A DNA stretch of 64,000 nt from positions 62,001 to 126,000 of the forward strand of contig NZ_AUBW01000013.1 in assembly GCF_000429445.1 (NCBI RefSeq), given 5' to 3'. Origin of the DNA: Algoriphagus terrigena DSM 22685 (GTDB taxonomy: Bacteria > Bacteroidota > Bacteroidia > Cytophagales > Cyclobacteriaceae). Both the position numbers and the translations under genes were made by a program. Each line of letters opens with the position of its first letter. The stretch's first letter is position 1. The notes under the pieces are model-generated. The model was not told where the DNA came from and ran no database searches. It saw nothing but the letters and a program-made list of their open reading frames with translations. This document shows positions 1 to 64,000 of this stretch, in pieces.

Positions 1-665
1 CCCTCAAAGATGGGTTTATTTAAAACCTGCTCTGGCTGCTTACCCCATATGGCAAGCATTTGTTTGTTTGCGATTTCAACCACATAATTGTCTCCACGGA
101 AGATACACATGGCAAGCGGAGCCTGCTGGATGTTGTTAACATATCTTGCATTGCTTTCTTCAAGTTTTAGGAGCGCATTAACTTTTTCAGTCGTTTCAGT
201 GCAGGTCACTAGGACACCCGCGACCCTGCCATCTTCATCTGGAACCGGGCTATAGCTAAAAGTCCAGTATACGTCTTCTATCTTACCATTCCGGTAGATA
301 GGCACCAGCATGTCCTCAAACCAAATTGAATCTTCCTCATTCACCACCTTATCTATCAGTGGTTTTATGATATCCCATATCTCCGGCCATGCTTCTTTTG
401 CAGGCATTCCAAGGATAGCGGGATGCTTGCCATCCTTACCCAAACTCGGACGATAGGCATCGTTGTAAAAACAGATCAGTTCATCCCCCCACCATAAGAA
501 CATTGGGAATTTGGTCTTTAGAAGGATACCGAGTGTGGTGCGCAAACTTTGCGGCCATTCTCCAGGATCACCCAAAGACGTATTGCTCCAGTCCTTTGCT
601 CTTATCATTCCCCCCATTTCTCCGCCGCCCCGGAGAAAATAATGGTGCAAATTCTTAACGCTCAT
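1..665 (-). CDS. PAS-domain sensor protein (5' part, runs off the window)
   Basis: My translation from the ATG at 665 is open to base 1 (about 221 residues) and begins MSVKNLHHYFLRGGGEMGG. The first half contains the blocks LGDPGEWPQSLRTTLG, PMFLWWGDELICFYNDAYRP and YWTFSYSPVPDEDGRVAGVL, which form a PAS domain (about residues 20-150) typical of the N-terminus of large multi-PAS histidine kinases in Bacteroidota. A second PAS begins near residue 165 (QQAPLAMCIFRGDNYVVEIAN). The kinase core is expected beyond the left edge but is not seen. No membrane segment is visible, so it is probably a soluble sensor. It lies 10 bp downstream of the response regulator at 676-1131 and probably shares its transcript. 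Confidence 0.8.
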   Translation of the reverse strand, partial: MSVKNLHHYFLRGGGEMGGMIRAKDWSNTSLGDPGEWPQSLRTTLGILLKTKFPMFLWWGDELICFYNDAYRPSLGKDGKHPAILGMPAKEAWPEIWDIIKPLIDKVVNEEDSIWFEDMLVPIYRNGKIEDVYWTFSYSPVPDEDGRVAGVLVTCTETTEKVNALLKLEESNARYVNNIQQAPLAMCIFRGDNYVVEIANKQMLAIWGKQPEQVLNKPIFE

Positions 666-675
666 ATTTAGTATC

Positions 676-1131
676 TTAGGAATGAAGTATAAATTGATCT
701 CTTGTCGGTTGGGTTAATTTATTTTTTGAAGTGAGGGTTACTGCTTCTAAAATAACTTTTTTCAACTTATTGTATTCCCCGGGTTTACGAACATAATAAT
801 GGGCTCCTTGTTGGTAAAGCAAATTCACAACTTCCATATCAAGGGACGTTGAGAATATAATTACGGGAAGATCTTTCAAATTATCAGTCAATTTTATTTC
901 CGACAAGCATTCAAATCCACTTTTACGGGGCATGTTTAAATCAAGAAAAAGAGCGTCAGGAAGACTGTCGAACTTCGCTGATAAAAAATTCATCAACTGA
1001 ACTCCGTCATTTACGGTTAAAAGGGTTGCAGAGATCGGCAATTCTTCCAATGCATCTTCAAAAAAGGTGCAATCGTCCAAATCGTCATCAGCGAGTAAAA
1101 GGTGATAGTGCATGTCTTTGTGTTCTGGCAT
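676..1131 (-). CDS. Single-domain response regulator (CheY/Rcp1-like)
   Basis: A 151-residue receiver domain with nothing attached. The acidic pocket is DDD near residues 15-17, the phosphoacceptor is Asp64 in FLDLNMPRKSG, the switch Thr/Ser lies in IIFSTS and the conserved Lys in VRKPGEY. The domain fills the whole protein, so it signals by protein contact rather than by DNA binding. Receivers of this size in Bacteroidota commonly act with PAS kinases or phytochromes; here the likely partner is the PAS sensor 10 bp downstream on the same strand. The first seven residues may be extra, because a second Met occurs at residue 7. Confidence 0.88.
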   Translation of the reverse strand: MPEHKDMHYHLLLADDDLDDCTFFEDALEELPISATLLTVNDGVQLMNFLSAKFDSLPDALFLDLNMPRKSGFECLSEIKLTDNLKDLPVIIFSTSLDMEVVNLLYQQGAHYYVRKPGEYNKLKKVILEAVTLTSKNKLTQPTRDQFILHS

Positions 1132-1602
1132 TACGAAAAATATCCAATACGGTACGAGTATCTATGTTACTTATCTCTTGTGTGAGATGAAAGCCAATAC
1201 GTGGCCGACCTTCATTAAAGCTATTTCTCTGATGTCAATCTCAAGTTGCAATGTTGTTAAGGGCTTGAAGTTCATGTGAAGCATTTAAATACCATCCGTA
1301 AAAAAAGAGAGCCATTGGTGTGGAGCCCTCCGGGTAGCACTAAAACTGTATAAATGACGCAACCGTGAGATTTCGTCGTTTTTGACTTTCGGCGATTCTA
1401 AACCGTATTTCGGACTGGGGATTGACTTTTCTTTTTGCGGTTGCCATTTTTTCTCTCTGTATGGTTTCCCCCAATAAAATTTTCACCCAAGATATGCTGT
1501 TTCCATGATCCAAAGTACAGTGTATTGGTCTTTTTTAGTCTGATCCTTTTATTTTTTGCAGACTGGGATAAGTAGGCAGTTTTCTGTGGGCGGTTAGTAA
1601 CT
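1132..1602. other. Intergenic region, no gene seen
   Basis: About 470 bases between the response regulator and an insertion-sequence relic. Frames are broken by stops on both strands and I recognise no RNA gene. Its right end abuts the probable terminus of the IS3 relic at 1603, so part of it may be decayed mobile-element flank. It should also hold the promoter of the minus-strand receiver/PAS operon, but I cannot place one convincingly. Confidence 0.5.
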
Positions 1603-1751
1603 TGTACTGTCCTAAATACAGTTGACCGTTTTGGAATTTGTGTTGGTTAGAATATGGTTTCGTTCAAAGTAATCATGCGTTAAGCCTCCCCAACATTGGT
1701 GAGGCTTATCTTGGTTGTACATCTTTACTGCTTTGGCTGTTTTTCTCCCTT
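1603..1751 (-). pseudogene. Relic of the 3' end of an IS3-family transposase
   Basis: Read on the minus strand from 1749 down to the TAG at 1614-1612, the translation contains KAVKMYNQDKPHQCWGGLTH and later NSKTVNCI followed by the stop. This matches the end of IS3-family OrfB proteins (YN..RPH..L..LTP), where the last integrase helix is followed by the terminal inverted repeat. The bases after the stop, tgtactgtcctaaatacag starting at 1603, look like such a terminus. The frame is closed upstream by a stop at 1752-1750, so only about 45 codons survive. A hairpin at 1681-1708 (taagcctc/gaggctta) lies inside the relic. The relic overlaps the end of the DUF2188 gene in another frame. Seen: residues and order. 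Inferred: IS3 family. Confidence 0.6.
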
Positions 1752-1918
1752 ATCTTTCCATCTTTTCTGTGAACGATAAGTTCTGATTTGTGGCTTTTGG
1801 CAATCTCTCTGGCAACTCTTACTGCATCCCGTTGATTGTCGGTAACTATGGTCAATCTGCTGCTGCCTTCTTTCTTGACAGCCCAGCCATTTCCCAGAGG
1901 AACCACCGTTAATTTCAC
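1706..1918 (-). CDS. DUF2188 family small protein, 3' end probably altered
   Basis: A 70-residue protein with the DUF2188 pattern: an opening strand ending in GNGWAVKKEGSSR, a central helix (QRDAVRVAREIAKSHKSELI) and the signature HRKDGKIREKNS. Family members are small cytoplasmic proteins of unknown function, often seen with stress genes. They normally end soon after the IRE(K/R)NSYGNDP motif. Here the motif breaks after KNS and continues SQSSKDVQPR, and these last codons are read from DNA that in another frame is the IS3 relic. The gene therefore appears to have lost its native tail to an insertion and kept a substitute stop. Whether it is still functional is unknown. Confidence 0.7.
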   Translation of the reverse strand: MKLTVVPLGNGWAVKKEGSSRLTIVTDNQRDAVRVAREIAKSHKSELIVHRKDGKIREKNSQSSKDVQPR

Positions 1919-2343
1919 TTCACTATACCGGTTATTTGTATGAAATTTCTCTTTGCGGAACTGAAGTCCGAAATGCTGGAATTGGATACCCAGTCCTGCG
2001 CCCTAATAGCAATCGGGAATAGCTCCCGGAAATGTCGAAATCACTGTGAGAAAAAGGGTGAAAACAATTCGGAATTGGGATGCACGACCAACTATAAAGA
2101 CTGTTAAATAACAGCATGGATCGTCAAAATATGCGGCAAGGCACCATTTAATTTCACAAGCATAATTTCTTTAAAATCGCAACATAGGCCACACAAAACA
2201 TTCACAAATAATTGGATTTGAGGTGTTTATTGTTTATAATAGGTGAGATTTTGGGTTTATAGGCTAAAGAACAGGTCGTCTGAAGCAGCTTACTACTTAA
2301 TATTTTTAGGAAGATTTTTTAGTCACAATTTGTTGAAAAACCT
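1919..2343. other. Intergenic region, no gene seen
   Basis: About 425 bases. A 61-codon reading frame (1932-2117, minus) has no recognisable feature and I do not call it. The last 150 bases are AT-rich and include a TTTATAATAGG-type stretch near 2228-2242, a plausible promoter area for the plus-strand cluster starting at 2344, but no element can be assigned with confidence. Confidence 0.45.
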
Positions 2344-3573
2344 ATGTTTCCACTTGTGAATAGATGGCTGTTTATTTACCTGGCGATGAATTTTTATCTC
2401 TGCCAAAATTTTCAGGCTTTTGCACAGCGCCCGCCAACCGGCGGAGCGGCGCCGATTGCAGAAGAGGATGAGAGTATAAATCCTGCCGTATTCATAGTCG
2501 GAGGGGTAGTAATAGGTGCTGCATCCTATCTTTTATTCAAGTCCCGTAGCCCAAAAATTCCAGTTGCCAACCATTTGACGGATTATCTACGATCCAATCA
2601 AATCATGCCCAATCCGGATGCCCTTGAATTGATGTATGCAATAAACCCATCCCTGAACAATATCGAAGAGATACGAACTAACAAAAAATTGAACCTGCCT
2701 AGCTTCCCGGAATTTGATCAGGATCAAGCTGGGGATCTTTTGATAGAAGATGCGTCGGATTTGCCTACCGACCTACGAGCCCAAATGAATCAATTTGAGA
2801 GTTCGAAAGCTAGTTTTGAGCAAATGAATTCCCAAAAAACAAATCTTGCCGGTGATTCGAATATGGCAAAAATACGTACTATAATTCAGGAGGTTGAAAC
2901 GGATTTGAATTCCATTGGAATGCCAAATGAAATTACAAATCCTGTTACGGGCCTGTTGATCAGTGATCTCGTTTTTGCCTTTAACCGGACCCTACAGGAA
3001 ATTATCTCGGTCGGAAAAGCGGATCCGGCACAAGTTGGTCTGATGCAGGGGATTGCCGACAACCTAACAGAACTACTTGCCGCAAAAACTCTGACTTCGG
3101 GAAAGGAACGGGATAAGATGTTGGCCTTGACAAATCAAGAACTGAAACCAATCCTTAGCGCTTACCTTGGCCCAACTCCGGATTCAAAGGATCTCAGCTC
3201 GGGTCTTCCACCTGCCTTTCCTGTTGAAACTATGGCAATGGCCAATACCATGAACTTCGCATTTGCTGTTTACATGTATTCAAAAGAAGGGGAATTAATC
3301 ACCGAAGGGCCGAAAGTACAGGGAAGGTTTATTGTCAGGTATGTGGCGCCTGCCTTGAAGGATTTTGAAAATGCATATCACACGATAAGAACACCGGCTA
3401 CCTATGCGGTTGCTGCATTTCCACCCGCCAAGATGTATTTCGTTGTAGAGGATTTGAATGGGAACCGGATGAATGTCCAATATCCAACCATTGATTTTAG
3501 GGAGGAATTTTCCAAACCCCAATTTTATAATGAAGATAAAGTGATTGTAGTCCCCTTGAGAATCAACCAATGA
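2344..3573 (+). CDS. Exported or membrane-anchored protein of unknown function
   Basis: A 409-residue protein not recognised as a named family. An N-terminal hydrophobic segment (about residues 8-27, ending FAQR) looks like a signal peptide, and a second (about 48-65, FIVGGVVIGAASYLLF) could be a membrane anchor. Residues 75-120 (ALELMYAINPSLNNIEEIRT then LNLPSFPEF) resemble the helix-strand layout of a LysM-like repeat; this is a weak inference. The rest is helical and hydrophilic. Its stop overlaps the ATG of the next gene by 4 bases (ATGA), so the two are translationally coupled and probably act together at the envelope. Confidence 0.75.
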   Translation: MFPLVNRWLFIYLAMNFYLCQNFQAFAQRPPTGGAAPIAEEDESINPAVFIVGGVVIGAASYLLFKSRSPKIPVANHLTDYLRSNQIMPNPDALELMYAINPSLNNIEEIRTNKKLNLPSFPEFDQDQAGDLLIEDASDLPTDLRAQMNQFESSKASFEQMNSQKTNLAGDSNMAKIRTIIQEVETDLNSIGMPNEITNPVTGLLISDLVFAFNRTLQEIISVGKADPAQVGLMQGIADNLTELLAAKTLTSGKERDKMLALTNQELKPILSAYLGPTPDSKDLSSGLPPAFPVETMAMANTMNFAFAVYMYSKEGELITEGPKVQGRFIVRYVAPALKDFENAYHTIRTPATYAVAAFPPAKMYFVVEDLNGNRMNVQYPTIDFREEFSKPQFYNEDKVIVVPLRINQ

Positions 3574-4160
3574 TTTCATTACTCAAGTATAGGGCAGCGT
3601 TGATAGCAGTGATATTTGGCCTGTTTGGTGGAGCTATTTCCCACCTTCTAAAAATCGAGGAACTGACTTTCTACTATACCGCATTGGCCTCGATCATTGC
3701 GCTGGTAGTTAATCTGATGGTTTCTTTTTTGCTAAAAGGCAAATGGAACACCCATACAAAATACTCGCTGAAGGCTGTTTGCCTCTTTCTCTTTGCGGGA
3801 CTGATCCTAATCTTATACACGCACACCAGGTATTTCCTGGAGGGGACATTTCCCTACAAGAATTTTGAAGGACAGGTGAGCTATTACATCAAGGGGACGG
3901 ATTACACTCCTATAGCCAAAGACTTTAAAAAGGAAAACCCCTATATCCAATCTGATGAGGATCTGATGAGGGAAGGTTTTGGCTCCCCGGATGAAAAGGA
4001 TAAGGTATGGACTCAGGACTCTATCAATAAGGTATGGATGAAATTAATCACTTCTTATTGTTTGGTGGTCATCTTGTTTGTGGCGTTGGTCTCCGTCCTG
4101 ATAGAAATCCTGATGACCAAATATGGAAAATCCACAAAAAGATTAATAGAGGAAATTTAG
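3570..4160 (+). CDS. Membrane protein of unknown function
   Basis: A 196-residue protein. Three hydrophobic segments occur in the first 90 residues (about 9-28, 35-56 and 68-86). They are followed by a hydrophilic loop of about 70 residues (YYIKGTDYTPIAKDFKKENP through the KVWTQDSINKVW region) and a final membrane segment near 165-187. This gives four spans with a sizeable extra-membrane domain between the third and fourth. It overlaps the preceding gene by 4 bases. I do not recognise the family. The pairing with an exported helical protein upstream and a lipoprotein downstream suggests an envelope-spanning module. Confidence 0.75.
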   Translation: MISLLKYRAALIAVIFGLFGGAISHLLKIEELTFYYTALASIIALVVNLMVSFLLKGKWNTHTKYSLKAVCLFLFAGLILILYTHTRYFLEGTFPYKNFEGQVSYYIKGTDYTPIAKDFKKENPYIQSDEDLMREGFGSPDEKDKVWTQDSINKVWMKLITSYCLVVILFVALVSVLIEILMTKYGKSTKRLIEEI

Positions 4161-4231
4161 ACAAGTATCCGGGCTGACCTTGAATGAATTGATTCCCCAG
4201 GATGCATATTATCCATTTAAATTCAGAGGCT

Positions 4232-4969
4232 ATGGAAACCGTATTAGAATTTTTGAACTTAAGGATCGCTCCTTTCGCGGGTATCTTTTTTCTATTCGCC
4301 TGTGATCTGAATGACGGGATCCCCTCGCCCGAACTGGGAAAGTATGATCTGCCTCAAGAAGTAGTTTCGGAGATTTTTACAGATGAAGTTCTTGCAATAA
4401 CGGGGAGTTTGGAACCGTTTCTCGATGAAATAAAAAGTAAGGGTATGACCATCCACGAAGGCGACAACCCTCCAGAGATCTTCGATTATTGCCAGTCTGG
4501 CCCCTGTCCTCAAATTTACTCAGTAGATCATTCTTGTCTCTATGACAAATACTATCCCTCCTACGCAGACTCGTCATTTGGAGGATATCTGGACTCTATC
4601 TTTATCGCCAGAGACCAATTCGATACCTACAAATCTTCACTTGGCTACTATTCCGTTGCCAACCCCAACGAAAAAAACCCCGAATATGCCAGCGGACTGG
4701 ATACTGGATGGGGATCTGGGATTGCGTCCGGCGATAACGGGGCTTTTACACTCTTTATCAAGATAGACAATGGCAAATACGACGATGTCAGCTACCGGGC
4801 ATTGTGGATAGTTTCTGCAGTCGGAGAGTTCGATGACGGAGAACTCTATGGCTTGACCAATATCCGAAAATGCATGATCCTGCTTTCGAAACAGGGGGAT
4901 CCCGCAGGTCAAATGGCAAATATCGGAACCATACGAATCTTTGAGGACGATGTCCCGACTAGGAGATAA
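4232..4969 (+). CDS. Putative lipoprotein of unknown function
   Basis: About 245 residues from the Met at 4232 (an upstream Met at 4202 would add ten residues). The chosen start puts a hydrophobic stretch directly before LFAC, a lipobox-like site with Cys near residue 24, so the product is probably a lipoprotein. The purine-rich AGAGG just before this ATG also favours it. The mature part has several Cys (DYCQSGPCPQ, DHSCLYDKYY) and a Gly/Asp-rich middle (SGLDTGWGSGIASGDNGAFT), compatible with a beta-rich extracytoplasmic domain with disulfides. No known family is recognised. It follows the membrane protein by about 70 bases on the same strand. Confidence 0.65.
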   Translation: METVLEFLNLRIAPFAGIFFLFACDLNDGIPSPELGKYDLPQEVVSEIFTDEVLAITGSLEPFLDEIKSKGMTIHEGDNPPEIFDYCQSGPCPQIYSVDHSCLYDKYYPSYADSSFGGYLDSIFIARDQFDTYKSSLGYYSVANPNEKNPEYASGLDTGWGSGIASGDNGAFTLFIKIDNGKYDDVSYRALWIVSAVGEFDDGELYGLTNIRKCMILLSKQGDPAGQMANIGTIRIFEDDVPTRR

Positions 4970-6062
4970 CGGTGAGCAAGTTGAAGGCAGCTTGCATTCA
5001 AGCAAGCACCACGCAAACCATTACTCACACCAGTTTCCCCGATCACGCTCTCGTACGTGGAACCGCTCAAACCACCCCCATCCATAGCCTCTTTCTTGGG
5101 AGGGATGAATGAGAGGAAAAAAATGGCTTACATAGGCTTTATGGTTTATATTGATCGAAGTGAGACAACACTTTACTTAGTTTGGAATTCCGGGTTGGGA
5201 ATTTGACATCACCCGAAACTATTTGACACCTTCTTTGAAAATCAAGTCTTTTTTTTCAGCTAGCTTTACCTGCAAATATTTCCTATGAGGATTTTTGGGA
5301 TCCTGTTCTTATTTCTCAATCTGATAGGTGCGGTGAGCATTTTGTCCGGGAATATTCCCGTGACCTCCTACCCTGACGCGCCTACCTCGGCGGAACTATC
5401 CTATCCCTCCCACTCCCTTCAGCAAAGTATAAGCCTGGAAGTAGGCGATGGACTGCCATTTGGGTATGTTCCCCAAAGGCCGGTAGTCCGGACACTCCAG
5501 TGTTTTTTTGAGCCTCAATCCATCCTCAATCCCTATTCCGGACTCTCGGCTTTCTGTGTTCTGAAAGGAAGCAAGACCAAAATATTGCCAGCTGCGATCT
5601 CTTCCAGCCGGCCTGATTTTTTGACAGTGAATCCCCACCACTGTTTCACTTAGTCCCCAGAAAGCCCAACAGTTCTTCTGAGTAGTCGCCCAAGTCAACT
5701 GGAAAGCCCATTTGGTGGAGCGGGAACGCACCGTCCGGGATTGAACCCGACCCTCGGCACGTCTCAGCTAGACCGTCCCTGGCAAGCGATCCAACCGGAT
5801 CCAACGCTGCCTTAGAAAACGGCGGGCTTTCCCGTGTGTGACTCATCCTGTAGGGGCGTGACTCCGATAGTCCGGGTGTTTCCCTGAAAAGGGTACCGCT
5901 ACCCATCCATCCCTGTGCTTCAACCCAGTTCCCTGGTCGGTTCGGGCAATGAAAACCAAACCGGCATGCACGATTAAGCCCCGCGTATCGACCTCTTTCG
6001 AACACCCCAAAAAACCTCCGATCTCCGGTCCTGAAATCAATCTGTATCGCATCCTCCTTACC
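4970..6062. other. Gene-poor stretch, no confident gene
   Basis: About 1.1 kb between the lipoprotein gene and the symporter. The left part contains short GC-rich inverted segments (cagcttgcattcaagcaagc near 4987-5006). The right part (5640-6060) is GC-rich and open in several frames on both strands, which fits structured or decayed DNA more than coding. A possible small exported ORF at 5285-5653 is listed separately. A tRNA T-arm-like string on the minus strand at 5736-5749 has no matching acceptor stem. I see no rRNA or intact tRNA. Confidence 0.5.
5285..5653 (+). CDS. Doubtful small exported ORF
   Basis: A 122-codon frame beginning MRIFGILFLFLNLIGAVS, which looks like a signal peptide, followed by low-complexity Ser/Pro-rich sequence with no recognisable domain. 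It sits alone in a gene-poor stretch and is overlapped by an equally long open frame on the other strand. The leader-like start is the only argument for it. It may equally be the decayed end of a mobile element. Confidence 0.25.
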   Translation: MRIFGILFLFLNLIGAVSILSGNIPVTSYPDAPTSAELSYPSHSLQQSISLEVGDGLPFGYVPQRPVVRTLQCFFEPQSILNPYSGLSAFCVLKGSKTKILPAAISSSRPDFLTVNPHHCFT

Positions 6063-7475
6063 ATGTCACTTAAAAAATCAAACACGATCATTTATCTATC
6101 GGCGGCATTGGCCACCCAAGCTGCGCTCACCGGTGTCTTGCATCTGCTATGGCCGGAGCTCCTCTCCGACGCCGTTCTAATGGCCAGCAGGTGGCTGGGC
6201 TTGTTGGCCGTGATCGGATACTGTCTGAAAAAGGCATCGCTCACTACCTGGATATTCGGGAGCATGCTTATTGGGATCGTTATTGGCGTTGACTTTCCCG
6301 AGCTGGCAATGAACCTGAAAGTAGTCAGCCAGGTGTTTCTCAAACTGATCAAAACCGTGATTGCCCCCTTGCTCTTCGGCACCCTGGTGGTGGGGATTGC
6401 GGGTCATTCGAATCTGAAGCAGGTTGGCAGGATGGGCTGGAAGTCGCTGCTGTATTTTGAGCTGGTGACCACACTGGCTTTGATCATCGGCCTGGTGGCC
6501 ATCAACATCTCCCAAGCCGGAGTCGGTATCGAACTGCCTGAAGGTGACGTACCGCTCCAGGGAACTGCACGGGGTTGGCAGGAAGTGATCCTCCATATCT
6601 TCCCGGAGAACATTGCCAAGTCCATCTACGAGGGAGAGATCTTGCAGATTGTCCTTTTCAGCATCCTCTTTGGAATCGGCCTGGCGCTGGTGAAAGACGG
6701 GGAAAAGAAGCGGGTGATGCTTTCCTTCACCGAGAGCCTCTCGGAGGTCATGTTTAACTTCACCCGCGTGATCATGTATTTTGCCCCGTTTGGTGTCGGG
6801 GCGGCCATCGCCTACACGGTGGGTGAGATGGGACTTGGGATATTGGTCAACCTGTTTCACCTGTTGGCAACCTTGTATGTGGCCCTGTTGGGCTTCTTGG
6901 TGCTGGTGTTGCTCCCCATCGCCTACCTGCTCAAGATTCCGGTAATCAAGTTTTTGAAGGCCATCTCTGAGCCTGTTTCCATTGCATTTGCGACGACCAG
7001 TTCGGAGGCAGCGCTTCCCAAGGCGATGGAAGCGATGGAGAAGTTTGGGGTTCCGCGAAAGATCGTGGCCTTTGTGATGCCCACCGGCTACAGCTTCAAC
7101 TTGGACGGCACCACGCTCTACCTTGCCTTGGCGTCGATCTTTGTAGCCCAGGCTGCGGGGATCCAGATGGGGATAGAAGATCAGATTTTGATGGTGCTGA
7201 CACTCATGCTGACCAGCAAAGGAGTGGCAGGCATCCCAAGAGCCTCCCTGATTATCCTGATGGGAACTGCGGCCAGTTTTAACCTGCCGATGGCTCCGAT
7301 ATTCCTGATCCTGGCGATCGATGAACTGATGGATATGGCGAGGACTTCGGTCAATGTGATTGGCAACTGCCTGGCAACAGTGGTTATTGCCAAATGGGAA
7401 GGGGAATTTGGTCTGGAGGCCAGTGATCCTATAGCTCAGCCTGTCACTGAACCTGAATTAATCAACGAGCTGTGA
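6063..7475 (+). CDS. Dicarboxylate/amino acid:cation symporter (DAACS family)
   Basis: About 470 residues from the ATG at 6063. The frame is open to 5949 but the extra 38 residues are polar and Pro-rich, unlike the family. It is an inner-membrane secondary transporter of the GltP/DctA/GLT type, importing glutamate, aspartate or C4-dicarboxylates with Na+ or H+. The two re-entrant hairpins and binding helices are visible: TSSEAALPKAME (HP1), FNLDGTTLYLALASIFVAQ (TM7, NxxG/NMDGT-like), TSKGVAGIPRASL (HP2) and DELMDMARTSVNVIGN (TM8, with the Asp, Arg and Asn that bind acidic substrates). The Arg in MARTSVN favours dicarboxylic or acidic amino acids over neutral ones. Monocistronic or first of a run with DedA 79 bp downstream. 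Confidence 0.93.
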   Translation: MSLKKSNTIIYLSAALATQAALTGVLHLLWPELLSDAVLMASRWLGLLAVIGYCLKKASLTTWIFGSMLIGIVIGVDFPELAMNLKVVSQVFLKLIKTVIAPLLFGTLVVGIAGHSNLKQVGRMGWKSLLYFELVTTLALIIGLVAINISQAGVGIELPEGDVPLQGTARGWQEVILHIFPENIAKSIYEGEILQIVLFSILFGIGLALVKDGEKKRVMLSFTESLSEVMFNFTRVIMYFAPFGVGAAIAYTVGEMGLGILVNLFHLLATLYVALLGFLVLVLLPIAYLLKIPVIKFLKAISEPVSIAFATTSSEAALPKAMEAMEKFGVPRKIVAFVMPTGYSFNLDGTTLYLALASIFVAQAAGIQMGIEDQILMVLTLMLTSKGVAGIPRASLIILMGTAASFNLPMAPIFLILAIDELMDMARTSVNVIGNCLATVVIAKWEGEFGLEASDPIAQPVTEPELINEL

Positions 7476-7554
7476 GGGCTGTCCCGGTCTTTCTGTCCCG
7501 GCCCTTCGGTCAGACTCCGCGGCAAGTTCAACTGCTCCTAGCTACAACATCCCC

Positions 7555-8187
7555 ATGATCGAATTTATTCAGTCCATCTTAGAGTTGCTGAGTCCGGAGC
7601 TGATTATCCGCCGGGGTGGGCTCCTCCTGCTGCTGGCGGTGATATTTACCGAAAACGGGGTATTCTTCGGCTTCTTCCTGCCGGGAGATTCGCTGTTGTT
7701 TTTGGCCGGGGTGCTTTGTGGATTGCCGATCTTGGACGTAAGCATCCATTTGCTGGTACTCCTTCTTGCGATAGCCGCTTTCTTAGGGTATGCTGTATCG
7801 TACTATGTCGGGTTGAAACTTGGCAGATGGCTGCTTTCCCGGCCGGATTCATTTTTCTTCAAAGCCAGCTATCTCAATATGGCTTCGTCCTATTTTGAAA
7901 AGCGGCAGCACGGGGCAATCGTCATCGGTCGGTTTATTCCAGTCATCCGGACTTTTCTGCCGCTTTGTCTGGGGTTGATCAGGTCCGATTTTCGGGTTTT
8001 CATGGTGTATAACCTCCTTGGCGCGGTGGTTTGGACCTCCAGTCTGGTGTTGGCGGGGTATTTCCTAAAGATCATCTTTCCGGACCTGATCCACTATCTG
8101 GAATGGATCGTCGTGTTGCTGATTGTGGTCACCTCCATCCCATTGATCAGACAGTTTCGCAGGATCAAAAGAGACGGTGTATCCTGA
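7555..8187 (+). CDS. DedA family membrane protein (VTT/SNARE-associated domain)
   Basis: A 210-residue polytopic protein. It carries the family signatures ENGVFFGFFLPGDSLLFLAG (re-entrant loop with the acidic residue and PGD) and GRFIPVIRTFLPLCLGL (the R-x3-P-x4-P region), followed by a C-terminal pair of membrane helices and a basic tail. DedA proteins are needed for membrane-potential and lipid homeostasis, and several move undecaprenyl phosphate or phospholipids across the membrane; which lipid applies here cannot be read from sequence. It lies between a cation-coupled symporter and a LytS/LytTR pair on the same strand. Confidence 0.93.
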   Translation: MIEFIQSILELLSPELIIRRGGLLLLLAVIFTENGVFFGFFLPGDSLLFLAGVLCGLPILDVSIHLLVLLLAIAAFLGYAVSYYVGLKLGRWLLSRPDSFFFKASYLNMASSYFEKRQHGAIVIGRFIPVIRTFLPLCLGLIRSDFRVFMVYNLLGAVVWTSSLVLAGYFLKIIFPDLIHYLEWIVVLLIVVTSIPLIRQFRRIKRDGVS

Positions 8188-8330
8188 GTCTTTTTCCCAG
8201 GGAGACAGCCACAGAAGGTTCACTAAGCTCGGGGACAGTCCCATGGGCTACGAATCCCCTCTTGCTGAATTCCGGATATCTAAGGCCTTTTGACTATTTT
8301 TCCGAATCTTAACCCACCGAAACCCACCAG

Positions 8331-9071
8331 GTGACTCCAGAACAACTCCTCATCGCTGTCTTGCTTTCACTCCTGACAGGAGCGGCGGTGCTGCTTTTTT
8401 TCCTTTTCAGAAAGCTGCAACAAGTCTCCCGGGAAAGCCGGAAGTCTGCTGAGCTACTGAGCCAAATGGAGCAAAAGACAGGCTCCCTGAGGCTTGAAAC
8501 CCTGGAGTCCAAACTTAGCCCCCACCTCTTCAAGAATATCCTGAACTCGATCCAGTCCCATGCCTATCAGACTTACTTTGCGCTGGACAAACTGGCCAAT
8601 GTCCTGGATTACATCCTCTACGAAAGCCGCCAAAAGTTTGTAAGCCCCAAGGAGGAGATCGACTTTGCCCTGAATCTGATAGAGATCAACAAGATCAAGC
8701 TCAGCCCGCTGTTTGAGTTGAGCGTGAAAACCAGAATCGAGGAAAACAGTCCATTGTATCTTTCAAAAATCCTGGCACCGATGATTTCCATCGATCTCAT
8801 CGAAAATGCCTTCAAGCATGCGGATCTCCAGAGCGGGGATTCCTTTATCCGGATCATCATCGAACTGAAGGACGGATTGTTTTCCATGTTGGTTTCCAAC
8901 AAAGCATCCTCGAAATCTTCCCTTTTTAAGGCCAACAGCGGGCTTGGTACGGAATCACTGACCCAACGCTTGGATATTCTCTACAAGGGACGCTACACCC
9001 TGGAGCGATTTAAGGAGGGGGAAGTTTACCTGGCTCAACTCAAGATCGATCTGAATGGAAAAGGAACTTAA
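8331..9071 (+). CDS. LytS-type sensor histidine kinase (His_kinase family)
   Basis: A 246-residue kinase starting at a GTG. One membrane helix (about residues 5-27) is followed by a short linker and the LytS-type core. The phosphoacceptor is His65 in KLSPHLFKNILN, the N box is LIENAFKHADL and the G-type box is NSGLGTESLTQRLDILYKG. There is no extracytoplasmic sensor domain, so it probably senses through the membrane or a partner. It overlaps the response regulator by 17 bases, which signals tight coupling. The neighbours are a DedA protein and a CPA2 antiporter, so membrane-potential or ion stress is a possible input; this is inference from context. Confidence 0.93.
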   Translation: MTPEQLLIAVLLSLLTGAAVLLFFLFRKLQQVSRESRKSAELLSQMEQKTGSLRLETLESKLSPHLFKNILNSIQSHAYQTYFALDKLANVLDYILYESRQKFVSPKEEIDFALNLIEINKIKLSPLFELSVKTRIEENSPLYLSKILAPMISIDLIENAFKHADLQSGDSFIRIIIELKDGLFSMLVSNKASSKSSLFKANSGLGTESLTQRLDILYKGRYTLERFKEGEVYLAQLKIDLNGKGT

Positions 9072-9774
9072 ATGCCTGCTTCTGGATGATGAATTGCCGG
9101 GGCTGACTTATCTCAAGATGCTATGTGAGCAGATTCCGGGACTGACTGTCGTCAAGTCCTTCAATGATCCCTCCCGTTTTTTGGAAGAATTTCCGGCTTT
9201 GGAGTTTGATCTCTGTATCCTTGACATTGAGATGCCGCAATTTGACGGGTTGAAAGTGGCAAATCTCCTTCAGGGCAAAGCTGTGATCTTTGCGACAGCC
9301 TATAAAGAATATGCCGCGGAGGCTTTTGATCTCAATGCGGTGGATTACCTCCGAAAGCCCGTTTCCCTCGACCGGCTAAAGCGTGCCATCGACAAAGCCA
9401 GGATCCAGATCGATGCCCAGCAGGAGACATCACGCTTTTTCTCCTGTAATACGGATAAAGGGAAGGCGCTGATCCCGGTGGATCAGCTGGCATGGATCGG
9501 GACATCTCCCATGGAGAGCAGGGACAAGACCGCTCACCTGAAGGACGGCACCTTGCTTTTGCTCAAGAACATCTCCTTTGAGACGCTTCAGCTTTCCCTT
9601 CCGAAAGGCACATTCGTCCGGATCAACAAGCAGGAGATGATCAATCTGGACATTGTCCGGTTCTTTTCCCATGATCAGATCACCACAGTCTTGAATCTGG
9701 AATCCGGCAAAGCTCTGACCCTTACCCTCAGCGAGCGGTTCAGGGAAGAGTTTCTTCGAAAGGTGAACTCCTGA
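9055..9774 (+). CDS. LytTR-family response regulator
   Basis: A 239-residue protein. The receiver domain spans residues 6-125, with phosphoacceptor Asp57 in CILDIEMPQFDG and the conserved Lys in YLRKPVSLDR. A LytTR DNA-binding domain occupies about 145-235 (KGKALIPVDQLAWI, then TFVRINKQEMINLDIVRFF and LTLTLSERFREEF). LytTR domains bind direct repeats of about 9-10 bp upstream of their targets. The gene starts inside the kinase gene at 8331-9071. Targets are unknown; the adjacent antiporter at 10016 is a natural candidate. A hairpin at 9789-9819 probably ends the transcript. Confidence 0.93.
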   Translation: MEKELKCLLLDDELPGLTYLKMLCEQIPGLTVVKSFNDPSRFLEEFPALEFDLCILDIEMPQFDGLKVANLLQGKAVIFATAYKEYAAEAFDLNAVDYLRKPVSLDRLKRAIDKARIQIDAQQETSRFFSCNTDKGKALIPVDQLAWIGTSPMESRDKTAHLKDGTLLLLKNISFETLQLSLPKGTFVRINKQEMINLDIVRFFSHDQITTVLNLESGKALTLTLSERFREEFLRKVNS

Positions 9775-9788
9775 ACTTGTTACAAAAA

Positions 9789-9819
9789 ATTCCCCGCTTG
9801 CACCATTTGACGGGGGAAT
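9789..9819 (+). terminator. Hairpin after the LytS/LytTR operon
   Basis: The arms attccccg and cgggggaat (one bulged G) enclose a 14-base loop just 15 bases after the regulator's stop. There is no clear U-tract, so it may terminate weakly or only stabilise the 3' end. Confidence 0.4.
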
Positions 9820-10015
9820 GGAGACAAGCCACGGGATTCTCAAATGGATTTATCCCAACTTAGTATGGATTTGGAATGGCAGTCTTGTCATTTACACCCG
9901 GGGATGAACGCCTGATCCAAGCCAGGCCAGGTATCTTTTCTGTTCAGATAAGAAAATACGTTTGAATAAGAAAGGATACCTGCATCGCCCGGACCAAATT
10001 CATTAAACAAGGCCA

Positions 10016-12307
10016 ATGAGAAAGCACCGAAACACTATTTTTTATCTTTCGACGATCGGGATATTTTCTGCCCTGATGTATTATATCAGTGTCAAAGGAC
10101 AAAGCCTTGAGGCGGGCCGGAATGTTCAACCTTCCGAATCAAACTCCAGCCAATGGACAGAATTTGTGGAGTCGATGGGCCATAACCTTACCCACCCACT
10201 TGCCATACTTTTAGCTCAGATCGTGACCATCATCCTGGTTGCGAGGATCTTTGGATGGATCAGCAAAAAAGTGGGGCAACCCACCGTGATCGGAGAGATC
10301 ATCGCCGGAATCGTGCTGGGTCCCTCTCTGTTGGGATGGATCTTCCCTGATTTCTCGCTGGCTCTTTTTCCTGTAGAGTCACTTGGCAACCTCCAGTTTC
10401 TCAGTCAGATCGGCCTGATCCTGTTCATGTTTGTGATCGGTATGGAGCTGGATCTGAAGGTATTGCGAAACAAAGCCAACGATGCCGTGGTAATCAGCCA
10501 TGCGAGTATCGTGATTCCGTTTGCACTTGGGATTGGACTGGCCTATTTCATCTACACCTCATTTGCACCCGAGGGTGTTGAGTTTTTATCCTTCGGCCTG
10601 TTTTTGGGCATTGCGATGAGCATCACTGCCTTTCCGGTTTTGGCGCGGATTGTCCAGGAAAGGGGCCTGCAAAAAACCCGGCTCGGGACAGTGGTCATCA
10701 CCTGCGCCGCCGCGGATGATATTACGGCCTGGTGTCTTTTGGCAGCTGTGATTGCCATTGTTAAGGCCGGTTCGTTTGTCAGTTCGCTCTATGTGATCGC
10801 ATTGGCAATGGGCTATGTTTTTGTGATGATCAAGGTGATCCGTCCCTTTCTCAAGCGGATTGGCGACCTCCACACCTCACGTGAGAATCTCAGCAAGCCC
10901 ATCGTGGCCATCTTTTTCCTTACCCTGATCATCTCAGCTTATGCCACTGAAGTGATTGGAATCCATGCACTTTTCGGCGCTTTTATGGCCGGAGCCATCA
11001 TGCCGGAAAACACGAAGTTTCGGAACATTTTCATCGAAAAGGTGGAAGACGTCTCGCTGGTGTTGCTGCTTCCCCTTTTCTTTGTCTACACCGGTTTGAG
11101 GACCGAGATTGGGCTGTTGAATGACCCTTACCTCTGGAAAGTGACCGGGATGATCATCGTGGTCGCCGTCGTGGGCAAGTTTGTCGGAAGCGCCATCGCT
11201 GCCCGGTTCGTCGGCCAGAGTTGGAAAGACAGCCTGACCATCGGAGCACTGATGAACACCCGCGGGCTGATGGAGCTGGTAGTCCTCAACATCGGCTACG
11301 ACCTAGGCGTGTTGACTCCGGAGATCTTTGCGATGATGGTCATTATGGCCTTGGTGACCACGTTTATGACCGGTCCGGCACTTGACCTGATCAACTGGTC
11401 CTTCCGCTCCAAGCCTTCCCTGATTCCCCAGGAAATCATTCAACAGAGTAACTACCGGATTTTGGTCTCCTTTGGACATCCTGAGCGGGGAAGGTCGCTG
11501 GTGAGACTGGCACACAGCATGATTCAAAAGCTGAACGGGAACGCGTCCATCACTGCCATGCACCTCAGTCCGGTGGATGAGCTGAACTATTTCAATCAGA
11601 CTGCCTATGAGCGCGAAAGCTTTGGCCCGGTAATTCACGAAGCCCAGCAACTGCAGCAAAAGGTGACTACGCTCTTCAAAGCTTCATCCGACATCGAAGG
11701 AGACATCATCGAAGTGGCCAACAAGGGGAACTATGACCTGCTCCTGATGGGTGTCGGGCAGTCGATATTTGAGGGGAGTTTTTTGGGAAAAGTCCTGGGC
11801 TTCACCACCAAGATAATCAGTCCTGACCGTATCCTCAATCAAGTCACCGGAAAGGAAAACCTGTTTGAAAACCTCCCATTTGACGAACGGACCAGAAGCA
11901 TCATCCGAGCCAGTCAAGTCCCGGTTGGCGTCTGGATAGACAAGGGATTCAAGCAGGCGGATCGGATCTTTATCCCAATCTTCTCCCAAAAGGACGATTT
12001 TCTGGTGCAGTTTGCACAAAAATGGATCAACAATTCCGGAGCACAGGTAACGCTGATCGATGCCGCCGGACAGGTGAAAAGCAGGCCCGAAATCAAGGAA
12101 GCGATCCGGGCCATCGAGCACGTGGCGCCGCACCATATCCAGTTGCGGCATGAAAACTACCTCAGCAAGGACTTTTTGAAAACGCAGGATTTGATGGTCA
12201 TTTCCTTCAAAAGCTGGAAAAAGCTCGTGGAAAGTAAAAGTGTCTGGCTTTCAGACATTCCGTCCGTTTTGATATTGGCAGAAAAGAAAGCGAGTCAGTC
12301 TCAGTAG
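10016..12307 (+). CDS. Cation/proton antiporter (CPA2 family) with cytoplasmic C-terminal domain
   Basis: A 763-residue protein. After an N-terminal hydrophobic segment and a polar linker (residues 1-55), about twelve membrane helices cover 60-455. Landmarks are GQPTVIGEIIAGIVLGPSLL, the core ion-binding AAADDITAWCL (tandem Asp, diagnostic of electrogenic CPA2 exchangers), FGAFMAGAIMP and MNTRGLMELVVLNIGYDLG. The last 300 residues form two universal-stress-like modules (near YRILVSFGHPERGRS and DRIFIPIFSQKDD), as in KefB/CHX-type exchangers where they bind nucleotide and regulate transport. It probably exchanges Na+ or K+ for H+ at the inner membrane. It follows the LytS/LytTR operon by 240 bp and converges on the MscS gene, 21 bp away. 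Confidence 0.92.
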   Translation: MRKHRNTIFYLSTIGIFSALMYYISVKGQSLEAGRNVQPSESNSSQWTEFVESMGHNLTHPLAILLAQIVTIILVARIFGWISKKVGQPTVIGEIIAGIVLGPSLLGWIFPDFSLALFPVESLGNLQFLSQIGLILFMFVIGMELDLKVLRNKANDAVVISHASIVIPFALGIGLAYFIYTSFAPEGVEFLSFGLFLGIAMSITAFPVLARIVQERGLQKTRLGTVVITCAAADDITAWCLLAAVIAIVKAGSFVSSLYVIALAMGYVFVMIKVIRPFLKRIGDLHTSRENLSKPIVAIFFLTLIISAYATEVIGIHALFGAFMAGAIMPENTKFRNIFIEKVEDVSLVLLLPLFFVYTGLRTEIGLLNDPYLWKVTGMIIVVAVVGKFVGSAIAARFVGQSWKDSLTIGALMNTRGLMELVVLNIGYDLGVLTPEIFAMMVIMALVTTFMTGPALDLINWSFRSKPSLIPQEIIQQSNYRILVSFGHPERGRSLVRLAHSMIQKLNGNASITAMHLSPVDELNYFNQTAYERESFGPVIHEAQQLQQKVTTLFKASSDIEGDIIEVANKGNYDLLLMGVGQSIFEGSFLGKVLGFTTKIISPDRILNQVTGKENLFENLPFDERTRSIIRASQVPVGVWIDKGFKQADRIFIPIFSQKDDFLVQFAQKWINNSGAQVTLIDAAGQVKSRPEIKEAIRAIEHVAPHHIQLRHENYLSKDFLKTQDLMVISFKSWKKLVESKSVWLSDIPSVLILAEKKASQSQ

Positions 12308-12334
12308 GCAGGTTTCAGTGGGCAGGTTTCAGTT
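12307..12334. repeat. 14-bp tandem duplication between convergent genes
   Basis: ggcaggtttcagtg is followed directly by ggcaggtttcagtt, covering the last stop of the antiporter and that of the facing MscS gene. It is a local duplication; a related string gtaggcaggtt occurs near 13691. Confidence 0.7.
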
Positions 12335-13444
12335 TTGGCTTGAGCCGTTTTCCGTGACAGTTGCCTCGCTCCGGTTGACGTTAAATTTCATCCCGTTTTC
12401 GTTGCGGATGTAAAGCGTGCGCGTAGGGAAAGCTATGGAGATACCCCGATTGCCCAGCTGCTCGTATATCTGCAGGTTGATCTCTTGCTGGACGTCCATA
12501 TAGGTATTGAATTCGGCATTTTCCACGAAATATACGATCTCGAAGTCCAGGCTGGAGTCTCCAAAAGCCTTGAAGTGGGCCCGATCAAAGGTGACATCCG
12601 GTTGGGACGACACGATCTCCCGCAGGAGTGAAGGGATGGCTCTGAGATCCTCGGGGGAAGTCTCGTAGGTGACCCCCACCCCAAAGACGATCCTACGCCG
12701 CTGCATCTTCTTGTAGTTGTGGATGCGGGAACCGGTCAGGTCACTGTTGGAAAAGACCAGCTGCTCCCCTGAGAGGGTGGCGATCCGGGTGGTCTTGATG
12801 CCGATCTTCTCGACGATGCCGTTTTTGTCCCCCACGACCAAAAAATCCCCTACCTCAAATGGTCGGTCAAAGAAGATCACGAAGTAATTGAACAAGTCAC
12901 CTATGATGTTTTGCGCAGCCAGGGCGATGGCGATACCCCCTATCCCCATCCCGGCGATGATGGCCGTGACATCGTAGCCGAGGTTACCAAAGAGAAAGAC
13001 AATTCCCGTGATCCAGATGACGATATTAACGATCAATATGACCCCTCCCATCTGCTTGATTTTCTCCTCTCCGCCTTCCTGTCGGCTGATGTAGGTGCGC
13101 AGCAGCATCAGGATCACGCTGGACACCAGCCGGATCGCGTAGTATGTCAGAACGACTACAAAGACCACTTCCAGGATATTGGCAAAGCGCTCGGGCCAGA
13201 CGAGAGTTTTCAGCGCGGCGTAGACGATGACATAGTCCACCATGGGCACGAGGTACTTGCTGACCGCCTCCACTGCAAAGTCGTCATAGGCATTGTCCGT
13301 GGACGCGACCCAGGCATGGACGCGCTTGAGGATAAACCTTTTGAAAGCTGCGACCAGCAGCAGACCGATCAAGATAACGCCCAAGACGATCAGGTAGGAC
13401 TGGAGACTGTTTCCAAAGTATTCTTGTTCCAATAGTGTTTCCAT
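12329..13444 (-). CDS. Small-conductance mechanosensitive channel (MscS family)
   Basis: About 371 residues from the ATG at 13444; an upstream in-frame Met at 13537 would add a non-typical polar/hydrophobic leader. Four membrane helices are visible. The pore helix TM3 is the Gly/Ala-packed GMGIGGIAIALAAQNIIGDL, followed by the beta-domain block FFDRPFEVGDFLVVGDKNG and the alpha/beta C-terminal domain ending in RTLYIRNENG. The protein opens on membrane tension to release solutes during hypo-osmotic shock. It is transcribed towards the cation/proton antiporter, so both ends of this block concern ion and turgor balance. Confidence 0.93.
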   Translation of the reverse strand: METLLEQEYFGNSLQSYLIVLGVILIGLLLVAAFKRFILKRVHAWVASTDNAYDDFAVEAVSKYLVPMVDYVIVYAALKTLVWPERFANILEVVFVVVLTYYAIRLVSSVILMLLRTYISRQEGGEEKIKQMGGVILIVNIVIWITGIVFLFGNLGYDVTAIIAGMGIGGIAIALAAQNIIGDLFNYFVIFFDRPFEVGDFLVVGDKNGIVEKIGIKTTRIATLSGEQLVFSNSDLTGSRIHNYKKMQRRRIVFGVGVTYETSPEDLRAIPSLLREIVSSQPDVTFDRAHFKAFGDSSLDFEIVYFVENAEFNTYMDVQQEINLQIYEQLGNRGISIAFPTRTLYIRNENGMKFNVNRSEATVTENGSSQN

Positions 13445-13752
13445 GAGTTTAAATAGGTTTAGTGGCCAAAGAAAACTGCTGGTGGCGCAAGGGCCAAGCC
13501 AGATAAAAAAGCCGATTTGAGGCTTGATTGGAGGCACTTTCCATGCATACCGTTGTTGGCGGGGGAAAGTGGCCAGGGTGCCGAACCTGTACGGGCAGGT
13601 CTAAACGAAACGTAGCACATAGAAATAAAGGGCTTTTCGCCGGTAATTGTTCCGCGAATCCTCAAAAAATTGAATTTATGACCGGGTTCCGGTAGGCAGG
13701 TTGAAAAGTTGGAGGTAGGAAGTCGGGAAGTATGGAGGTCTGGGGGCTGGAA

Positions 13753-13882
13753 GTTGGAAGATTAGAGTTTAAAATTTAAAATGAAGAGTTTAAAATGGGG
13801 GGAGTTCCAGCGGTGTTGTCGGGTTGTCACGTTGTCCGCGAACCTGTTGTCGGGTTGGAAGATTAGAGTTTAAAATTTAAAA
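13753..13882. repeat. 29-bp direct repeat (two copies)
   Basis: The same 29 bases, beginning gttggaagattagagttt and ending in AT-rich aaatttaaaa, occur at 13753-13781 and again at 13854-13882, start to start 101 bases. Both copies are identical. Two copies only, so not an array. Confidence 0.85.
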
Positions 13883-13902
13883 CATTAAATCATGACACAG
13901 TT

Positions 13903-13959
13903 AATTGAACAGTCTCAAATGAAGAGTTTAAAAAGTTTGCAGGGTGAGACTGTTCAATT
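13903..13959. repeat. 15-bp perfect inverted repeat
   Basis: aattgaacagtctca at 13903-13917 is the exact reverse complement of tgagactgttcaatt at 13945-13959, with 27 bases between. It could form a long stem or represent the ends of a miniature element; no target-site duplication is obvious. Confidence 0.8.
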
Positions 13960-14034
13960 CCCCCAATTATAAAACCTCTCGCCTCTGAATGTCTCGAGTC
14001 CCATTGTACTGGAAAACGGTCTGGCTCAAACCTA

Positions 14035-14060
14035 AAACAGTCCGCCGTGGCGGACTGTTT
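14035..14060. terminator. Bidirectional terminator-like palindrome
   Basis: aaacagtccgcc and ggcggactgttt flank a central gt, giving a very GC-rich stem with A and T flanks on either side. It lies 47 bases after the stop of the zinc-ribbon gene (14108, minus strand), which it probably terminates. Confidence 0.6.
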
Positions 14061-14107
14061 CTTAATGCTTGGATTGCTGCACAGCTTCCTGTCGGCACCC
14101 TTTCCGC

Positions 14108-14374
14108 TTAAAAATCAAACAGATCGCTTAGGAATGATTCCTTTTTCTTATGCGGATGTCTACCATAGCGGTCTTTGTCATGATGAGTTTGGTCATAGCC
14201 TTTCTGGCTAGAACCATAATTGCCTTCGTTGGAATAATGTTCTGCAGACCGCTCGATGATTTTTTCGAGTTCTCCCCGGTCCAACCATATCCCACGGCAA
14301 TTGGGACAATAATCGATCTCCACACCTTTTTTATCGCTCATTAAAAGTGTTTCGTTACATGCAGGGCATTTCAT
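14108..14374 (-). CDS. Small zinc-ribbon protein (TFIIB-type zinc finger)
   Basis: An 88-residue protein. The N-terminal 45 residues form a zf-TFIIB-type ribbon: MKCPACNETLL, then YCPNCRGIWLDRGELEKII, with four Cys to hold one zinc and the GIWLDRGELE signature characteristic of this bacterial family. The tail is low-complexity and rich in His, Lys, Gly and Tyr (DQTHHDKDRYGRHPHKKK) and ends in SFLSDLFDF, a hydrophobic patch that could be a docking motif. Function is unknown; the family is presumed to bind nucleic acid or protein. It is isolated, with structured intergenic DNA on both sides. Confidence 0.85.
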   Translation of the reverse strand: MKCPACNETLLMSDKKGVEIDYCPNCRGIWLDRGELEKIIERSAEHYSNEGNYGSSQKGYDQTHHDKDRYGRHPHKKKESFLSDLFDF

Positions 14375-14861
14375 ACGCTAAGGGGTTTACTTTGTGAAGG
14401 ACTTGAACCGTCCAATAAAACTTAATCCCTTTCCTAACGGGAGAACCCGAGGATTGTTCCCTGGCGCAGGGTATATCGGCAGCAAACGGCCTGACTCCCT
14501 ATGGGCGCTGTCAATTTTGAAGGTCCCTGGATCACTGCCGCCGTGAGGAGCAGCGATACCCCGAAATGAGGGCTTACGGGCGACTTCATAGTGAGCCTTG
14601 CCCGATCTAGGTGACCAAAGTTTAGATGGATTAACTGATGCGGACTACCCCTGACTTGGATTTAACCGATTACCTCCCTGATTGTCTGGGAGGTAGAAGT
14701 GGAAAGCATTTTCCGTCCTTTGACGGGGTTTAAAACCAAACTATAGAAGCCCTAAATTTTTTAAATTGATTGTAGTTTATTGACTATATCTGGATAGAAA
14801 TAAAGTTATATTACCAAGAGGTCTTATTGCTTCAACGTGATTTCCGGTTAAAAAAACTGCA
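14375..14861. other. Structured intergenic region of unknown role
   Basis: About 490 bases without a coding frame. Several short stems are visible: tacctccc/gggaggta (14671-14695, 9-base loop), ccgtc/gacgg with a tetraloop (14713-14726) and gggcgactt..gccttgccc near 14578-14605. The segment 14440-14700 is more GC-rich than the flanking 14750-14820. This fits a structured RNA or the remains of one, but matches no family I know. Confidence 0.4.
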
Positions 14862-17609
14862 ATGCCAAACAGAATGTTGCTCAGTGTCTGTTGGAACAGA
14901 ATACAACAATCCTGTCAATCAGGACCATTGCGCACTCAGGCTTTTTTCAAACTATCTTTTTTTCTATTATTTCAACTTGCCGTACTGTCTTCAGGTGTGC
15001 GGGAAGGAATAGCCCAATCAGGGAATTTCTTTCGTGATTCAACCGGGGTTTCTGGGGATTATGTGATGGAGATTTGGGACAACTCCAATGGCTTTCCGCA
15101 AAACTCCGTGTTTGCACTTGAAAAAGACAATTCGGGGTATCTGTGGATTGCGACAGAAGAAGGGCTGGTCAGGTTTGACGGAGGATCTCCGAAGATCTTC
15201 GACGAGGATTCTTATCCCGAAATGCTTGAGCAGACGTATTACACGTTTTTCAAAACTCCGGGAGGCATTTGGGCAACGGGTGACCGCAGCATCGCCCTGT
15301 TGGAGAAAAACATCAAAAAAGTCATCGACTGCAGACAGATCGCTGAAAATACCTGGATCAGGGCCATTGCCGAAAATGGAAACGGGGGCCTGCTGATTGG
15401 TACGCAAAAGGGAGAAATCTATTCCTGGGAGGACAACACGTTTACCCTCCTTGATTTTTGGACTCCCAACATACAGCTTGAGATCCTTGGTTTTTTCCCG
15501 CTTGAAGATTCAAGACTGTTGGTGGGGACCAATCGGGGGCTGTATGAACTGGACCAAAGATCCCGGCAGGCGCGTCTGGTTTCGCCGGAAGATTTCTCCG
15601 TTCAAAAGGTCTTTGGAACTGTCGGTTCAATCTATGTCTATTCTCCTGACTCGGGAATTTTTCGGCTTAAGGAAAACTATGAAAGGGAACAGATCATCAC
15701 GTACGAGCAGGCCAAAGGCATCAATCCCAGTAGTCTTACCGTTGATTCAGAAGACAGAATCTGGGCAGGATCTCTTGAGAAAGGTTTGATACTGATCGAG
15801 GACGGGACCATCACCCGATTTACCTATCCTGAATTAAAAAACTATACAGTCCGGAAGATAATCAAGGAAGATGAAAACCTGTACTTGGGGACTCTGGGCA
15901 GAGGGCTTGCCTTGGTAAAACCGGCAAAAGTCAATCAGCTTAATTTTGAGGCTCTGAAAGAGAAAAACATCAAGCCGATCTTCCAAGGCAGTGACAGCAG
16001 TATTTGGATTGGGACCAAATCAGATGGACTCTTCCGCATCAACGACGGAAAAATCAGCAGCCTGACCACAAACGAAGGCCTGATACAAAACGGAGTAACG
16101 ACCATCGGCTCGTCATCCGGTCGAATCTACGCCGGGACCACATCGGGAATTACCGTGATTGACATCCTATCAGGCAAAGTCATCGACAAGATCACCCAGG
16201 AGGATGGCCTCAAAAGCAACTATGTCAATGCGGTATACAAAGACTCCAGGGATTGGCTTTGGGTGCTGACAAGGTATGGAGGAGTCCATTATTTTGATGA
16301 AGACGGAGTTCTTCACAAGGTCGAGCTCCCAGAGGCTTACTCCAACACCAATTTTATAAGTATTCTGGAACTGAAAAACGGGCAGATTGTCCTCGGCTCG
16401 ATGAATCAGGGGATATTCAGGATTGAGGATGGCGAATTTGTCGAAAACCAAACCTTGCCCCTCACACCTGGAGAGGATATCATCTATTGTATCTACGAAG
16501 ACGAAAGCGCCGACCTCTGGTTTGGTACGCACGGTGGCGTGGTGCTCTTAAAGGATGGCAAGTTCAAAATCCTGAAAAAACGAAACGGCTTAAAATCCCG
16601 AAGCGTGTACAGCATCACCGATGACGGGCTGGAGGGCGTCTGGATCAGCAACAATTTTGGAGTCCAATATTTCGCAAAATCGGAACTCGAACGATTCAAA
16701 GAGACCACAGATGACGATTTTTTCATTGCAACGACCTTGTATAACAGCCGTCATGGAATGCCAAATTCTGAAGCGAACGGGTTGATCTTCCCCGCTTCAC
16801 TCCGGGATTTTTCGGGAAATATCTGGATACCGACCGTGGAGGGTGTAGGCGTGATTTACCCCTTTCCCGTTTCAAAAGATGCAAATGGACGATCCGCCTT
16901 TATCTGGGACGAGCTTCAGCTGGGAGATCAAAAAATCCCCATTGAAGATGAAATCGAAATCCCGGAGGGTGTGAGGATGTTCGGGATTTCGTTTAGTCTG
17001 GTTGATTTTGAAAACCCTTCCCAATATTCCCTCTTTTATCGAATTGATGCCAAGACAGACGTATGGCACCCCATCAAAGACCAAAGACAGCTCATCTTCA
17101 ACGGTCTGAAGCCCGGTAGCTACCACCTGGAGGTGAAAGTCCTCAGGCATGGGAAGTTGGAACAGATTCAGACTTTGCCGATCGTGGTTTCAGCATCCTT
17201 GGTACAAACATTGGCCTTTAAGATTCTTGTAGCTGTTGCTTTTTGTCTTTTGATATACTTCATTGTCAAATATTATTTCAACACAAGACTGAAGAACAAC
17301 CTGGAATCTCTGGTAAACCAAAGGACCTCGGAACTAAGCCACGCAAACGAGCAGCTGAAGGATGCTGTCCGGGAGATCGCGGATCAAAATACGGTCTTGA
17401 AAGAAATCACCTGGCGGCAGTCACATCTGGTCAGAGCTCCTTTGACCAAAGCGATGGGCATCAACCAATTGCTGATCAAATATCCAAAGTACAGCGCTGT
17501 GGAAAAAAGCAAAGAGCAACTGGAGATAGAACTTTTGGATACCTTGAAACAACTCGATGAAATAGTAAAGGAGACTCACGCCAAATCCGAAAATTTGAGT
17601 AATGACTGA
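14862..17609 (+). CDS. Propeller sensor protein with Y_Y_Y domain and phosphoacceptor helix, no ATPase domain
   Basis: A 915-residue protein. An N-terminal hydrophobic leader (better framed from a TTG at 14928, preceded by AGGA) is followed by a two-component-regulator propeller of many repeats of the type GYLWIATEEGLVRFD, IWAGSLEKGL, LWVLTRYGGVHYF and LWFGTHGGVVLL. A Y_Y_Y domain (YSLFYRIDAK to GSYHLEVKV) follows, then one membrane helix near residues 785-805. The cytoplasmic tail is a coiled coil containing WRQSHLVRAPLTKAMG with His855, which matches the phosphoacceptor (HisKA) helix of Bacteroidota hybrid kinases. The protein ends 60 residues later, with no N, G or F boxes. It overlaps the receiver gene by 8 bases. 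It may be phosphorylated in trans or act as a non-catalytic receptor. Confidence 0.85.
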   Translation: MPNRMLLSVCWNRIQQSCQSGPLRTQAFFKLSFFLLFQLAVLSSGVREGIAQSGNFFRDSTGVSGDYVMEIWDNSNGFPQNSVFALEKDNSGYLWIATEEGLVRFDGGSPKIFDEDSYPEMLEQTYYTFFKTPGGIWATGDRSIALLEKNIKKVIDCRQIAENTWIRAIAENGNGGLLIGTQKGEIYSWEDNTFTLLDFWTPNIQLEILGFFPLEDSRLLVGTNRGLYELDQRSRQARLVSPEDFSVQKVFGTVGSIYVYSPDSGIFRLKENYEREQIITYEQAKGINPSSLTVDSEDRIWAGSLEKGLILIEDGTITRFTYPELKNYTVRKIIKEDENLYLGTLGRGLALVKPAKVNQLNFEALKEKNIKPIFQGSDSSIWIGTKSDGLFRINDGKISSLTTNEGLIQNGVTTIGSSSGRIYAGTTSGITVIDILSGKVIDKITQEDGLKSNYVNAVYKDSRDWLWVLTRYGGVHYFDEDGVLHKVELPEAYSNTNFISILELKNGQIVLGSMNQGIFRIEDGEFVENQTLPLTPGEDIIYCIYEDESADLWFGTHGGVVLLKDGKFKILKKRNGLKSRSVYSITDDGLEGVWISNNFGVQYFAKSELERFKETTDDDFFIATTLYNSRHGMPNSEANGLIFPASLRDFSGNIWIPTVEGVGVIYPFPVSKDANGRSAFIWDELQLGDQKIPIEDEIEIPEGVRMFGISFSLVDFENPSQYSLFYRIDAKTDVWHPIKDQRQLIFNGLKPGSYHLEVKVLRHGKLEQIQTLPIVVSASLVQTLAFKILVAVAFCLLIYFIVKYYFNTRLKNNLESLVNQRTSELSHANEQLKDAVREIADQNTVLKEITWRQSHLVRAPLTKAMGINQLLIKYPKYSAVEKSKEQLEIELLDTLKQLDEIVKETHAKSENLSND

Positions 17610-18027
17610 CAGCAATCCTAAGATATTGATAATTGACGATGATCCCGGAGTACTGTTTCTTCATAAGATCATAGTCAAGGAAGGAAATCTTGGCAGTAAG
17701 CCAATGACTTTTCCCGATGCAGGTGAGGCTTTGGAAGCTATTCTTCCATTGGATACGCCCGACAGCCGGATTTTGATTTTTTTGGACATCAACATGCCCA
17801 AGATGGACGGATGGGAATTTTTAATTCAGTTATCCAGCCAAGTCAGACATGCCGACATCAAGGTTGTGATGGTCACCTCTTCGCTGAGCAGGACTGAACG
17901 GGAACGATCAAAAGAATTCGGAGTTGTGATTGATTTTTGGGAAAAGCCCATGGAAGACACCCAGGTGACAGTTTTAAAAGAAAAACTAGGGGGCTGGTTG
18001 TTGGATTCCAGCTCTAACGAGGTCTAA
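17602..18027 (+). CDS. Single-domain response regulator
   Basis: A 141-residue receiver domain without an output domain. The acidic pocket is IIDDDPG, the phosphoacceptor is Asp62 in FLDINMPKMDGWEF, the switch residue lies in MVTSS and the conserved Lys in WEKPMED. Its start lies 8 bases inside the propeller protein, so the two are coupled. The upstream protein carries the histidine but no kinase domain, so this receiver and His855 could form a phosphotransfer pair driven by a kinase elsewhere. Confidence 0.9.
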   Translation: MTDSNPKILIIDDDPGVLFLHKIIVKEGNLGSKPMTFPDAGEALEAILPLDTPDSRILIFLDINMPKMDGWEFLIQLSSQVRHADIKVVMVTSSLSRTERERSKEFGVVIDFWEKPMEDTQVTVLKEKLGGWLLDSSSNEV

Positions 18028-18178
18028 TAGCTCCTTACTGCTTTCGGCAATTTTAGATTTCTTTTAGTGGTGCGGTTTACAATTCTAATTAGGTCTCTGA
18101 AAAAACCGGTGATGACTTTCTAGAAAATCAGAAGCCTTATTTGAAGCTCCTTTTTCTCAACGGCGGAGGCTGAGGATT

Positions 18179-19063
18179 TCAAGCGAGTGTCGTGTTGATC
18201 TCTTTGAGGTAATTGGAAAAATTGACCCCTGCATAATTCTTAAAATACTTGCTGAAATGCGCGTAATCGACAAATCCCAAGCGGTTTGCGATCTCCTTCA
18301 TCCGTAGCTGGGAGTACATCGCATAGCGCTTTGCCTCCATCACCAGGTACTGCTGGATGTGGTGGCTGGCGGGAAATCCGGTGATCTTCTTGACGACCGA
18401 ATTGAGGTAATTGGGAGTGACACAGAGAATCTCGGCGTATTCAGACACCATCTTCTTTTGGGAATGATGGCTTGGCAGCAAGTTCAGGAAGCGCTTCAGG
18501 AGATCCCGGTCGCCAGTGGGCGACGAATCCGCGCGGCTGACCGACATACATTGGGTCAAGTACAGCATAAAGATATTAAGCCAGGCCCGCAGAAGGTCAG
18601 ATTGCATCGCGGAGCAAGCGCTGATCTCCCTGCTGATCTTGTCGATGATCTGCTCAAGTTCGCCTTCCAACCCTTCTTTGATCTCTATCTCCCTCATCTC
18701 TCCCGCAAAGTCAAAAACCGAAGCGACCTCAAACCGGTTTTGAAGCAGATTGAAGAAATCGGGGCAGATCGAAATATAGAATCCCTCGAGACCTCCATCC
18801 CACTCCAACTGCCTCACTTGACCGGGAGACAGACAATAGACTGATCCGTCTCTCAGTCCAAGGGTTACGGTGTCGATGTTGATCGGCGCGGACCCACGCC
18901 TGATCCAGTAGAGTTCGTAGCACTGGAGTCTTTTGGGCTGGTTGAATCCGACATCCACATCAAGGTAGGCAGATCCAAGAGGATGCACTGCGATGGGCTT
19001 CCTGTGGGGGAAAATTGAAAAGTGGTTTTTCGGAGAAAAATCGGTGCTGAAAAGTGTTTCCAT
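18179..19063 (-). CDS. AraC-family transcriptional regulator
   Basis: A 294-residue protein. The N-terminal half (about 1-170) is a cupin-like sensor region (LQCYELYWIRRGSAPINIDT, then CLSPGQVRQLEW). The C-terminal 100 residues hold the two AraC helix-turn-helix motifs: VSEYAEILCVTPNYLNSVVK, and MKEIANRLGFVDYAHFSKYF with the signature end FKNYAGVNFSNYLKE. It is divergent from the LpxR-like gene at 19444 across 380 bases that include an 8-bp inverted repeat, and may control that gene or itself. Its ligand is unknown. Confidence 0.92.
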   Translation of the reverse strand: METLFSTDFSPKNHFSIFPHRKPIAVHPLGSAYLDVDVGFNQPKRLQCYELYWIRRGSAPINIDTVTLGLRDGSVYCLSPGQVRQLEWDGGLEGFYISICPDFFNLLQNRFEVASVFDFAGEMREIEIKEGLEGELEQIIDKISREISACSAMQSDLLRAWLNIFMLYLTQCMSVSRADSSPTGDRDLLKRFLNLLPSHHSQKKMVSEYAEILCVTPNYLNSVVKKITGFPASHHIQQYLVMEAKRYAMYSQLRMKEIANRLGFVDYAHFSKYFKNYAGVNFSNYLKEINTTLA

Positions 19064-19443
19064 GACAAGGAGAGTAAGATTCTCTTCCTGTTATCCAAGC
19101 TTGGTGCCATTGTTTTAAAATACTGATTATCTGTTATTTATAGCTATTCATTCAGTAAATAACTGGTGATATTTCGCTAATTATCGAATTGGCTGGTGGG
19201 ATATGGATATCATTTGTCAAGAAAATAATGAGTTTGCTGCTTAAGACGCTCCAAAAACACCGAAAAAGCCACAACAATACCCCCTTGAAACGATTATCTC
19301 CTCGGGAAAAAACCACTTTCCGGCGGTTGTAATCAAAAAAAACATCCATCATCATCTTTTTCCGCTCTTGATTACGTTTCAACTGCATACTCTATCGCCT
19401 GCTTTGAACTACGAAAAACTGAAGATTTTAATCTATTTGTTGT
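19064..19443. other. Divergent intergenic region
   Basis: 380 bases between the AraC gene and the LpxR-like gene. It is AT-rich from 19115 to 19180 and should contain both promoters. The only clear structure is the inverted repeat at 19133-19163, listed separately. Confidence 0.5.
19133..19163. promoter_or_regulatory. Inverted repeat, candidate operator upstream of AraC gene
   Basis: gttattta (19133-19140) is the reverse complement of taaataac (19156-19163), 15 bases apart and 70-100 bases upstream of the AraC start. Spacing and AT-richness suit a protein-binding site, but AraC proteins usually prefer direct repeats, so the link is weak. Confidence 0.3.
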
Positions 19444-20526
19444 ATGATGCGATTACTTTTTCTGGCCTGCACCTGTCTTATTTGTCAGGCGCTCTCAGGT
19501 CAATCGATCTCTTTGGAAGAGTTACAAAAAACCGGTCAGGCGAGATTCGTCGGTCTCTACTCCCAAAATGACCTCTATCAGTATTCTTTCAGCGCTGACA
19601 AATACTTCACCAATGGTGCGCAGATCGTGGTTGCCCATCCGATCTTTGACAATAAAGTGGCGCGGGCTGTATTATTTAACAACAAGGGCGATTACAAAAG
19701 CGGATTTTCCCTAGCTGTCGGACAGGACATCTTTACCCCTGCCAATCTTGATTTGGCTGAAGTCGATTCCACGGACAGACCCTACTGTGGACTCCTGTAT
19801 GCAACCTATACGCGTCATTCCAATAATCTTCGCGTCGCAAGGAAGGTAGTCAGCAAGCTATTCCTGGGAGTTCAGGGGCCTATCTCAGGCGGTGAATCGC
19901 TCCAAAACTGGATCCACGAGCAGACCGACAGCGAACATCCACAGGGCTGGAGCAATCAGATCGCCAACGGGTTGATGATCGACTACGAGATCAGGCAGCA
20001 AAGGATGCTGCCGATCAAAGCCCGGCACTGGGAGGTAAATATGAACGCAGTAGCACACGTCGGAACTATCTACAACTTTGCTCAGGTGGGGTTAACGACC
20101 AAGTTTGGGTGGTTCAACAATTCCTATTATCAGTTTGACGGTCTCTACAGCCGACGGTCAAAGAAGGGCACCTACATCCTAGATGATGTCCGGTGGCGGG
20201 AAAAGAAGAAGAGGGTACATCCCGAAAAAGCGAGGCGCAGGACGACTTATATCAACAGGGATTTTGAAGTCTATGTCTACGCCGACTTGAATCTGGGCTA
20301 CATGTTCTATGACGGTACCAAAAGCGGGAGTCTGATCCCCTTTGGACCAAGTCCGTACACGCTGATCAACAATGAATTGGACAAAGACTACAGCAATCTG
20401 ACTCAGGGGATCACATTAAACTATCGGTCTATCTATATTCAGTATGAACGTGTGCTCAAAAGGGACGTGGTAAAAGGCGAAGGCTTCTATGGTTGGGGAC
20501 AAGTCCGGGTATCGATCTCGATCTGA
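19444..20526 (+). CDS. LpxR-like lipid A deacylase (DUF2219), outer membrane
   Basis: A 360-residue protein with a signal peptide (MMRLLFLACTCLICQALSGQ). The mature part fits the DUF2219/LpxR beta-barrel: an early N-D block (GLYSQNDLYQYSFSADKYFT, followed by NGAQ), QDIFTP, then RPYCGLLYATYTRHSN and IHEQTDSEHPQGWSNQIANG. The GWSNQI block and the N-terminal Asn/Asp are part of the metal-dependent active site in LpxR, which removes the 3'-acyloxyacyl chain from lipid A. Many barrel strands with alternating aromatics follow, ending in a typical C-terminal strand (GWGQVRVSISI). Whether it acts on lipid A or another lipid here is not proven. It is divergent from an AraC regulator. Confidence 0.85.
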   Translation: MMRLLFLACTCLICQALSGQSISLEELQKTGQARFVGLYSQNDLYQYSFSADKYFTNGAQIVVAHPIFDNKVARAVLFNNKGDYKSGFSLAVGQDIFTPANLDLAEVDSTDRPYCGLLYATYTRHSNNLRVARKVVSKLFLGVQGPISGGESLQNWIHEQTDSEHPQGWSNQIANGLMIDYEIRQQRMLPIKARHWEVNMNAVAHVGTIYNFAQVGLTTKFGWFNNSYYQFDGLYSRRSKKGTYILDDVRWREKKKRVHPEKARRRTTYINRDFEVYVYADLNLGYMFYDGTKSGSLIPFGPSPYTLINNELDKDYSNLTQGITLNYRSIYIQYERVLKRDVVKGEGFYGWGQVRVSISI

Positions 20527-20570
20527 TCCCCGTCAAACACATGCAAACCGGAGGGCGTTTTCGACCGCGA

Positions 20571-21740
20571 TTACTTCCACTGCCCGGGATCAAAGATGGT
20601 CGCCGCGATGTATCGATAGGGCTTGGCGTCCTTGTCATTAACATGGTTCCAGTAGTAGATCATCACCAGTTTCCCGTCGGCTCGCTGGATCATCCGGGGA
20701 TATCCCGCGTCCCTGTTGGCCCCGTCGCCGCTGCGCAAGAGGATCTCATCGCTCCACGACAGGCCATCATCCGAGCTAAAACGGACATGAACCCTGGATC
20801 CAAAATCACTCCTGTGAATGTAGCCCAGTGCTAACCGGCCATCTTTTAGCTTGACCAAAGCTGGAGGTGATCCGCCTCTGCCCGTGTCAGGAGCGGGGTC
20901 TCTTAGTCTGCTCCAGGTACTTCCGTTGTCTTTTGAGAGGTAGCTGGAGATCAGATTTTCTCCATTTTCCAAGCGGGTTCGGATCGTCGTCAGCCAGGTG
21001 TTTTCATCCAACCGGATAGAGGAAGGCATGATATCAAAGCCTCCGTGCTCGGAGGTGACCCAAGAGACAAGGCTCCAAGTGAGTCCGCCGTCGGTCGTTC
21101 TCACAAAACCCACCTTTCCTTCTTTCGAATTGGTCTTTGCGGAGGTGACGAACGCGCTCAGCGCCTGCTTACCCTCCACATGGTAATCCGTCCGGTTTGC
21201 AATCCCCGGCGTGCCCATGTTTCGGAATACGTACGGACCTTTCCAATGCGCTCCTTTATCCTCGGAGTAGTAAAAAAGGCTCGGGCCATTGTGGTTGTTC
21301 TGTCTCAAAAAGGTCAGGAGAAAATCCTCAGACGTGAAATCCGGCATCGGCTCACTGAGCACCGTGGGCACGTCGGCGCGATCGGGGGCGATGTTGTTGT
21401 CATTGCCCGAGGCAGTTTGCCCCAGGGAATAAGCATCCTGAATGGTCCAAGTCTCCCCTCCGTCCAGACTTCTTGCGTATTGGTTTTCGGCTGTTTTCGG
21501 GTCATAGGTATGTAGTCCCGGCTGCGCTTCTTTGAAGCTTGCTTCTACAAATCCCACTAAGATCTCATCTCCCCAAGCCCATATGCCATGGTTTGCGGGC
21601 CATCCCGCGTATTTTCCATCTTCCTGGAAGACCACCCGATGCTCGACGGATTTATCTTTTTGCTGGCCTATTGCCATCCCGGAACCCAAGGTAAAAACAA
21701 GCCCCAGGAAAAGTACTTTTATATTCATTTTCAATCCCAT
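20571..21740 (-). CDS. Secreted Asp-box (BNR) beta-propeller protein, sialidase-like
   Basis: A 389-residue protein. The signal peptide runs to about residue 25 (..GSGMAIGQ). At least four Asp boxes of the form SxDxGxTW are visible: SLDGGETW, TTDGGLTW, SKDNGSTW and SSDDGLSW, spaced as in a six-bladed sialidase fold. The family (exo-alpha-sialidase-like) includes true sialidases and other glycoside-active or binding proteins. I do not see a clear sialidase RIP motif near the N-terminus, so the substrate is open. Possible acid residues occur in the RADVPTVLSEPMPD and GRGGSPPALVKLKDGRLAL blocks. No carbohydrate transporter adjoins it, so it seems a solitary exported protein. Confidence 0.75.
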   Translation of the reverse strand: MGLKMNIKVLFLGLVFTLGSGMAIGQQKDKSVEHRVVFQEDGKYAGWPANHGIWAWGDEILVGFVEASFKEAQPGLHTYDPKTAENQYARSLDGGETWTIQDAYSLGQTASGNDNNIAPDRADVPTVLSEPMPDFTSEDFLLTFLRQNNHNGPSLFYYSEDKGAHWKGPYVFRNMGTPGIANRTDYHVEGKQALSAFVTSAKTNSKEGKVGFVRTTDGGLTWSLVSWVTSEHGGFDIMPSSIRLDENTWLTTIRTRLENGENLISSYLSKDNGSTWSRLRDPAPDTGRGGSPPALVKLKDGRLALGYIHRSDFGSRVHVRFSSDDGLSWSDEILLRSGDGANRDAGYPRMIQRADGKLVMIYYWNHVNDKDAKPYRYIAATIFDPGQWK

Positions 21741-21971
21741 TGTAAATTAAGAATGCGAGGTCCCAGTTTTTGCCCAAAATGGCTTTTAACCAAATCCCAA
21801 GTACTCCAATGGGTAATATTACTCTGTTTTCCCCGACTATTAAAAAAGTCGACCGTTCAATTTTCAACAATCCGGTTGAGAAAAAACAGGGCTGACAAAC
21901 CCACAGTCCTAAATGAAGTTTCGTAAAAGCACCTGGATTACCCCGTGTTCGGTACCCTGTTAGAACAAAGC

Positions 21972-22346
21972 TCAAATCCACCCCAATTCCTTTACCGTCA
22001 ACTCACTCTCCACATTGCCGGTGTGTAGGGTTGCTTTCGGTTCAAAGAGCAGGTTAAAGACAATCTCTCCGCTAGTATGCGGTCTGTGTTCGACTCCTTT
22101 GGGGACGATTAGAATTTCCCCTTCTTTGACTTCAACGGTTCGTCCATCCCGAAAGTCCATCAGCAAAGTCCCCTTAAACACCATAAAAAGCTCGTCTTCG
22201 TTTTCGTGGCTATGCCAGACAAAGTCATCCTTCAGCTTGCACAGCTTCACATATTGCCCGTTGAGTTCCCCGATGATGTGTGGCGTCCAAAGCTTATCGA
22301 ATAAGGAAAACTTCTCCAGGACGTTGATTGGCTTGATTTCTTGCAT
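21972..22346 (-). CDS. Cupin-domain protein
   Basis: About 124 residues from the ATG at 22346 (MQEIKPINVLEKF); the longer frame upstream is untypical. Single cupin domain: motif 1 is WHSHENEDELFMVFKGTL, supplying His, His and Glu metal ligands, and motif 2 is GVEHRPHTSGEIVF. Small one-domain cupins of this type are mostly mannose-6-phosphate-isomerase-like or of unknown activity. The gene lies 66 bases downstream of the ABC-permease/M1 fusion on the same strand and may be its last operon member. Confidence 0.88.
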   Translation of the reverse strand: MQEIKPINVLEKFSLFDKLWTPHIIGELNGQYVKLCKLKDDFVWHSHENEDELFMVFKGTLLMDFRDGRTVEVKEGEILIVPKGVEHRPHTSGEIVFNLLFEPKATLHTGNVESELTVKELGWI

Positions 22347-22412
22347 GGTGTTTTGATTTAGTGAGTTTGGCTCAGGGTTTATCACTGCTTCACCCCTGTC
22401 CAACTGTTTGTT

Positions 22413-25400
22413 TTACTCAATGCTGTTTACCCGCTCCAATAAATCCGTAATGGTGCTTTGCGCCGAATCAGGTGCTGCTTCCCGAAGGTAGTGGATTAAA
22501 TCCGCCGTGGTCGAATAGCGCTTTGGCTTTTGGGGATTGTTGAAAGTACCCCGGTCATTCAGGAAATTCTTCAAAGCAAGATTGACATTCTCTTCGCCGA
22601 TCCGCTTTTGCAGTTCGTACATGGTCAGCGCGCCTTTGTTATAGTAGAGGTGTTGTTCGTTCTCCACCATGGCTAAGGGCAACTCTTCCTTCGTTGATTT
22701 GAGTTTGGCTTCCCTGTATTCCTCCAATTGGAATGTCAGGAATTGCTGAATTTTTTCCTCGCTGTATCTTTCTTTGAACACCATCATCGCGGAGTACTGG
22801 GCCAGCGTCTCCAGGATCATCTTCTGCCCCTGTACATTGGCTGCTTCCAGTTGATTCCCCCACCACTGATGGGCCACTTCGTGAGCGGTAATGTAGAATG
22901 CCATGTCCACGTCTTCTTCATCATCAATATCCATAATGAAACCTAGCGCCTCTGAGAACGGAATGATTCCCGGCAGCGATTGGGCAAAGCTGCGATACCT
23001 GGGAAACTCCACGATGCGAAGCTGCCTGTAGGGATAGGGACTGAAATGGGTGCTGTAGTAGTCCAGGGACATCTTCATGGATTCCATCATGCGATCCAGA
23101 TTGTACTCATGCCCATCCTGATAGTAGATTTCCAAGTCTACAGGTTCTCCCGTGTTATTTCCTGCCGGAAAGACACTGTCTCTGACCACCTGGTACTGTG
23201 CAGATACAATCGGGAAAAAGTGGATAATCGGCTGGTTGGTTTTGTAGTGAAAATAATTGCGCCCGTCCCTATTCCATTCTGCCACCAAATCGCCCGAGGT
23301 CAGGGCTGTTTGCGGAGCTTCAGTACTGATGACCAGGTCTAAGGTGACACCCTCCGAGTCACTTCCGCCGCGTGGATTCAGCAGCTCCCGCGCATCATCC
23401 CGGCTGGCTTTCGCCAAAAGTGGCGTCAGACCAAAATCTTCCCGATTATCCTCATCCTGCAGTTCATAGTCGTCCTGATAGCCAAAGCCAGGCAGGACGT
23501 CATTGTCAAAGAACGTCCCGTTATAGACCACCTGCGTATCGGAAGGATCCACCTCAAAACCCTCCGGACGCAATGTCTGGGTGAAGGTCATCTTCAGTGT
23601 GTCACCTGGCGACAAGGGCCGATCCAACTCGTAGATGGTGTAGTAATATTTTTCATACTTATTGTCAGTCCTCACGCTGCGATCAAAGGCTACGTCGGTG
23701 ACTTCCACATGAGAGGCTATCAGCTTTTGCAGGTGAATCTCACGAATAGGCTCCTGCGAAGTGTTGGTGACCAGATAGTAGCCTGTGACGGTATAGGCCC
23801 GTTGTGACGGAGACAGATCAAGTTGGAGATTGATCTCGATTATCTTCGGTTGGGGAATATATTCCAGGTGTTTCAGTGCTTTTTCATAATCCGCTCTGAA
23901 ACTCGCTTGGGCGTCCTCTGTCCAATATTCATTCAGCACATTGGTATTGTAAAAAATGTAGCTGCCGACACCGACAAAGAGCGCCGAGCATCCCAAGGTC
24001 AACACACCCAAAGCTCCTTTGATCTGCTTTCTCCCGCTTTTCCATCGCTTCCTCAATCCTGTTTCGGTACCTCTCCCCATGAGAACGCCCGCAAAAATCA
24101 AGAGCAACACACCAAACAAGGCCCAGTAGAGCTTCACCCAAAAGTAAGGCCTCAGGAAGTGCCCATATCCGTTCATATCCGAATACGAGGGCAGCTTATG
24201 TCCACCAAAGTTGAGTAAAGCATGATCCAAACCGAACGTGTTTACAGCGACATTGATGACAGCAAACGCGATGATGGCGAGCATGCCCATGAACTTATTC
24301 CCCGTGAGTGCCTGAAAGAACAAGGCAACGAAGGTGTACAAAGCCAGAAAGGGCAATAAATCCAAAAAGAATCCCATGAAATAGACGGGCAATTCGTAGC
24401 GATAGTAGCCGTGCGCTATCTGAAACAGAACGCCGGCAGCAATGAGTGAGAGCATGACGATGCTATAGATGAGCAGCAATCCCAGAAATCTGCTGGCTAC
24501 ATTCACCAATCTACTCAGGGGCGTGGCATCATAGATGAGGTCAAACTTGACGTCTTTCTCCTTCCACACAATCTCGCCGGAATAAAAAACCAGGATGATC
24601 ATGAAGAAGTAGCCGGACATCTCCATCAACTCCTCTATCATCAGGTAGGTGGTGGGATAGCTGTCGACACCATAGGAGGTACCCAGACTCACTGAGTTGA
24701 CGAGCATGACGATAAAACAACAAACGATGATCGCCCAAAATGAGGGAAGCTTGAGTATCGATAAGCTATGAAACCATGCATTGAGAAACAGCTGAGCAGC
24801 CTTTGACCGGAAGCCAAAAGTGGGATTGACAGCCGGCAGATCGGTAGGAACATGATTCGCTACGGCAGTGATTTTTCGTGCTTTCTGTTTGCTAGCCGCC
24901 TTCTCTGTGACTACAGCCAACTGAAACCGTACATACCCGATGACCAGCGCGGAAAGTCCGAGAAACATCCAGAACAATTTGTTCATCAGCATGATACCCG
25001 AGAGTGGGATCAGTTGGAGATTTCTGTCGGCTACTGTCCAGCCCTTGCTTGCCTGCGTCAGGGTGGTGAGCGAAAAGGGATCCAGCAGCGCCTGAGCCGT
25101 CTCGTTGGTAATTCCCTTGGTGATCATGAACAAGACAAAGATGACTATGCCTTGCGTGTAGACGACCATGAGTTTTTTGGTAAGCGCGCCCGTCACAAAA
25201 AATACCGAGGCACCAAAAAACAAGGTGGGCAATACCACCCAGAGAAATGGCTGCAGGTAGTGGGTAAACTGAAACGGCAAGAATTCCTTTGCATCATTCC
25301 AAGGCATAAATTCTCCCAGCACCATCCCCCAGAGCAAACTGCTGAAGATCAAGAGCAACACGAGGAAAGATCCCAGGAAGCGTCCCAATAGATAATCCCT

Positions 25401-25688
25401 TTTTGAGATCGGATTGACATAGATCAGCGAGGTGACATCGTATTGAAAGTCGCGCAAAACGGGCACGCCCATGATCATCGAGGCAATGACCATCGACAAT
25501 CCCGTAATGGCTCCCATGGTTTTGGCGATCACATAGGGAGAGTTCTTCTTGACTAAGCCGATATCGACTCCCTGAAAGATGAATTCCACACCCACTATCG
25601 AGAACAAGAACAGCAGCAGAAAGAAAAAATAGGTTTCCGGCCGCTTCAGGCGGTATTTCAGTTCGAATATGAAAAATTCGTATAGCAT
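22413..25688 (-). CDS. ABC transporter permease fused to an M1-family metallopeptidase
   Basis: A 1091-residue fusion. Residues 1-570 contain about a dozen membrane segments in two ABC-2-type halves (KRDYLLGRFLGSFLVLL and PTTYLMIEELMEMSGYFFMI regions). Residues 600-1090 are an M1 peptidase-like region, presumably on the outer face, with the zinc motif HEVAHQWWGNQL and the third ligand Glu downstream in ILETLAQYSA. The aminopeptidase GAMEN motif is not visible: the matching stretch reads RSFAQSLPGIIPFSEALGF. Classic exopeptidase binding may therefore be altered. The fusion is a known Bacteroidota architecture whose substrate is unknown. Its start lies 2 bp after the ATPase stop, so the two form one exporter. 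Confidence 0.92.
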   Translation of the reverse strand: MLYEFFIFELKYRLKRPETYFFFLLLFLFSIVGVEFIFQGVDIGLVKKNSPYVIAKTMGAITGLSMVIASMIMGVPVLRDFQYDVTSLIYVNPISKRDYLLGRFLGSFLVLLLIFSSLLWGMVLGEFMPWNDAKEFLPFQFTHYLQPFLWVVLPTLFFGASVFFVTGALTKKLMVVYTQGIVIFVLFMITKGITNETAQALLDPFSLTTLTQASKGWTVADRNLQLIPLSGIMLMNKLFWMFLGLSALVIGYVRFQLAVVTEKAASKQKARKITAVANHVPTDLPAVNPTFGFRSKAAQLFLNAWFHSLSILKLPSFWAIIVCCFIVMLVNSVSLGTSYGVDSYPTTYLMIEELMEMSGYFFMIILVFYSGEIVWKEKDVKFDLIYDATPLSRLVNVASRFLGLLLIYSIVMLSLIAAGVLFQIAHGYYRYELPVYFMGFFLDLLPFLALYTFVALFFQALTGNKFMGMLAIIAFAVINVAVNTFGLDHALLNFGGHKLPSYSDMNGYGHFLRPYFWVKLYWALFGVLLLIFAGVLMGRGTETGLRKRWKSGRKQIKGALGVLTLGCSALFVGVGSYIFYNTNVLNEYWTEDAQASFRADYEKALKHLEYIPQPKIIEINLQLDLSPSQRAYTVTGYYLVTNTSQEPIREIHLQKLIASHVEVTDVAFDRSVRTDNKYEKYYYTIYELDRPLSPGDTLKMTFTQTLRPEGFEVDPSDTQVVYNGTFFDNDVLPGFGYQDDYELQDEDNREDFGLTPLLAKASRDDARELLNPRGGSDSEGVTLDLVISTEAPQTALTSGDLVAEWNRDGRNYFHYKTNQPIIHFFPIVSAQYQVVRDSVFPAGNNTGEPVDLEIYYQDGHEYNLDRMMESMKMSLDYYSTHFSPYPYRQLRIVEFPRYRSFAQSLPGIIPFSEALGFIMDIDDEEDVDMAFYITAHEVAHQWWGNQLEAANVQGQKMILETLAQYSAMMVFKERYSEEKIQQFLTFQLEEYREAKLKSTKEELPLAMVENEQHLYYNKGALTMYELQKRIGEENVNLALKNFLNDRGTFNNPQKPKRYSTTADLIHYLREAAPDSAQSTITDLLERVNSIE

Positions 25689-25690
25689 AA

Positions 25691-26572
25691 TCAGGATAGC
25701 TGGGTGTTAAGGATTTGGGACATGTAGACATCTTCCAGATTTGCATCTATGGGTTTGAAATCCGACCCTGGGTGGGTCTCACTCAATACATGGATGATTT
25801 GCTTTCCCAGATACAGCCGATCGCTGATTACGTGGTATTCCATCTTGTGGTGATCCAGTTCGCTCTTGTGTATCACCTTCTCATACAGTTTCCCCTGGAG
25901 GTCCTCCATGATTTCGATGGGATTTCCCTGGACAACCACTTTGCCCTTGTTGATGATGGCCATCCGGGTGCACAATTCCTTCACATCGTCGACGACGTGT
26001 GTAGATAGTATCACGATGGTCTGCTCCCCCACCTCGCTGAGCAGGTTGTAAAAGCGGTTCCGCTCGACAGGATCAAGTCCCGCGGTAGGTTCATCCACGA
26101 TCAATAGTTTGGGGTTGTTGAGCAGTGCCTGTGCAATGCCAAAGCGCTGCTTCATCCCGCCGGAAAATTCCCCCAGTCTTTGCTTCCGCACTTCGTAGAG
26201 ATTTACCCGGTGCAGAAGTGCCGCTATGATCTCTCTGCGCTCCCTACCGTCCACAATGCCCTTCATCACAGCGAGGTGGTTCAACAGCATCTCGGAAGAG
26301 AGCATTGGATATACCCCAAATTGCTGGGGCAGATAGCCCAGTACTTTTTTCAACTCATTGGGTTGTTCCCGAATATTGAGGCTTCCGAGATGAATGCTGC
26401 CCTCATCCACTTCCTGTAGCGTTGCGATGGTGCGCATGAGCGTTGATTTGCCGGCTCCATTGGGCCCCAGCAGGCCATACATGCCTTTTGGTATTTGCAA
26501 AGAGACATTCTGGAGGGCTTTTACGCCGTTGTGATAGGTCTTGGAAAGGTTGGTGATGATTAGATCGTCCAT
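25691..26572 (-). CDS. ABC transporter ATP-binding protein
   Basis: About 293 residues from the Met at 26572 (MDDLIITNLSKTYHNG); the frame extends to 26770 but the extra residues lack family features. Walker A is LLGPNGAGKSTLM, the Q loop GYLPQQFG, the signature EFSGGMKQRFGIAQALLNNP, Walker B LLIVDEPTAGLDP and the switch His in ILSTHVVDD. The C-terminal 80 residues form the accessory region usual in multidrug/ABC-2 exporters. It energises the permease-peptidase fusion encoded 2 bp downstream. It is divergent from a LytS/LytTR pair 199 bp away, the probable regulator. Confidence 0.93.
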   Translation of the reverse strand: MDDLIITNLSKTYHNGVKALQNVSLQIPKGMYGLLGPNGAGKSTLMRTIATLQEVDEGSIHLGSLNIREQPNELKKVLGYLPQQFGVYPMLSSEMLLNHLAVMKGIVDGRERREIIAALLHRVNLYEVRKQRLGEFSGGMKQRFGIAQALLNNPKLLIVDEPTAGLDPVERNRFYNLLSEVGEQTIVILSTHVVDDVKELCTRMAIINKGKVVVQGNPIEIMEDLQGKLYEKVIHKSELDHHKMEYHVISDRLYLGKQIIHVLSETHPGSDFKPIDANLEDVYMSQILNTQLS

Positions 26573-26771
26573 GGTCAGTTCATTTGAATGCAATACTATC
26601 AGGCAGGAACTCATCGGAAAAAAATGTGGGACAGACAGCCGTTCACCCGGTATGGACTGCTCATTTGTGCTGAAAAATCGCTTCATCCCACAAAGGCATC
26701 CATTCGTCACCGCGGGACATGCTTCTGCCACACGCGGTTTAGGCATTCTGGATTTTGGGTAACTTCGCACA

Positions 26772-27563
26772 ATGGCGTTTCAGAACATCTTTACCAAGCG
26801 GCTTCTCCTGAAGGCTGTGCCTTACTTTTTCATAGGCACAACCATCCTAATCTTCGTTTTAAATGATGTTTTTGGAGATGATGACGGCTTCGTAGTTTTC
26901 AGCCTGCTGTTTTTTACCGCTTTGACCATCTGGATGATCCGATGGATAATCCTTCAGATCAAAGCCATTCTCCGACTGAAAAAGGAAAAGAAACAAGCCG
27001 AACTGATGCATCTAAAAAGCCAGGTAAATCCGCACTTCTTCTTCAACACCCTGAATAACCTGTACGGATTGGTAGAGAATGATCCGGCTAAGGCCCAGCA
27101 GCTGATCCTCAAACTGTCCGACATGATGCGATACAGTATCTATGAAGGGCAAAATGACTGGGTGACGCTAGACGAAGAGATCACCTATCTGGAGAACTAC
27201 ATGGAACTGCATCGGATGCGTTACCATAAGGAGATTGCGATCCGTTTTGAGATAGACGCTGAAGACAGGAGTGTGAAGATCATGCCCTTGCTGTTTATCA
27301 TTATGGTGGAAAATGCCTTCAAGCATGGGGTGGAAAAACTGCGAAAGGATGCCTTCGTGCACATCTGCTTAAAAGCTACCCAGCAGCAGGTGGATTTTGA
27401 GATTGAAAACAATTTTGATGCGGAGGAGATGAGCGAAAAAGGAGGGATTGGCCTGAACAACCTAAAAAAGCGCTTGGATTTGGTTTATTTGAAAAGGCAT
27501 GAACTTGAAATACTCCCAGCCCATGGAGACGTTTACAAGATTCGATTAAGACTTACACTATGA
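26772..27563 (+). CDS. LytS-type sensor histidine kinase
   Basis: A 263-residue kinase with two membrane helices (about 13-31 and 40-63) joined by a short loop. The His_kinase core carries His88 in LKSQVNPHFFFNTLNNL, the helix MMRYSIYEG, the N box IMVENAFKHGVEKL and the G box GGIGLNNLKKRLDLVY. The sensor part is too small for an extracytoplasmic ligand domain, so detection within the membrane or by contact with the divergent ABC exporter is plausible, as in bacitracin-type modules; this is inference. It overlaps the regulator by 4 bases (ATGA). Confidence 0.93.
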   Translation: MAFQNIFTKRLLLKAVPYFFIGTTILIFVLNDVFGDDDGFVVFSLLFFTALTIWMIRWIILQIKAILRLKKEKKQAELMHLKSQVNPHFFFNTLNNLYGLVENDPAKAQQLILKLSDMMRYSIYEGQNDWVTLDEEITYLENYMELHRMRYHKEIAIRFEIDAEDRSVKIMPLLFIIMVENAFKHGVEKLRKDAFVHICLKATQQQVDFEIENNFDAEEMSEKGGIGLNNLKKRLDLVYLKRHELEILPAHGDVYKIRLRLTL

Positions 27564-28276
27564 GCGTCCGATACATCATCGTGGATGACGAGTCCATCGC
27601 CCACGACATCATCAAAAAGTATTGCTCCCTGTTGCCAAACATGAAGTTGATGCAGGACTGCTATGATGCGATCGAAGCCATTGAATACCTGAACCGCAAC
27701 ACGGTTGATCTGATCTTTCTCGATCTGAACATGCCCAAATTGCATGGGTTTGAGTTTCTAAAAACCTTGCCCAACCAACCCAAGGTGATCGTAACCACTG
27801 CGTACAAAGAACACGCCTTGGAAGGCTATGAACTGAACATCTCAGATTACCTGTTAAAGCCTTTTTCATTTGAGCGCTTTTTGAAAGCGGTCAACAAGGC
27901 AATTACCACCCATTCCGAGACTCCCTCCATCGCCAAAAGTGATACGGACGAGAGCAAGTCGGAACGGATTTTCCTGCGCACGGCCAACAAGCACATCCAA
28001 GTCGCACTGGATGACATCCTGTTTGTCGAGGCTTCGGGCAACTATGTTCAGGTGGTGCTGAAAGAAGAAGTCATCACCTTGCGTGGGGTGTTGTCTTCAT
28101 TGGCGGAACACATGCCGACAGCTGGCTTTGTTCAGGTACATCGCTCGTTTATGGTCGCGAAAAAGCACATCAAAAGCATCGAAGGAAACGAGATAATCAT
28201 TGATAAATACAAAGTGCCTATTGGGAAGTCATTCAGGTCAGAGCTGGATAAGCTTGTAACCCGAAACATGGATTGA
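27560..28276 (+). CDS. LytTR-family response regulator
   Basis: A 238-residue protein. The receiver (1-120) has phosphoacceptor Asp55 in LIFLDLNMPKLHGFEF, switch Thr in VTTAYKEHAL and Lys in LLKPFSFERF. The LytTR DNA-binding domain (about 140-236) includes RIFLRTANKHIQV, FVEASGNYVQVVL and FVQVHRSFMVAKKHI. It is co-translated with the kinase. The most likely target is the divergent ABC exporter operon, whose promoter lies in the shared 199-bp spacer. Confidence 0.94.
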   Translation: MSVRYIIVDDESIAHDIIKKYCSLLPNMKLMQDCYDAIEAIEYLNRNTVDLIFLDLNMPKLHGFEFLKTLPNQPKVIVTTAYKEHALEGYELNISDYLLKPFSFERFLKAVNKAITTHSETPSIAKSDTDESKSERIFLRTANKHIQVALDDILFVEASGNYVQVVLKEEVITLRGVLSSLAEHMPTAGFVQVHRSFMVAKKHIKSIEGNEIIIDKYKVPIGKSFRSELDKLVTRNMD

Positions 28277-28284
28277 CCTTTTTG

Positions 28285-29397
28285 TTATTTCACCACACTG
28301 GCAATCTTGTCTATTATCTCTGTTTTGGGTTCCAGGTTTCTATCAAAAAGCAAGGGATAGTTCGTTCTGCCTCTCACCGGAAAGTTGTTCAACCAACTCA
28401 CGCCATCACCCAAGCCCCAGAACGTGACCCGGGTGATCTTGTCTTTGTGTTTCTCGTATAGCGCAAAGATCTCCGCGTAGCGTGCAGCTAGCTTGGCCTC
28501 GGCCTCCGGCGTGATCCCGTCCCTGTAGGGATTATACTCATCCGAATTGGCGAAATTCATGTTGAGATCGGCACCTTCTGCTCTCCTGGGTCTTGGCAAA
28601 ACATCCACGTCCAGCTCAGTGATCATCACCTTGAATCCAGCTTCATGAATGTCGATAATCCCCTGCTCGATCTCCTCCAGCGTAGGTGAATCCAGCTGGT
28701 AGTGGCCCTGCATACCTATCGCGTCCACCCGGATTCCCTCAGCTTTCATTTCTTTGGCAAAATCAAGAATTCCCTTGCGCTTGGAAGCTCTCCATACATT
28801 GTAGTCGTTGTAATACAACTCAGCCCCCGGGTCAACCTCACTTGCCTTGCGGAATGCTGCTTTCATAAAGTCCTTTCCGGCGATCTTGTACCAGTTTGAC
28901 TCCCGAAAAGTCCCGTCTTCGTTGAAAGCTTCATTGACCACATCCCAACCGTGGATCTTCCCTTTGTATCTGCCAGCGACGGACTCGATGTGGTCCTCCA
29001 TCCTGGAGATCAAGGCGTCTTTGCCCAAGGGTTCATTGTTTTGATCCTGAAAAACCCACCTTGGAGTCTGCTGATGCCAGACCAGGCAATGACCTATGGT
29101 AAATGCGCCGATTTTCTGTCCCAGCGCTACATACTCATCGCCAAATTTGAAATCATACCGATCGAGTTCGGGATGTACACGCTCCCACTTGAGACCGTTT
29201 TCGGGACTCAGACTGTTGAACTGGTTTGCAATCAGGGAGGTCACCTTCTCATCAGAGCTGTTGACTTGCCGGGCGTTCACAGCGACTCCAATGTAAAAAC
29301 TGTCTGCAAAGATATCCTTGAGTCGCTCGCTGTCCGGGCTTTGGGCAGAAAACAGCAGGGTTAGGGAGGCAAATGTTAAGACTTTCTTGAGTATCAT
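28285..29397 (-). CDS. Endo-beta-1,4-xylanase, GH10
   Basis: About 370 residues from the ATG at 29397, which opens a hydrophobic leader (MILKKVLTFASLTLLFSAQS) with no lipobox, so it is probably periplasmic. A single GH10 (beta/alpha)8 domain fills the rest. Acid/base Glu156 lies in WDVVNEAFNE, nucleophile Glu261 in MITELDVDVLP, with the family blocks GHCLVWHQQTP, YYNDYNVW and FWGLGDGVSWL. It cleaves internal xylosidic bonds, here probably of oligosaccharides imported by the SusCD systems. It is the last gene of the minus-strand xylan operon and stops 9 bp from the convergent LytTR gene. Confidence 0.95.
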   Translation of the reverse strand: MILKKVLTFASLTLLFSAQSPDSERLKDIFADSFYIGVAVNARQVNSSDEKVTSLIANQFNSLSPENGLKWERVHPELDRYDFKFGDEYVALGQKIGAFTIGHCLVWHQQTPRWVFQDQNNEPLGKDALISRMEDHIESVAGRYKGKIHGWDVVNEAFNEDGTFRESNWYKIAGKDFMKAAFRKASEVDPGAELYYNDYNVWRASKRKGILDFAKEMKAEGIRVDAIGMQGHYQLDSPTLEEIEQGIIDIHEAGFKVMITELDVDVLPRPRRAEGADLNMNFANSDEYNPYRDGITPEAEAKLAARYAEIFALYEKHKDKITRVTFWGLGDGVSWLNNFPVRGRTNYPLLFDRNLEPKTEIIDKIASVVK

Positions 29398-29490
29398 GGG
29401 CGTGATAGTTAATAGGTTGGTTCCCGTGTAAGGAGCATTTTCCCTTTCCAGCAAGTGGTTGAAGGTAATTTTTATGAATTTGTTTTCAGC

Positions 29491-30633
<1,143 letters not shown>

Positions 30634-30692
30634 TTATTGAAAATTGTACTCATCGGTTTCTTTGTTAGCTGCGTGTTGGATAGAATGTGGGA

Positions 30693-32831
30693 TTACATTC
30701 TTTCCAATCCCTCCGCAAATCCAGCGTAAGCGGGCTTACGGTTCAGGTTGAGGTTCCAGAGCCCTTGTTTTTCTCCCGGAAGCCATGTGGCATTGTCGGC
30801 GCTGTCTTTCACACCCCAGATGGTGATGCCATACCGCTGAGGCGCTGGCACATGCTCAATATACATCTCTGCCACATATTTGTACATTTCGCGCTGCAGT
30901 TGCAGCATTTCAGGGGTCGGATTAGTGGTATTGACTCTGACATCGAGCTCAGACACTTTAATCAGTTTGCCTGTAGCGGCAAGCATTTTAAACATCGAGA
31001 CGATCTTTTCCTTGTCAGAATCGATGCTGATGTGCATCTGAGTGCCAATCCCGTCTACCGTCACGCCTTTGGTTTCGATGTATTTGACATAGTCGATGAG
31101 GCCTTGGGATTTTTCGAGGCTGTACTCCAGATTGTAGTCGTTGATAAAGAGCAGATCATCGGTGTTGCCGTATTGCTCAGCGAGCTGGAAGGCTTTTACA
31201 GCATAATCTTTGCCCAAATAGTCCTGCCAGTAGAAGTGGTCAGCAGCAACGTCGGGATTGCCGATTCCGGTCTTCAACTCGGCAGGTTTGGCGTCATCCA
31301 TTGGTTCGTTTACAACGTCCCAGGCTTTGATATGAGCTTTGGAATTAGTCATCATTGCGGCTATCCACTTCTCAAACTCAACGGAGACAATCGACACTTT
31401 TTCGTCGGCAGTCTTATTCACCAGCGTGGTACTGCCACCCGATAGCGAAGCGCTGCTCAGCACGACGTCATCCAAGTACACTGTTCCGGCAAACTCACCA
31501 TAGCTGATGACAAACCGCTGACGGTCATCCGCTGTTGCAGTCGTCGTCAACTGTATTTGCTTCCATTCCTTGGTTACACCTATTTGTCCAAAACCGTTGG
31601 AGGAATAGTCGGGGCTTTGCAGCTCAGGTCTGATGATGCCTTCCGCATCTCCTTTTACCCAAAACGTCAACTTGTATTCTTCGCCGTTTTTTAATGCTTT
31701 GGGAAGCTCAAAAGCCGTCTGAACTTCCCAGAACCCACCGGTCTTTGAGGGGTTGGTAACGAAAAAGGCTTTGCCTGCGCCACCGAAACCCATCCCTGCT
31801 GCGGTGACACCACGGGAAGAACCATTGCCCCATCCTCCCCAGCCATTTCCATTTTCGAAGTCGCCATCAGGGATCAGATTATTGATCAAGGGAGGGCCTG
31901 CTGGATCGTAGACGTATACATTGCTGATGTCTATCAAGTAGGAGACGTTAGGGAGGTGGCCCATGTTGAAATTTATCTTGAAAGACTCTCCTTCAAAATC
32001 ACTGATTCTGAAACGGATCTCCTGCCAAGAGATGCTGGTTTGAAAAGAGGCGCTTGCTGCACCGGTATCCATCCAGTCTTTCTCCGGAGTGTTGTTAGAA
32101 AGGCCTTCAAAGGTGATGCTACCCTGTCCTGCCTGGTCAGATTTGATGTAGGCGATCACCTCGTATTCTTTGCCCGGCAAGACGGAGATCTCCGGAGTAG
32201 TCAGCCGTACACTTTCGGGATCGGTGCCGGAGCCGGATTTGAGTGAAAAGGCAGCGGTACCCTCGCCCATCCCCTCTCCTTCGCTGATCGAGACATCCCC
32301 TGTATTGGCCCAGCCGGTCAGATTGCCTTGCAGAGGCGCTGACAAGTTCAGCTCATTGGTAAACGCCGGGGAATTCACTACCAGAGGTTGCAACAAACTA
32401 TTCAGATACTCTGCATTTTGATTGGCATGCCACACCAGTGTATGGCCAAACACCGAAGTTCCCGCGGCGGAGGCGGCTTCCAGAGTAGCGTTTACACTGC
32501 TAAAATCCATTGTACCATCCGCTCTGACGATGGCACCGTGCTTCATCCCGTAGCCAGTGGTGATCTCATTAAAGTTGCTGTTGATCAATCGGTACATCAC
32601 GCCCCTGCTCGCATATTCAGACATCGTGACAGCCCCACCGAGTTTGAAATCAGGATAAGCGACAGTGTCAATGTAATTCTTCAGTACGTCATAGCTGTTG
32701 AGAACCTCTTGTTCCGCAACGTTGAGTGGCTTCTCTACCTGATAGTCGTCAGTAGCGACGTAGTCGACACAGGAGCCCGTACCGACAGCGAGCGCCAGCA
32801 GGCTAAGACACTTGATATATAGTTTCTTCAT
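30693..32831 (-). CDS. xyn10C: GH10 endoxylanase with inserted carbohydrate-binding modules (Xyn10C-like)
   Basis: A 712-residue lipoprotein (lipobox GTGSCVDY, Cys21). The GH10 barrel begins normally (KLGGAVTMSEY, then FGHTLVWHAN near residue 130) and is interrupted for about 330 residues by two beta-sandwich CBM4/9-like modules. These are near residues 165-310 (LTGWANTGDVSISEGEG to YLIDISNVYVYDP) and 315-465 (LIPDGDFENGNGWGGW to GTVYLDDVVLSSA). The barrel then resumes with acid/base Glu509 (WDVVNEPMDD) and nucleophile Glu628 (VSELDVRV). This split layout is that of the surface xylanase encoded at the end of the xus operon in Prevotella and Bacteroides. It follows the xusE-like gene by 12 bp and probably acts on the cell surface. 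Confidence 0.94.
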   Translation of the reverse strand: MKKLYIKCLSLLALAVGTGSCVDYVATDDYQVEKPLNVAEQEVLNSYDVLKNYIDTVAYPDFKLGGAVTMSEYASRGVMYRLINSNFNEITTGYGMKHGAIVRADGTMDFSSVNATLEAASAAGTSVFGHTLVWHANQNAEYLNSLLQPLVVNSPAFTNELNLSAPLQGNLTGWANTGDVSISEGEGMGEGTAAFSLKSGSGTDPESVRLTTPEISVLPGKEYEVIAYIKSDQAGQGSITFEGLSNNTPEKDWMDTGAASASFQTSISWQEIRFRISDFEGESFKINFNMGHLPNVSYLIDISNVYVYDPAGPPLINNLIPDGDFENGNGWGGWGNGSSRGVTAAGMGFGGAGKAFFVTNPSKTGGFWEVQTAFELPKALKNGEEYKLTFWVKGDAEGIIRPELQSPDYSSNGFGQIGVTKEWKQIQLTTTATADDRQRFVISYGEFAGTVYLDDVVLSSASLSGGSTTLVNKTADEKVSIVSVEFEKWIAAMMTNSKAHIKAWDVVNEPMDDAKPAELKTGIGNPDVAADHFYWQDYLGKDYAVKAFQLAEQYGNTDDLLFINDYNLEYSLEKSQGLIDYVKYIETKGVTVDGIGTQMHISIDSDKEKIVSMFKMLAATGKLIKVSELDVRVNTTNPTPEMLQLQREMYKYVAEMYIEHVPAPQRYGITIWGVKDSADNATWLPGEKQGLWNLNLNRKPAYAGFAEGLERM

Positions 32832-32843
32832 GTTTAGGGCTAT

Positions 32844-33881
32844 TTAGTCGTTGAGCTTCAGTACGGGAGTGAATGTCTCCATTCCTACCCCGCGATCCCG
32901 TGCCACCAGGGTGTCCGTTGCAGTAATCTGCATCTTTGGCAGGCTTATTTCATACTGTAGATAGAGCGCGTCACGGTCTTTGTCTCCCCAGCTCTTCACC
33001 TCTCCTTTGGAGACAAATTTACCTGTGCCGGTAGCACTATAGCCATCTCCGAGGGCAGAGACGGTGCAGTTTCCGTCGTCGTCAAAGGTCAACAGCAGAT
33101 CTGCGGTGACATTGGTACCGTCCTCTCCCGGAAATGCCAAGGGGAATTCCACTTCATTCAGTGACCGGGTGTGTAACGCGTTTATTTGATCATTCACTAC
33201 AAAGTCAGCATGTCTGACCACTGTTCGGTCGACGGCGGTGTTTCCGACGGTCCCTTTGATGACATCTTTGCCTCTTCGCAGGTAGTTGCCATGCCATGGA
33301 TTGACGTATTTCAAGGCATACAGCACAAAATCCTTTGGAGCCACGGACCAATCTGAGGGATTGGTTCTACTCGGATTGTCTACCAAGCCCACGCCTGACA
33401 GTACGGAATCGGCATTGGCTATTTCGGTGATTCTGAGGGGCAGAACATAGCTTTTCTTGATTGCCTTTGGATCGTTGAAAAAACCGCTATTGAGCTGGAT
33501 TTCGATCCCACCGGTGACTTCACCTTTTGGGATTACCATCGATTGGGCCGACAGCTGGTAGTATTCCGATGGCAGCACTTCAATCTCGTCTCCGTCAATA
33601 CCAAACAACAGGCCTTCCACCATACTGTCGTCCACGGTTACGTTGACCAGGACATCCTGCGGTGAGGAGTACACACCGCCCGTGGTGGCGAGGATGCGAA
33701 ACTTCCCTTCATTGTCCAGAGAGGTATCAAAGATATCGTCGCCTAACGTGATGGTCCTGACGGGATATTGAAACGCGAAATACACCGTCTGATAGTCAAA
33801 GTCAGGGAAATCCCAATCCTGGTTTTCACAGGAAGTGAAGACCAGAGAAAGCGCAAGCATTATATAGGCTGTATTTTTCAT
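32844..33881 (-). CDS. xusE: DUF1735/DUF5627 surface lipoprotein (XusE-like)
   Basis: A 345-residue protein with a lipoprotein signal (LVFTSCEN, Cys18). The N-terminal half matches the beta-rich DUF1735 domain (LATTGGVYSSPQDVLVNVTV, then SEYYQLSAQSMVIPKGEV). The C-terminal half matches the calycin-like DUF5627 domain (NPWHGNYLRRGKD to KMQITATDT). Proteins of this type follow the second SusD in xylan loci and bind polysaccharide at the surface (SusE-position protein). Position directly after the SusD gene and before the CBM-bearing GH10 matches xusE. Binding residues cannot be read from the sequence. Confidence 0.85.
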   Translation of the reverse strand: MKNTAYIMLALSLVFTSCENQDWDFPDFDYQTVYFAFQYPVRTITLGDDIFDTSLDNEGKFRILATTGGVYSSPQDVLVNVTVDDSMVEGLLFGIDGDEIEVLPSEYYQLSAQSMVIPKGEVTGGIEIQLNSGFFNDPKAIKKSYVLPLRITEIANADSVLSGVGLVDNPSRTNPSDWSVAPKDFVLYALKYVNPWHGNYLRRGKDVIKGTVGNTAVDRTVVRHADFVVNDQINALHTRSLNEVEFPLAFPGEDGTNVTADLLLTFDDDGNCTVSALGDGYSATGTGKFVSKGEVKSWGDKDRDALYLQYEISLPKMQITATDTLVARDRGVGMETFTPVLKLND

Positions 33882-33936
33882 CTTTCTGTGATTTTAGAAT
33901 CAATAGGGTTCACTTGAGCTTGGGTAAAAGCACACA

Positions 33937-35694
33937 CTACCATCCAGTATTTTGTTTTAGCTGTGAAAACTTTAGGACTTCGCTGTATGGCACCGGCCCA
34001 TAAATCATGTGATCACTGTAGACCCTGTTTTCTACATTCATGATCTCGTGATTGCCGTTTTGGATAATAATCCCTTGGGTAGTTTCGGTAAGGTTTGCAT
34101 CCCACCTTCTCAGGTCCCAAAATCTGAATCCTTCGAAGCTCAGTTCCAGTCTTCGTTCATTGCGAATGAGTTGGCGCATGGCTGTCTGGTCGTTTTTGAC
34201 CGATTCCAGGTAGGCATCTCCATTGCTGGATCCGATACCGGCACGCTGGCGGATCGCTTTGATCACGTCATAGGCAGAATATCCGGCTCCGCCGTTTCCC
34301 ATAGGCCCGTAGGCTTCATTGGCCGCTTCGGCGTATATCAAGAAGATCTCGGTATACCTGATCCTCGGCTTCATGTGAACCTGCGAGTTGGTCGAGTTGG
34401 GGTTCAGGTTGACGTCCTGACGAAGTAGTTTTTTCAGGTAATAGCCCGTGCGGGTAGAGGTCTCCACTTTGTTCAACCCATCGTTGGTCGTACCGTCCGC
34501 AGCGGTCGTGATCGTTGTATTGCTGGGTCCGGCTGTGCTGCCGTTGACGACCACAAAGTGGCCCAATCGTGGGTCTCGGCCAGCATAGGGACTTTGGGGA
34601 TTGTATCCACTTCCCTGTGCGTCGATCGGAAATCCGTTAGCCATCGGAAAGGCATCCACGAAGTTTTGCGTGGGATTGACAAGGCCGTTTCCATACAGTG
34701 TCGGAGGATAGTTGTCTTGCTCTAGGTTATTGCTCGATCCTATAGAGGTGCGCCACAGGACTTCGGCAGGGTTAATCCCCCCTCCGATTGCATTGAGTTC
34801 AGAAGCGTTTTTAAACCAGGTGACTCCGTTCGGGGCCAGTCCGCTTACTCCACCGATGGTGTTGAGAATGAAGGCTGCATCTTCAGCGGCCTCTTGCCAT
34901 TTTGCCACATCCCCGCTAGGGTTGAACGCCGGGCTGGCGGCCAGGAGTGATGCCTGCGCGATGATTGCGCGGACGATTCTACCGGAAACCAGCTGCAAAG
35001 CATCGTCGCCGAACACCCGGTTATATTGGCCTGTCTCGGCCCCGGCATATTTGGCCGGAATCAGCGAAGGGTCACCAATATTGCCAAGATCCAGCGGCAG
35101 CAGCTCGAGTGCTCTCTCCGCATCAGAGCGAAGTTGCGTCATGCACTCTTCGAAGGTGTTTCGCGGCAGATTAAAGTCGGAGGAGACGTTTTGAGATTCG
35201 GTGAGAATCGGAACGCCCAGAAGCTGACCGTCGGACATGCCGCCGTGAGCCTGCAGCAGATAATACATAAACAGCGCTCTGAGTCCATAGGACTCACCCT
35301 TCAGTCGGTCGACAAACATTCGATTGACTATCTCGTCCGTTGCAAAGTCAACGCTGTCCACATCTTCCAGCATTACATTCAGGTATTGGATCGCGGATTG
35401 CGCGCCAGTCCATTGATTTACCGGATTGTTGTTGGATGCCCATTGGCCGGTTGCCATATTGAGAAATGCGTTGGAGGGCTCGTTGCTTACCGCATCGTCG
35501 GTTGCCATCTCGCTAAAGGTCCATCCGTTGGTGGGGATTCTCAGGTAGGCATTGATGAGAAGTCCCTGAGCGAGTCGGGGTCTCTCGAGCATGTCTTCCC
35601 GGCCTTGGATGTTTTCGATGGCCGGGTCTATGAAGTCCTGGCAGCCGGACAGCATTAAGAGGACACAAAAGAAGATTGATATTTTGTTATTCAT
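33937..35694 (-). CDS. xusD: SusD/RagB-family glycan-binding lipoprotein (XusD-like)
   Basis: A 585-residue protein with lipobox MLSGCQDF. SusD landmarks are the N-terminal FIDPAIENIQGREDM, the TPR-rich middle (ESYGLRALFMYYLLQAHGG), YTEIFLIYAEAANEAYG and LIRNERRLELSFEGFRFWDL near the C-terminus, ending KQNTGW. It caps the TonB-dependent transporter encoded immediately upstream (35718-38738) and captures xylan fragments at the cell surface. The tandem arrangement with a second SusCD pair matches xusC-xusD. Confidence 0.94.
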   Translation of the reverse strand: MNNKISIFFCVLLMLSGCQDFIDPAIENIQGREDMLERPRLAQGLLINAYLRIPTNGWTFSEMATDDAVSNEPSNAFLNMATGQWASNNNPVNQWTGAQSAIQYLNVMLEDVDSVDFATDEIVNRMFVDRLKGESYGLRALFMYYLLQAHGGMSDGQLLGVPILTESQNVSSDFNLPRNTFEECMTQLRSDAERALELLPLDLGNIGDPSLIPAKYAGAETGQYNRVFGDDALQLVSGRIVRAIIAQASLLAASPAFNPSGDVAKWQEAAEDAAFILNTIGGVSGLAPNGVTWFKNASELNAIGGGINPAEVLWRTSIGSSNNLEQDNYPPTLYGNGLVNPTQNFVDAFPMANGFPIDAQGSGYNPQSPYAGRDPRLGHFVVVNGSTAGPSNTTITTAADGTTNDGLNKVETSTRTGYYLKKLLRQDVNLNPNSTNSQVHMKPRIRYTEIFLIYAEAANEAYGPMGNGGAGYSAYDVIKAIRQRAGIGSSNGDAYLESVKNDQTAMRQLIRNERRLELSFEGFRFWDLRRWDANLTETTQGIIIQNGNHEIMNVENRVYSDHMIYGPVPYSEVLKFSQLKQNTGW

Positions 35695-35717
35695 GGTTTT
35701 CAGTTTTTTGGGTCTTG

Positions 35718-38700
35718 TTAAAACATGGCTCTGATACCGAAGTTGTAGAACCGCATCTGGGGGCCGAAGCCGATGTTCATCTCCAGAATATCCTGATTCG
35801 GACCTACCGTAAGCAGGTTTGATCCGCTGATGTAGGTACCCAATTCTTTGACGAAGCCGTCACCGATGATGCTTTTAGGGAACGTGTAAGAGACCTGAAC
35901 TTTCGCCAGATCGAAGCGATTGGTGCTGTAGAGCCAATAGTCTGAGTTCCTGAAGTTATTGTCGCCGCTCAGTGTGGTCAATCTTGGAAAGGTCGCAGTG
36001 TCTTGTGTTTCTTCTGTCCATCGATCCCTCACCACAGCTGAGTATTTATCATCGGCATTAACCCAGAAATAGCTGTTGTTTTTCATGGCATAGGCACCGC
36101 TTCTCATGGTTCCCAATACGAAAAAGGTGAGATTTTTGACCTTGGCAGAGAGGTTGAAACCCATCGTCAGCGGTGCTCCTGACCAGCCACCCCTACCGAG
36201 GTAGACTTCATCCTGCGCATTGACGATACCGTCGCTGTTTTGATCTTTGTACTTGATATCGCCCGGCTTGACCTCGCCGAATGCCTGCGTTGGAGAGTTT
36301 TCAATTTCTTCGATTCCGCTAAACAACCCCAGGCTTTCCAATCCCCAGATCGCATCCAGGGGCATTCCTTGTCTGTTTTGGTAGCTATCTTCAAAGTTCT
36401 CTGATCTTTTGGACGCCTTGGTATTGTAGTAGATTCCCGATACGCCCATCGTCCAGTCGACGAGGCCGGTTCGCTTATTGAGATTCAATTGGAAGTCAGC
36501 TCCGTTTCTGATGTCGTTGTTATAGTTGACAAAAGGGATCCAGGAGGACTGCGGCCATCCGGTGACGAAGTGACTTGGGTACAGGATGCTGTTCTGTACA
36601 AACAAACCCGTCATCTTGCTGGTGAAGACTGAGCCATTGACCGACAGGAGATTATTGAAGAGTGAGGCGTCCAGCTGTAGGCTGATTTCTTCTCTTTTCG
36701 GGAAAGTCAAGTCCAGGTTTTCTCCCCGGCGAACGTCTGTGCCGGTATTGTTTAACCCGTCTTTCCACTCATACCATGATCCTTCGTCGGTGTAGATTGC
36801 TTCGTATAAGTAGAAGTTATCGATGTCGAGATCTGTGTTGAGAATACCCGCTGACACTGAGATCTTCAGATCATCCAGTACAGAGGACGAAGCAAGGAAC
36901 TCCTCTCCGGTCACCCTCCATCCAAGTGACACCGTTGGAGAGAACGCGTTGCGGTTTCCCTCGGCCAGTTTGGCGGTATGAACCAGTGCTCCGGAGAATT
37001 CCGCGTAGTATTTCTGCTCGTAGTTGTAGCCGAAATACAGGCCTAAATTCGCATTGCTTACTTTGTGATAAATCGCAGATTCGGCGATTTGGTAGCCATT
37101 GGCAAGTAAGATTGCGGAGACGTTGTGTTTTTGATCGAACGTCCTGTTATAGTTCATCTGCGCAGACAAGGCCACAGTCTGACGGAACCAGTTGCCATTG
37201 ATATTTTGGGTGCGGGAGCTCGCATCCTGTCCGTACTTTGTGAGCTTTTCGATCTGATCCATGCCGTTGTAGTTGGTCCAGGTGGGTTCGTAGACCGCAT
37301 ACTGGTTGTCAAATGACAGCGTGTAAGAAGTAGCGTAGTTGAGTCCAAACAAGGAGCTGAAGGACAGGCCTTCGGTCAAGTTTCTCAGATCCGCATCTAT
37401 ACCAGCGTTAAACTGAAACTGGCGGCTGGTGAATTTTTCGGAGCCCCCGGCAAAGATATCCGCGATCGGATTAGTCTGATCCAGTTGCGTACCCCCCAGC
37501 AGATATTTGCCGTCGATGACATGATCACTTGTCTCGACCATCTTCCAGGAAGCGTCGTCGTCCTCTTCGATGTATTCCAAGGGAATGAGCGGGGTAAACC
37601 GATTGGGTCTCAGGATAGACGCACCCTGAAAATACGCACCGGTGTTGACGCCGTTTTGGTTATTGAAGATAGCGGCAGCGTCGACTTTGGCAGAGATGAA
37701 GTCATTTAGATTGAGGTCAATGTTTCCGCGGACATTGAAGCGCTCATTGGCACTCTCTGCTGCCTGTCCAAAGTTGAGGATCGTGCCCTCGGTCATAAAG
37801 CCGACATTGGTGTAGTAGCGGGCAGTCTCGTTGCCACCGGAGATTTCCAGGTTGCCGTCGTATCTGGAATGGGCCTCTCTCAGATATTCTGGCGAGTAGT
37901 AGTCAACATTGGGATACCGATAGGGGTTGCTTCCTGAGGAATAGTTGTAGATGTCATTTTGAGAATACAGGGAAGAAAGGCCATCATTGGCTCTGGCTTC
38001 GTTATACAATGACATGTACTCGCCGGAACCCAGATATTCCGGATAAGCTTTGGGTGTGTTGACCCCGGCGTTGGTACGAAGGGTGATGTTTTGGGCATTG
38101 GCTACACCTCTTTTGGTAGAGACCATTATCACCCCTTTGGCCGCTTTGCTGCCGTATAGTGCTACCGCACTGACTCCTTTGAGAAATGTAATCTGGGCGA
38201 TTTCGGTCGGGTGCACACTTTGTATGTCACGGGGAATCCCGTCTACCAACACCAGCAAACTTGCATTACCCCACAGGTTGCCGTTATAGCCGCCGACATA
38301 GGCTTCCATTCCGTCCAGAGGATTGGTGATGTAGTTATTCTCGAGGACATCGGGCATGTTGACATAGGAAACGCCCCCGATCAGATCCGCCTTATTTTTG
38401 GTTTGAAACGCCACGTTCACTCCCTGGCCTTCCAGAAAAGCAAACAAAGTGATCCCCTCCAGATTGGGACTGACCTGGATCAGACGGGTCTCGTAGCCGG
38501 GAGCCTCGACGGACAGGTAAGCGTTGGAGGAAACTTCCAATCTTGCAACTCCGAGACTGTCGGAGACAGCCGTGAAGTCATCTTCTTCGCTGGTGATTAT
38601 AGCGCCCGGGATCGTTTTACCGAGACTGGACTTGACCACCGGATTGAGGATTAATTTTTGGCCGTTTTGTGCCATCAGCTGGTAGGGAAACACTACCGCC

Positions 38701-38738
38701 AGGACACACCATACCATGACTATTTTTATATATCTCAT
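35718..38738 (-). CDS. xusC: SusC/RagA TonB-dependent transporter, second of tandem pair (XusC-like)
   Basis: A 1006-residue outer-membrane transporter. A signal peptide (to about YQLMAQNG) is followed by a short, diverged carboxypeptidase-like domain (KTIPGAIITSEEDDFTAVSD). The plug contains MPDVLENNYITNPLDGMEAY, LLVLVDGIPRD and KGVIMVSTKRG, followed by a large barrel ending GIRAMF. It has no STN domain and I cannot find the usual EEVVVIGY-type TonB box before the plug, unlike its partner at 40691-44122. It should therefore import but not signal to FecR. The matching SusD lies 23 bp downstream. Confidence 0.93.
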   Translation of the reverse strand: MRYIKIVMVWCVLAVVFPYQLMAQNGQKLILNPVVKSSLGKTIPGAIITSEEDDFTAVSDSLGVARLEVSSNAYLSVEAPGYETRLIQVSPNLEGITLFAFLEGQGVNVAFQTKNKADLIGGVSYVNMPDVLENNYITNPLDGMEAYVGGYNGNLWGNASLLVLVDGIPRDIQSVHPTEIAQITFLKGVSAVALYGSKAAKGVIMVSTKRGVANAQNITLRTNAGVNTPKAYPEYLGSGEYMSLYNEARANDGLSSLYSQNDIYNYSSGSNPYRYPNVDYYSPEYLREAHSRYDGNLEISGGNETARYYTNVGFMTEGTILNFGQAAESANERFNVRGNIDLNLNDFISAKVDAAAIFNNQNGVNTGAYFQGASILRPNRFTPLIPLEYIEEDDDASWKMVETSDHVIDGKYLLGGTQLDQTNPIADIFAGGSEKFTSRQFQFNAGIDADLRNLTEGLSFSSLFGLNYATSYTLSFDNQYAVYEPTWTNYNGMDQIEKLTKYGQDASSRTQNINGNWFRQTVALSAQMNYNRTFDQKHNVSAILLANGYQIAESAIYHKVSNANLGLYFGYNYEQKYYAEFSGALVHTAKLAEGNRNAFSPTVSLGWRVTGEEFLASSSVLDDLKISVSAGILNTDLDIDNFYLYEAIYTDEGSWYEWKDGLNNTGTDVRRGENLDLTFPKREEISLQLDASLFNNLLSVNGSVFTSKMTGLFVQNSILYPSHFVTGWPQSSWIPFVNYNNDIRNGADFQLNLNKRTGLVDWTMGVSGIYYNTKASKRSENFEDSYQNRQGMPLDAIWGLESLGLFSGIEEIENSPTQAFGEVKPGDIKYKDQNSDGIVNAQDEVYLGRGGWSGAPLTMGFNLSAKVKNLTFFVLGTMRSGAYAMKNNSYFWVNADDKYSAVVRDRWTEETQDTATFPRLTTLSGDNNFRNSDYWLYSTNRFDLAKVQVSYTFPKSIIGDGFVKELGTYISGSNLLTVGPNQDILEMNIGFGPQMRFYNFGIRAMF

Positions 38739-38781
38739 TACGAAAGTTCATTTAGATGATGAAAAGATTAACATCGCCTGC

Positions 38782-40677
38782 TTACCAGCCGGGATTCTGC
38801 GTCATCTCCGGATATAGCGACACATCAGATACTTTCAGGGGCAGCCAGTAGTGCCTTTCCGTAAACGGACGCTTCAGGATCACTTCCTCCCGGATGTTTG
38901 CCACGCGATTCTGGGTGGGGTCATCGTAGTTGAATTCGCCGACGCGATCCATTTCCAGTGAGGTCTTCACAGTATAGGGCTCGTCGATCAACAGCATCCA
39001 ACGACGAAGGTCGGTGAAGCGATGTCTCTCGAACGCCAGCTCTACAGCGCGCTCTCTTCTCAACTCCGGTAAAAACACCTCCACTGATCCGACGAATTTG
39101 CTGTGGACGGGAGCCATTCCCGCCCGATTTCGGATGACGTTCACGGCATCCACAGCGGACTTGGCAAATGTAGCACTCGGGGTATTCGGTGAGTTGTAGC
39201 CCATCAGTGCCGCTTCGGCGTACATCAGATAGATGTCCGCCACTCTCATGTAAGGCACGTTGATGTGAAGAGAAGTCCCCCAGTCGTACGCGTTGTCATA
39301 CTTATTGGCTTTGAGGGGAACAAACTTTTTGCTCATGTAGCCGGTGCGGCTTCCGTTGCTCTGGTTTCTGTAGCTGCCGCCTGTAAAAAGGTTGGCGTGC
39401 CGGTTGACTTCTTGACTTTGGTCCGGAATTGATCCCTGGATTACTTTGACTCCGTCAAACGTGATGTCGCTGTAGAATCTCGGGTCCCGACCCTTCCAAG
39501 GGTAATGTGGATCATAGCCGGACTCAGGGTCGGGCTTAGAGATGTCTTCGGGAAGTGGCAATCCATTGGCCATGCCATAGTTGTCATGCACATAGTTGGC
39601 TGTAGGCATAAACATTGTCGCATCGCCCTGACTGATCAGCAAAGGCATGAACTGCTTCGAAATCTGATAGTTACTCCCATTGGCACCGGTCGTAGGAGCA
39701 CGAAACATCGCCTCCGTTCCTCCGGGCATTGCCCAGTTTTGCCCCGTGGTATAGAACAGATTGGACTTCTGTGCAAAAGGCATCAGCGAGTACAAGGTCT
39801 GACCGCTTTCGATCAATTGAAGCAGCTCGCCAAACACCTCTGCAGCCTTCTTGGCGTACTCGGTGTCGTAGGACTCGCTGCCGGTATCGGTGAAATTCAT
39901 CAGCGGACTGGCTGCCCATAGGAGGTTTTTGCCGAGGTAGCCCAAAGCCATTGCTTTGTTGATACGCATGGTATTTTTGCCAATGGTGTTTTTGCCCGCC
40001 GAGGTATTGTCCCAGTTGAGGGGCAGAAGGTCCGCTGCCCGGCGAAGATCCTCTGCGACTCGATCTGCGCTTTCTCTGTAAGTGAGCCGGGGAAGCCGAA
40101 GTTTTTCGTCGCTGGGCAACACATAGTCGATGTAAGGCAGGCCGCCGAAATACTGGATCAGTTGAAAATGAAACCACCCCCTGAAAAAAAGCAGCTGGCT
40201 TTCGATGAGATCTCTTTCTTCAGCGGTAGCATCTGTGAGCCGGTTGAGATTTTCGAGTCCCAAATTTGCTTTTCGGATGCCCCGCCAAGCTAGCGGCCAC
40301 AAGGCTTTTGCATGGTGTCCGTTGATGGTGGAAGCGTTGCCTTTATCAAACCATCCTACACCACCCCCTTGCTCTGCCTGCCAGGCCCAGAAGTTACCTC
40401 GATCAAAGTTGTAGGAGACGGTGAAGGTACCCGCTGTGGACTCGATCTCATCTTCGCCAAAGTTCCAGGCACTAACCCAATAGGACAGGGTGAAGTTGGG
40501 GATGCAGTGATACAGCTCCTCTGTAAAACCCTGAAAGTTGGTAAAATTCTGAAAAGCGGTCTCCTCGGAGATAATTGATTCCGGAGACCGTTCGAGGTAA
40601 TCTTCGCAAGAAGTGACAGATAGAAAAAGGCCTACCAGAAAACTTCCCTTTATGATATTCTTTAGATAGTTGTTCAT
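38782..40677 (-). CDS. xusB: SusD/RagB-family glycan-binding lipoprotein (XusB-like)
   Basis: A 631-residue protein with lipobox SVTSCEDY (Cys24). Typical SusD blocks are CEDYLERSPESIISEETAF, LLFFRGWFHFQLIQYFGG, PYMRVADIYLMYAEAALM and LRRERAVELAFERHRFTDL, ending TQNPGW. It pairs with the STN-bearing SusC immediately upstream (13 bp gap) and binds xylan chains on the surface. It belongs to a longer SusD subtype than the 585-residue partner at 33937, consistent with the different xusB and xusD lineages. Confidence 0.94.
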   Translation of the reverse strand: MNNYLKNIIKGSFLVGLFLSVTSCEDYLERSPESIISEETAFQNFTNFQGFTEELYHCIPNFTLSYWVSAWNFGEDEIESTAGTFTVSYNFDRGNFWAWQAEQGGGVGWFDKGNASTINGHHAKALWPLAWRGIRKANLGLENLNRLTDATAEERDLIESQLLFFRGWFHFQLIQYFGGLPYIDYVLPSDEKLRLPRLTYRESADRVAEDLRRAADLLPLNWDNTSAGKNTIGKNTMRINKAMALGYLGKNLLWAASPLMNFTDTGSESYDTEYAKKAAEVFGELLQLIESGQTLYSLMPFAQKSNLFYTTGQNWAMPGGTEAMFRAPTTGANGSNYQISKQFMPLLISQGDATMFMPTANYVHDNYGMANGLPLPEDISKPDPESGYDPHYPWKGRDPRFYSDITFDGVKVIQGSIPDQSQEVNRHANLFTGGSYRNQSNGSRTGYMSKKFVPLKANKYDNAYDWGTSLHINVPYMRVADIYLMYAEAALMGYNSPNTPSATFAKSAVDAVNVIRNRAGMAPVHSKFVGSVEVFLPELRRERAVELAFERHRFTDLRRWMLLIDEPYTVKTSLEMDRVGEFNYDDPTQNRVANIREEVILKRPFTERHYWLPLKVSDVSLYPEMTQNPGW

Positions 40678-40690
40678 ATGGAATACTGGT

Positions 40691-43600
40691 TTAGAATGTG
40701 ACGTTTAGCCCTAGATTGATTCTTTTGACAGTAGGATATGCACCTGCGTAGCCAGCGGAAGAGAAGTTGGACTCCCGATCATCAGGCATGTCCGTCCATA
40801 ACAGGAGGTTGTTACCATTGAGATAGAGTCTGAAAGTTTCTACTCCCATATTTCTCACCCACTCCTGGTTGAATGCGTAGGCGATCTCGGCATTCTTCAG
40901 TCTGAGGTAAGAGCCATCGTAGAGATAGCGCTGTCCATTGCTGTAGCCAGGCATCAGTGCTCCCCATCTCGGCATCGGAGAATCCGGGTCCACGTTCTCT
41001 TCAGACCAGTAGGTTCCTTCTTCATAGACTCGATTCAGACGGTTGTTGAGACTGGCCAGGGGAACATCCCGGGTGACGTTGTTGACACCATAGAATTGTA
41101 CGTAGATGCTGAGACCCTTCCACTCCGCACCGAGATTCGTGCTGAAGGTGTTTTCCGGCACACCGGAGTATCCATAGGGAGCGGAGTCAAAGGAGTCGAT
41201 CACTCCATCTCCGTTAAAGTCCAAGATTTGCATCCCGCCGGGGAGTTTCATCTGGTCATTTGAGTTGTGAGGCGTACTGGCGTAGAGTTCATCCCATGAG
41301 CTGTAGTAGCCATTGCTGATATGATTGCGGTATTGTCCGAGCTGATAGCCCTGGTCTTTCTGATACGCTAATTGCAGTTCAGGATCGTCGCGTTCGATTA
41401 CGACGTTTTCAGCATGTGTCATGGAGAAATCGCCCCAGACACGGATTTGGTTTTCGAAGGTGTAACTGGAGCCAATTGTCAGTTCAAAACCCTTCGTCTT
41501 CACTCGCCCGAGGTTGGCTGCGGGAGCCGTAGTACCGTAGTAGCTGGGGATGGAGCGGTCGCCGGACATCAGGATGTCTTTGCGGTCGTCTTCGAAGTAT
41601 TCAAAGTTGCCGTTGATGAGTCCGTTGAACAGTTCGACTTCGAGACCAATGTTGGTTTTGTACACCGTCTCCCAGTGAACTTGCGGATTGCCGACCGAGG
41701 ACTGACTATACCAAGTGTAAGGGCTGTATTCGCCGCCTTCACCGATTATACCCAGCTGCGAACTGTTGCCATAGCTCCACTGATCCATAAACAGGAAACG
41801 ACCCCCGATGTTGTCGTCCCCGACTTCTCCGTAACTGGCGCGCACTTTCAGGAAGTCGATCACAGAAAGTGATTTCATGAATCCTTCTTCCGAAATAACC
41901 CAGCCGATCCCTCCGGAAGAGAAGAAGGCGAAGCGGTACTCAGGCGAGAATTTTTCAGAGCCGTTGTATGCTCCGCTGTAGTCTAGCAGGTACTTGTTTT
42001 TGTAATCGTATGTTGCCCTGAAAACCCAGTCTTCCCGGTAGGAAGGGATCATGTTACCGGTTGCGTCTTCTTGACGGCTCATCAAGCCCATCACCGAATA
42101 GTTGTGCCGATCCGCGATACTGCCTGCATAGTTGAGCTGAAGCTGGTAATACAGCCTTCGTTGTGCTCCGTCGACGGTTCCGGCGGACGTGCCCCAGGTC
42201 ACCGCTTCCCTGAAGTCAAATCGGCTGTTGGCATCGACCACGTCGTCATATAGATGTACGCCCGTCGTAGGATCGATCCACTTTTGAAACGGCGTGTTGT
42301 ACAGGTCATTTACTCCTCTGTTTCTTTCGGTAAAGGAATTGTCCACTGCCAAGGTCCCGCGGAAATCCAGACCTTTCAAGATCATTCCGAGGTCTTGGTT
42401 CAGGACAAAGTTTGTGGACAGTTGTGTCGTAGTCAGGTATTGCACCCCGCTGACGGCGAGGATTCTGACGGAGTTTTCCGCTGCTACGTCATCCGGGGTA
42501 TACACTCCCCATGCGCCATCCGCATAGACTGGTAAGAATGCATCCGGCGGGTTGCCGTAAGCGGCACTCCAGAAACTGTTAGAATCACCCCCTCCCCAGG
42601 GGGTCTTTCTCGTGCCATAAGATCCGCCGAGATTCACCTGAAGCTTGGTGGTTGGAGTCAGTTGAAAATCCAGATTGCTCCGGAAGTTGAGGCGGTTGTA
42701 GTTGTATCCGGGGTCATATCCGCGGTTGTTATCAAAATCTCTAAAAAGGTCACCCTCGTTTTGAAAATCGATGCTTGCAAAGTACTGGGTAAACTTGGTT
42801 CCTCCCTGGATTCCCACGTTGGCATTGTAGGCCATTGCGTAGTCTTTGAAGAGGGTTTCTTGCCAGTCAATGTTTGGGTAGCGCTCAGACTCCTCAAGAT
42901 TGGCAGGGTTTAGATATTTGTTTTGGATAGAAAAAGGGATGTAATCGGACCATCCGGATGGATTGGCAGTGAGTTCGTTTTCGATCGCTCTGTTTCGCAC
43001 CCCGATCGCGCTGAAAGCGTCGTATTTTCCAGGAAGTTTAGAGACTAACTTGACTGTAGAGCTGACGTTGGCGGTGATCTGGGCCTTCCCTTCTCGGCCC
43101 CGTTTGGTGGTCACAATGATTACTCCATTGGCACCTCGGGAACCGAATACCGCGGTTGCTGAGGCATCTTTCAAGACAGAGATGCTCTGCACGGAACCGA
43201 TATCCATCGTGTTGAAAAACTCAGGACGCTCGACACCGTCCACAAGGATCAATGGTGCGTTTCCATTCCAGCTATTTTGGCCCCGAATGACGATCTGGGG
43301 ACTTTCTCCACCGGGAACCCCGGTGCTTGCGGTCGTGATCACTCCTGGTAGGTTACCGGTGAGTGCTGAGCCGACGTTGGATACGCCCCCGGTTCGCTTG
43401 AGGACTTCACCACTGGTCTGAGCCACGGCTCCGACGATGGTTTCTTTTTTCTGCTCGGCATATCCGATCACAATCACTTCCTCAAGCGATTGTAGATCTT
43501 CCTCCAGCATCACATTGATAAACGCGGCATTGGTTACCAGCATTTCTTTCTCTACAAAACCGATAAAACTAAAGACGAGGATGTCGCCTTCATTAACATC

Positions 43601-44122
43601 GATGATGTATTCGCCGTTGAGATCAGTGGTCGTACCGCGGTTGGTATTTTTGATCCGAACCGTCACTCCCGGCAGTGCCAATCCGGTGTGATCCAAGACT
43701 TGTCCCCTGATTTCAATTTCTCTCGGCGTGATCTCCGGGGCGGGTTGCTCTCTCTTGGGTCCGGTGGTGATATGGATGTTTTCATCCAGCTGAACAAACT
43801 TCAGATTTGCCTGAGTGGCTAGTTCCAACAGCACCTCCGAGAGCGGTGCCTTGATCTTTGCCAGATCGACTCTCAATCGGTCGACGGGTACTTTCGCCTT
43901 GTTGTAGGTGAACTGAAAACCGCTTTGGGTCTCAAGCTCGGCGATAACCTTGTGTAGTGTGCTTCCTTTGCAATTGACTGTGACAGTGACATCTTCAAGT
44001 CCTTTTAATTGGGCATTGCTGGTATTTGCCAGTAGAACTACTGTGCAAAACAGCTGAAAGACGAACGCACACACAAAATATTTGGAAAGCATAATGATTT
44101 TCCTAAGTATTGATTTTTCCAT
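40691..44122 (-). CDS. xusA: SusC/RagA TonB-dependent transducer with STN domain (XusA-like)
   Basis: A 1143-residue outer-membrane protein. After a signal segment (KYFVCAFVFQLFCTVVLLAN) comes an STN domain (residues 50-115; KVIAELETQSGFQFTYN). A carboxypeptidase-like domain (GLALPGVTVRIKNTNRGTTT), the TonB box EVIVIGY, the plug (APLILVDGVERP, GVIIVTTKRG) and the barrel ending GLNVTF follow. STN domains contact FecR anti-sigma factors in the periplasm, so this transporter is both importer and signal input for the FecR/sigma pair encoded just upstream (FecR stop 157 bp away). It is first gene of the structural xylan operon. Confidence 0.95.
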   Translation of the reverse strand: MEKSILRKIIMLSKYFVCAFVFQLFCTVVLLANTSNAQLKGLEDVTVTVNCKGSTLHKVIAELETQSGFQFTYNKAKVPVDRLRVDLAKIKAPLSEVLLELATQANLKFVQLDENIHITTGPKREQPAPEITPREIEIRGQVLDHTGLALPGVTVRIKNTNRGTTTDLNGEYIIDVNEGDILVFSFIGFVEKEMLVTNAAFINVMLEEDLQSLEEVIVIGYAEQKKETIVGAVAQTSGEVLKRTGGVSNVGSALTGNLPGVITTASTGVPGGESPQIVIRGQNSWNGNAPLILVDGVERPEFFNTMDIGSVQSISVLKDASATAVFGSRGANGVIIVTTKRGREGKAQITANVSSTVKLVSKLPGKYDAFSAIGVRNRAIENELTANPSGWSDYIPFSIQNKYLNPANLEESERYPNIDWQETLFKDYAMAYNANVGIQGGTKFTQYFASIDFQNEGDLFRDFDNNRGYDPGYNYNRLNFRSNLDFQLTPTTKLQVNLGGSYGTRKTPWGGGDSNSFWSAAYGNPPDAFLPVYADGAWGVYTPDDVAAENSVRILAVSGVQYLTTTQLSTNFVLNQDLGMILKGLDFRGTLAVDNSFTERNRGVNDLYNTPFQKWIDPTTGVHLYDDVVDANSRFDFREAVTWGTSAGTVDGAQRRLYYQLQLNYAGSIADRHNYSVMGLMSRQEDATGNMIPSYREDWVFRATYDYKNKYLLDYSGAYNGSEKFSPEYRFAFFSSGGIGWVISEEGFMKSLSVIDFLKVRASYGEVGDDNIGGRFLFMDQWSYGNSSQLGIIGEGGEYSPYTWYSQSSVGNPQVHWETVYKTNIGLEVELFNGLINGNFEYFEDDRKDILMSGDRSIPSYYGTTAPAANLGRVKTKGFELTIGSSYTFENQIRVWGDFSMTHAENVVIERDDPELQLAYQKDQGYQLGQYRNHISNGYYSSWDELYASTPHNSNDQMKLPGGMQILDFNGDGVIDSFDSAPYGYSGVPENTFSTNLGAEWKGLSIYVQFYGVNNVTRDVPLASLNNRLNRVYEEGTYWSEENVDPDSPMPRWGALMPGYSNGQRYLYDGSYLRLKNAEIAYAFNQEWVRNMGVETFRLYLNGNNLLLWTDMPDDRESNFSSAGYAGAYPTVKRINLGLNVTF

Positions 44123-44279
44123 ACTTTTGTTTATGATTTTAAGTGTGTAAAACTTGAGATTTAGCCTTTGATTAATTTGACGATTGGACCAAGGGCTATA
44201 GGCAGGAGAGCATCGCTTTCCTGCCTATTTTCATTTTTCAGCTTGTGTTTTTTCGACGGGTGTTCATGGTTATTTTGGT

Positions 44280-45308
44280 CTATGGGTTTGAGATTATTAC
44301 TGTTTTATCGACTATTTCATATTTGAATTCAGAGGAGATGCTTATGCCGTCCAGCACTTGATCGAGGGGTTTGTTGCGATAGCGTCCTGAGTAGGACCAG
44401 TCCTCACTTATCGTCAGGTTGCTTTGGATGGTGACACCATACCATGACTCCAACTTTGCGAGAACCTCGGAATAGGTATTGTCTTTGAATACCAGGTTTT
44501 GATCTTTCCAGCCGAAAACCACCATTGGGTCAAACGCACTCATGGATACTGCTCCGTTCTTGTCTTTGATCAGCATTTGGTTGGGTAAGAGCGTGATCAC
44601 TTCGCCATCAGGATCTTCGACTTCCACTTTGCCTTCAACCAGAGCCAGTTCAAAATTTTCGCCTTCCTTGAGATTAAAAGAGGTACCCAATACCCTCACT
44701 TGATTTCGTTCCGTATGGATGACGAAAGGCCGATCTGTATTCTTGGTTACCTCAAAGTAGGCCTCTCCCGTCATGTGGACCTCTCTCTGATCCGCAGCGA
44801 AGGTCTCGGGGTATTCGATGCTGCTTTCGGCGTTGAGATGGACGACTGTGCCGTCCGGGAGTTTGAACTTGTACTTTTGGCCGGCGGGATTGTGTACACT
44901 GAGTAATGTCCTCTTGGGGGAGCTCTCCACGGGATTGTCTTTTTGACCGCCAAAAAAGTCAATGCTATACACGGCGGAAAACACCATGAGCAGGATCGCC
45001 GCTACTTTGTGCCAGCCGCTCCACTGAAAATGTCTGCCGTCGGGCCTTGTTTGATGACTTTTCTCCACGATGTTTTCATAGAGATCCATATAAGCTTGAT
45101 CAGAGAGTTCATATCTGGTCTTATACTGCACCAAGCCTATAATTTCGCGGGCCTTCTGGACGGTCACCCTCCTGTCGGGGTTGTTTTCGATCCATTTCAG
45201 CCAAAAGTGATCGGTTTCTTCACCCGGATTTTTAACCCATTGGATGAAGAATTCGTCGTTTAAAAAATCGACTACTTCGAAGTCCGCATATTTCATTTTT
45301 TCATCCAT
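44280..45308 (-). CDS. FecR-family anti-sigma factor
   Basis: About 342 residues from the ATG at 45308; a TTG at 45332, overlapping the sigma stop by 4 bases, would add eight. The cytoplasmic N-terminal part (residues 1-90) includes FDPF-type anti-sigma helices (FFIQWVKNPGEETDHFWLKW, then IENNPDRR). A membrane helix (VAAILLMVFSAVYSIDFF) follows. The periplasmic FecR domain contains LPDGTVVHLNAESSIEYPE, AYFEVTKNTDRPFVIHT and VLGTSFNLKE. The C-terminal domain (FKDNTYSEVLAKLESWYGV, then GISISSEFKYEI) meets the STN domain of the TonB transducer. It holds the sigma factor until xylan fragments bind the receptor. Confidence 0.94.
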   Translation of the reverse strand: MDEKMKYADFEVVDFLNDEFFIQWVKNPGEETDHFWLKWIENNPDRRVTVQKAREIIGLVQYKTRYELSDQAYMDLYENIVEKSHQTRPDGRHFQWSGWHKVAAILLMVFSAVYSIDFFGGQKDNPVESSPKRTLLSVHNPAGQKYKFKLPDGTVVHLNAESSIEYPETFAADQREVHMTGEAYFEVTKNTDRPFVIHTERNQVRVLGTSFNLKEGENFELALVEGKVEVEDPDGEVITLLPNQMLIKDKNGAVSMSAFDPMVVFGWKDQNLVFKDNTYSEVLAKLESWYGVTIQSNLTISEDWSYSGRYRNKPLDQVLDGISISSEFKYEIVDKTVIISNP

Positions 45309-45328
45309 GGTCGGAATAGGTACCGCGG

Positions 45329-45982
45329 TCAAACCCGCGAAACTTCAAATATTTCTTTTAGCTTTTCCATGGCCCGATAGACCAGTGTTCTAGCTGTCTT
45401 TACTTCATTAAAATCCATGATCTCCGCGATCTCCTGATAGGATAGTTCCTCCTGATATAGCATCACGATGGCCTGTCGCTGCCTTGGCGAGAGTTGATTG
45501 AGTGCCTTAGTGATCTCGGCTTTGGTCTCGCTGGCAAACTCCTGCATGATCAGCTTGGACTCATGGGATGTTTCGACGAGAAAGTCATTTTCGGCAGAGC
45601 CAAAGGAAGTCAGGACTTTACTGTGCTTGTTTTCTTTTTTGATCTGCTTAAAAAGTTCCCGGTGAAACACGGTAAACAGATAGCCCTTGATCCGCTGTAC
45701 GTCGCCGAGTCGGCTTTGATTTTTGCGAAGGTCAATAAACATCTTTTGCAGACAATCCCTGACCATGTCGTCTCGCTGACAGACCTGCATGCCGTAGTTG
45801 TATAGATCTGCGACGTGCTTGCGGTAGATGTAGTTGAAGGCGGCTTCATCACCAGCCTTAAAGGAAGCCCAGACCTCCCGGTCTGATTTTTCGGTATATA
45901 CAACCAGCACTTTACTATGCTGCATGTACAGCATAGCAGAGGCTTCAGAGGTTTCGATAGATTTATTTTGGGTCTTTTTCAT
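45329..45982 (-). CDS. ECF-type RNA polymerase sigma factor
   Basis: A 217-residue sigma-70-family protein. Region 2 covers EAAFNYIYRKHVADLYNYGM and DMVRDCLQKMFIDLRKN, with the -10-reading part at QRIKGYLFTVFHRELFKQIK. Region 4 covers ALNQLSPRQRQAIVMLYQEE and LSYQEIAEIMDFNEVKTART (HTH). The first 35 residues are an unusual polar extension; a start at Met17 or Met20 is possible. It is paired with the FecR gene and presumably directs transcription of the xylan operon downstream. A stretch of palindromes about 140 bases upstream may regulate it. Confidence 0.93.
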   Translation of the reverse strand: MKKTQNKSIETSEASAMLYMQHSKVLVVYTEKSDREVWASFKAGDEAAFNYIYRKHVADLYNYGMQVCQRDDMVRDCLQKMFIDLRKNQSRLGDVQRIKGYLFTVFHRELFKQIKKENKHSKVLTSFGSAENDFLVETSHESKLIMQEFASETKAEITKALNQLSPRQRQAIVMLYQEELSYQEIAEIMDFNEVKTARTLVYRAMEKLKEIFEVSRV

Positions 45983-46122
45983 TCGAACAGGAAGGTATCT
46001 CCACTCTTCACTTATAAAGAGGAGTTTGCGAGGTCGAACAACCTCAAGATTTTAAATTATTTTCATTTATATCTCAAAAAAGCTCCATTGAAGCTCACGC
46101 ACATCCATATAATTGGACAAAA

Positions 46123-46152
46123 GCATAGCTATGCAGAATAATATTCCGCATA
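46123..46152. promoter_or_regulatory. Two overlapping palindromes upstream of the sigma gene
   Basis: gcatagctatgc (46123-46134) is a perfect 12-base palindrome. It overlaps atgcagaat-aat-attccgcat (46131-46151), palindromic with one mismatch. They lie between the esterase stop and the sigma start, with no T-run on the expected side for a terminator. They could be a binding site or the end of the upstream transcript. Confidence 0.35.
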
Positions 46153-46230
46153 AAAAACCCTCAGTCTAAAGAGGTTGGTCAGATCAATTTTTCTTAGCCA
46201 AAGAATGACAGGTAGCTTTCTGCTGGAGAA

Positions 46231-47145
46231 TTAATTAGAGGCTAAAAAACCATTTACATCCAGCCAATGGATAAAAGCATCAAACCAGCGGTTGCTGGTT
46301 CGGCCCGGATTACCCAGCCCAAAACCGTGTCCACCGTTTTGGTAAAGATGAAACTCGACAGGGATGCCAGCTTTGTACCAGGAATCGACCACACCGAACT
46401 GGCCTTTAAAAAGAAAATCGTCTGTAGCGATTACATTAAACATGGGCGGGGCGTCTTTGGGAACTTCCACAGGTCCCATCCCGCCATAGATCGGGCCAAT
46501 AAAGGCCAATTTCATCGTCTTGGAGTTCAAGGTGCTGTGCATGGTCAATCCCGCACCAGCCGAAAAACCGATCATTCCCAGTCTATCCACATCCACTCCC
46601 CATTCCTCTGCACGCTCCACAATCATGGCATAGGCAGCCTCGGCATCTTCCAATTGATCCGAAAGATCAAAGGATGCCGGTCTCGGAGGGGCTTCTCCCT
46701 GGACAGCGGGTCGTGGTGATAAGGTCTGGTTCATAGATTCTTTAAAACCATCCATGGACTCGGGAGTTGGGCGCAAGCGGTACTTGAGGACAAAGGCTGC
46801 TGTTCCCTGATCGGCAAGTGCCTGCGCTACCTCCCAACCTTCATTTCCAAGAGAAAGCCATCTGAAACCTCCACCCGGAGCCACAATTACCGCTGCACCA
46901 TTGGCTTTGCCCGGTTCAGGTAAAAATGGAGTAATTGTCGCGGTGGTGATATTTCTCGCCATCGGATCACCCCATTGCTTAAACCAAGTTTCGGTAGCAG
47001 GTTGATTTTCCACTCCGCCTGTATTGAGCAAGATAGCATTGGGTTCAGCTGGTCTTTCCAGGGGATAAATAGTGCCATCCTGGGCCATGGCGGAGGAGGC
47101 GATCAACAGGCAGGACGCCAGGATCGAGTGTTTAAATAGGTTCAT
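46231..47145 (-). CDS. Secreted alpha/beta hydrolase, acetyl-xylan-esterase-like
   Basis: A 304-residue protein with a signal peptide (ILASCLLIASSAMAQDG). It is a BD-FAE/Axe-type serine esterase: oxyanion-hole region IVAPGGGFRWLS, nucleophile Ser in IGFSAGAGLTMH, acid Asp in NVIATDDFLFKG and catalytic His in NGGHGFGLG. Such enzymes remove acetyl or other small acyl groups from xylan and are frequent in hemicellulose loci. It ends the minus-strand run that starts with the aldo/keto reductase and lies 248 bp before the sigma gene. The exact ester (acetyl or feruloyl) is not determined. Confidence 0.87.
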   Translation of the reverse strand: MNLFKHSILASCLLIASSAMAQDGTIYPLERPAEPNAILLNTGGVENQPATETWFKQWGDPMARNITTATITPFLPEPGKANGAAVIVAPGGGFRWLSLGNEGWEVAQALADQGTAAFVLKYRLRPTPESMDGFKESMNQTLSPRPAVQGEAPPRPASFDLSDQLEDAEAAYAMIVERAEEWGVDVDRLGMIGFSAGAGLTMHSTLNSKTMKLAFIGPIYGGMGPVEVPKDAPPMFNVIATDDFLFKGQFGVVDSWYKAGIPVEFHLYQNGGHGFGLGNPGRTSNRWFDAFIHWLDVNGFLASN

Positions 47146-47239
47146 GATAGTATTGGGTTTTGTTAATTGCTATTGTTTGGGAAATATTATTTATCCAACT
47201 GACATACTGCTACTTAGCAACTTTAAATAGAAGATTTTT

Positions 47240-49082
<1,843 letters not shown>

Positions 49083-50051
49083 TTATTCATTTTCAACAAT
49101 GCCTGACATCTCTTTTGGACGCAGACTGGATTTTTCACTGGTAGGAAAGTCATCCGGCACAGGATAAGTCACCTTGCCGCTCGCCAACCATTCCGCAGCC
49201 CTGATCACGGTAGTTTGAAATCCAACACACCTGTAAGCCGGAGGGTAAGTTTCTCCTCTCCAGAGATGACCCATACTGGAGTTATAGACATTTCCCTTCC
49301 CGTACTCTACGACCCACTCCACGGGCCACATCTTTTTGGTACCTGTACTGTCATATGCATAGGACAGCACAGTCAAATCCTCTGCGGTACCCCGGGGGTA
49401 GCTGTAAACTTCCGTATTCACAGTCTTCCAGGATGCAGGATAGCCTTCGTTAATGGGGTGAGGATTCAGTATCTGTATGAGCGCGTCAAACCGGTCTCCA
49501 TGATTCGTGCCCTTCCCTTCTCCTTTGGGATGCTTGACGAGTTGCCTTTGATCATTTACTTCCAACGCGATTCCTGAATCTACTGAGCGCCAACCCAGAC
49601 CGATCATCTTATCGTACTCCTTCCAGTTTGGAAACGCATTATTCGCGGAATGAAGGATATACAAGCCTCCACCATTCTGCACGTAGTCTTCAAGACTCTT
49701 CTGCGCAGGTTCGGGCCAGCTTAGCGTTAGATCATGGATGTTATTGGTGTTTTGAATGACTACCGCATAAGATTCAAAATCCGGATTCCATCCCTGCTTC
49801 TGCATACTGTCGAGAGGTACCGTAGTGACATCAACTTTAAACCTGCCGCTGCTTTCCAATATCCATTTGATCACTTCAGTGGTTTGCTTCCAGTCATGAT
49901 TACTGAATCCATCCACGATTAAGACCGTGTGAACGGGCTTGGTTTGGGCAGCAAGATTTCCGCTCAAGGTGAAACACAAGCCGCATGCGATCAGCAGAGA
50001 GAACCTTCTCAACCAAAGTCTTGATGAATAAAAATCTTTCTTAAGGTCCAT
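49083..50051 (-). CDS. ThuA-domain protein, exported
   Basis: A 322-residue protein with a signal peptide (LLIACGLCFTLSGNLAAQT). The ThuA (class-I glutamine-amidotransferase-like) fold is indicated by HTVLIVDGFSNHDWKQTT, ESYAVVIQNTNN, YVQNGGGLYILHSANNAFPN and WVVEYGKGNVYNSSMGHLWR. ThuA proteins have no firmly assigned reaction; many occur with sugar dehydrogenases and glycosidases. Here it sits between the CE6-like esterase and the GH95 gene in the side-chain arm of the xylan locus, so a role with xylan sugars or their oxidised forms is inferred, not shown. Confidence 0.87.
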   Translation of the reverse strand: MDLKKDFYSSRLWLRRFSLLIACGLCFTLSGNLAAQTKPVHTVLIVDGFSNHDWKQTTEVIKWILESSGRFKVDVTTVPLDSMQKQGWNPDFESYAVVIQNTNNIHDLTLSWPEPAQKSLEDYVQNGGGLYILHSANNAFPNWKEYDKMIGLGWRSVDSGIALEVNDQRQLVKHPKGEGKGTNHGDRFDALIQILNPHPINEGYPASWKTVNTEVYSYPRGTAEDLTVLSYAYDSTGTKKMWPVEWVVEYGKGNVYNSSMGHLWRGETYPPAYRCVGFQTTVIRAAEWLASGKVTYPVPDDFPTSEKSSLRPKEMSGIVENE

Positions 50052-50135
50052 TAGCGATCAGTAATTATGGTTCTCTGCTTACTCAATCCATGCTTAAAAT
50101 CTATTACCTGTCAGTGCTTCTGCATTTGGCAAAAC

Positions 50136-52643
50136 TCATTTCCCTGCTACCAAAGTAATCACCTCTCCCTCAGAGGTCTTGATATCGTACAGCTTCATAT
50201 CGCTCAAATCCACGGGAATAATCGTAGCAGCTGGCGACACGATCGGGTCGGCTGTAACTGGCACTTGGTAGAAAGGATTCGGGTTATCACCTCTTGCTTG
50301 GGTAAGTCCATTTCCTTCTTCTAAGCTCAAAGCATTGGGCACCCTCACTCGCAGATTTCCGCCGATTGTAGATTTGATCACGGCCTTTTCAATCTTCCCA
50401 TCTTTCCATTTCAGTTCCACTACTTCAAAACCTCCTTTGGCTCTAATTCCTGTAATGCTGCCGTCTTGCCAGACGTCTGGTAAAGCCGGAAGCAAATGAA
50501 TTTCCCCGTTGGCACTTTGAACCAGCATCTCGGTGATCCCAGAAGTACAGCCGAAGTTACCGTCAATTTGGAATGGTGGATGTGCATCAAAAAGGTTGTT
50601 GTAAGAACCTCCGCCTTCCCGGTTGGGACCTACCGGAGAAAGCTGGTTTTGGATGAGTTTATAGGCATGGTTGCCATCCAGCATCCTTGCCCACCAGTTG
50701 ACCTTCCAACCCATGCTCCAGCCAGTGGATACATCTCCACGTTGGATCAGTGTATTTTTGGAAGCAGAATACAACTCTGGAGTACGCAAAGGAGAGATCT
50801 GGTTAGACGGGAAAAGTCCGTACAAATGGGAGATATGACGGTGATGATCATTGGGATCGTCAATATCGTCCAGCCATTCCTGGAGTTGGCCGTGCTTCCC
50901 GACATGCATCGGAGGCAGTTGATCCCGCATGGTTCTCAGCGAATCGGCGAAAGATTGATCCTTATCCAGCATCTCCGAAGCCTGGATCACCGCACTGAAA
51001 GCATCAAAAACCAATTGATTGTCCATGGTAGTTCCGGCATCCAAAGAAGATCCATCATGTGCCGCAGGGGCATTTTCAGGTGATGTTCCGGGATTGACTA
51101 CCAACCAGGGTTTATCCGGATGTTTGACCAAAAAGTCCACATAGAACATTGCTGCCCCTTTTAGTATAGGATAGATAGACTTCAGATATTCCATGTCACC
51201 ACTGTATTGGAAATGATCCCAAAGGTGCTGGCTAGTCCAAGCTCCGCCGCCACTCCAGATCCCCCAGAATATCGCATCCACTGGACCGGTGATTCTCCAG
51301 ATGTCCGTATTGTGGTGCGCCATCCAACCCCGCGCACCATACATCACCCTGGCAGTTTCCTCACCAGCTTCGGCCATTTCAGAGACCATTTTCAGGAAAG
51401 GCTCATGAAGCTCGGCAAGATTGGTTTTCTCTGCCGGCCAGTAGTTCATCTGCGCGTTGATGTTGATGGTGTATTTGCTGTCCCATGGCGGAGACATTCC
51501 CTTGTTCCAAATCCCCTGCAAGTTTGCCGGTTGACCACCGGGCTGGGAAGATGAGATCAACAGATATCTACCGTACTGATAATAGAGGGTAGCCAAAGCA
51601 GGGTCATCCCCTGTCTTAAAGTTCTTTAGGCGCTCATCTGTCGGGAGCTTGGAAGCTTCCGTCTCGCCCAAGTCGAGGCTGACCCGATTAAAATAATTTT
51701 GATAGTCCGAGACATTGGTCTGGAGCAAAGCATCGAAAGATTTAGCAGCAGCTTTTGCCATAAATGCGGCTGCTCCGGCGTTTTCATCTCCGGAGAGATC
51801 CAGGTAGTTGTTGAAATTGGTAGCGATGGCAATGTAAACCGTCGCTTCGTCGGCATTTTTTACCGTGATGGAAGAATCGGAAGAAGTAAGCGTTCCTCCC
51901 TGATTTTTGACTTTAGCGATGCTTTTGAATTCTACTTGACCTTTCACTCCTTCATGATCTGTCGTAGTGCCGGAGATTGTCAGTTCCTTTTCTGAATTGA
52001 GGCCAATCGTAGCATTCGGCTGAGGAGTTGCCATAGATGCTGTGAATGAGATCATGCCGGGCTTGCTGGCTGTCAAGTGAACTGCGATCACATTATCAGC
52101 AAATGAAGCGATGGCTTCCCGGGTATATGTCACGCCAGCTACAGTATAGCTGACTTTGGAAATTGCCTTTGCTATATCCAATTCTCTACGATAATCTGTA
52201 AATGTACCATGTCCCTCAAAGGCGATATTCAGATCACCCACAGGCTGAAACTTCTGCCCATGAGACTTCTTGCTTTGAATAGTTTTGGCTGCCAATTCCT
52301 CCGCTTCTTTTTGTTTTCCTTCGAAGATCAAGCGTCGGATTTCGGGCAGGGCTGCCAAGGCATCCGGGTTATCATTCCGATTGGGCCCCCCGGACCAAAC
52401 GGTATGCTCGTTAAGCTGAATCAGCTCATTTTCTACGTTGCCATAGATCATTGCACCCAGCCGACCGTTGCCGATCGGCAAGGCGTCCGTCCATACATCT
52501 GCAGCTGGCTGCTTGTACCAAAGTGTCAAGGGCGAGCTTTCCTGAGCTTTTACCTGAAGGGAAAAAGCCACAAAAAGCACTACAAATAAGCTTCTTAAAG
52601 AATACTGACTATTAAGCATCTTGGGTATATTAATATTTTTCAT
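50136..52643 (-). CDS. GH95 alpha-L-fucosidase/alpha-L-galactosidase
   Basis: An 835-residue secreted enzyme (signal [18 protein letters not shown]). Full-length GH95: the N-terminal beta domain opens [20 protein letters not shown] and an (alpha/alpha)6 barrel follows. By analogy with the B. bifidum fucosidase, the inverting acid is Glu523 in [10 protein letters not shown], the activated Asn pair are Asn394 and Asn396 in NINAQMNYW, and the partner Asp is probably Asp694 in [18 protein letters not shown] is also conserved. GH95 enzymes cut terminal alpha-1,2-L-fucose, and some, such as a B. ovatus enzyme from a complex-xylan locus, prefer alpha-L-galactose. The neighbouring xylanases and esterases favour L-galactose on glucuronoarabinoxylan, but sequence alone does not decide. 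Confidence 0.93.
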
Positions 52644-52660
52644 TTCAATTCAATTGGCGC

Positions 52661-53671
52661 TTACATCTCAACCAACGCCTTGATCACTCCGGTTTCCGGA
52701 TTTAGCCACGACTGAAAATCATCCTTCACCTGATCAAATTTCACTTTGTGCGTGATGTACTTTTCCACTGACAATTGTCCGGAGGCCATCGCATCCAGCA
52801 CCTGATCAAAGTCCTCTCTGGTGGCATTTCTGCTACTCATTAAGGTTGCTTCCCGCTTATGAAACTCGGGGTGCGAGAAGGCAATCTCTCCTTTTTGCAA
52901 GCCTACCAAGACATAAGAACCTCCGTGGGCTATGTATTGAAATCCCTGATTGATTGCCGCCAAACTTCCGGTCGCATCAATCACAGCATCGCAAAAATCT
53001 CCTTTGGTGATCTCCTGGATGACCTCTCGAGCAGTTGCTCCAGCTTTCACCACGTGAGGAATGTTCCAGACATCCTTACAAAACTCCAGTCGCTTCTCAT
53101 TTATATCCATCGCGATCACAGTACCACCAGCGATACGTGCAAATTCCATGACGCCCAGTCCGATCGGTCCGGCACCGATGACCAGCACAAACTGCCCCGG
53201 CTTCACTCCTGCCCTGCGGACTCCATGGGCGCCTATCGCAAATGGCTCAGCCAAGGCAAGTTGCTCCAGGTTTAATCCTTCCTTTTTCACCAAAGAAGAA
53301 ACCGGCAAGGAGACAAACTCCTGCATCCCGCCATCCTCATGGACGCCAAAAACGCTTATTTTCTGACAGCAATTCGGCTTTCCATTTCTACAGGCCACGC
53401 AGATTCCACAGCTGAAATAGGGAATCACAGTCACCATGTCACCCTTGGAAATCAGTTCGCTATCTCCGATTTCCACCACTTCGCCAGCCAACTCGTGTCC
53501 CAGCGTTCTGGGATAGGAAAAGAAGGGTTGCGTCCCTTCAAACGCATGCAAGTCAGTGCCGCAGATACCGATTCTCTTGATCTTGACAATGGCCCTTCCT
53601 TCGGAAAGCTGTGGCAATTCCCCGTCCTGATATGCAAATTGCCCTGGCGAGGTGCAGCTTAAAATTTTCAT
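52661..53671 (-). CDS. Zinc-dependent alcohol/sugar-acid dehydrogenase (MDR family)
   Basis: A 336-residue medium-chain dehydrogenase. The catalytic zinc ligands are in GICGTDLHAFEG and TLGHELAGEVVE, the structural-zinc Cys cluster in CGICVACRNGKPNCC and the NAD-binding loop in VLVIGAGPIGLGVMEFA with Asp in IAMDINEKR (NAD preference). It resembles L-galactonate/L-idonate-type 5-dehydrogenases. Its start overlaps the aldo/keto reductase stop by 4 bases and it lies 17 bp before the GH95 gene, so these three are one unit. Proposed step: oxidation of L-galactonate or L-fuconate made by the AKR. The substrate is inferred. Confidence 0.85.
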   Translation of the reverse strand: MKILSCTSPGQFAYQDGELPQLSEGRAIVKIKRIGICGTDLHAFEGTQPFFSYPRTLGHELAGEVVEIGDSELISKGDMVTVIPYFSCGICVACRNGKPNCCQKISVFGVHEDGGMQEFVSLPVSSLVKKEGLNLEQLALAEPFAIGAHGVRRAGVKPGQFVLVIGAGPIGLGVMEFARIAGGTVIAMDINEKRLEFCKDVWNIPHVVKAGATAREVIQEITKGDFCDAVIDATGSLAAINQGFQYIAHGGSYVLVGLQKGEIAFSHPEFHKREATLMSSRNATREDFDQVLDAMASGQLSVEKYITHKVKFDQVKDDFQSWLNPETGVIKALVEM

Positions 53672-54714
53672 CTAGTTTGGTTCAAATTAAATTCTGATAA
53701 ATACTTGGCGATCAAGCCCTGCTCTTTGCACGCGTCCCAAAATGAATCGGGAATTGGCGTCGTGCAAAACTCCGCGTTAGCCCGGATTCTATGCATTGAG
53801 GTGGAGTTCAGAGCCAAGGAATTAACTCCGGGAAGCAGAAGGGCAAACTGGATGCAGGCATGAGCGGGATCTATGGCGTGCCCTTCGCAAAGAGCAAAAA
53901 ACTTCCTTCTCCAGAGGAACCGTTCATTGAAGACGGGGTCATTTGAGTTCATTTTCTGATAATCAAAGTAATCCCCACCCACCAAGAATCCCGAATGGAA
54001 AACCGCTGAATTGACAATGCCCACGCCTTCCTTTTCCAGTAATCTCATAAATTCAAACAGCTCCACAGGATGATCGTAGATCGTCATGCTATTGGCTATC
54101 ATCACCCAGTCGAGCGGAAAATGCTGATAAATCTTCCGGATCACCTTCCAGTCTTTCGATCCAACACCGATCGCTTTTACTTTGCCGGCTTGCTTCAGTT
54201 CGTCCAGAGCCGCGTAGCCTTCCAGGATATCTTCAAATCGCCTTTCGTAATCTTCCGATGAAGTCGCCAGATCCAAATACTCGTCGGGATCATGAATGGA
54301 AACCAGCTGGCTTTCATAGCCTTTCAACAGTGCATTTCCCTCTTCGAAACAGGCTAAGATCCCCTGATAACTGATGTCCTGAACTGCGTCATGAGTCAAA
54401 TCTTTCCACACATCACGCTCAAAAGTAGGTTCGGATCCGCTCAAGGACGCCCGCTTCCATCCCAGCTTGTTACTGATGAGCACCTTACTTTTTGGTACTT
54501 TCAAGTCAAAAAGCGCCTGCCCCAAAACCTCCAGGGCCATTCCGGCTCCGTACTTTCCTGCCGAGTCAAAGACTGCCCCTTCAGGAAAACATTCCAGCGC
54601 CGCCAATACCAACTCGAGCTTGTGCCCATAGGGCCTGGCCTCGTATAGATTACCGAGCGAACTCGTCCCAATAATCATAGCTGGTACTGATATGCCGGTT
54701 TTTCCTAATTCCAT
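53668..54714 (-). CDS. Aldo/keto reductase, L-fucose/L-galactose dehydrogenase-like
   Basis: About 348 residues from the ATG at 54714 (MELGKTGISVPAMIIGTSSL); the frame is open upstream but the family starts here. Catalytic tetrad: Asp and Tyr in VFDSAGKYGAG, Lys in LISNKLGW and His in LVSIHDPDEY. It belongs with the AKR group of L-fucose, L-galactose and D-threo-aldose 1-dehydrogenases, which oxidise the sugar at C1 to a lactone. It is the first gene of the side-chain arm and overlaps the Zn-dehydrogenase by 4 bases. A palindrome 105-120 bases upstream is the likely LacI site. A lactonase and the later aldolase or kinase steps are not in the window. Confidence 0.85.
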   Translation of the reverse strand: MELGKTGISVPAMIIGTSSLGNLYEARPYGHKLELVLAALECFPEGAVFDSAGKYGAGMALEVLGQALFDLKVPKSKVLISNKLGWKRASLSGSEPTFERDVWKDLTHDAVQDISYQGILACFEEGNALLKGYESQLVSIHDPDEYLDLATSSEDYERRFEDILEGYAALDELKQAGKVKAIGVGSKDWKVIRKIYQHFPLDWVMIANSMTIYDHPVELFEFMRLLEKEGVGIVNSAVFHSGFLVGGDYFDYQKMNSNDPVFNERFLWRRKFFALCEGHAIDPAHACIQFALLLPGVNSLALNSTSMHRIRANAEFCTTPIPDSFWDACKEQGLIAKYLSEFNLNQTR

Positions 54715-54818
54715 ATATGAAGATGCTTCAAGCAATTGTGGCAAGGGAATTCTATCTGGTATAAACCCAGTTTCCCAAAACAAAAAACCAATATCATCAA
54801 TCTGACTAAAAGTATATT

Positions 54819-54834
54819 GGTCAAACGTTTGACC
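54819..54834. promoter_or_regulatory. Perfect 16-bp palindrome, candidate LacI-family operator
   Basis: ggtcaaacgtttgacc is perfectly symmetric with the central CG that LacI/PurR-type proteins intercalate. It lies between the divergent AKR (105 bases) and LacI (72 bases) genes. On the plus strand its TTTG is followed after 19 bases by TATCTATA, resembling a Bacteroidota -33/-7 promoter, so binding would also shut off the lacI gene. Confidence 0.7.
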
Positions 54835-54906
54835 TCTCGATCCAAACTCCTATCTATAAACCCCTGAGCTTTCGTCCGTTTATTTTAGATTGCGCATATA
54901 CCCAAG

Positions 54907-55926
54907 ATGAGAAAGAAGAGAATCAGCATCACCGACATCGCCACTGCGCTCCACGTCACGCCATCCACGGTCTCCAGAGCCCTAAATGGAGGTGGAAAAG
55001 TCAGTGAGAAGAAGCGACTGGAGATTCTTTCCTTGGCTAAAAAACTGGGGTACAGGCCTAACCCGATTGCGAAGAGTTTGGTGGAAAACCGAACTCACAC
55101 GATCGGGTTGATCATCCCGGAATTCACCCACCATTTCTACAGCCGCATGCTTGCCGGGATCGAAAGCGTCACTTCCAAGGCCGGGTACCAATTGCTGATC
55201 TGTACTTCCAACGAAAAGCAAAAACAGGAAATCAAGTCCACGCAAACGCTCTTAGACGCACGAGTCGACGGAATTCTCGCGACGATCTCCAAGATGAATG
55301 ACAAATTTGAGCATCTGCAGGAGGTGATGGACAGCGGAACTCCTTTGGTGCTGGTGGATAGGTTTTCCGAGGAAATAGAGACTCCCTACGTCATCTCAGA
55401 CGACTTCAATGGGGCATTCTCTGCAGTAGATTACCTGTGTCAAAACGGCTGCAAACACATCCTTCATATCAAAGGACCGGCAAATCTATCCACGACCTTC
55501 AATAGATTTATGGGGTACAAGGAGGCGCTTCGAAAGCATGGAATAGCCTTCAACGAGGAGTTGATTCTGGAAAGCAGCGATACCAATCTGGTAGAAAAAA
55601 TCAGGTTCTGTCTCTCGAATCTTCCTGTGGATGGCGCATTTGCCTATAGTGATTACCTGGCTTTTGAGATCTACAAAGTCGCAAGCGAACTGAAAATCCA
55701 GATTCCTGGGCGACTTTCGGTGATAGGCTATGCAGACGAGCCCATTTCCACCTACATCAACCCTACTTTGAGTAGCGTCAATCAGCAACCCTTTGAAATG
55801 GGAGTTGCCGGAGCCAAGTATCTGTTGAACAAAATAAGCAACCCGGAAACCGTATTGGAGGTAAAAACCCTAGCCACCAGATTAGTGATTCGGGAATCCA
55901 CGCAAGCGGTAAAAACTGGGCACTAG
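54907..55926 (+). CDS. LacI-family transcriptional regulator
   Basis: A 339-residue protein. The N-terminal helix-turn-helix with hinge helix is ISITDIATALHVTPSTVSRA to YRPNPIAKSLVENRT, and the sugar-binding core starts IGLIIPEFTHHFYSRMLAGI. Further landmarks are VDGILATISK, IPGRLSVIGYADEPIS and the C-terminal LATRLVIRES. It is divergent from the AKR/ADH/GH95 run and shares a spacer holding a perfect palindrome. It most likely represses that run, and itself, until L-galactose, L-fucose or a product binds; the effector is inferred. Confidence 0.93.
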   Translation: MRKKRISITDIATALHVTPSTVSRALNGGGKVSEKKRLEILSLAKKLGYRPNPIAKSLVENRTHTIGLIIPEFTHHFYSRMLAGIESVTSKAGYQLLICTSNEKQKQEIKSTQTLLDARVDGILATISKMNDKFEHLQEVMDSGTPLVLVDRFSEEIETPYVISDDFNGAFSAVDYLCQNGCKHILHIKGPANLSTTFNRFMGYKEALRKHGIAFNEELILESSDTNLVEKIRFCLSNLPVDGAFAYSDYLAFEIYKVASELKIQIPGRLSVIGYADEPISTYINPTLSSVNQQPFEMGVAGAKYLLNKISNPETVLEVKTLATRLVIRESTQAVKTGH

Positions 55927-56213
55927 ACAAGCCCTATCAAGCCAGAAGACCGGAGAGTGGATCCGGGTTTGATTCCGCCACTGGCGTAAAAGAATTTATT
56001 GCAAACCCATTCCGGGGAAGATATAAATTCGGTAAATTCCGACAATTGTCCTGGGAAAAGTTGCGGGAAGAAGAAAACCACCTTCTGAAACCTGTAATCC
56101 TTCGCTCGTCCAACTGACAAACTCCAAGTGGGTATTTTTCATTGGAAAGTATTTTCTGACAGTTTTTTAATCGATAGTTTCTTCAGTTTTATCCATCATA
56201 AACACTTTTTACC

Positions 56214-57428
56214 ATGGCAGTACGACGTACAACAAACAATGATTTCGTATCAAGAGAGGAAGCATATGCGAGTGCGCTTCTTGAAGCAGCAAAATTCTCA
56301 TTGAGCTCAAGCTCAGAGGCACTTAAGACCCGGTCACTTGCACTCGACCCCAATGCGATCGAGCTATTCGACATCAACGGGCACCTCCTGTTTTATGACT
56401 TTGCCTTGCAATCGGGCCGAATCCAAGTGGCGACCGTGCGTGCTGCCGCAAGTCGGGCCGTCGGCAAGCCTGTCGTCTCTATTCGTTTAGGCGCCCAAAA
56501 ATGGGATTTGGAAGCCTCCAAAAGAAGGATCGGCGAAATTTTACAGGGAAGGTTTTCACAGTTCAAGGTCGTGGGCACGACGCTGGTCTGCTATAGCTAC
56601 CCGAAAGTTGGGCTTATGGTCGGTCTGAGAAATGATACCGAGCGGCTTCAGCTGGTCTTTGATATCTCCGATTTCTCGCTCATTCCTACCAGACCCGAGA
56701 GAGAAAATTCCGAAGGAGTTTATAGCTGGTCTTTCCTGGATTCCCTTGACCCGCGTACGGCAGAGACGAATAGAAAAAACTACGAACAGGCCGCCAGTCT
56801 GACCAAAAGAGTCTTTGAAGGAGAATATGGCGGAGAGTCTATCTATAGAATCAGCGAGATCGCGGCTGTGAGGGACTTTTCAAAGTTGGTTTTAAAAACC
56901 CGCGCAGAGAAGAAACTACAATTCTGCACCCATTACACTCATGACGAGGATGGCTCGCACCATTGCTTCATCCTGCATGCCCAGCAGCTCAGCGACTACT
57001 GTTCGGTTGCTACATGCCAGATGATACTGTGTTATTACCGATATTATTACGGTCAAAACGACATCGCGCCCTCACTGGGATACACCTCAGGAAACGGCTG
57101 CCCGGCAGACGTCTCCGCAGGGTATGAGTCGTTGAGCAACAATCATCTCAACGCAACCTATGACACGACGCCATCGTGGACTGAGGCCTGCAATCAGATT
57201 AACAAATTGCAGCCGATGAAATCAGGCGTGCCCGGACATGCGCGTGCCATTGCGGGCTATTCGAGGAATATGTTTTCTATACTGGGGGCTGACGACAGTG
57301 ACCGAAAACTGTTTGTGTACGATCCCTGGCCATGGAATGCAGACCTTAAGGCAGGAGGCGATGTGTACTGGGAAGACTGGGATTCCATCACCCACACCAA
57401 TTTCGTCTACACGAAACTTGATTATTAA
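56214..57428 (+). CDS. Cysteine-peptidase-like protein (papain/C39-type fold) of unknown role
   Basis: A 404-residue protein with no signal peptide. Residues 1-240 are an unrecognised domain (AIELFDINGHLLFYDF, then VSIRLGAQKWDLEASKRRIG). The C-terminal 165 residues look like a papain-like/C39-type peptidase: Cys263 in LSDYCSVATCQMILCYYRYY, His342 in GVPGHARAIAGYSR and Asp370 in LFVYDPWPWN, the correct order for a Cys-His-Asp triad. It lies alone with a small downstream partner (18-bp gap). Without an export signal or an ABC domain it is not a bacteriocin processor. It could mature or degrade a partner, or act as an effector; all of this is inference. Confidence 0.75.
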   Translation: MAVRRTTNNDFVSREEAYASALLEAAKFSLSSSSEALKTRSLALDPNAIELFDINGHLLFYDFALQSGRIQVATVRAAASRAVGKPVVSIRLGAQKWDLEASKRRIGEILQGRFSQFKVVGTTLVCYSYPKVGLMVGLRNDTERLQLVFDISDFSLIPTRPERENSEGVYSWSFLDSLDPRTAETNRKNYEQAASLTKRVFEGEYGGESIYRISEIAAVRDFSKLVLKTRAEKKLQFCTHYTHDEDGSHHCFILHAQQLSDYCSVATCQMILCYYRYYYGQNDIAPSLGYTSGNGCPADVSAGYESLSNNHLNATYDTTPSWTEACNQINKLQPMKSGVPGHARAIAGYSRNMFSILGADDSDRKLFVYDPWPWNADLKAGGDVYWEDWDSITHTNFVYTKLDY

Positions 57429-57446
57429 ACGATTTGACGACAAAAG

Positions 57447-57926
57447 ATGCACTCAGCAGAGGATATTCTCCAGCTTGTACAACAAGAGATTAGGCAGGGA
57501 CTACATGACTCCTTTCCAATGCTCTCCAAAACAACTCCAGGAAATCCTGTCCCGCTATTCGACGCTCAGCAAAGACACCAATATTGGTTAATCCCGTTTT
57601 TGTTGAGTGATCGGGTGCGCGGCTTGGCCATCCTTGACCTTACCGGCCGTCTCGTGTCCCATGGGGTGTTGACTCCAAACGTGACCGATGAAATCCAATT
57701 GATGACCACGACATTTTTTGAAGCCGTTCCATCGAAGGCTTTGGACGAAATACGGCAGGAGTACGGCGGATTTCGCTTTACTCCGCCCTTTTTGTCCTAT
57801 GACGAAACTCCCCGACGATGGGCTTGGCTGCTCCGATTGGAGAAGGAAACTGCGGAGCAAAGATCAATTTTCATAGGCCCCCAGGGCTGGTATGAAAAAA
57901 GAGATCCCAGCCAAAGGGAGGGATGA
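57447..57926 (+). CDS. Hypothetical protein, partner of the cysteine-peptidase-like gene
   Basis: A 159-residue soluble protein of unknown family. It begins with an amphipathic helix (SAEDILQLVQQEIRQGLHDS). A core follows with alternating strands (YWLIPFLLSDRVRGLAILDL) and a helix-turn region (EIQLMTTTFFEAVPSKALDE), and it ends in WAWLLRLEKETAEQRSIFIG. No cysteine or metal motif is obvious. It starts 18 bases after the peptidase-like gene, so the two are probably co-expressed and may interact (inhibitor, chaperone or substrate). Confidence 0.65.
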   Translation: MHSAEDILQLVQQEIRQGLHDSFPMLSKTTPGNPVPLFDAQQRHQYWLIPFLLSDRVRGLAILDLTGRLVSHGVLTPNVTDEIQLMTTTFFEAVPSKALDEIRQEYGGFRFTPPFLSYDETPRRWAWLLRLEKETAEQRSIFIGPQGWYEKRDPSQREG

Positions 57927-58159
57927 GGACGGGCTTCTGTCGTGTGTCCGCCTATCTCCACACGGCAAAAAAACCGGTTGCCCGGTCTCGATCTCGCTTT
58001 CTCACCCCCACAGTTTGATTTTTTGAACAGACTTGTGTCCGTATTGGATGATTTTCGCACCCATTCATCAAGTTTCTGATAATTTTTCCGCTACTTACTC
58101 CTTAATTCGATGCTCGAATTCTAAAAATTGAAGTTCAACCACCAACCAAAACCCCTTAA

Positions 58160-59581
58160 ATGAAAGAGATAATCGACACGATATATGGCATCATATGGAG
58201 TAATGCATTGATTTTTCTGTGCCTGGCTGCAGGAGTGTATTTTTCTTTTGCCTTGAAATTTCTCCAAGTGACCTATGTCAAGGAAATGCTCAAGTTGCTC
58301 TTCGTAGGACAGGCATCTGACCAAGGGGTTTCCTCTTTCCAGGCTTTTGCAATTGCTATTTCGGGTAGGGTAGGCACGGGAAATATAGCCGGTGTCGCCA
58401 CTGCGATTGCCATGGGAGGTCCCGGAGCTATCTTCTGGATGTGGGCAATCGCCTTTTTGGGAGCCTCCTCTGCCTTTATTGAGTCGACTTTGGGACAGAT
58501 TTACAAAGAAGTAAACGACGGCCACTATCGGGGCGGTCCCTCCTATTACATCGAAAAAGGCCTCGGGATGAAATGGTACGCCATGATCTTTGCTTTCGCT
58601 ACCATACTCAGCACGGTGATCTTCCTTCCGGGGGTTCAAAGCAACAGCATTGCACTGAGTGCAAACAACGCCTTTGGTATCCCAGTCCACTACACCGGTA
58701 TTGCTGTCACGGTCTTCCTCGGACTGATCATCATCGGTGGCGTGAAGCGGATCAGCAAAGTGGCCGAAGTGGTGGTTCCATTTATGGCTTTGGCCTATAT
58801 CCTGATGGCTGTGATTATCATCGTCATGAACATCACGGAAGTACCTGCAGTCTTTGCCCTGATCTTCAAATCGGCCTTCAATCTCGAGTCTGCTTTTAGC
58901 GGAGTGTTTGGGATGGCAATCGCTTGGGGAGTAAAGAGAGGCATCTATTCCAATGAAGCAGGCCAAGGCACAGCACCCCATGCCGCTGCCGCTGCTGAAG
59001 TTGCTCATCCTGCCCAGCAAGGATTGGTTCAGGCATTTTCCGTTTATGTAGACACCTTGTTTGTGTGCACAGCTACCGCATTGATGATTCTTTTTACAGG
59101 ACAATTCAATGTGGTAAATCCTGAAGGCGGCTTTATAGTAGAGAATCTGCCTGGCGTGCCTTTTGGTCCGGAATACACTCAGTATGCAATTGGGACTCAC
59201 TTTCCCGCTATCGGGAAAGGATTCGTCGCCATCGCGCTGCTGTTTTTTGCCTTCACTACGATCATGGCTTACTATTTCATCGCGGAGACCAACCTTAGCT
59301 ACCTGACCAGAAACAAATCTTCAAAATGGGCAGTTCGCGGACTGCAGCTTGCCATCTTGGGCGCGACATTTTATGGCTCAGTTAAAACAGCGGAAATGGC
59401 CTGGACACTCGGCGACATTGGCGTTGGGTTGATGGCCTGGCTGAATATTATTGCGATTCTATTGCTTAGAAAACCGGCCTTCCGAGCTTGGGAAGATTAC
59501 AAAAAGCAACGAAAGGCGGGAAAAGATCCGGTTTTTATCGCGAAAGATGCCGGAATAGAAAATACCGATCTTTGGAAGTAA
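58160..59581 (+). CDS. Sodium:alanine/glycine symporter (AGCS family)
   Basis: A 473-residue inner-membrane transporter with about eleven helices. AGCS signatures: GRVGTGNIAGVATAIAMGGP with GAIFWMW, ESTLGQIYKEVNDG, YRGGPSYYIEKGLG, and SNEAGQGTAPHAAAAAEVAH before VDTLFVCTATALMIL. It co-transports Na+ with small neutral amino acids. The N-terminus lacks extra domains and the length is normal. It stands alone, about 110 bases upstream of tRNA-Leu. Confidence 0.95.
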   Translation: MKEIIDTIYGIIWSNALIFLCLAAGVYFSFALKFLQVTYVKEMLKLLFVGQASDQGVSSFQAFAIAISGRVGTGNIAGVATAIAMGGPGAIFWMWAIAFLGASSAFIESTLGQIYKEVNDGHYRGGPSYYIEKGLGMKWYAMIFAFATILSTVIFLPGVQSNSIALSANNAFGIPVHYTGIAVTVFLGLIIIGGVKRISKVAEVVVPFMALAYILMAVIIIVMNITEVPAVFALIFKSAFNLESAFSGVFGMAIAWGVKRGIYSNEAGQGTAPHAAAAAEVAHPAQQGLVQAFSVYVDTLFVCTATALMILFTGQFNVVNPEGGFIVENLPGVPFGPEYTQYAIGTHFPAIGKGFVAIALLFFAFTTIMAYYFIAETNLSYLTRNKSSKWAVRGLQLAILGATFYGSVKTAEMAWTLGDIGVGLMAWLNIIAILLLRKPAFRAWEDYKKQRKAGKDPVFIAKDAGIENTDLWK

Positions 59582-59690
59582 TTGGCATTCAGACCGATCT
59601 CTAAAGCCATTCGGGAAAATTCGATTTTCTTGAAAAGCGGCTTGGTTTCGAAGCTGAAGTTTTGCTTTATTTGCAAATCGATTCAACGAT

Positions 59691-59772
59691 GCGGATGTGG
59701 CGAAATTGGTAGACGCACTGCTTTCAGGTGGCAGCGCCCTTGGGTGTGAAAGTTCGAATCTTTTCATCCGCA
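59691..59772 (+). tRNA. tRNA-Leu (anticodon CAG)
   Basis: The acceptor stem GCGGATG pairs with CATCCGC (59765-59771), discriminator A at 59772. D arm GGCGAAATTGGTAGACGC, anticodon arm CTGCT-TTCAGGT-GGCAG with anticodon CAG, a long class-II variable arm (GCCCTTGGGTGT) and T loop GTTCGAATC. The long variable arm and the D loop with TGGTAGAC are typical of leucine tRNAs. CCA is not encoded. Confidence 0.95.
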
Positions 59773-59774
59773 CA

Positions 59775-59808
59775 AAAAACCCTCTCAGGATATTCTGAGA
59801 GGGTTTTT
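59775..59808 (+). terminator. Rho-independent terminator after tRNA-Leu
   Basis: aaaaaccctctcag and ctgagagggttttt form a perfect 14-base stem around gatatt, ending in TTTTT on the plus strand and also on the minus strand, so it may stop transcription both ways. Confidence 0.9.
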
Positions 59809-59881
59809 CTTTGTGTGTTGGACAATTTGTTGGACAGGAGCTACTTCAGCAACCCTTTGCGAAGCAACTCCAGCGCATTCC

Positions 59882-60973
59882 TCAACCGGGTTTTTCTTTT
59901 TTGAAGTACTTCCTGGTCGCCAGCTTCCAGAAATTCTCTGACTCCTCGCTGACCGGAACCTCATCCCCGAGCAGGTAAGCAAAAGGCTTCAGGCCGGCGC
60001 TACGTTCGAGGGTGATCTTCAGAATCCCAGTGAGAGGAATAAAGAGAACCATCCCTGAGATTCCCCAAAGCCAGCCTCCCAGCAAGATGGCTATAATCAC
60101 CGCCAGGGCATTGACCTTGACTTTGGAACCCACCACGAGCGGAGTGATGATATTGTTTTCCAAAAGCTGAATCCCCCAGAGCACCCCAAATGTGACAATG
60201 GGATAGAAGAGTGAAACGGTAGTTAAGAACACATATAGGATCGCGAAAATCGAAGAAATAAACACCCCAACGTATGGGATTAAGTTCATGATGGCTATGA
60301 AGGCCGCAAAAAGCACAAAGTATTTGACCCCGATCAGGTAGAAGAATATTCCGGCTAAGACCGCCACGATCCCGGTGACACGGATCATTCCCGCCAGATA
60401 AGACTGGATGATCCGTCCCGACTCCTGAGCCCAGTTGATCACAATCCCCTGATTTTTGGAAGACAGGCGAATCAGGAACTCGACGAAAAAGTCTTTGTAG
60501 TACATCAACAGAAAGGTGTACAGCGGGATAATACCGACCAAGATCAAAGATTTCCCGGTTGTAAAAAGAGTTTCATTGAGGTTTCCGCTTGGTAGCAACG
60601 AATAGATATCCCAGCCGCTTTCCGGATCGATCAGGTCATTCCCCATCAAGGAGCTCAGCTCTTCCAGGTATCGACTCAGCTTGTTTTCCAGGTTTTCGCC
60701 AATCTCAGGCACTTCTTTGATCAAACCGATCATCTGATTGAGAAGTAGGTACAATATCCCTAAAGCCACTAAGCTGACCATCAGGATACTGAGCGAGATC
60801 GCCAGGCCTCTTGGAATCCTGCGCTTTTCAAGCCAAGAGGAAATCGGGTACAGTGCAAAAGCGAAAAAAATCCCCCAGACCAACGGGACGAGGATAAAAG
60901 CCCCTTCTTTTAGCACCACGGCTCCGAGGACAAGTACGATCAGGAAATTGGCCACCGGCTGCAGTCGATTCAT
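59882..60973 (-). CDS. AI-2E family transporter (UPF0118 permease)
   Basis: About 363 residues from the ATG at 60973 (MNRLQPVANFLIVLVLGA). Around eight helices in the family pattern: LVWGIFFAFALYPISSWLEK, a long extra-membrane segment (NQMIGLIKEVPEIGENLENK), AFIAIMNLIPYVGVFISSI, and FGVLWGIQLLENNIITPLVV near the C-terminus. Members export autoinducer-2 in some species, others act as Na+/H+ or metabolite transporters, so the substrate is open. The C-terminal tail ends KKYFKKEKPG, charged. Divergent from the esterase at 61103. Confidence 0.92.
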   Translation of the reverse strand: MNRLQPVANFLIVLVLGAVVLKEGAFILVPLVWGIFFAFALYPISSWLEKRRIPRGLAISLSILMVSLVALGILYLLLNQMIGLIKEVPEIGENLENKLSRYLEELSSLMGNDLIDPESGWDIYSLLPSGNLNETLFTTGKSLILVGIIPLYTFLLMYYKDFFVEFLIRLSSKNQGIVINWAQESGRIIQSYLAGMIRVTGIVAVLAGIFFYLIGVKYFVLFAAFIAIMNLIPYVGVFISSIFAILYVFLTTVSLFYPIVTFGVLWGIQLLENNIITPLVVGSKVKVNALAVIIAILLGGWLWGISGMVLFIPLTGILKITLERSAGLKPFAYLLGDEVPVSEESENFWKLATRKYFKKEKPG

Positions 60974-61102
60974 AGCGCTTCGCTTGATATGGGCGAGAAT
61001 ATACAAAATAAGATCTGCTGGAGTGACTCATCGTAATCAGGGATTGGTTGTTAGCCAACTTTAGCTATTTTTCAAAAATCAAAAACCAAAATCATCCCGG
61101 CT

Positions 61103-61957
61103 ATGTCCCGCTTTATCTTCCTATTTGTCTTTTTCCCATTGTTGGCATTTGGCCAGGCAAAGACTGACACCATTCAGGTATTCAGTCCGGCGATGAACAA
61201 AAATCTCAACGCCGCCGTCACGACACCCAGCTCCTACCAGAGCGGGGATCAACACTATCCCGTGCTCTATCTGCTGCACGGCGGAAGTGGTTCGTTCAGT
61301 GATTGGCACCAAAAAGTCACGGAACCTGGTCTGGTGAGCCGGATGGCAGAGCAATACGATCTGATCATCGTGACGCCGGGAGTCGGCCCTGCCAGCTATT
61401 ACTTTGACAGCCCCATGCTCGACTCGGTGCGGTATGAAACTTACATCACAGCAGAGCTCATTCCACATATCGATCTCAGCTACCGTACTTTGGCACAGAA
61501 GGAATCCCGGGCAATCACCGGCCTGTCTATGGGTGGCCACGGAGCGATCTTCCTTTCGGCCAAGCATCCCGAACTATTCGTCGCTGCTGGAAGCATGAGC
61601 GGCGTGATGAATATTGATACCCGCATGTGGAAAGTACCCGAGGATTTCAGTAAACTCCGTCAGGAAGGTCAGAAAGCGATGCTGGGTGCCGACCTCAACT
61701 ACGATGCGCCGACCTTCAGCCCGTTCACAGCGGTAGGTTGGATTGACAAGATGAAGACCAACGGACTGGCGCTGATCCTGGACTGCGGGGTGGAAGATTT
61801 CCTCATTGATACCAACCGGCAGATGCACGCATTGCTCCTGGAAAACGGCACGCCACACGAGTACATTGAGCGTCCGGGTGCCCACACCTGGCCTTACTGG
61901 ACAGAAGCTCTTCCGGTGCATTTGCTATTCTTCGATAAGTACCTGAAGCGCGAGTAA
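61103..61957 (+). CDS. Secreted esterase-D-type hydrolase
   Basis: A 284-residue protein with a signal peptide (FIFLFVFFPLLAFGQAK). Tributyrin/feruloyl-esterase-like alpha/beta hydrolase: [18 protein letters not shown], nucleophile Ser in ITGLSMGGHGAIF, acid Asp in LILDCGVEDFLID and His in YIERPGAHTWPYW. It resembles the two esterases in the xylan locus in the order of blocks, but lies 6 kb outside it, beside a permease and an acyltransferase. Its substrate may be a general acyl ester. It could be a dispersed member of the carbohydrate-esterase set. Confidence 0.87.
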   Translation: MSRFIFLFVFFPLLAFGQAKTDTIQVFSPAMNKNLNAAVTTPSSYQSGDQHYPVLYLLHGGSGSFSDWHQKVTEPGLVSRMAEQYDLIIVTPGVGPASYYFDSPMLDSVRYETYITAELIPHIDLSYRTLAQKESRAITGLSMGGHGAIFLSAKHPELFVAAGSMSGVMNIDTRMWKVPEDFSKLRQEGQKAMLGADLNYDAPTFSPFTAVGWIDKMKTNGLALILDCGVEDFLIDTNRQMHALLLENGTPHEYIERPGAHTWPYWTEALPVHLLFFDKYLKRE

Positions 61958-62044
61958 TTGCAGACACCCTTCGGTCCAATTAGGTAATTTAACTTAGATT
62001 ATTCAGCTAATTTTTGCTTTTTGCATAAGCAATTTCACCCCTCT

Positions 62045-63190
62045 ATGTCCAAATTTGATTCGATAAGACCATTTTACGACTCCGAAGCCAATGCGGCGAT
62101 CAGTAAAATAATCGACGATCCGATGCTGGAAGCCATGATGAATTTCACGTTTCCAAATGACAATCCGTCGCATTGGAAAGACCTCATGCGCCACACCCAT
62201 TCGCTGCGGGATTTTCAGGTCAATTTCATCTATCCCGGACTGATGAAAGTGCTGGAGAAAAGCTCCGACGGACTTACGACAGGGGGATTTGAGGTTTTGG
62301 AGCCAAACTCCGCCTACCTCTTCATCTCCAATCACCGGGATATCATCCTGGACACCTCCCTGCTGAATGCCTGTCTGTATGAAAAAGGACTGGCGATGAC
62401 TACCTCGGCAATTGGCGACAATCTCATCAAGAAACCGTTTCTCTATACTCTATCGCGCCTCAACCGCAACTTTGCAATCCGGCGGGGCCTGACAGGAAGG
62501 GCGCTGTTCGAAAGCTCCGAGATGGTTTCTGAGTTTATCAGCAAGTCCCTGCTTCGCGAAAATCGCTCCGTGTGGACCGCACAGCGCGAAGGGAGAACCA
62601 AAGACGGCAACGACTCTACGCACAGGGGCGTGCTGAAGATGCTGACCTTGGCCGAACATGGCGAAAATCCCTTTGGCTTCTTTGAGAAAATCAATGTGGT
62701 GCCGATCTCTATTTCCTATGAATACGACCCCACCGACATCCTGAAAATGCCCGAACTCCTGGCCAAATCCAAGGATGAAAAGTACGTCAAGAGCGAAAAT
62801 GAAGACTTTGTAAACCTCCTCAGGGGGATCATGGGCACCAAGAAACGCATCCATATCCAAGTCAACGGTATCTTGGAGCAGGAGATCCGGGCGATTTCAA
62901 AGACAGAGGTTTCGCAAACCGAAAAGCTCGCTCAGCTGGCATCCGTGATTGATCTGAAAATCTGGGGTGGATATCGGCTTTGGCCCAGCAACTACATCGC
63001 ACATGACCTGCTGAACGGCGATTTGAGGTTTGCAGAGTACTATACCCTGGAAGAAAAGCAAAGCTTCGAAAAAAGACTGCATGGAAAGGTCGATACCAGC
63101 AACCCCTTTCTGGTGAAAAGTTTTCTGTCGATGTATGCCTCTCCCGTAGACAACAGTCTCAAAGCTGCCGAACAAAATCCTTCCGCCTGA
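62045..63190 (+). CDS. Glycerophospholipid-type acyltransferase (PlsC-like)
   Basis: About 381 residues from the ATG at 62045; a TTG at 62021 would add eight. The acyltransferase core is seen in LFISNHRDIILDTSLLN (NH..D catalytic block), IGDNLIKKPFLYTLSRLNRN, then WTAQREGRTKDGND (G-R block) and INVVPISISYEYDP. This matches the large 1-acyl-glycerol-3-phosphate acyltransferase group of Bacteroidota, which is longer than E. coli PlsC. It probably esterifies a glycerolipid or related alcohol with acyl-ACP or CoA at the membrane. No membrane helix is clear, so it is peripheral. Confidence 0.85.
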   Translation: MSKFDSIRPFYDSEANAAISKIIDDPMLEAMMNFTFPNDNPSHWKDLMRHTHSLRDFQVNFIYPGLMKVLEKSSDGLTTGGFEVLEPNSAYLFISNHRDIILDTSLLNACLYEKGLAMTTSAIGDNLIKKPFLYTLSRLNRNFAIRRGLTGRALFESSEMVSEFISKSLLRENRSVWTAQREGRTKDGNDSTHRGVLKMLTLAEHGENPFGFFEKINVVPISISYEYDPTDILKMPELLAKSKDEKYVKSENEDFVNLLRGIMGTKKRIHIQVNGILEQEIRAISKTEVSQTEKLAQLASVIDLKIWGGYRLWPSNYIAHDLLNGDLRFAEYYTLEEKQSFEKRLHGKVDTSNPFLVKSFLSMYASPVDNSLKAAEQNPSA

Positions 63191-63192
63191 GC

Positions 63193-64000
63193 CTAGGCTA
63201 CCGGAAGGATCAATTCAAATTCTACCCCCTGCCCGGGCTCAGATTTTAGCAGCATCCGACCGTTAAGTTTGGCCACCAGTTGATGCACGAGATTGAGGCC
63301 GAACCCGTATCCTTTTTCGCCGGAAGTGCCTCCGGATGAAGCAGCATTCCCTTTCAATATCTGTTCGATTTTTTCATGCGACATCCCCACACCACTATCC
63401 TTCACTTTGAGGTGAAGGATTCGCTGTCTGTCATCCAATTCCATATCCAGCAAGACCTGCACTTGGCCTCCCTCCGGAGTGAACTTGATCGAATTGGAAA
63501 TCAGGTTGCCCAAAATCTGGAGGATGTTGGTTTTTGGAAATGGACGATGTGCAGTTTGGTCTGTGGTCTTAAATAGCAGCCTCACACCCTTGTACATCGC
63601 CTGAGGACCAAACAAAGCCTCCAGTCTATCTTCAAGAGTCGCGAGGGTGAATTCGTGATCCTTGGGGGTATTTGACGCTTTGTAGGAGGACAATATTTCG
63701 TCTGTCAAATCAAGCACAGAGCTGCCGCTTTTTTGAATCATGGAGATGTAGCTGAGCACTTCCTCGAGATTGTTTTCGCTTCCCTGCATCTGGATGATCT
63801 CCGCCAGTCCGACGATCCCGCCGAGAGGTCCCCGGATATCGTGGGCCAGATTGTTTTTGACCGTCGTGCATTCCTGAATCCGGTTCGTCAGCTTGTGTAT
63901 TGCATGCCAGACCTTGATTCTGTTCACGATTTCCCCGGCGACGATCGCCAGCATTTCCTTTTTTTCCACGCTCACATCTTTGTAGTCGTCGTGAATGACG
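63193..64000 (-). CDS. GAF-type sensor histidine kinase (3' part, runs off the window)
   Basis: The frame is open to the window end. Translating from the edge gives VIHDDYKDVSVEKKEMLAIV, then AGEIVNRIKVWH, which reads as the last strand and helix of a GAF domain, so the gene starts beyond 64000. The HisKA helix is NNLAHDIRGPLGGIVGLAEI (H box AHDIRGPL). The ATPase domain has N box NLISNSIKFTPEGG, G1 KDSGVGM, F/G2 GEKGYGFGLNLVHQL and a C-terminal VEFELILPVA. It is a complete catalytic kinase core, unlike the propeller protein at 14862. It stops 2 bases after the acyltransferase stop, on the opposite strand. Confidence 0.9.
   Translation of the reverse strand, partial: VIHDDYKDVSVEKKEMLAIVAGEIVNRIKVWHAIHKLTNRIQECTTVKNNLAHDIRGPLGGIVGLAEIIQMQGSENNLEEVLSYISMIQKSGSSVLDLTDEILSSYKASNTPKDHEFTLATLEDRLEALFGPQAMYKGVRLLFKTTDQTAHRPFPKTNILQILGNLISNSIKFTPEGGQVQVLLDMELDDRQRILHLKVKDSGVGMSHEKIEQILKGNAASSGGTSGEKGYGFGLNLVHQLVAKLNGRMLLKSEPGQGVEFELILPVA

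Follow-up and report, generated by a model that had tools for sequence, protein, structure and literature searches.

A putative LacI-controlled operon for L-galactose release and oxidation attached to a xylan utilization locus in Algoriphagus terrigena

Introduction

Terminal α-L-galactose is one unusual decoration of recalcitrant corn-fibre xylan, and the available text of PMC7176698 places α-L-Gal on the side chains of corn xylan. Which sugar, then, is served by an operon that combines a GH95 glycoside hydrolase with two sugar-oxidizing enzymes next to xylan-degradation genes? The operon lies in a 64,000-nucleotide stretch of contig NZ_AUBW01000013.1 of Algoriphagus terrigena DSM 22685 (hereafter the window), and the original prediction described it as a module for the release and oxidation of L-galactose or L-fucose. 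L-galactose is the reading preferred here, whereas L-fucose remains a live rival. In the preferred model, which we consider probable, the GH95 enzyme frees L-galactose from xylan, an aldo-keto reductase (AKR) oxidizes it at C1 and a Zn-dependent medium-chain dehydrogenase (Zn-ADH) generates D-tagaturonate, with the other genes encoded elsewhere. The genes, their order, a single conserved palindrome and the presence in the genome of right-family genes for the remaining pathway are established by the sequence itself.

Organization and conservation of the operon

On the minus strand, the genes for the AKR (53668..54717; 349 amino acids from its ATG; Pfam Aldo_ket_red, 174 bits), the Zn-ADH (52661..53671; 336 amino acids; Pfam ADH_N and ADH_zinc_N) and the GH95 enzyme (50136..52643; 835 amino acids) follow one another, with a 4-bp overlap between the first two and a gap of 17 bp before the third. 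A LacI-family regulator (54907..55926, plus strand; 339 amino acids; Pfam LacI (HTH) and Peripla_BP_3) is encoded divergently. This tightly packed arrangement, including the gap and the overlap, is as originally described. The four core genes stand, but the run extends past 50136 on the same strand, with successive gaps of 84, 21, 52 and 94 bp, through genes for a ThuA-like protein (49083..50051; Pfam ThuA, 79 bits), a SASA-type carbohydrate esterase (48183..49061; Pfam SASA, 108 bits), a CE1-like, possibly feruloyl, esterase (47240..48130; Pfam Esterase, 79 bits; 141 bits with the NCBIfam xylanase/feruloyl esterase model, far below its cut-off of 1200) and an α/β-hydrolase that is probably an esterase (46231..47145; Pfam Abhydrolase_3, 42 bits; BD-FAE, 27.0 bits, barely above the cut-off of 26.8). 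These esterases would remove acetyl, and possibly feruloyl, groups.

The AKR start is likely, although not certain, to be the ATG at 54717 rather than a TTG at 54783 (371 amino acids), from which the gap to the LacI gene would be 123 bp. The ATG is favoured because the open frame of three relatives (L032, L034 and L036) begins at the equivalent place and because, in relative G027, the stretch matched into the AKR leader holds two in-frame TAA codons while reading from the ATG meets no stop; the uncertainty stems from two other relatives, whose matches to the 371-residue query begin at query residue 1 or 6.

The predicted attachment to a xylan locus is borne out by the surroundings, as the window contains two GH10 genes, two SusC/SusD pairs and CE1-like esterases nearby, and on balance we regard it as likely that the operon is under LacI control and belongs with a xylan utilization locus. 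Counted against the L-galactose reading, GH43, GH67 and GH115 are absent from the 30 window open reading frames scanned, and the operon run itself encodes neither a transporter nor a lactonase. For an uncharacterized 550-residue protein, the predicted structure was too poor for use (mean pLDDT 51.6).

Of 35 genus relatives, 6 share the core order, with a divergent LacI gene followed by AKR, ADH, zero to two genes, GH95, in some cases ThuA, SASA and a CE1-like esterase, which argues that the arrangement is more than chance. Identities of the LacI, AKR, ADH and GH95 proteins across the six operons are 66–92%. In all six, the LacI relative (71–88% identical) is divergent to the AKR and SASA lies downstream of GH95; ThuA is present in two, interposed between them, and in one relative (L033) the esterase is split over two frames. 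Outside the genus, Ilyomonas limi (L102) has the order SusC-SusD-AKR-ADH-GH95-SASA-esterases. The AKR as such is sporadic, being found in 7 of 36 genus genomes.

The GH95 enzyme

The GH95 protein is proposed to be an exported α-L-galactosidase that would cut terminal α-L-galactose off xylan side chains. Its N-terminus resembles a secretion signal by eye, and its catalytic domain (PF22124) scores 612 bits against a cut-off of 27. In line with the original prediction, the closest solved relative is a xylan α-L-galactosidase, BACOVA_03438 of Bacteroides ovatus PUL-XylL (4UFC), with 863 bits compared with 738 bits for the fucosidase 7KMQ; the catalytic part is 60.0% identical to 4UFC versus 54.8% to 7KMQ. 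Family and xylan setting are likewise shared with BACOVA_03438, from what the available text on PUL-XylL describes. The SPE and ININ motifs align with Glu501, Asn372 and Asn374 of 4UFC, the catalytic residues of the inverting mechanism, and Thr370, close to O6/C6 of the sugar, is also kept. The active site around C6 had been put forward as a way to separate the two sugars, but Thr370 is unable to do so and was rejected as proof of a galactosidase: published fucosidases, XacAfc95 among them, have Thr at the equivalent position as well (PMC8245568 and PMC10063614, in the text available). In the +1 loop, where F435 of 4UFC is replaced by Ala, the A. terrigena enzyme has Trp in place of Ala438, like 7KMQ, which is counted against the L-galactose reading.

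Phylogeny looked decisive at first, as in a 20-row tree the protein joins 4UFC at 98/96, but with 57 rows the same join is weak (88/34), and both proteins sit within a 33-row clade (100/99) that includes two GH95 proteins from L-fucose operons, so that the same broad clade also occurs where the rival sugar is used. Two of the 16 GH95 proteins from named loci (L067 and L077) were left out of the tree for want of an anchor motif; of 40 further places fetched, two were skipped (L172 and L183) and one had no GH95 frame (L178), leaving 37.

The proposed assay on pNP-α-L-Gal would be a poor choice, since BACOVA_03438 is described as inactive on this substrate while freeing exclusively L-Gal from corn xylan (available text of PMC4491172).

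The two dehydrogenases

The AKR is proposed to be an L-galactose 1-dehydrogenase. Its best solved matches are L-galactose dehydrogenases, although distant ones (53 bits with the single sequence, 67 bits with a profile), and such enzymes make up five of the six solved profile matches, all with weak scores (40–67 bits). D51, Y56, K84 and H142, which we take to be the Asp-Tyr-Lys-His catalytic tetrad, are invariant in eight aligned rows. The Zn-ADH is proposed to be an L-galactonate 5-dehydrogenase; Cys37, His59 and Glu60, and Cys88/91/94/102, presumably the catalytic and structural Zn ligands, are invariant in eight rows. Its best NCBIfam match is PRK10083 (182 bits, below the cut-off of 376), and none of the 21 NCBIfam models matched is reached at cut-off or named for L-galactonate 5-dehydrogenase activity.

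Neither dehydrogenase reaches the curated cut-off of any NCBIfam model matched, and both come from broad families. This leaves room for a reading in which GH95 is merely co-located and the two enzymes have a different substrate from the xylan locus, whether a sugar such as L-arabinose or D-xylose or an acid set free there. We consider this quite improbable, as the AKR-ADH pair recurs near FucP (17 of 39 loci), a lactonase (17 of 39), GH95 (14 of 39) and GH29 (9 of 39), all linked to L-galacto-configured sugars; in one locus, UxaA/UxaB-type genes are its neighbours.

In the preferred L-galactose model, the sugar would be taken up by a transporter encoded outside the run and oxidized at C1 to a lactone, which may open spontaneously or through a lactonase encoded on the same contig, about 14 kb beyond the window. 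Oxidation of L-galactonate at C5 would yield D-tagaturonate, to be converted by tagaturonate reductase, altronate dehydratase, KDG kinase and KDPG aldolase to pyruvate and glyceraldehyde-3-phosphate. Genes for a UxaA-type dehydratase, UxaB, KDG kinase and KDPG aldolase lie within 5.8 kb elsewhere in the genome; only UxaB passes its curated NCBIfam cut-off (387 versus 359), the other three being placed by Pfam. The predicted non-phosphorylating entry is in keeping with the nearest solved AKRs and with these genes, but the whole route is not non-phosphorylating, since KDG would be phosphorylated later. Of 59 genus genomes, 57 encode UxaB (48 of them over the cut-off), as do 46 of 50 genomes drawn from the 80 AKR loci discussed below. 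Being near-ubiquitous, it was rejected as a discriminator, and its presence makes the route merely possible. Nor does it follow the ADH: 25 of 29 genomes that have the ADH and 21 of 21 that lack it encode UxaB. This is counted against the L-galactose reading, as is the absence of a UxaB match in Mucilaginibacter dorajii, which has both AKR and ADH.

L-galactose or L-fucose?

The main rival holds that the module serves L-fucose, or both sugars, with GH95 as a fucosidase and the AKR as an L-fucose (D-threo-aldose) 1-dehydrogenase, while L-fuconate or a later acid would be the substrate of the Zn-ADH; we regard it as unlikely, yet to be taken seriously. Gene context, counted for 80 of 395 AKR relatives, some on short contigs where absences mean little, speaks for it in several ways. 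Of the 80 loci, 31 have a GH29 gene no more than 8 kb from the AKR (nine of them with ADH), 21 have FucP near it and 19 an L-fuconolactonase-type lactonase; FucP is beside the AKR in all five non-Algoriphagus loci closest to the A. terrigena AKR in the tree, and in two of the six genus relatives GH29 is inserted between ADH and GH95. GH29 also occurs in a MAG locus (L093) in which a LacI gene is divergent to AKR-FucP-GH29-RhaM-ADH-lactonase, although the adjoining genes there, for a UxaA-type dehydratase and for a tagaturonate reductase (660 bits), count in favour of L-galactose. Separately, 14 AKR loci contain sulfatases, most of them from one Chloroflexi clade.

Loci with ADH are, on the other hand, poorer in GH29 (9 of 39, versus 22 of 41 without) and richer in GH95 (14 of 39 versus 2 of 41), although some of these loci are truncated, the set lacks independence and the Fisher values make no correction for kinship. 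The GH29 counts are by cluster membership, with nine of nine sampled members confirmed by Pfam; best match alone gives 2 of 39 and 12 of 41. The genome also has a separate SDR-type L-fucose cluster with L-fucose dehydrogenase (FucDH; 397 bits, cut-off 300), FucP (526 bits, cut-off 280), a second SDR, and a lactonase and an FAH-type hydrolase both under their equivalog cut-offs, so that L-fucose is less needed as the substrate of the operon. Of 59 genus genomes, 56 have FucP over its cut-off, which makes it near-universal where the AKR operon is sporadic. The L-fucose cluster of this genome contains no Zn-ADH. Finally, we know of no L-fucose route with a Zn-ADH of this kind, which is counted against the rival.

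A further, rather improbable reading is that AKR and Zn-ADH form a general module for L-galacto-configured sugars, L-fucose included, in which the Zn-ADH would oxidize L-fuconate at C5 and so open an L-fucose route bypassing 2-keto-3-deoxy-L-fuconate. Such a module would account for AKR-ADH-FucP-GH29 loci of the kind seen in M. dorajii, in whose genome no tagaturonate reductase (UxaB) was found.

The regulator and its candidate operator

A perfect 16-bp palindrome, GGTCAAACGTTTGACC (54819..54834, strandless), lies 101 bp upstream of the AKR ATG and is the candidate LacI operator, from which LacI would repress until it binds one of the sugars or acids in the L-galactose route. It is the sole site in the genome for its 14-base core at up to one mismatch, and is kept with at most one mismatch in every GH95-bearing Algoriphagus operon checked. 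Counted against the preferred model, it was not found at up to two mismatches in nine loci of other genera, including that of I. limi. Nearby promoter elements were inspected by eye only and given no weight.

Relation to known systems and outlook

The Phocaeicola vulgatus L-galactose dehydrogenase is, we assume, of the AKR type, and its gene cluster presumably includes a lactonase. The original prediction named no precedent for this exact arrangement, but the route itself is already described: LguA and LguD of Luteolibacter LG18 oxidize L-galactose and L-galactonate (available text of PMC12632266, which also cites Hobbs 2014 for the P. vulgatus L-galactose pathway via D-tagaturonate). Both this oxidation and a GH95 α-L-galactosidase are already published; the packaging of known steps into one xylan-linked, self-regulated unit is the part that looks new. 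As far as the available text describes them, P. vulgatus (BVU_0219 and BVU_0222) and LG18 (lguA/lguD) pair an L-galactose with an L-galactonate dehydrogenase, the kind of pair proposed here, and proceed via D-tagaturonate, altronate, KDG and KDPG. In A. terrigena, by contrast, GH95 and esterases accompany the dehydrogenases, the putative regulator is a LacI protein with its own palindrome, UxaA and UxaB lie elsewhere and the run contains no lactonase. In PUL-XylL, an HTCS regulator is named and no such dehydrogenases are mentioned in the available text of PMC4491172, whereas sugar-oxidizing genes and LacI adjoin GH95 in A. terrigena. The SDR-type oxidative L-fucose pathway (FucDH, L-fuconolactonase, FAH hydrolase and FucP) has parallel C1 chemistry, with an SDR in place of the AKR. 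Campylobacter FucX is weak on L-galactose, with no growth increase seen on this sugar (available text of PMC6946681); the main text of PMC6952198 contains nothing on an L-galactose route, and PMC5698469, in its available part, covers anhydrogalactose only.

In a corn-fibre study, a thermophile could not use the L-galactose released by an added GH95 (available text of PMC7176698). If the preferred reading is true, this compact, self-regulated operon would supply enzymes and a route of L-galactose use for engineered strains, together with a candidate L-galactose-responsive LacI switch. For the GH95 family, the residue near C6 alone is insufficient, and gene context is suggested as an aid in calling galactosidases versus fucosidases.

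Organization and conservation of the operon

The original prediction described a tightly packed run controlled by a divergent LacI protein, and all four genes and their spacing are as it stated: GH95 (50136-52643, minus strand), Zn-ADH (52661-53671, minus) and AKR (53668-54783, minus) are separated by 17 bp and by a 4-base overlap, respectively, and LacI lies at 54907-55926 on the plus strand. ATG 54717 is the probable start of the AKR, because the open AKR frames of three relatives (L032, L034 and L036) begin at this place and genome G027 has two in-frame stops in the matched stretch, upstream of its open AKR frame; the longer form was matched as well in two further relatives. Past GH95 the run continues with a ThuA-like protein (49083-50051, found in two of six genus relatives), two esterases of the SASA and CE1-like types and an alpha/beta-hydrolase, in the direction of an ECF sigma/FecR pair. 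The window spans C12:62001-126000 of a 5.78-Mb genome, and the same neighbourhood holds SusC/SusD pairs and GH10 xylanases, two of each (the Pfam scan covered 30 ORFs of the window, made up of 29 from the 47 with at least 180 aa and one shorter). The corn xylan side chains that bear alpha-L-Gal are feruloylated.

AKR relatives were found at E 1e-30 in seven of 58 genomes, all of the same genus (its own and six of 35 others), and all six relatives share the LacI divergent to AKR and ADH, after which come GH95, SASA and the CE1-like esterase. In two of the six, L031 and L034, a GH29-type protein is encoded between ADH and GH95, and in two, L034 and L036, a protein of 550 or 561 aa with no Pfam match is encoded there. 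In the named loci, a protein of 548-561 aa is encoded at L044:14434-16119, L045:12067-13725 and L047:12055-13731, between ADH and GH95, and at L048:16755-18401, downstream of a SusC/SusD pair. It possibly represents a new glycan-active family; the members that were scanned match nothing in Pfam, no PDB sequence matches, and the predicted structure is poor (pLDDT 51.6).

A palindrome, GGTCAAACGTTTGACC (54819-54834), lies between LacI and AKR. With up to one mismatch allowed, its 14-base core has a single site in the genome; the core read backwards, as a control, has none. It is unchanged in five of the six genus relatives and, by eye, one base off in L036; among nine named Algoriphagus loci, three of which are common to both sets, it is exact in six, has one mismatch in two and is absent only from L048, near whose AKR no GH95 was found. 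It was not found at up to two mismatches in nine loci outside the genus (L102 and L093 included), nor seen upstream of a paralogous AKR-ADH pair in genome G020. The simplest reading is a putative LacI switch dedicated to the operon, which would act at the palindrome. The operon is real and conserved, with its own putative switch. The paralogous pair lies among three sulfatases (L037:7025-15709), is 55% (AKR) and 65% (ADH) identical to that of the window and may serve a sulfated L-fucose or L-galactose polymer.

Specificity of the GH95 enzyme

Corn xylan side chains bear alpha-L-Gal (PMC7176698), and the Bacteroides ovatus enzyme BACOVA_03438 (4UFC) is reported to release exclusively L-Gal from corn xylan, with only trace activity on fucosylated oligosaccharides (PMC4491172). 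In a search of solved structures, 4UFC was the best match to the window GH95 at 863 bits, versus 738 for the fucosidase 7KMQ, with catalytic-part identities of 60.0% and 54.8%. The catalytic Glu, two Asn and Thr370 are common to 4UFC and the window enzyme, whereas in the +1 loop Phe435 is replaced by Ala and Ala438 by Trp. A comparison around the sugar C6, proposed earlier as a check, does not discriminate: Thr370 is kept, yet published fucosidases are described with Thr at this position too (PMC8245568, PMC10063614), so it was ruled out as a galactosidase marker and decides nothing. In a 57-row tree, the enzyme falls inside a 17-row clade (100/100), in which, for the 16 other rows, an esterase or SASA is labelled nearby in 12, GH29 in two (L044, L152) and FucP in none, the labels coming from BLAST against the own genome's genes and covering those families. 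A wider 33-row clade includes 4UFC and also L160 and L165, whose GH95 genes are surrounded by genes for a lactonase, an SDR-type L-fucose dehydrogenase (FucDH), FucP, FAH and SDR. An alpha-L-galactosidase rather than a fucosidase is favoured, not proved.

Relatives of the AKR and Zn-ADH

Searched against solved sequences at E 1e-5, a profile of eight AKRs gave six matches, of which five are L-galactose dehydrogenases (40-67 bits), and the ADH is placed among ketose reductase, threonine dehydrogenase and RspB-type Zn-ADHs. Context was counted in 80 of 395 related AKR loci, 39 of which have the ADH family. These 39 include FucP in 17, lactonase in 17, GH95 in 14, esterase in 11, GH29 in nine and sulfatase in none, versus four, two, two, two, 22 and 14 in the 41 loci without ADH, counts that are leads, not tests, because of the kinship among the loci. 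In the AKR tree, the five rows drawn beside the Algoriphagus set come from three Echinicola, Pleomorphovibrio and Lunatibacter, and each has FucP nearby, which fits a transporter for L-fucose or L-galactose. The association extends beyond the genus to Ilyomonas limi (L102; SusC-SusD-AKR-ADH-GH95-SASA-esterases). Ten Chloroflexi AKR loci with GH29-type genes (L062, L064, L071, L073, L079, L099, L105, L106, L110, L117), nine of them with a sulfatase, also hold a gene from one sequence cluster, whose single scanned member (908 aa, from L117) carries domains that bind molybdopterin and 2Fe-2S; a sulfated-fucan locus is possible.

L-Galactose or L-fucose as the substrate

The main rival, that the operon serves L-fucose or both L-fucose and L-galactose, is considered less likely, since a separate SDR-type cluster (L011:3052-7824, roughly 12-17 kb after the window ends) seems to cover L-fucose without the AKR operon. 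It encodes an SDR, an FAH-type hydrolase (334 of 500 bits to its best model, 2,4-didehydro-3-deoxy-L-rhamnonate hydrolase), an L-fuconolactonase-like protein (274 of 400 bits), an SDR FucDH (397 bits against a cut-off of 300) and FucP (526 against 280). No L-fuconate dehydratase was singled out: of five enolase-superfamily matches, the two that were scanned look like other sugar-acid dehydratases. Of 59 genomes in the genus, 56 have FucP above its cut-off, and the remaining three are less than 90% complete. The Campylobacter SDR FucX is reported to act on L-fucose and D-arabinose and weakly on L-galactose, on which no gain in growth was seen (PMC6946681). With L-fucose apparently served elsewhere, L-galactose is favoured for the AKR operon and is, somewhat better than evenly, its best-supported substrate.

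The proposed route beyond D-tagaturonate

AKR and ADH would convert L-galactose via L-galactonate to D-tagaturonate, and contig C1 of the genome carries genes for KDPG aldolase, KDG kinase, a UxaA-type dehydratase and tagaturonate reductase (UxaB) within 5.8 kb, the last two flanking a 218-aa ORF with no family assigned; among the four, only the reductase passes its curated NCBIfam cut-off. These genes permit the route without proving it, because UxaB is near-universal in the genus. In a survey of 50 genomes chosen from the 80 AKR loci, UxaB was present in 25 of 29 with AKR and ADH and in 21 of 21 with AKR alone, and was not found in Mucilaginibacter dorajii (L087) or in three MAGs (L074, L084, L096). 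Within the genus, tagaturonate reductases are of two types (about 540-650 versus about 350-420 bits); the genome itself has only the low-scoring type (C1:358511-359719, 387 bits), while the high-scoring type is found in the six relatives that carry the operon (612-646 bits). UxaA/UxaB-type genes lie beside the AKR in one of 80 loci, the MAG locus L093, which also has GH29: LacI, divergent to AKR-FucP-GH29-RhaM-ADH-lactonase, is adjoined by an altronate/galactarate-type dehydratase (294 bits to a galactarate model, which is below the cut-off) and a tagaturonate reductase (660 bits against a cut-off of 359), which would be the expected steps after D-tagaturonate. In P. vulgatus the L-galactose pathway also includes a lactonase.

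What is known and what is new

The claim of novelty may hold for the arrangement, as none of the freely accessible titles and abstract openings listed describes GH95, AKR and ADH in a xylan locus, and falls for the biochemistry: L-galactose catabolism via D-tagaturonate is published, with kinetics for the Luteolibacter enzymes LguA and LguD, in a paper that also cites Hobbs 2014 for the P. vulgatus pathway (PMC12632266). What looks new is the joining of release, oxidation, esterases and a putative dedicated LacI in one unit.
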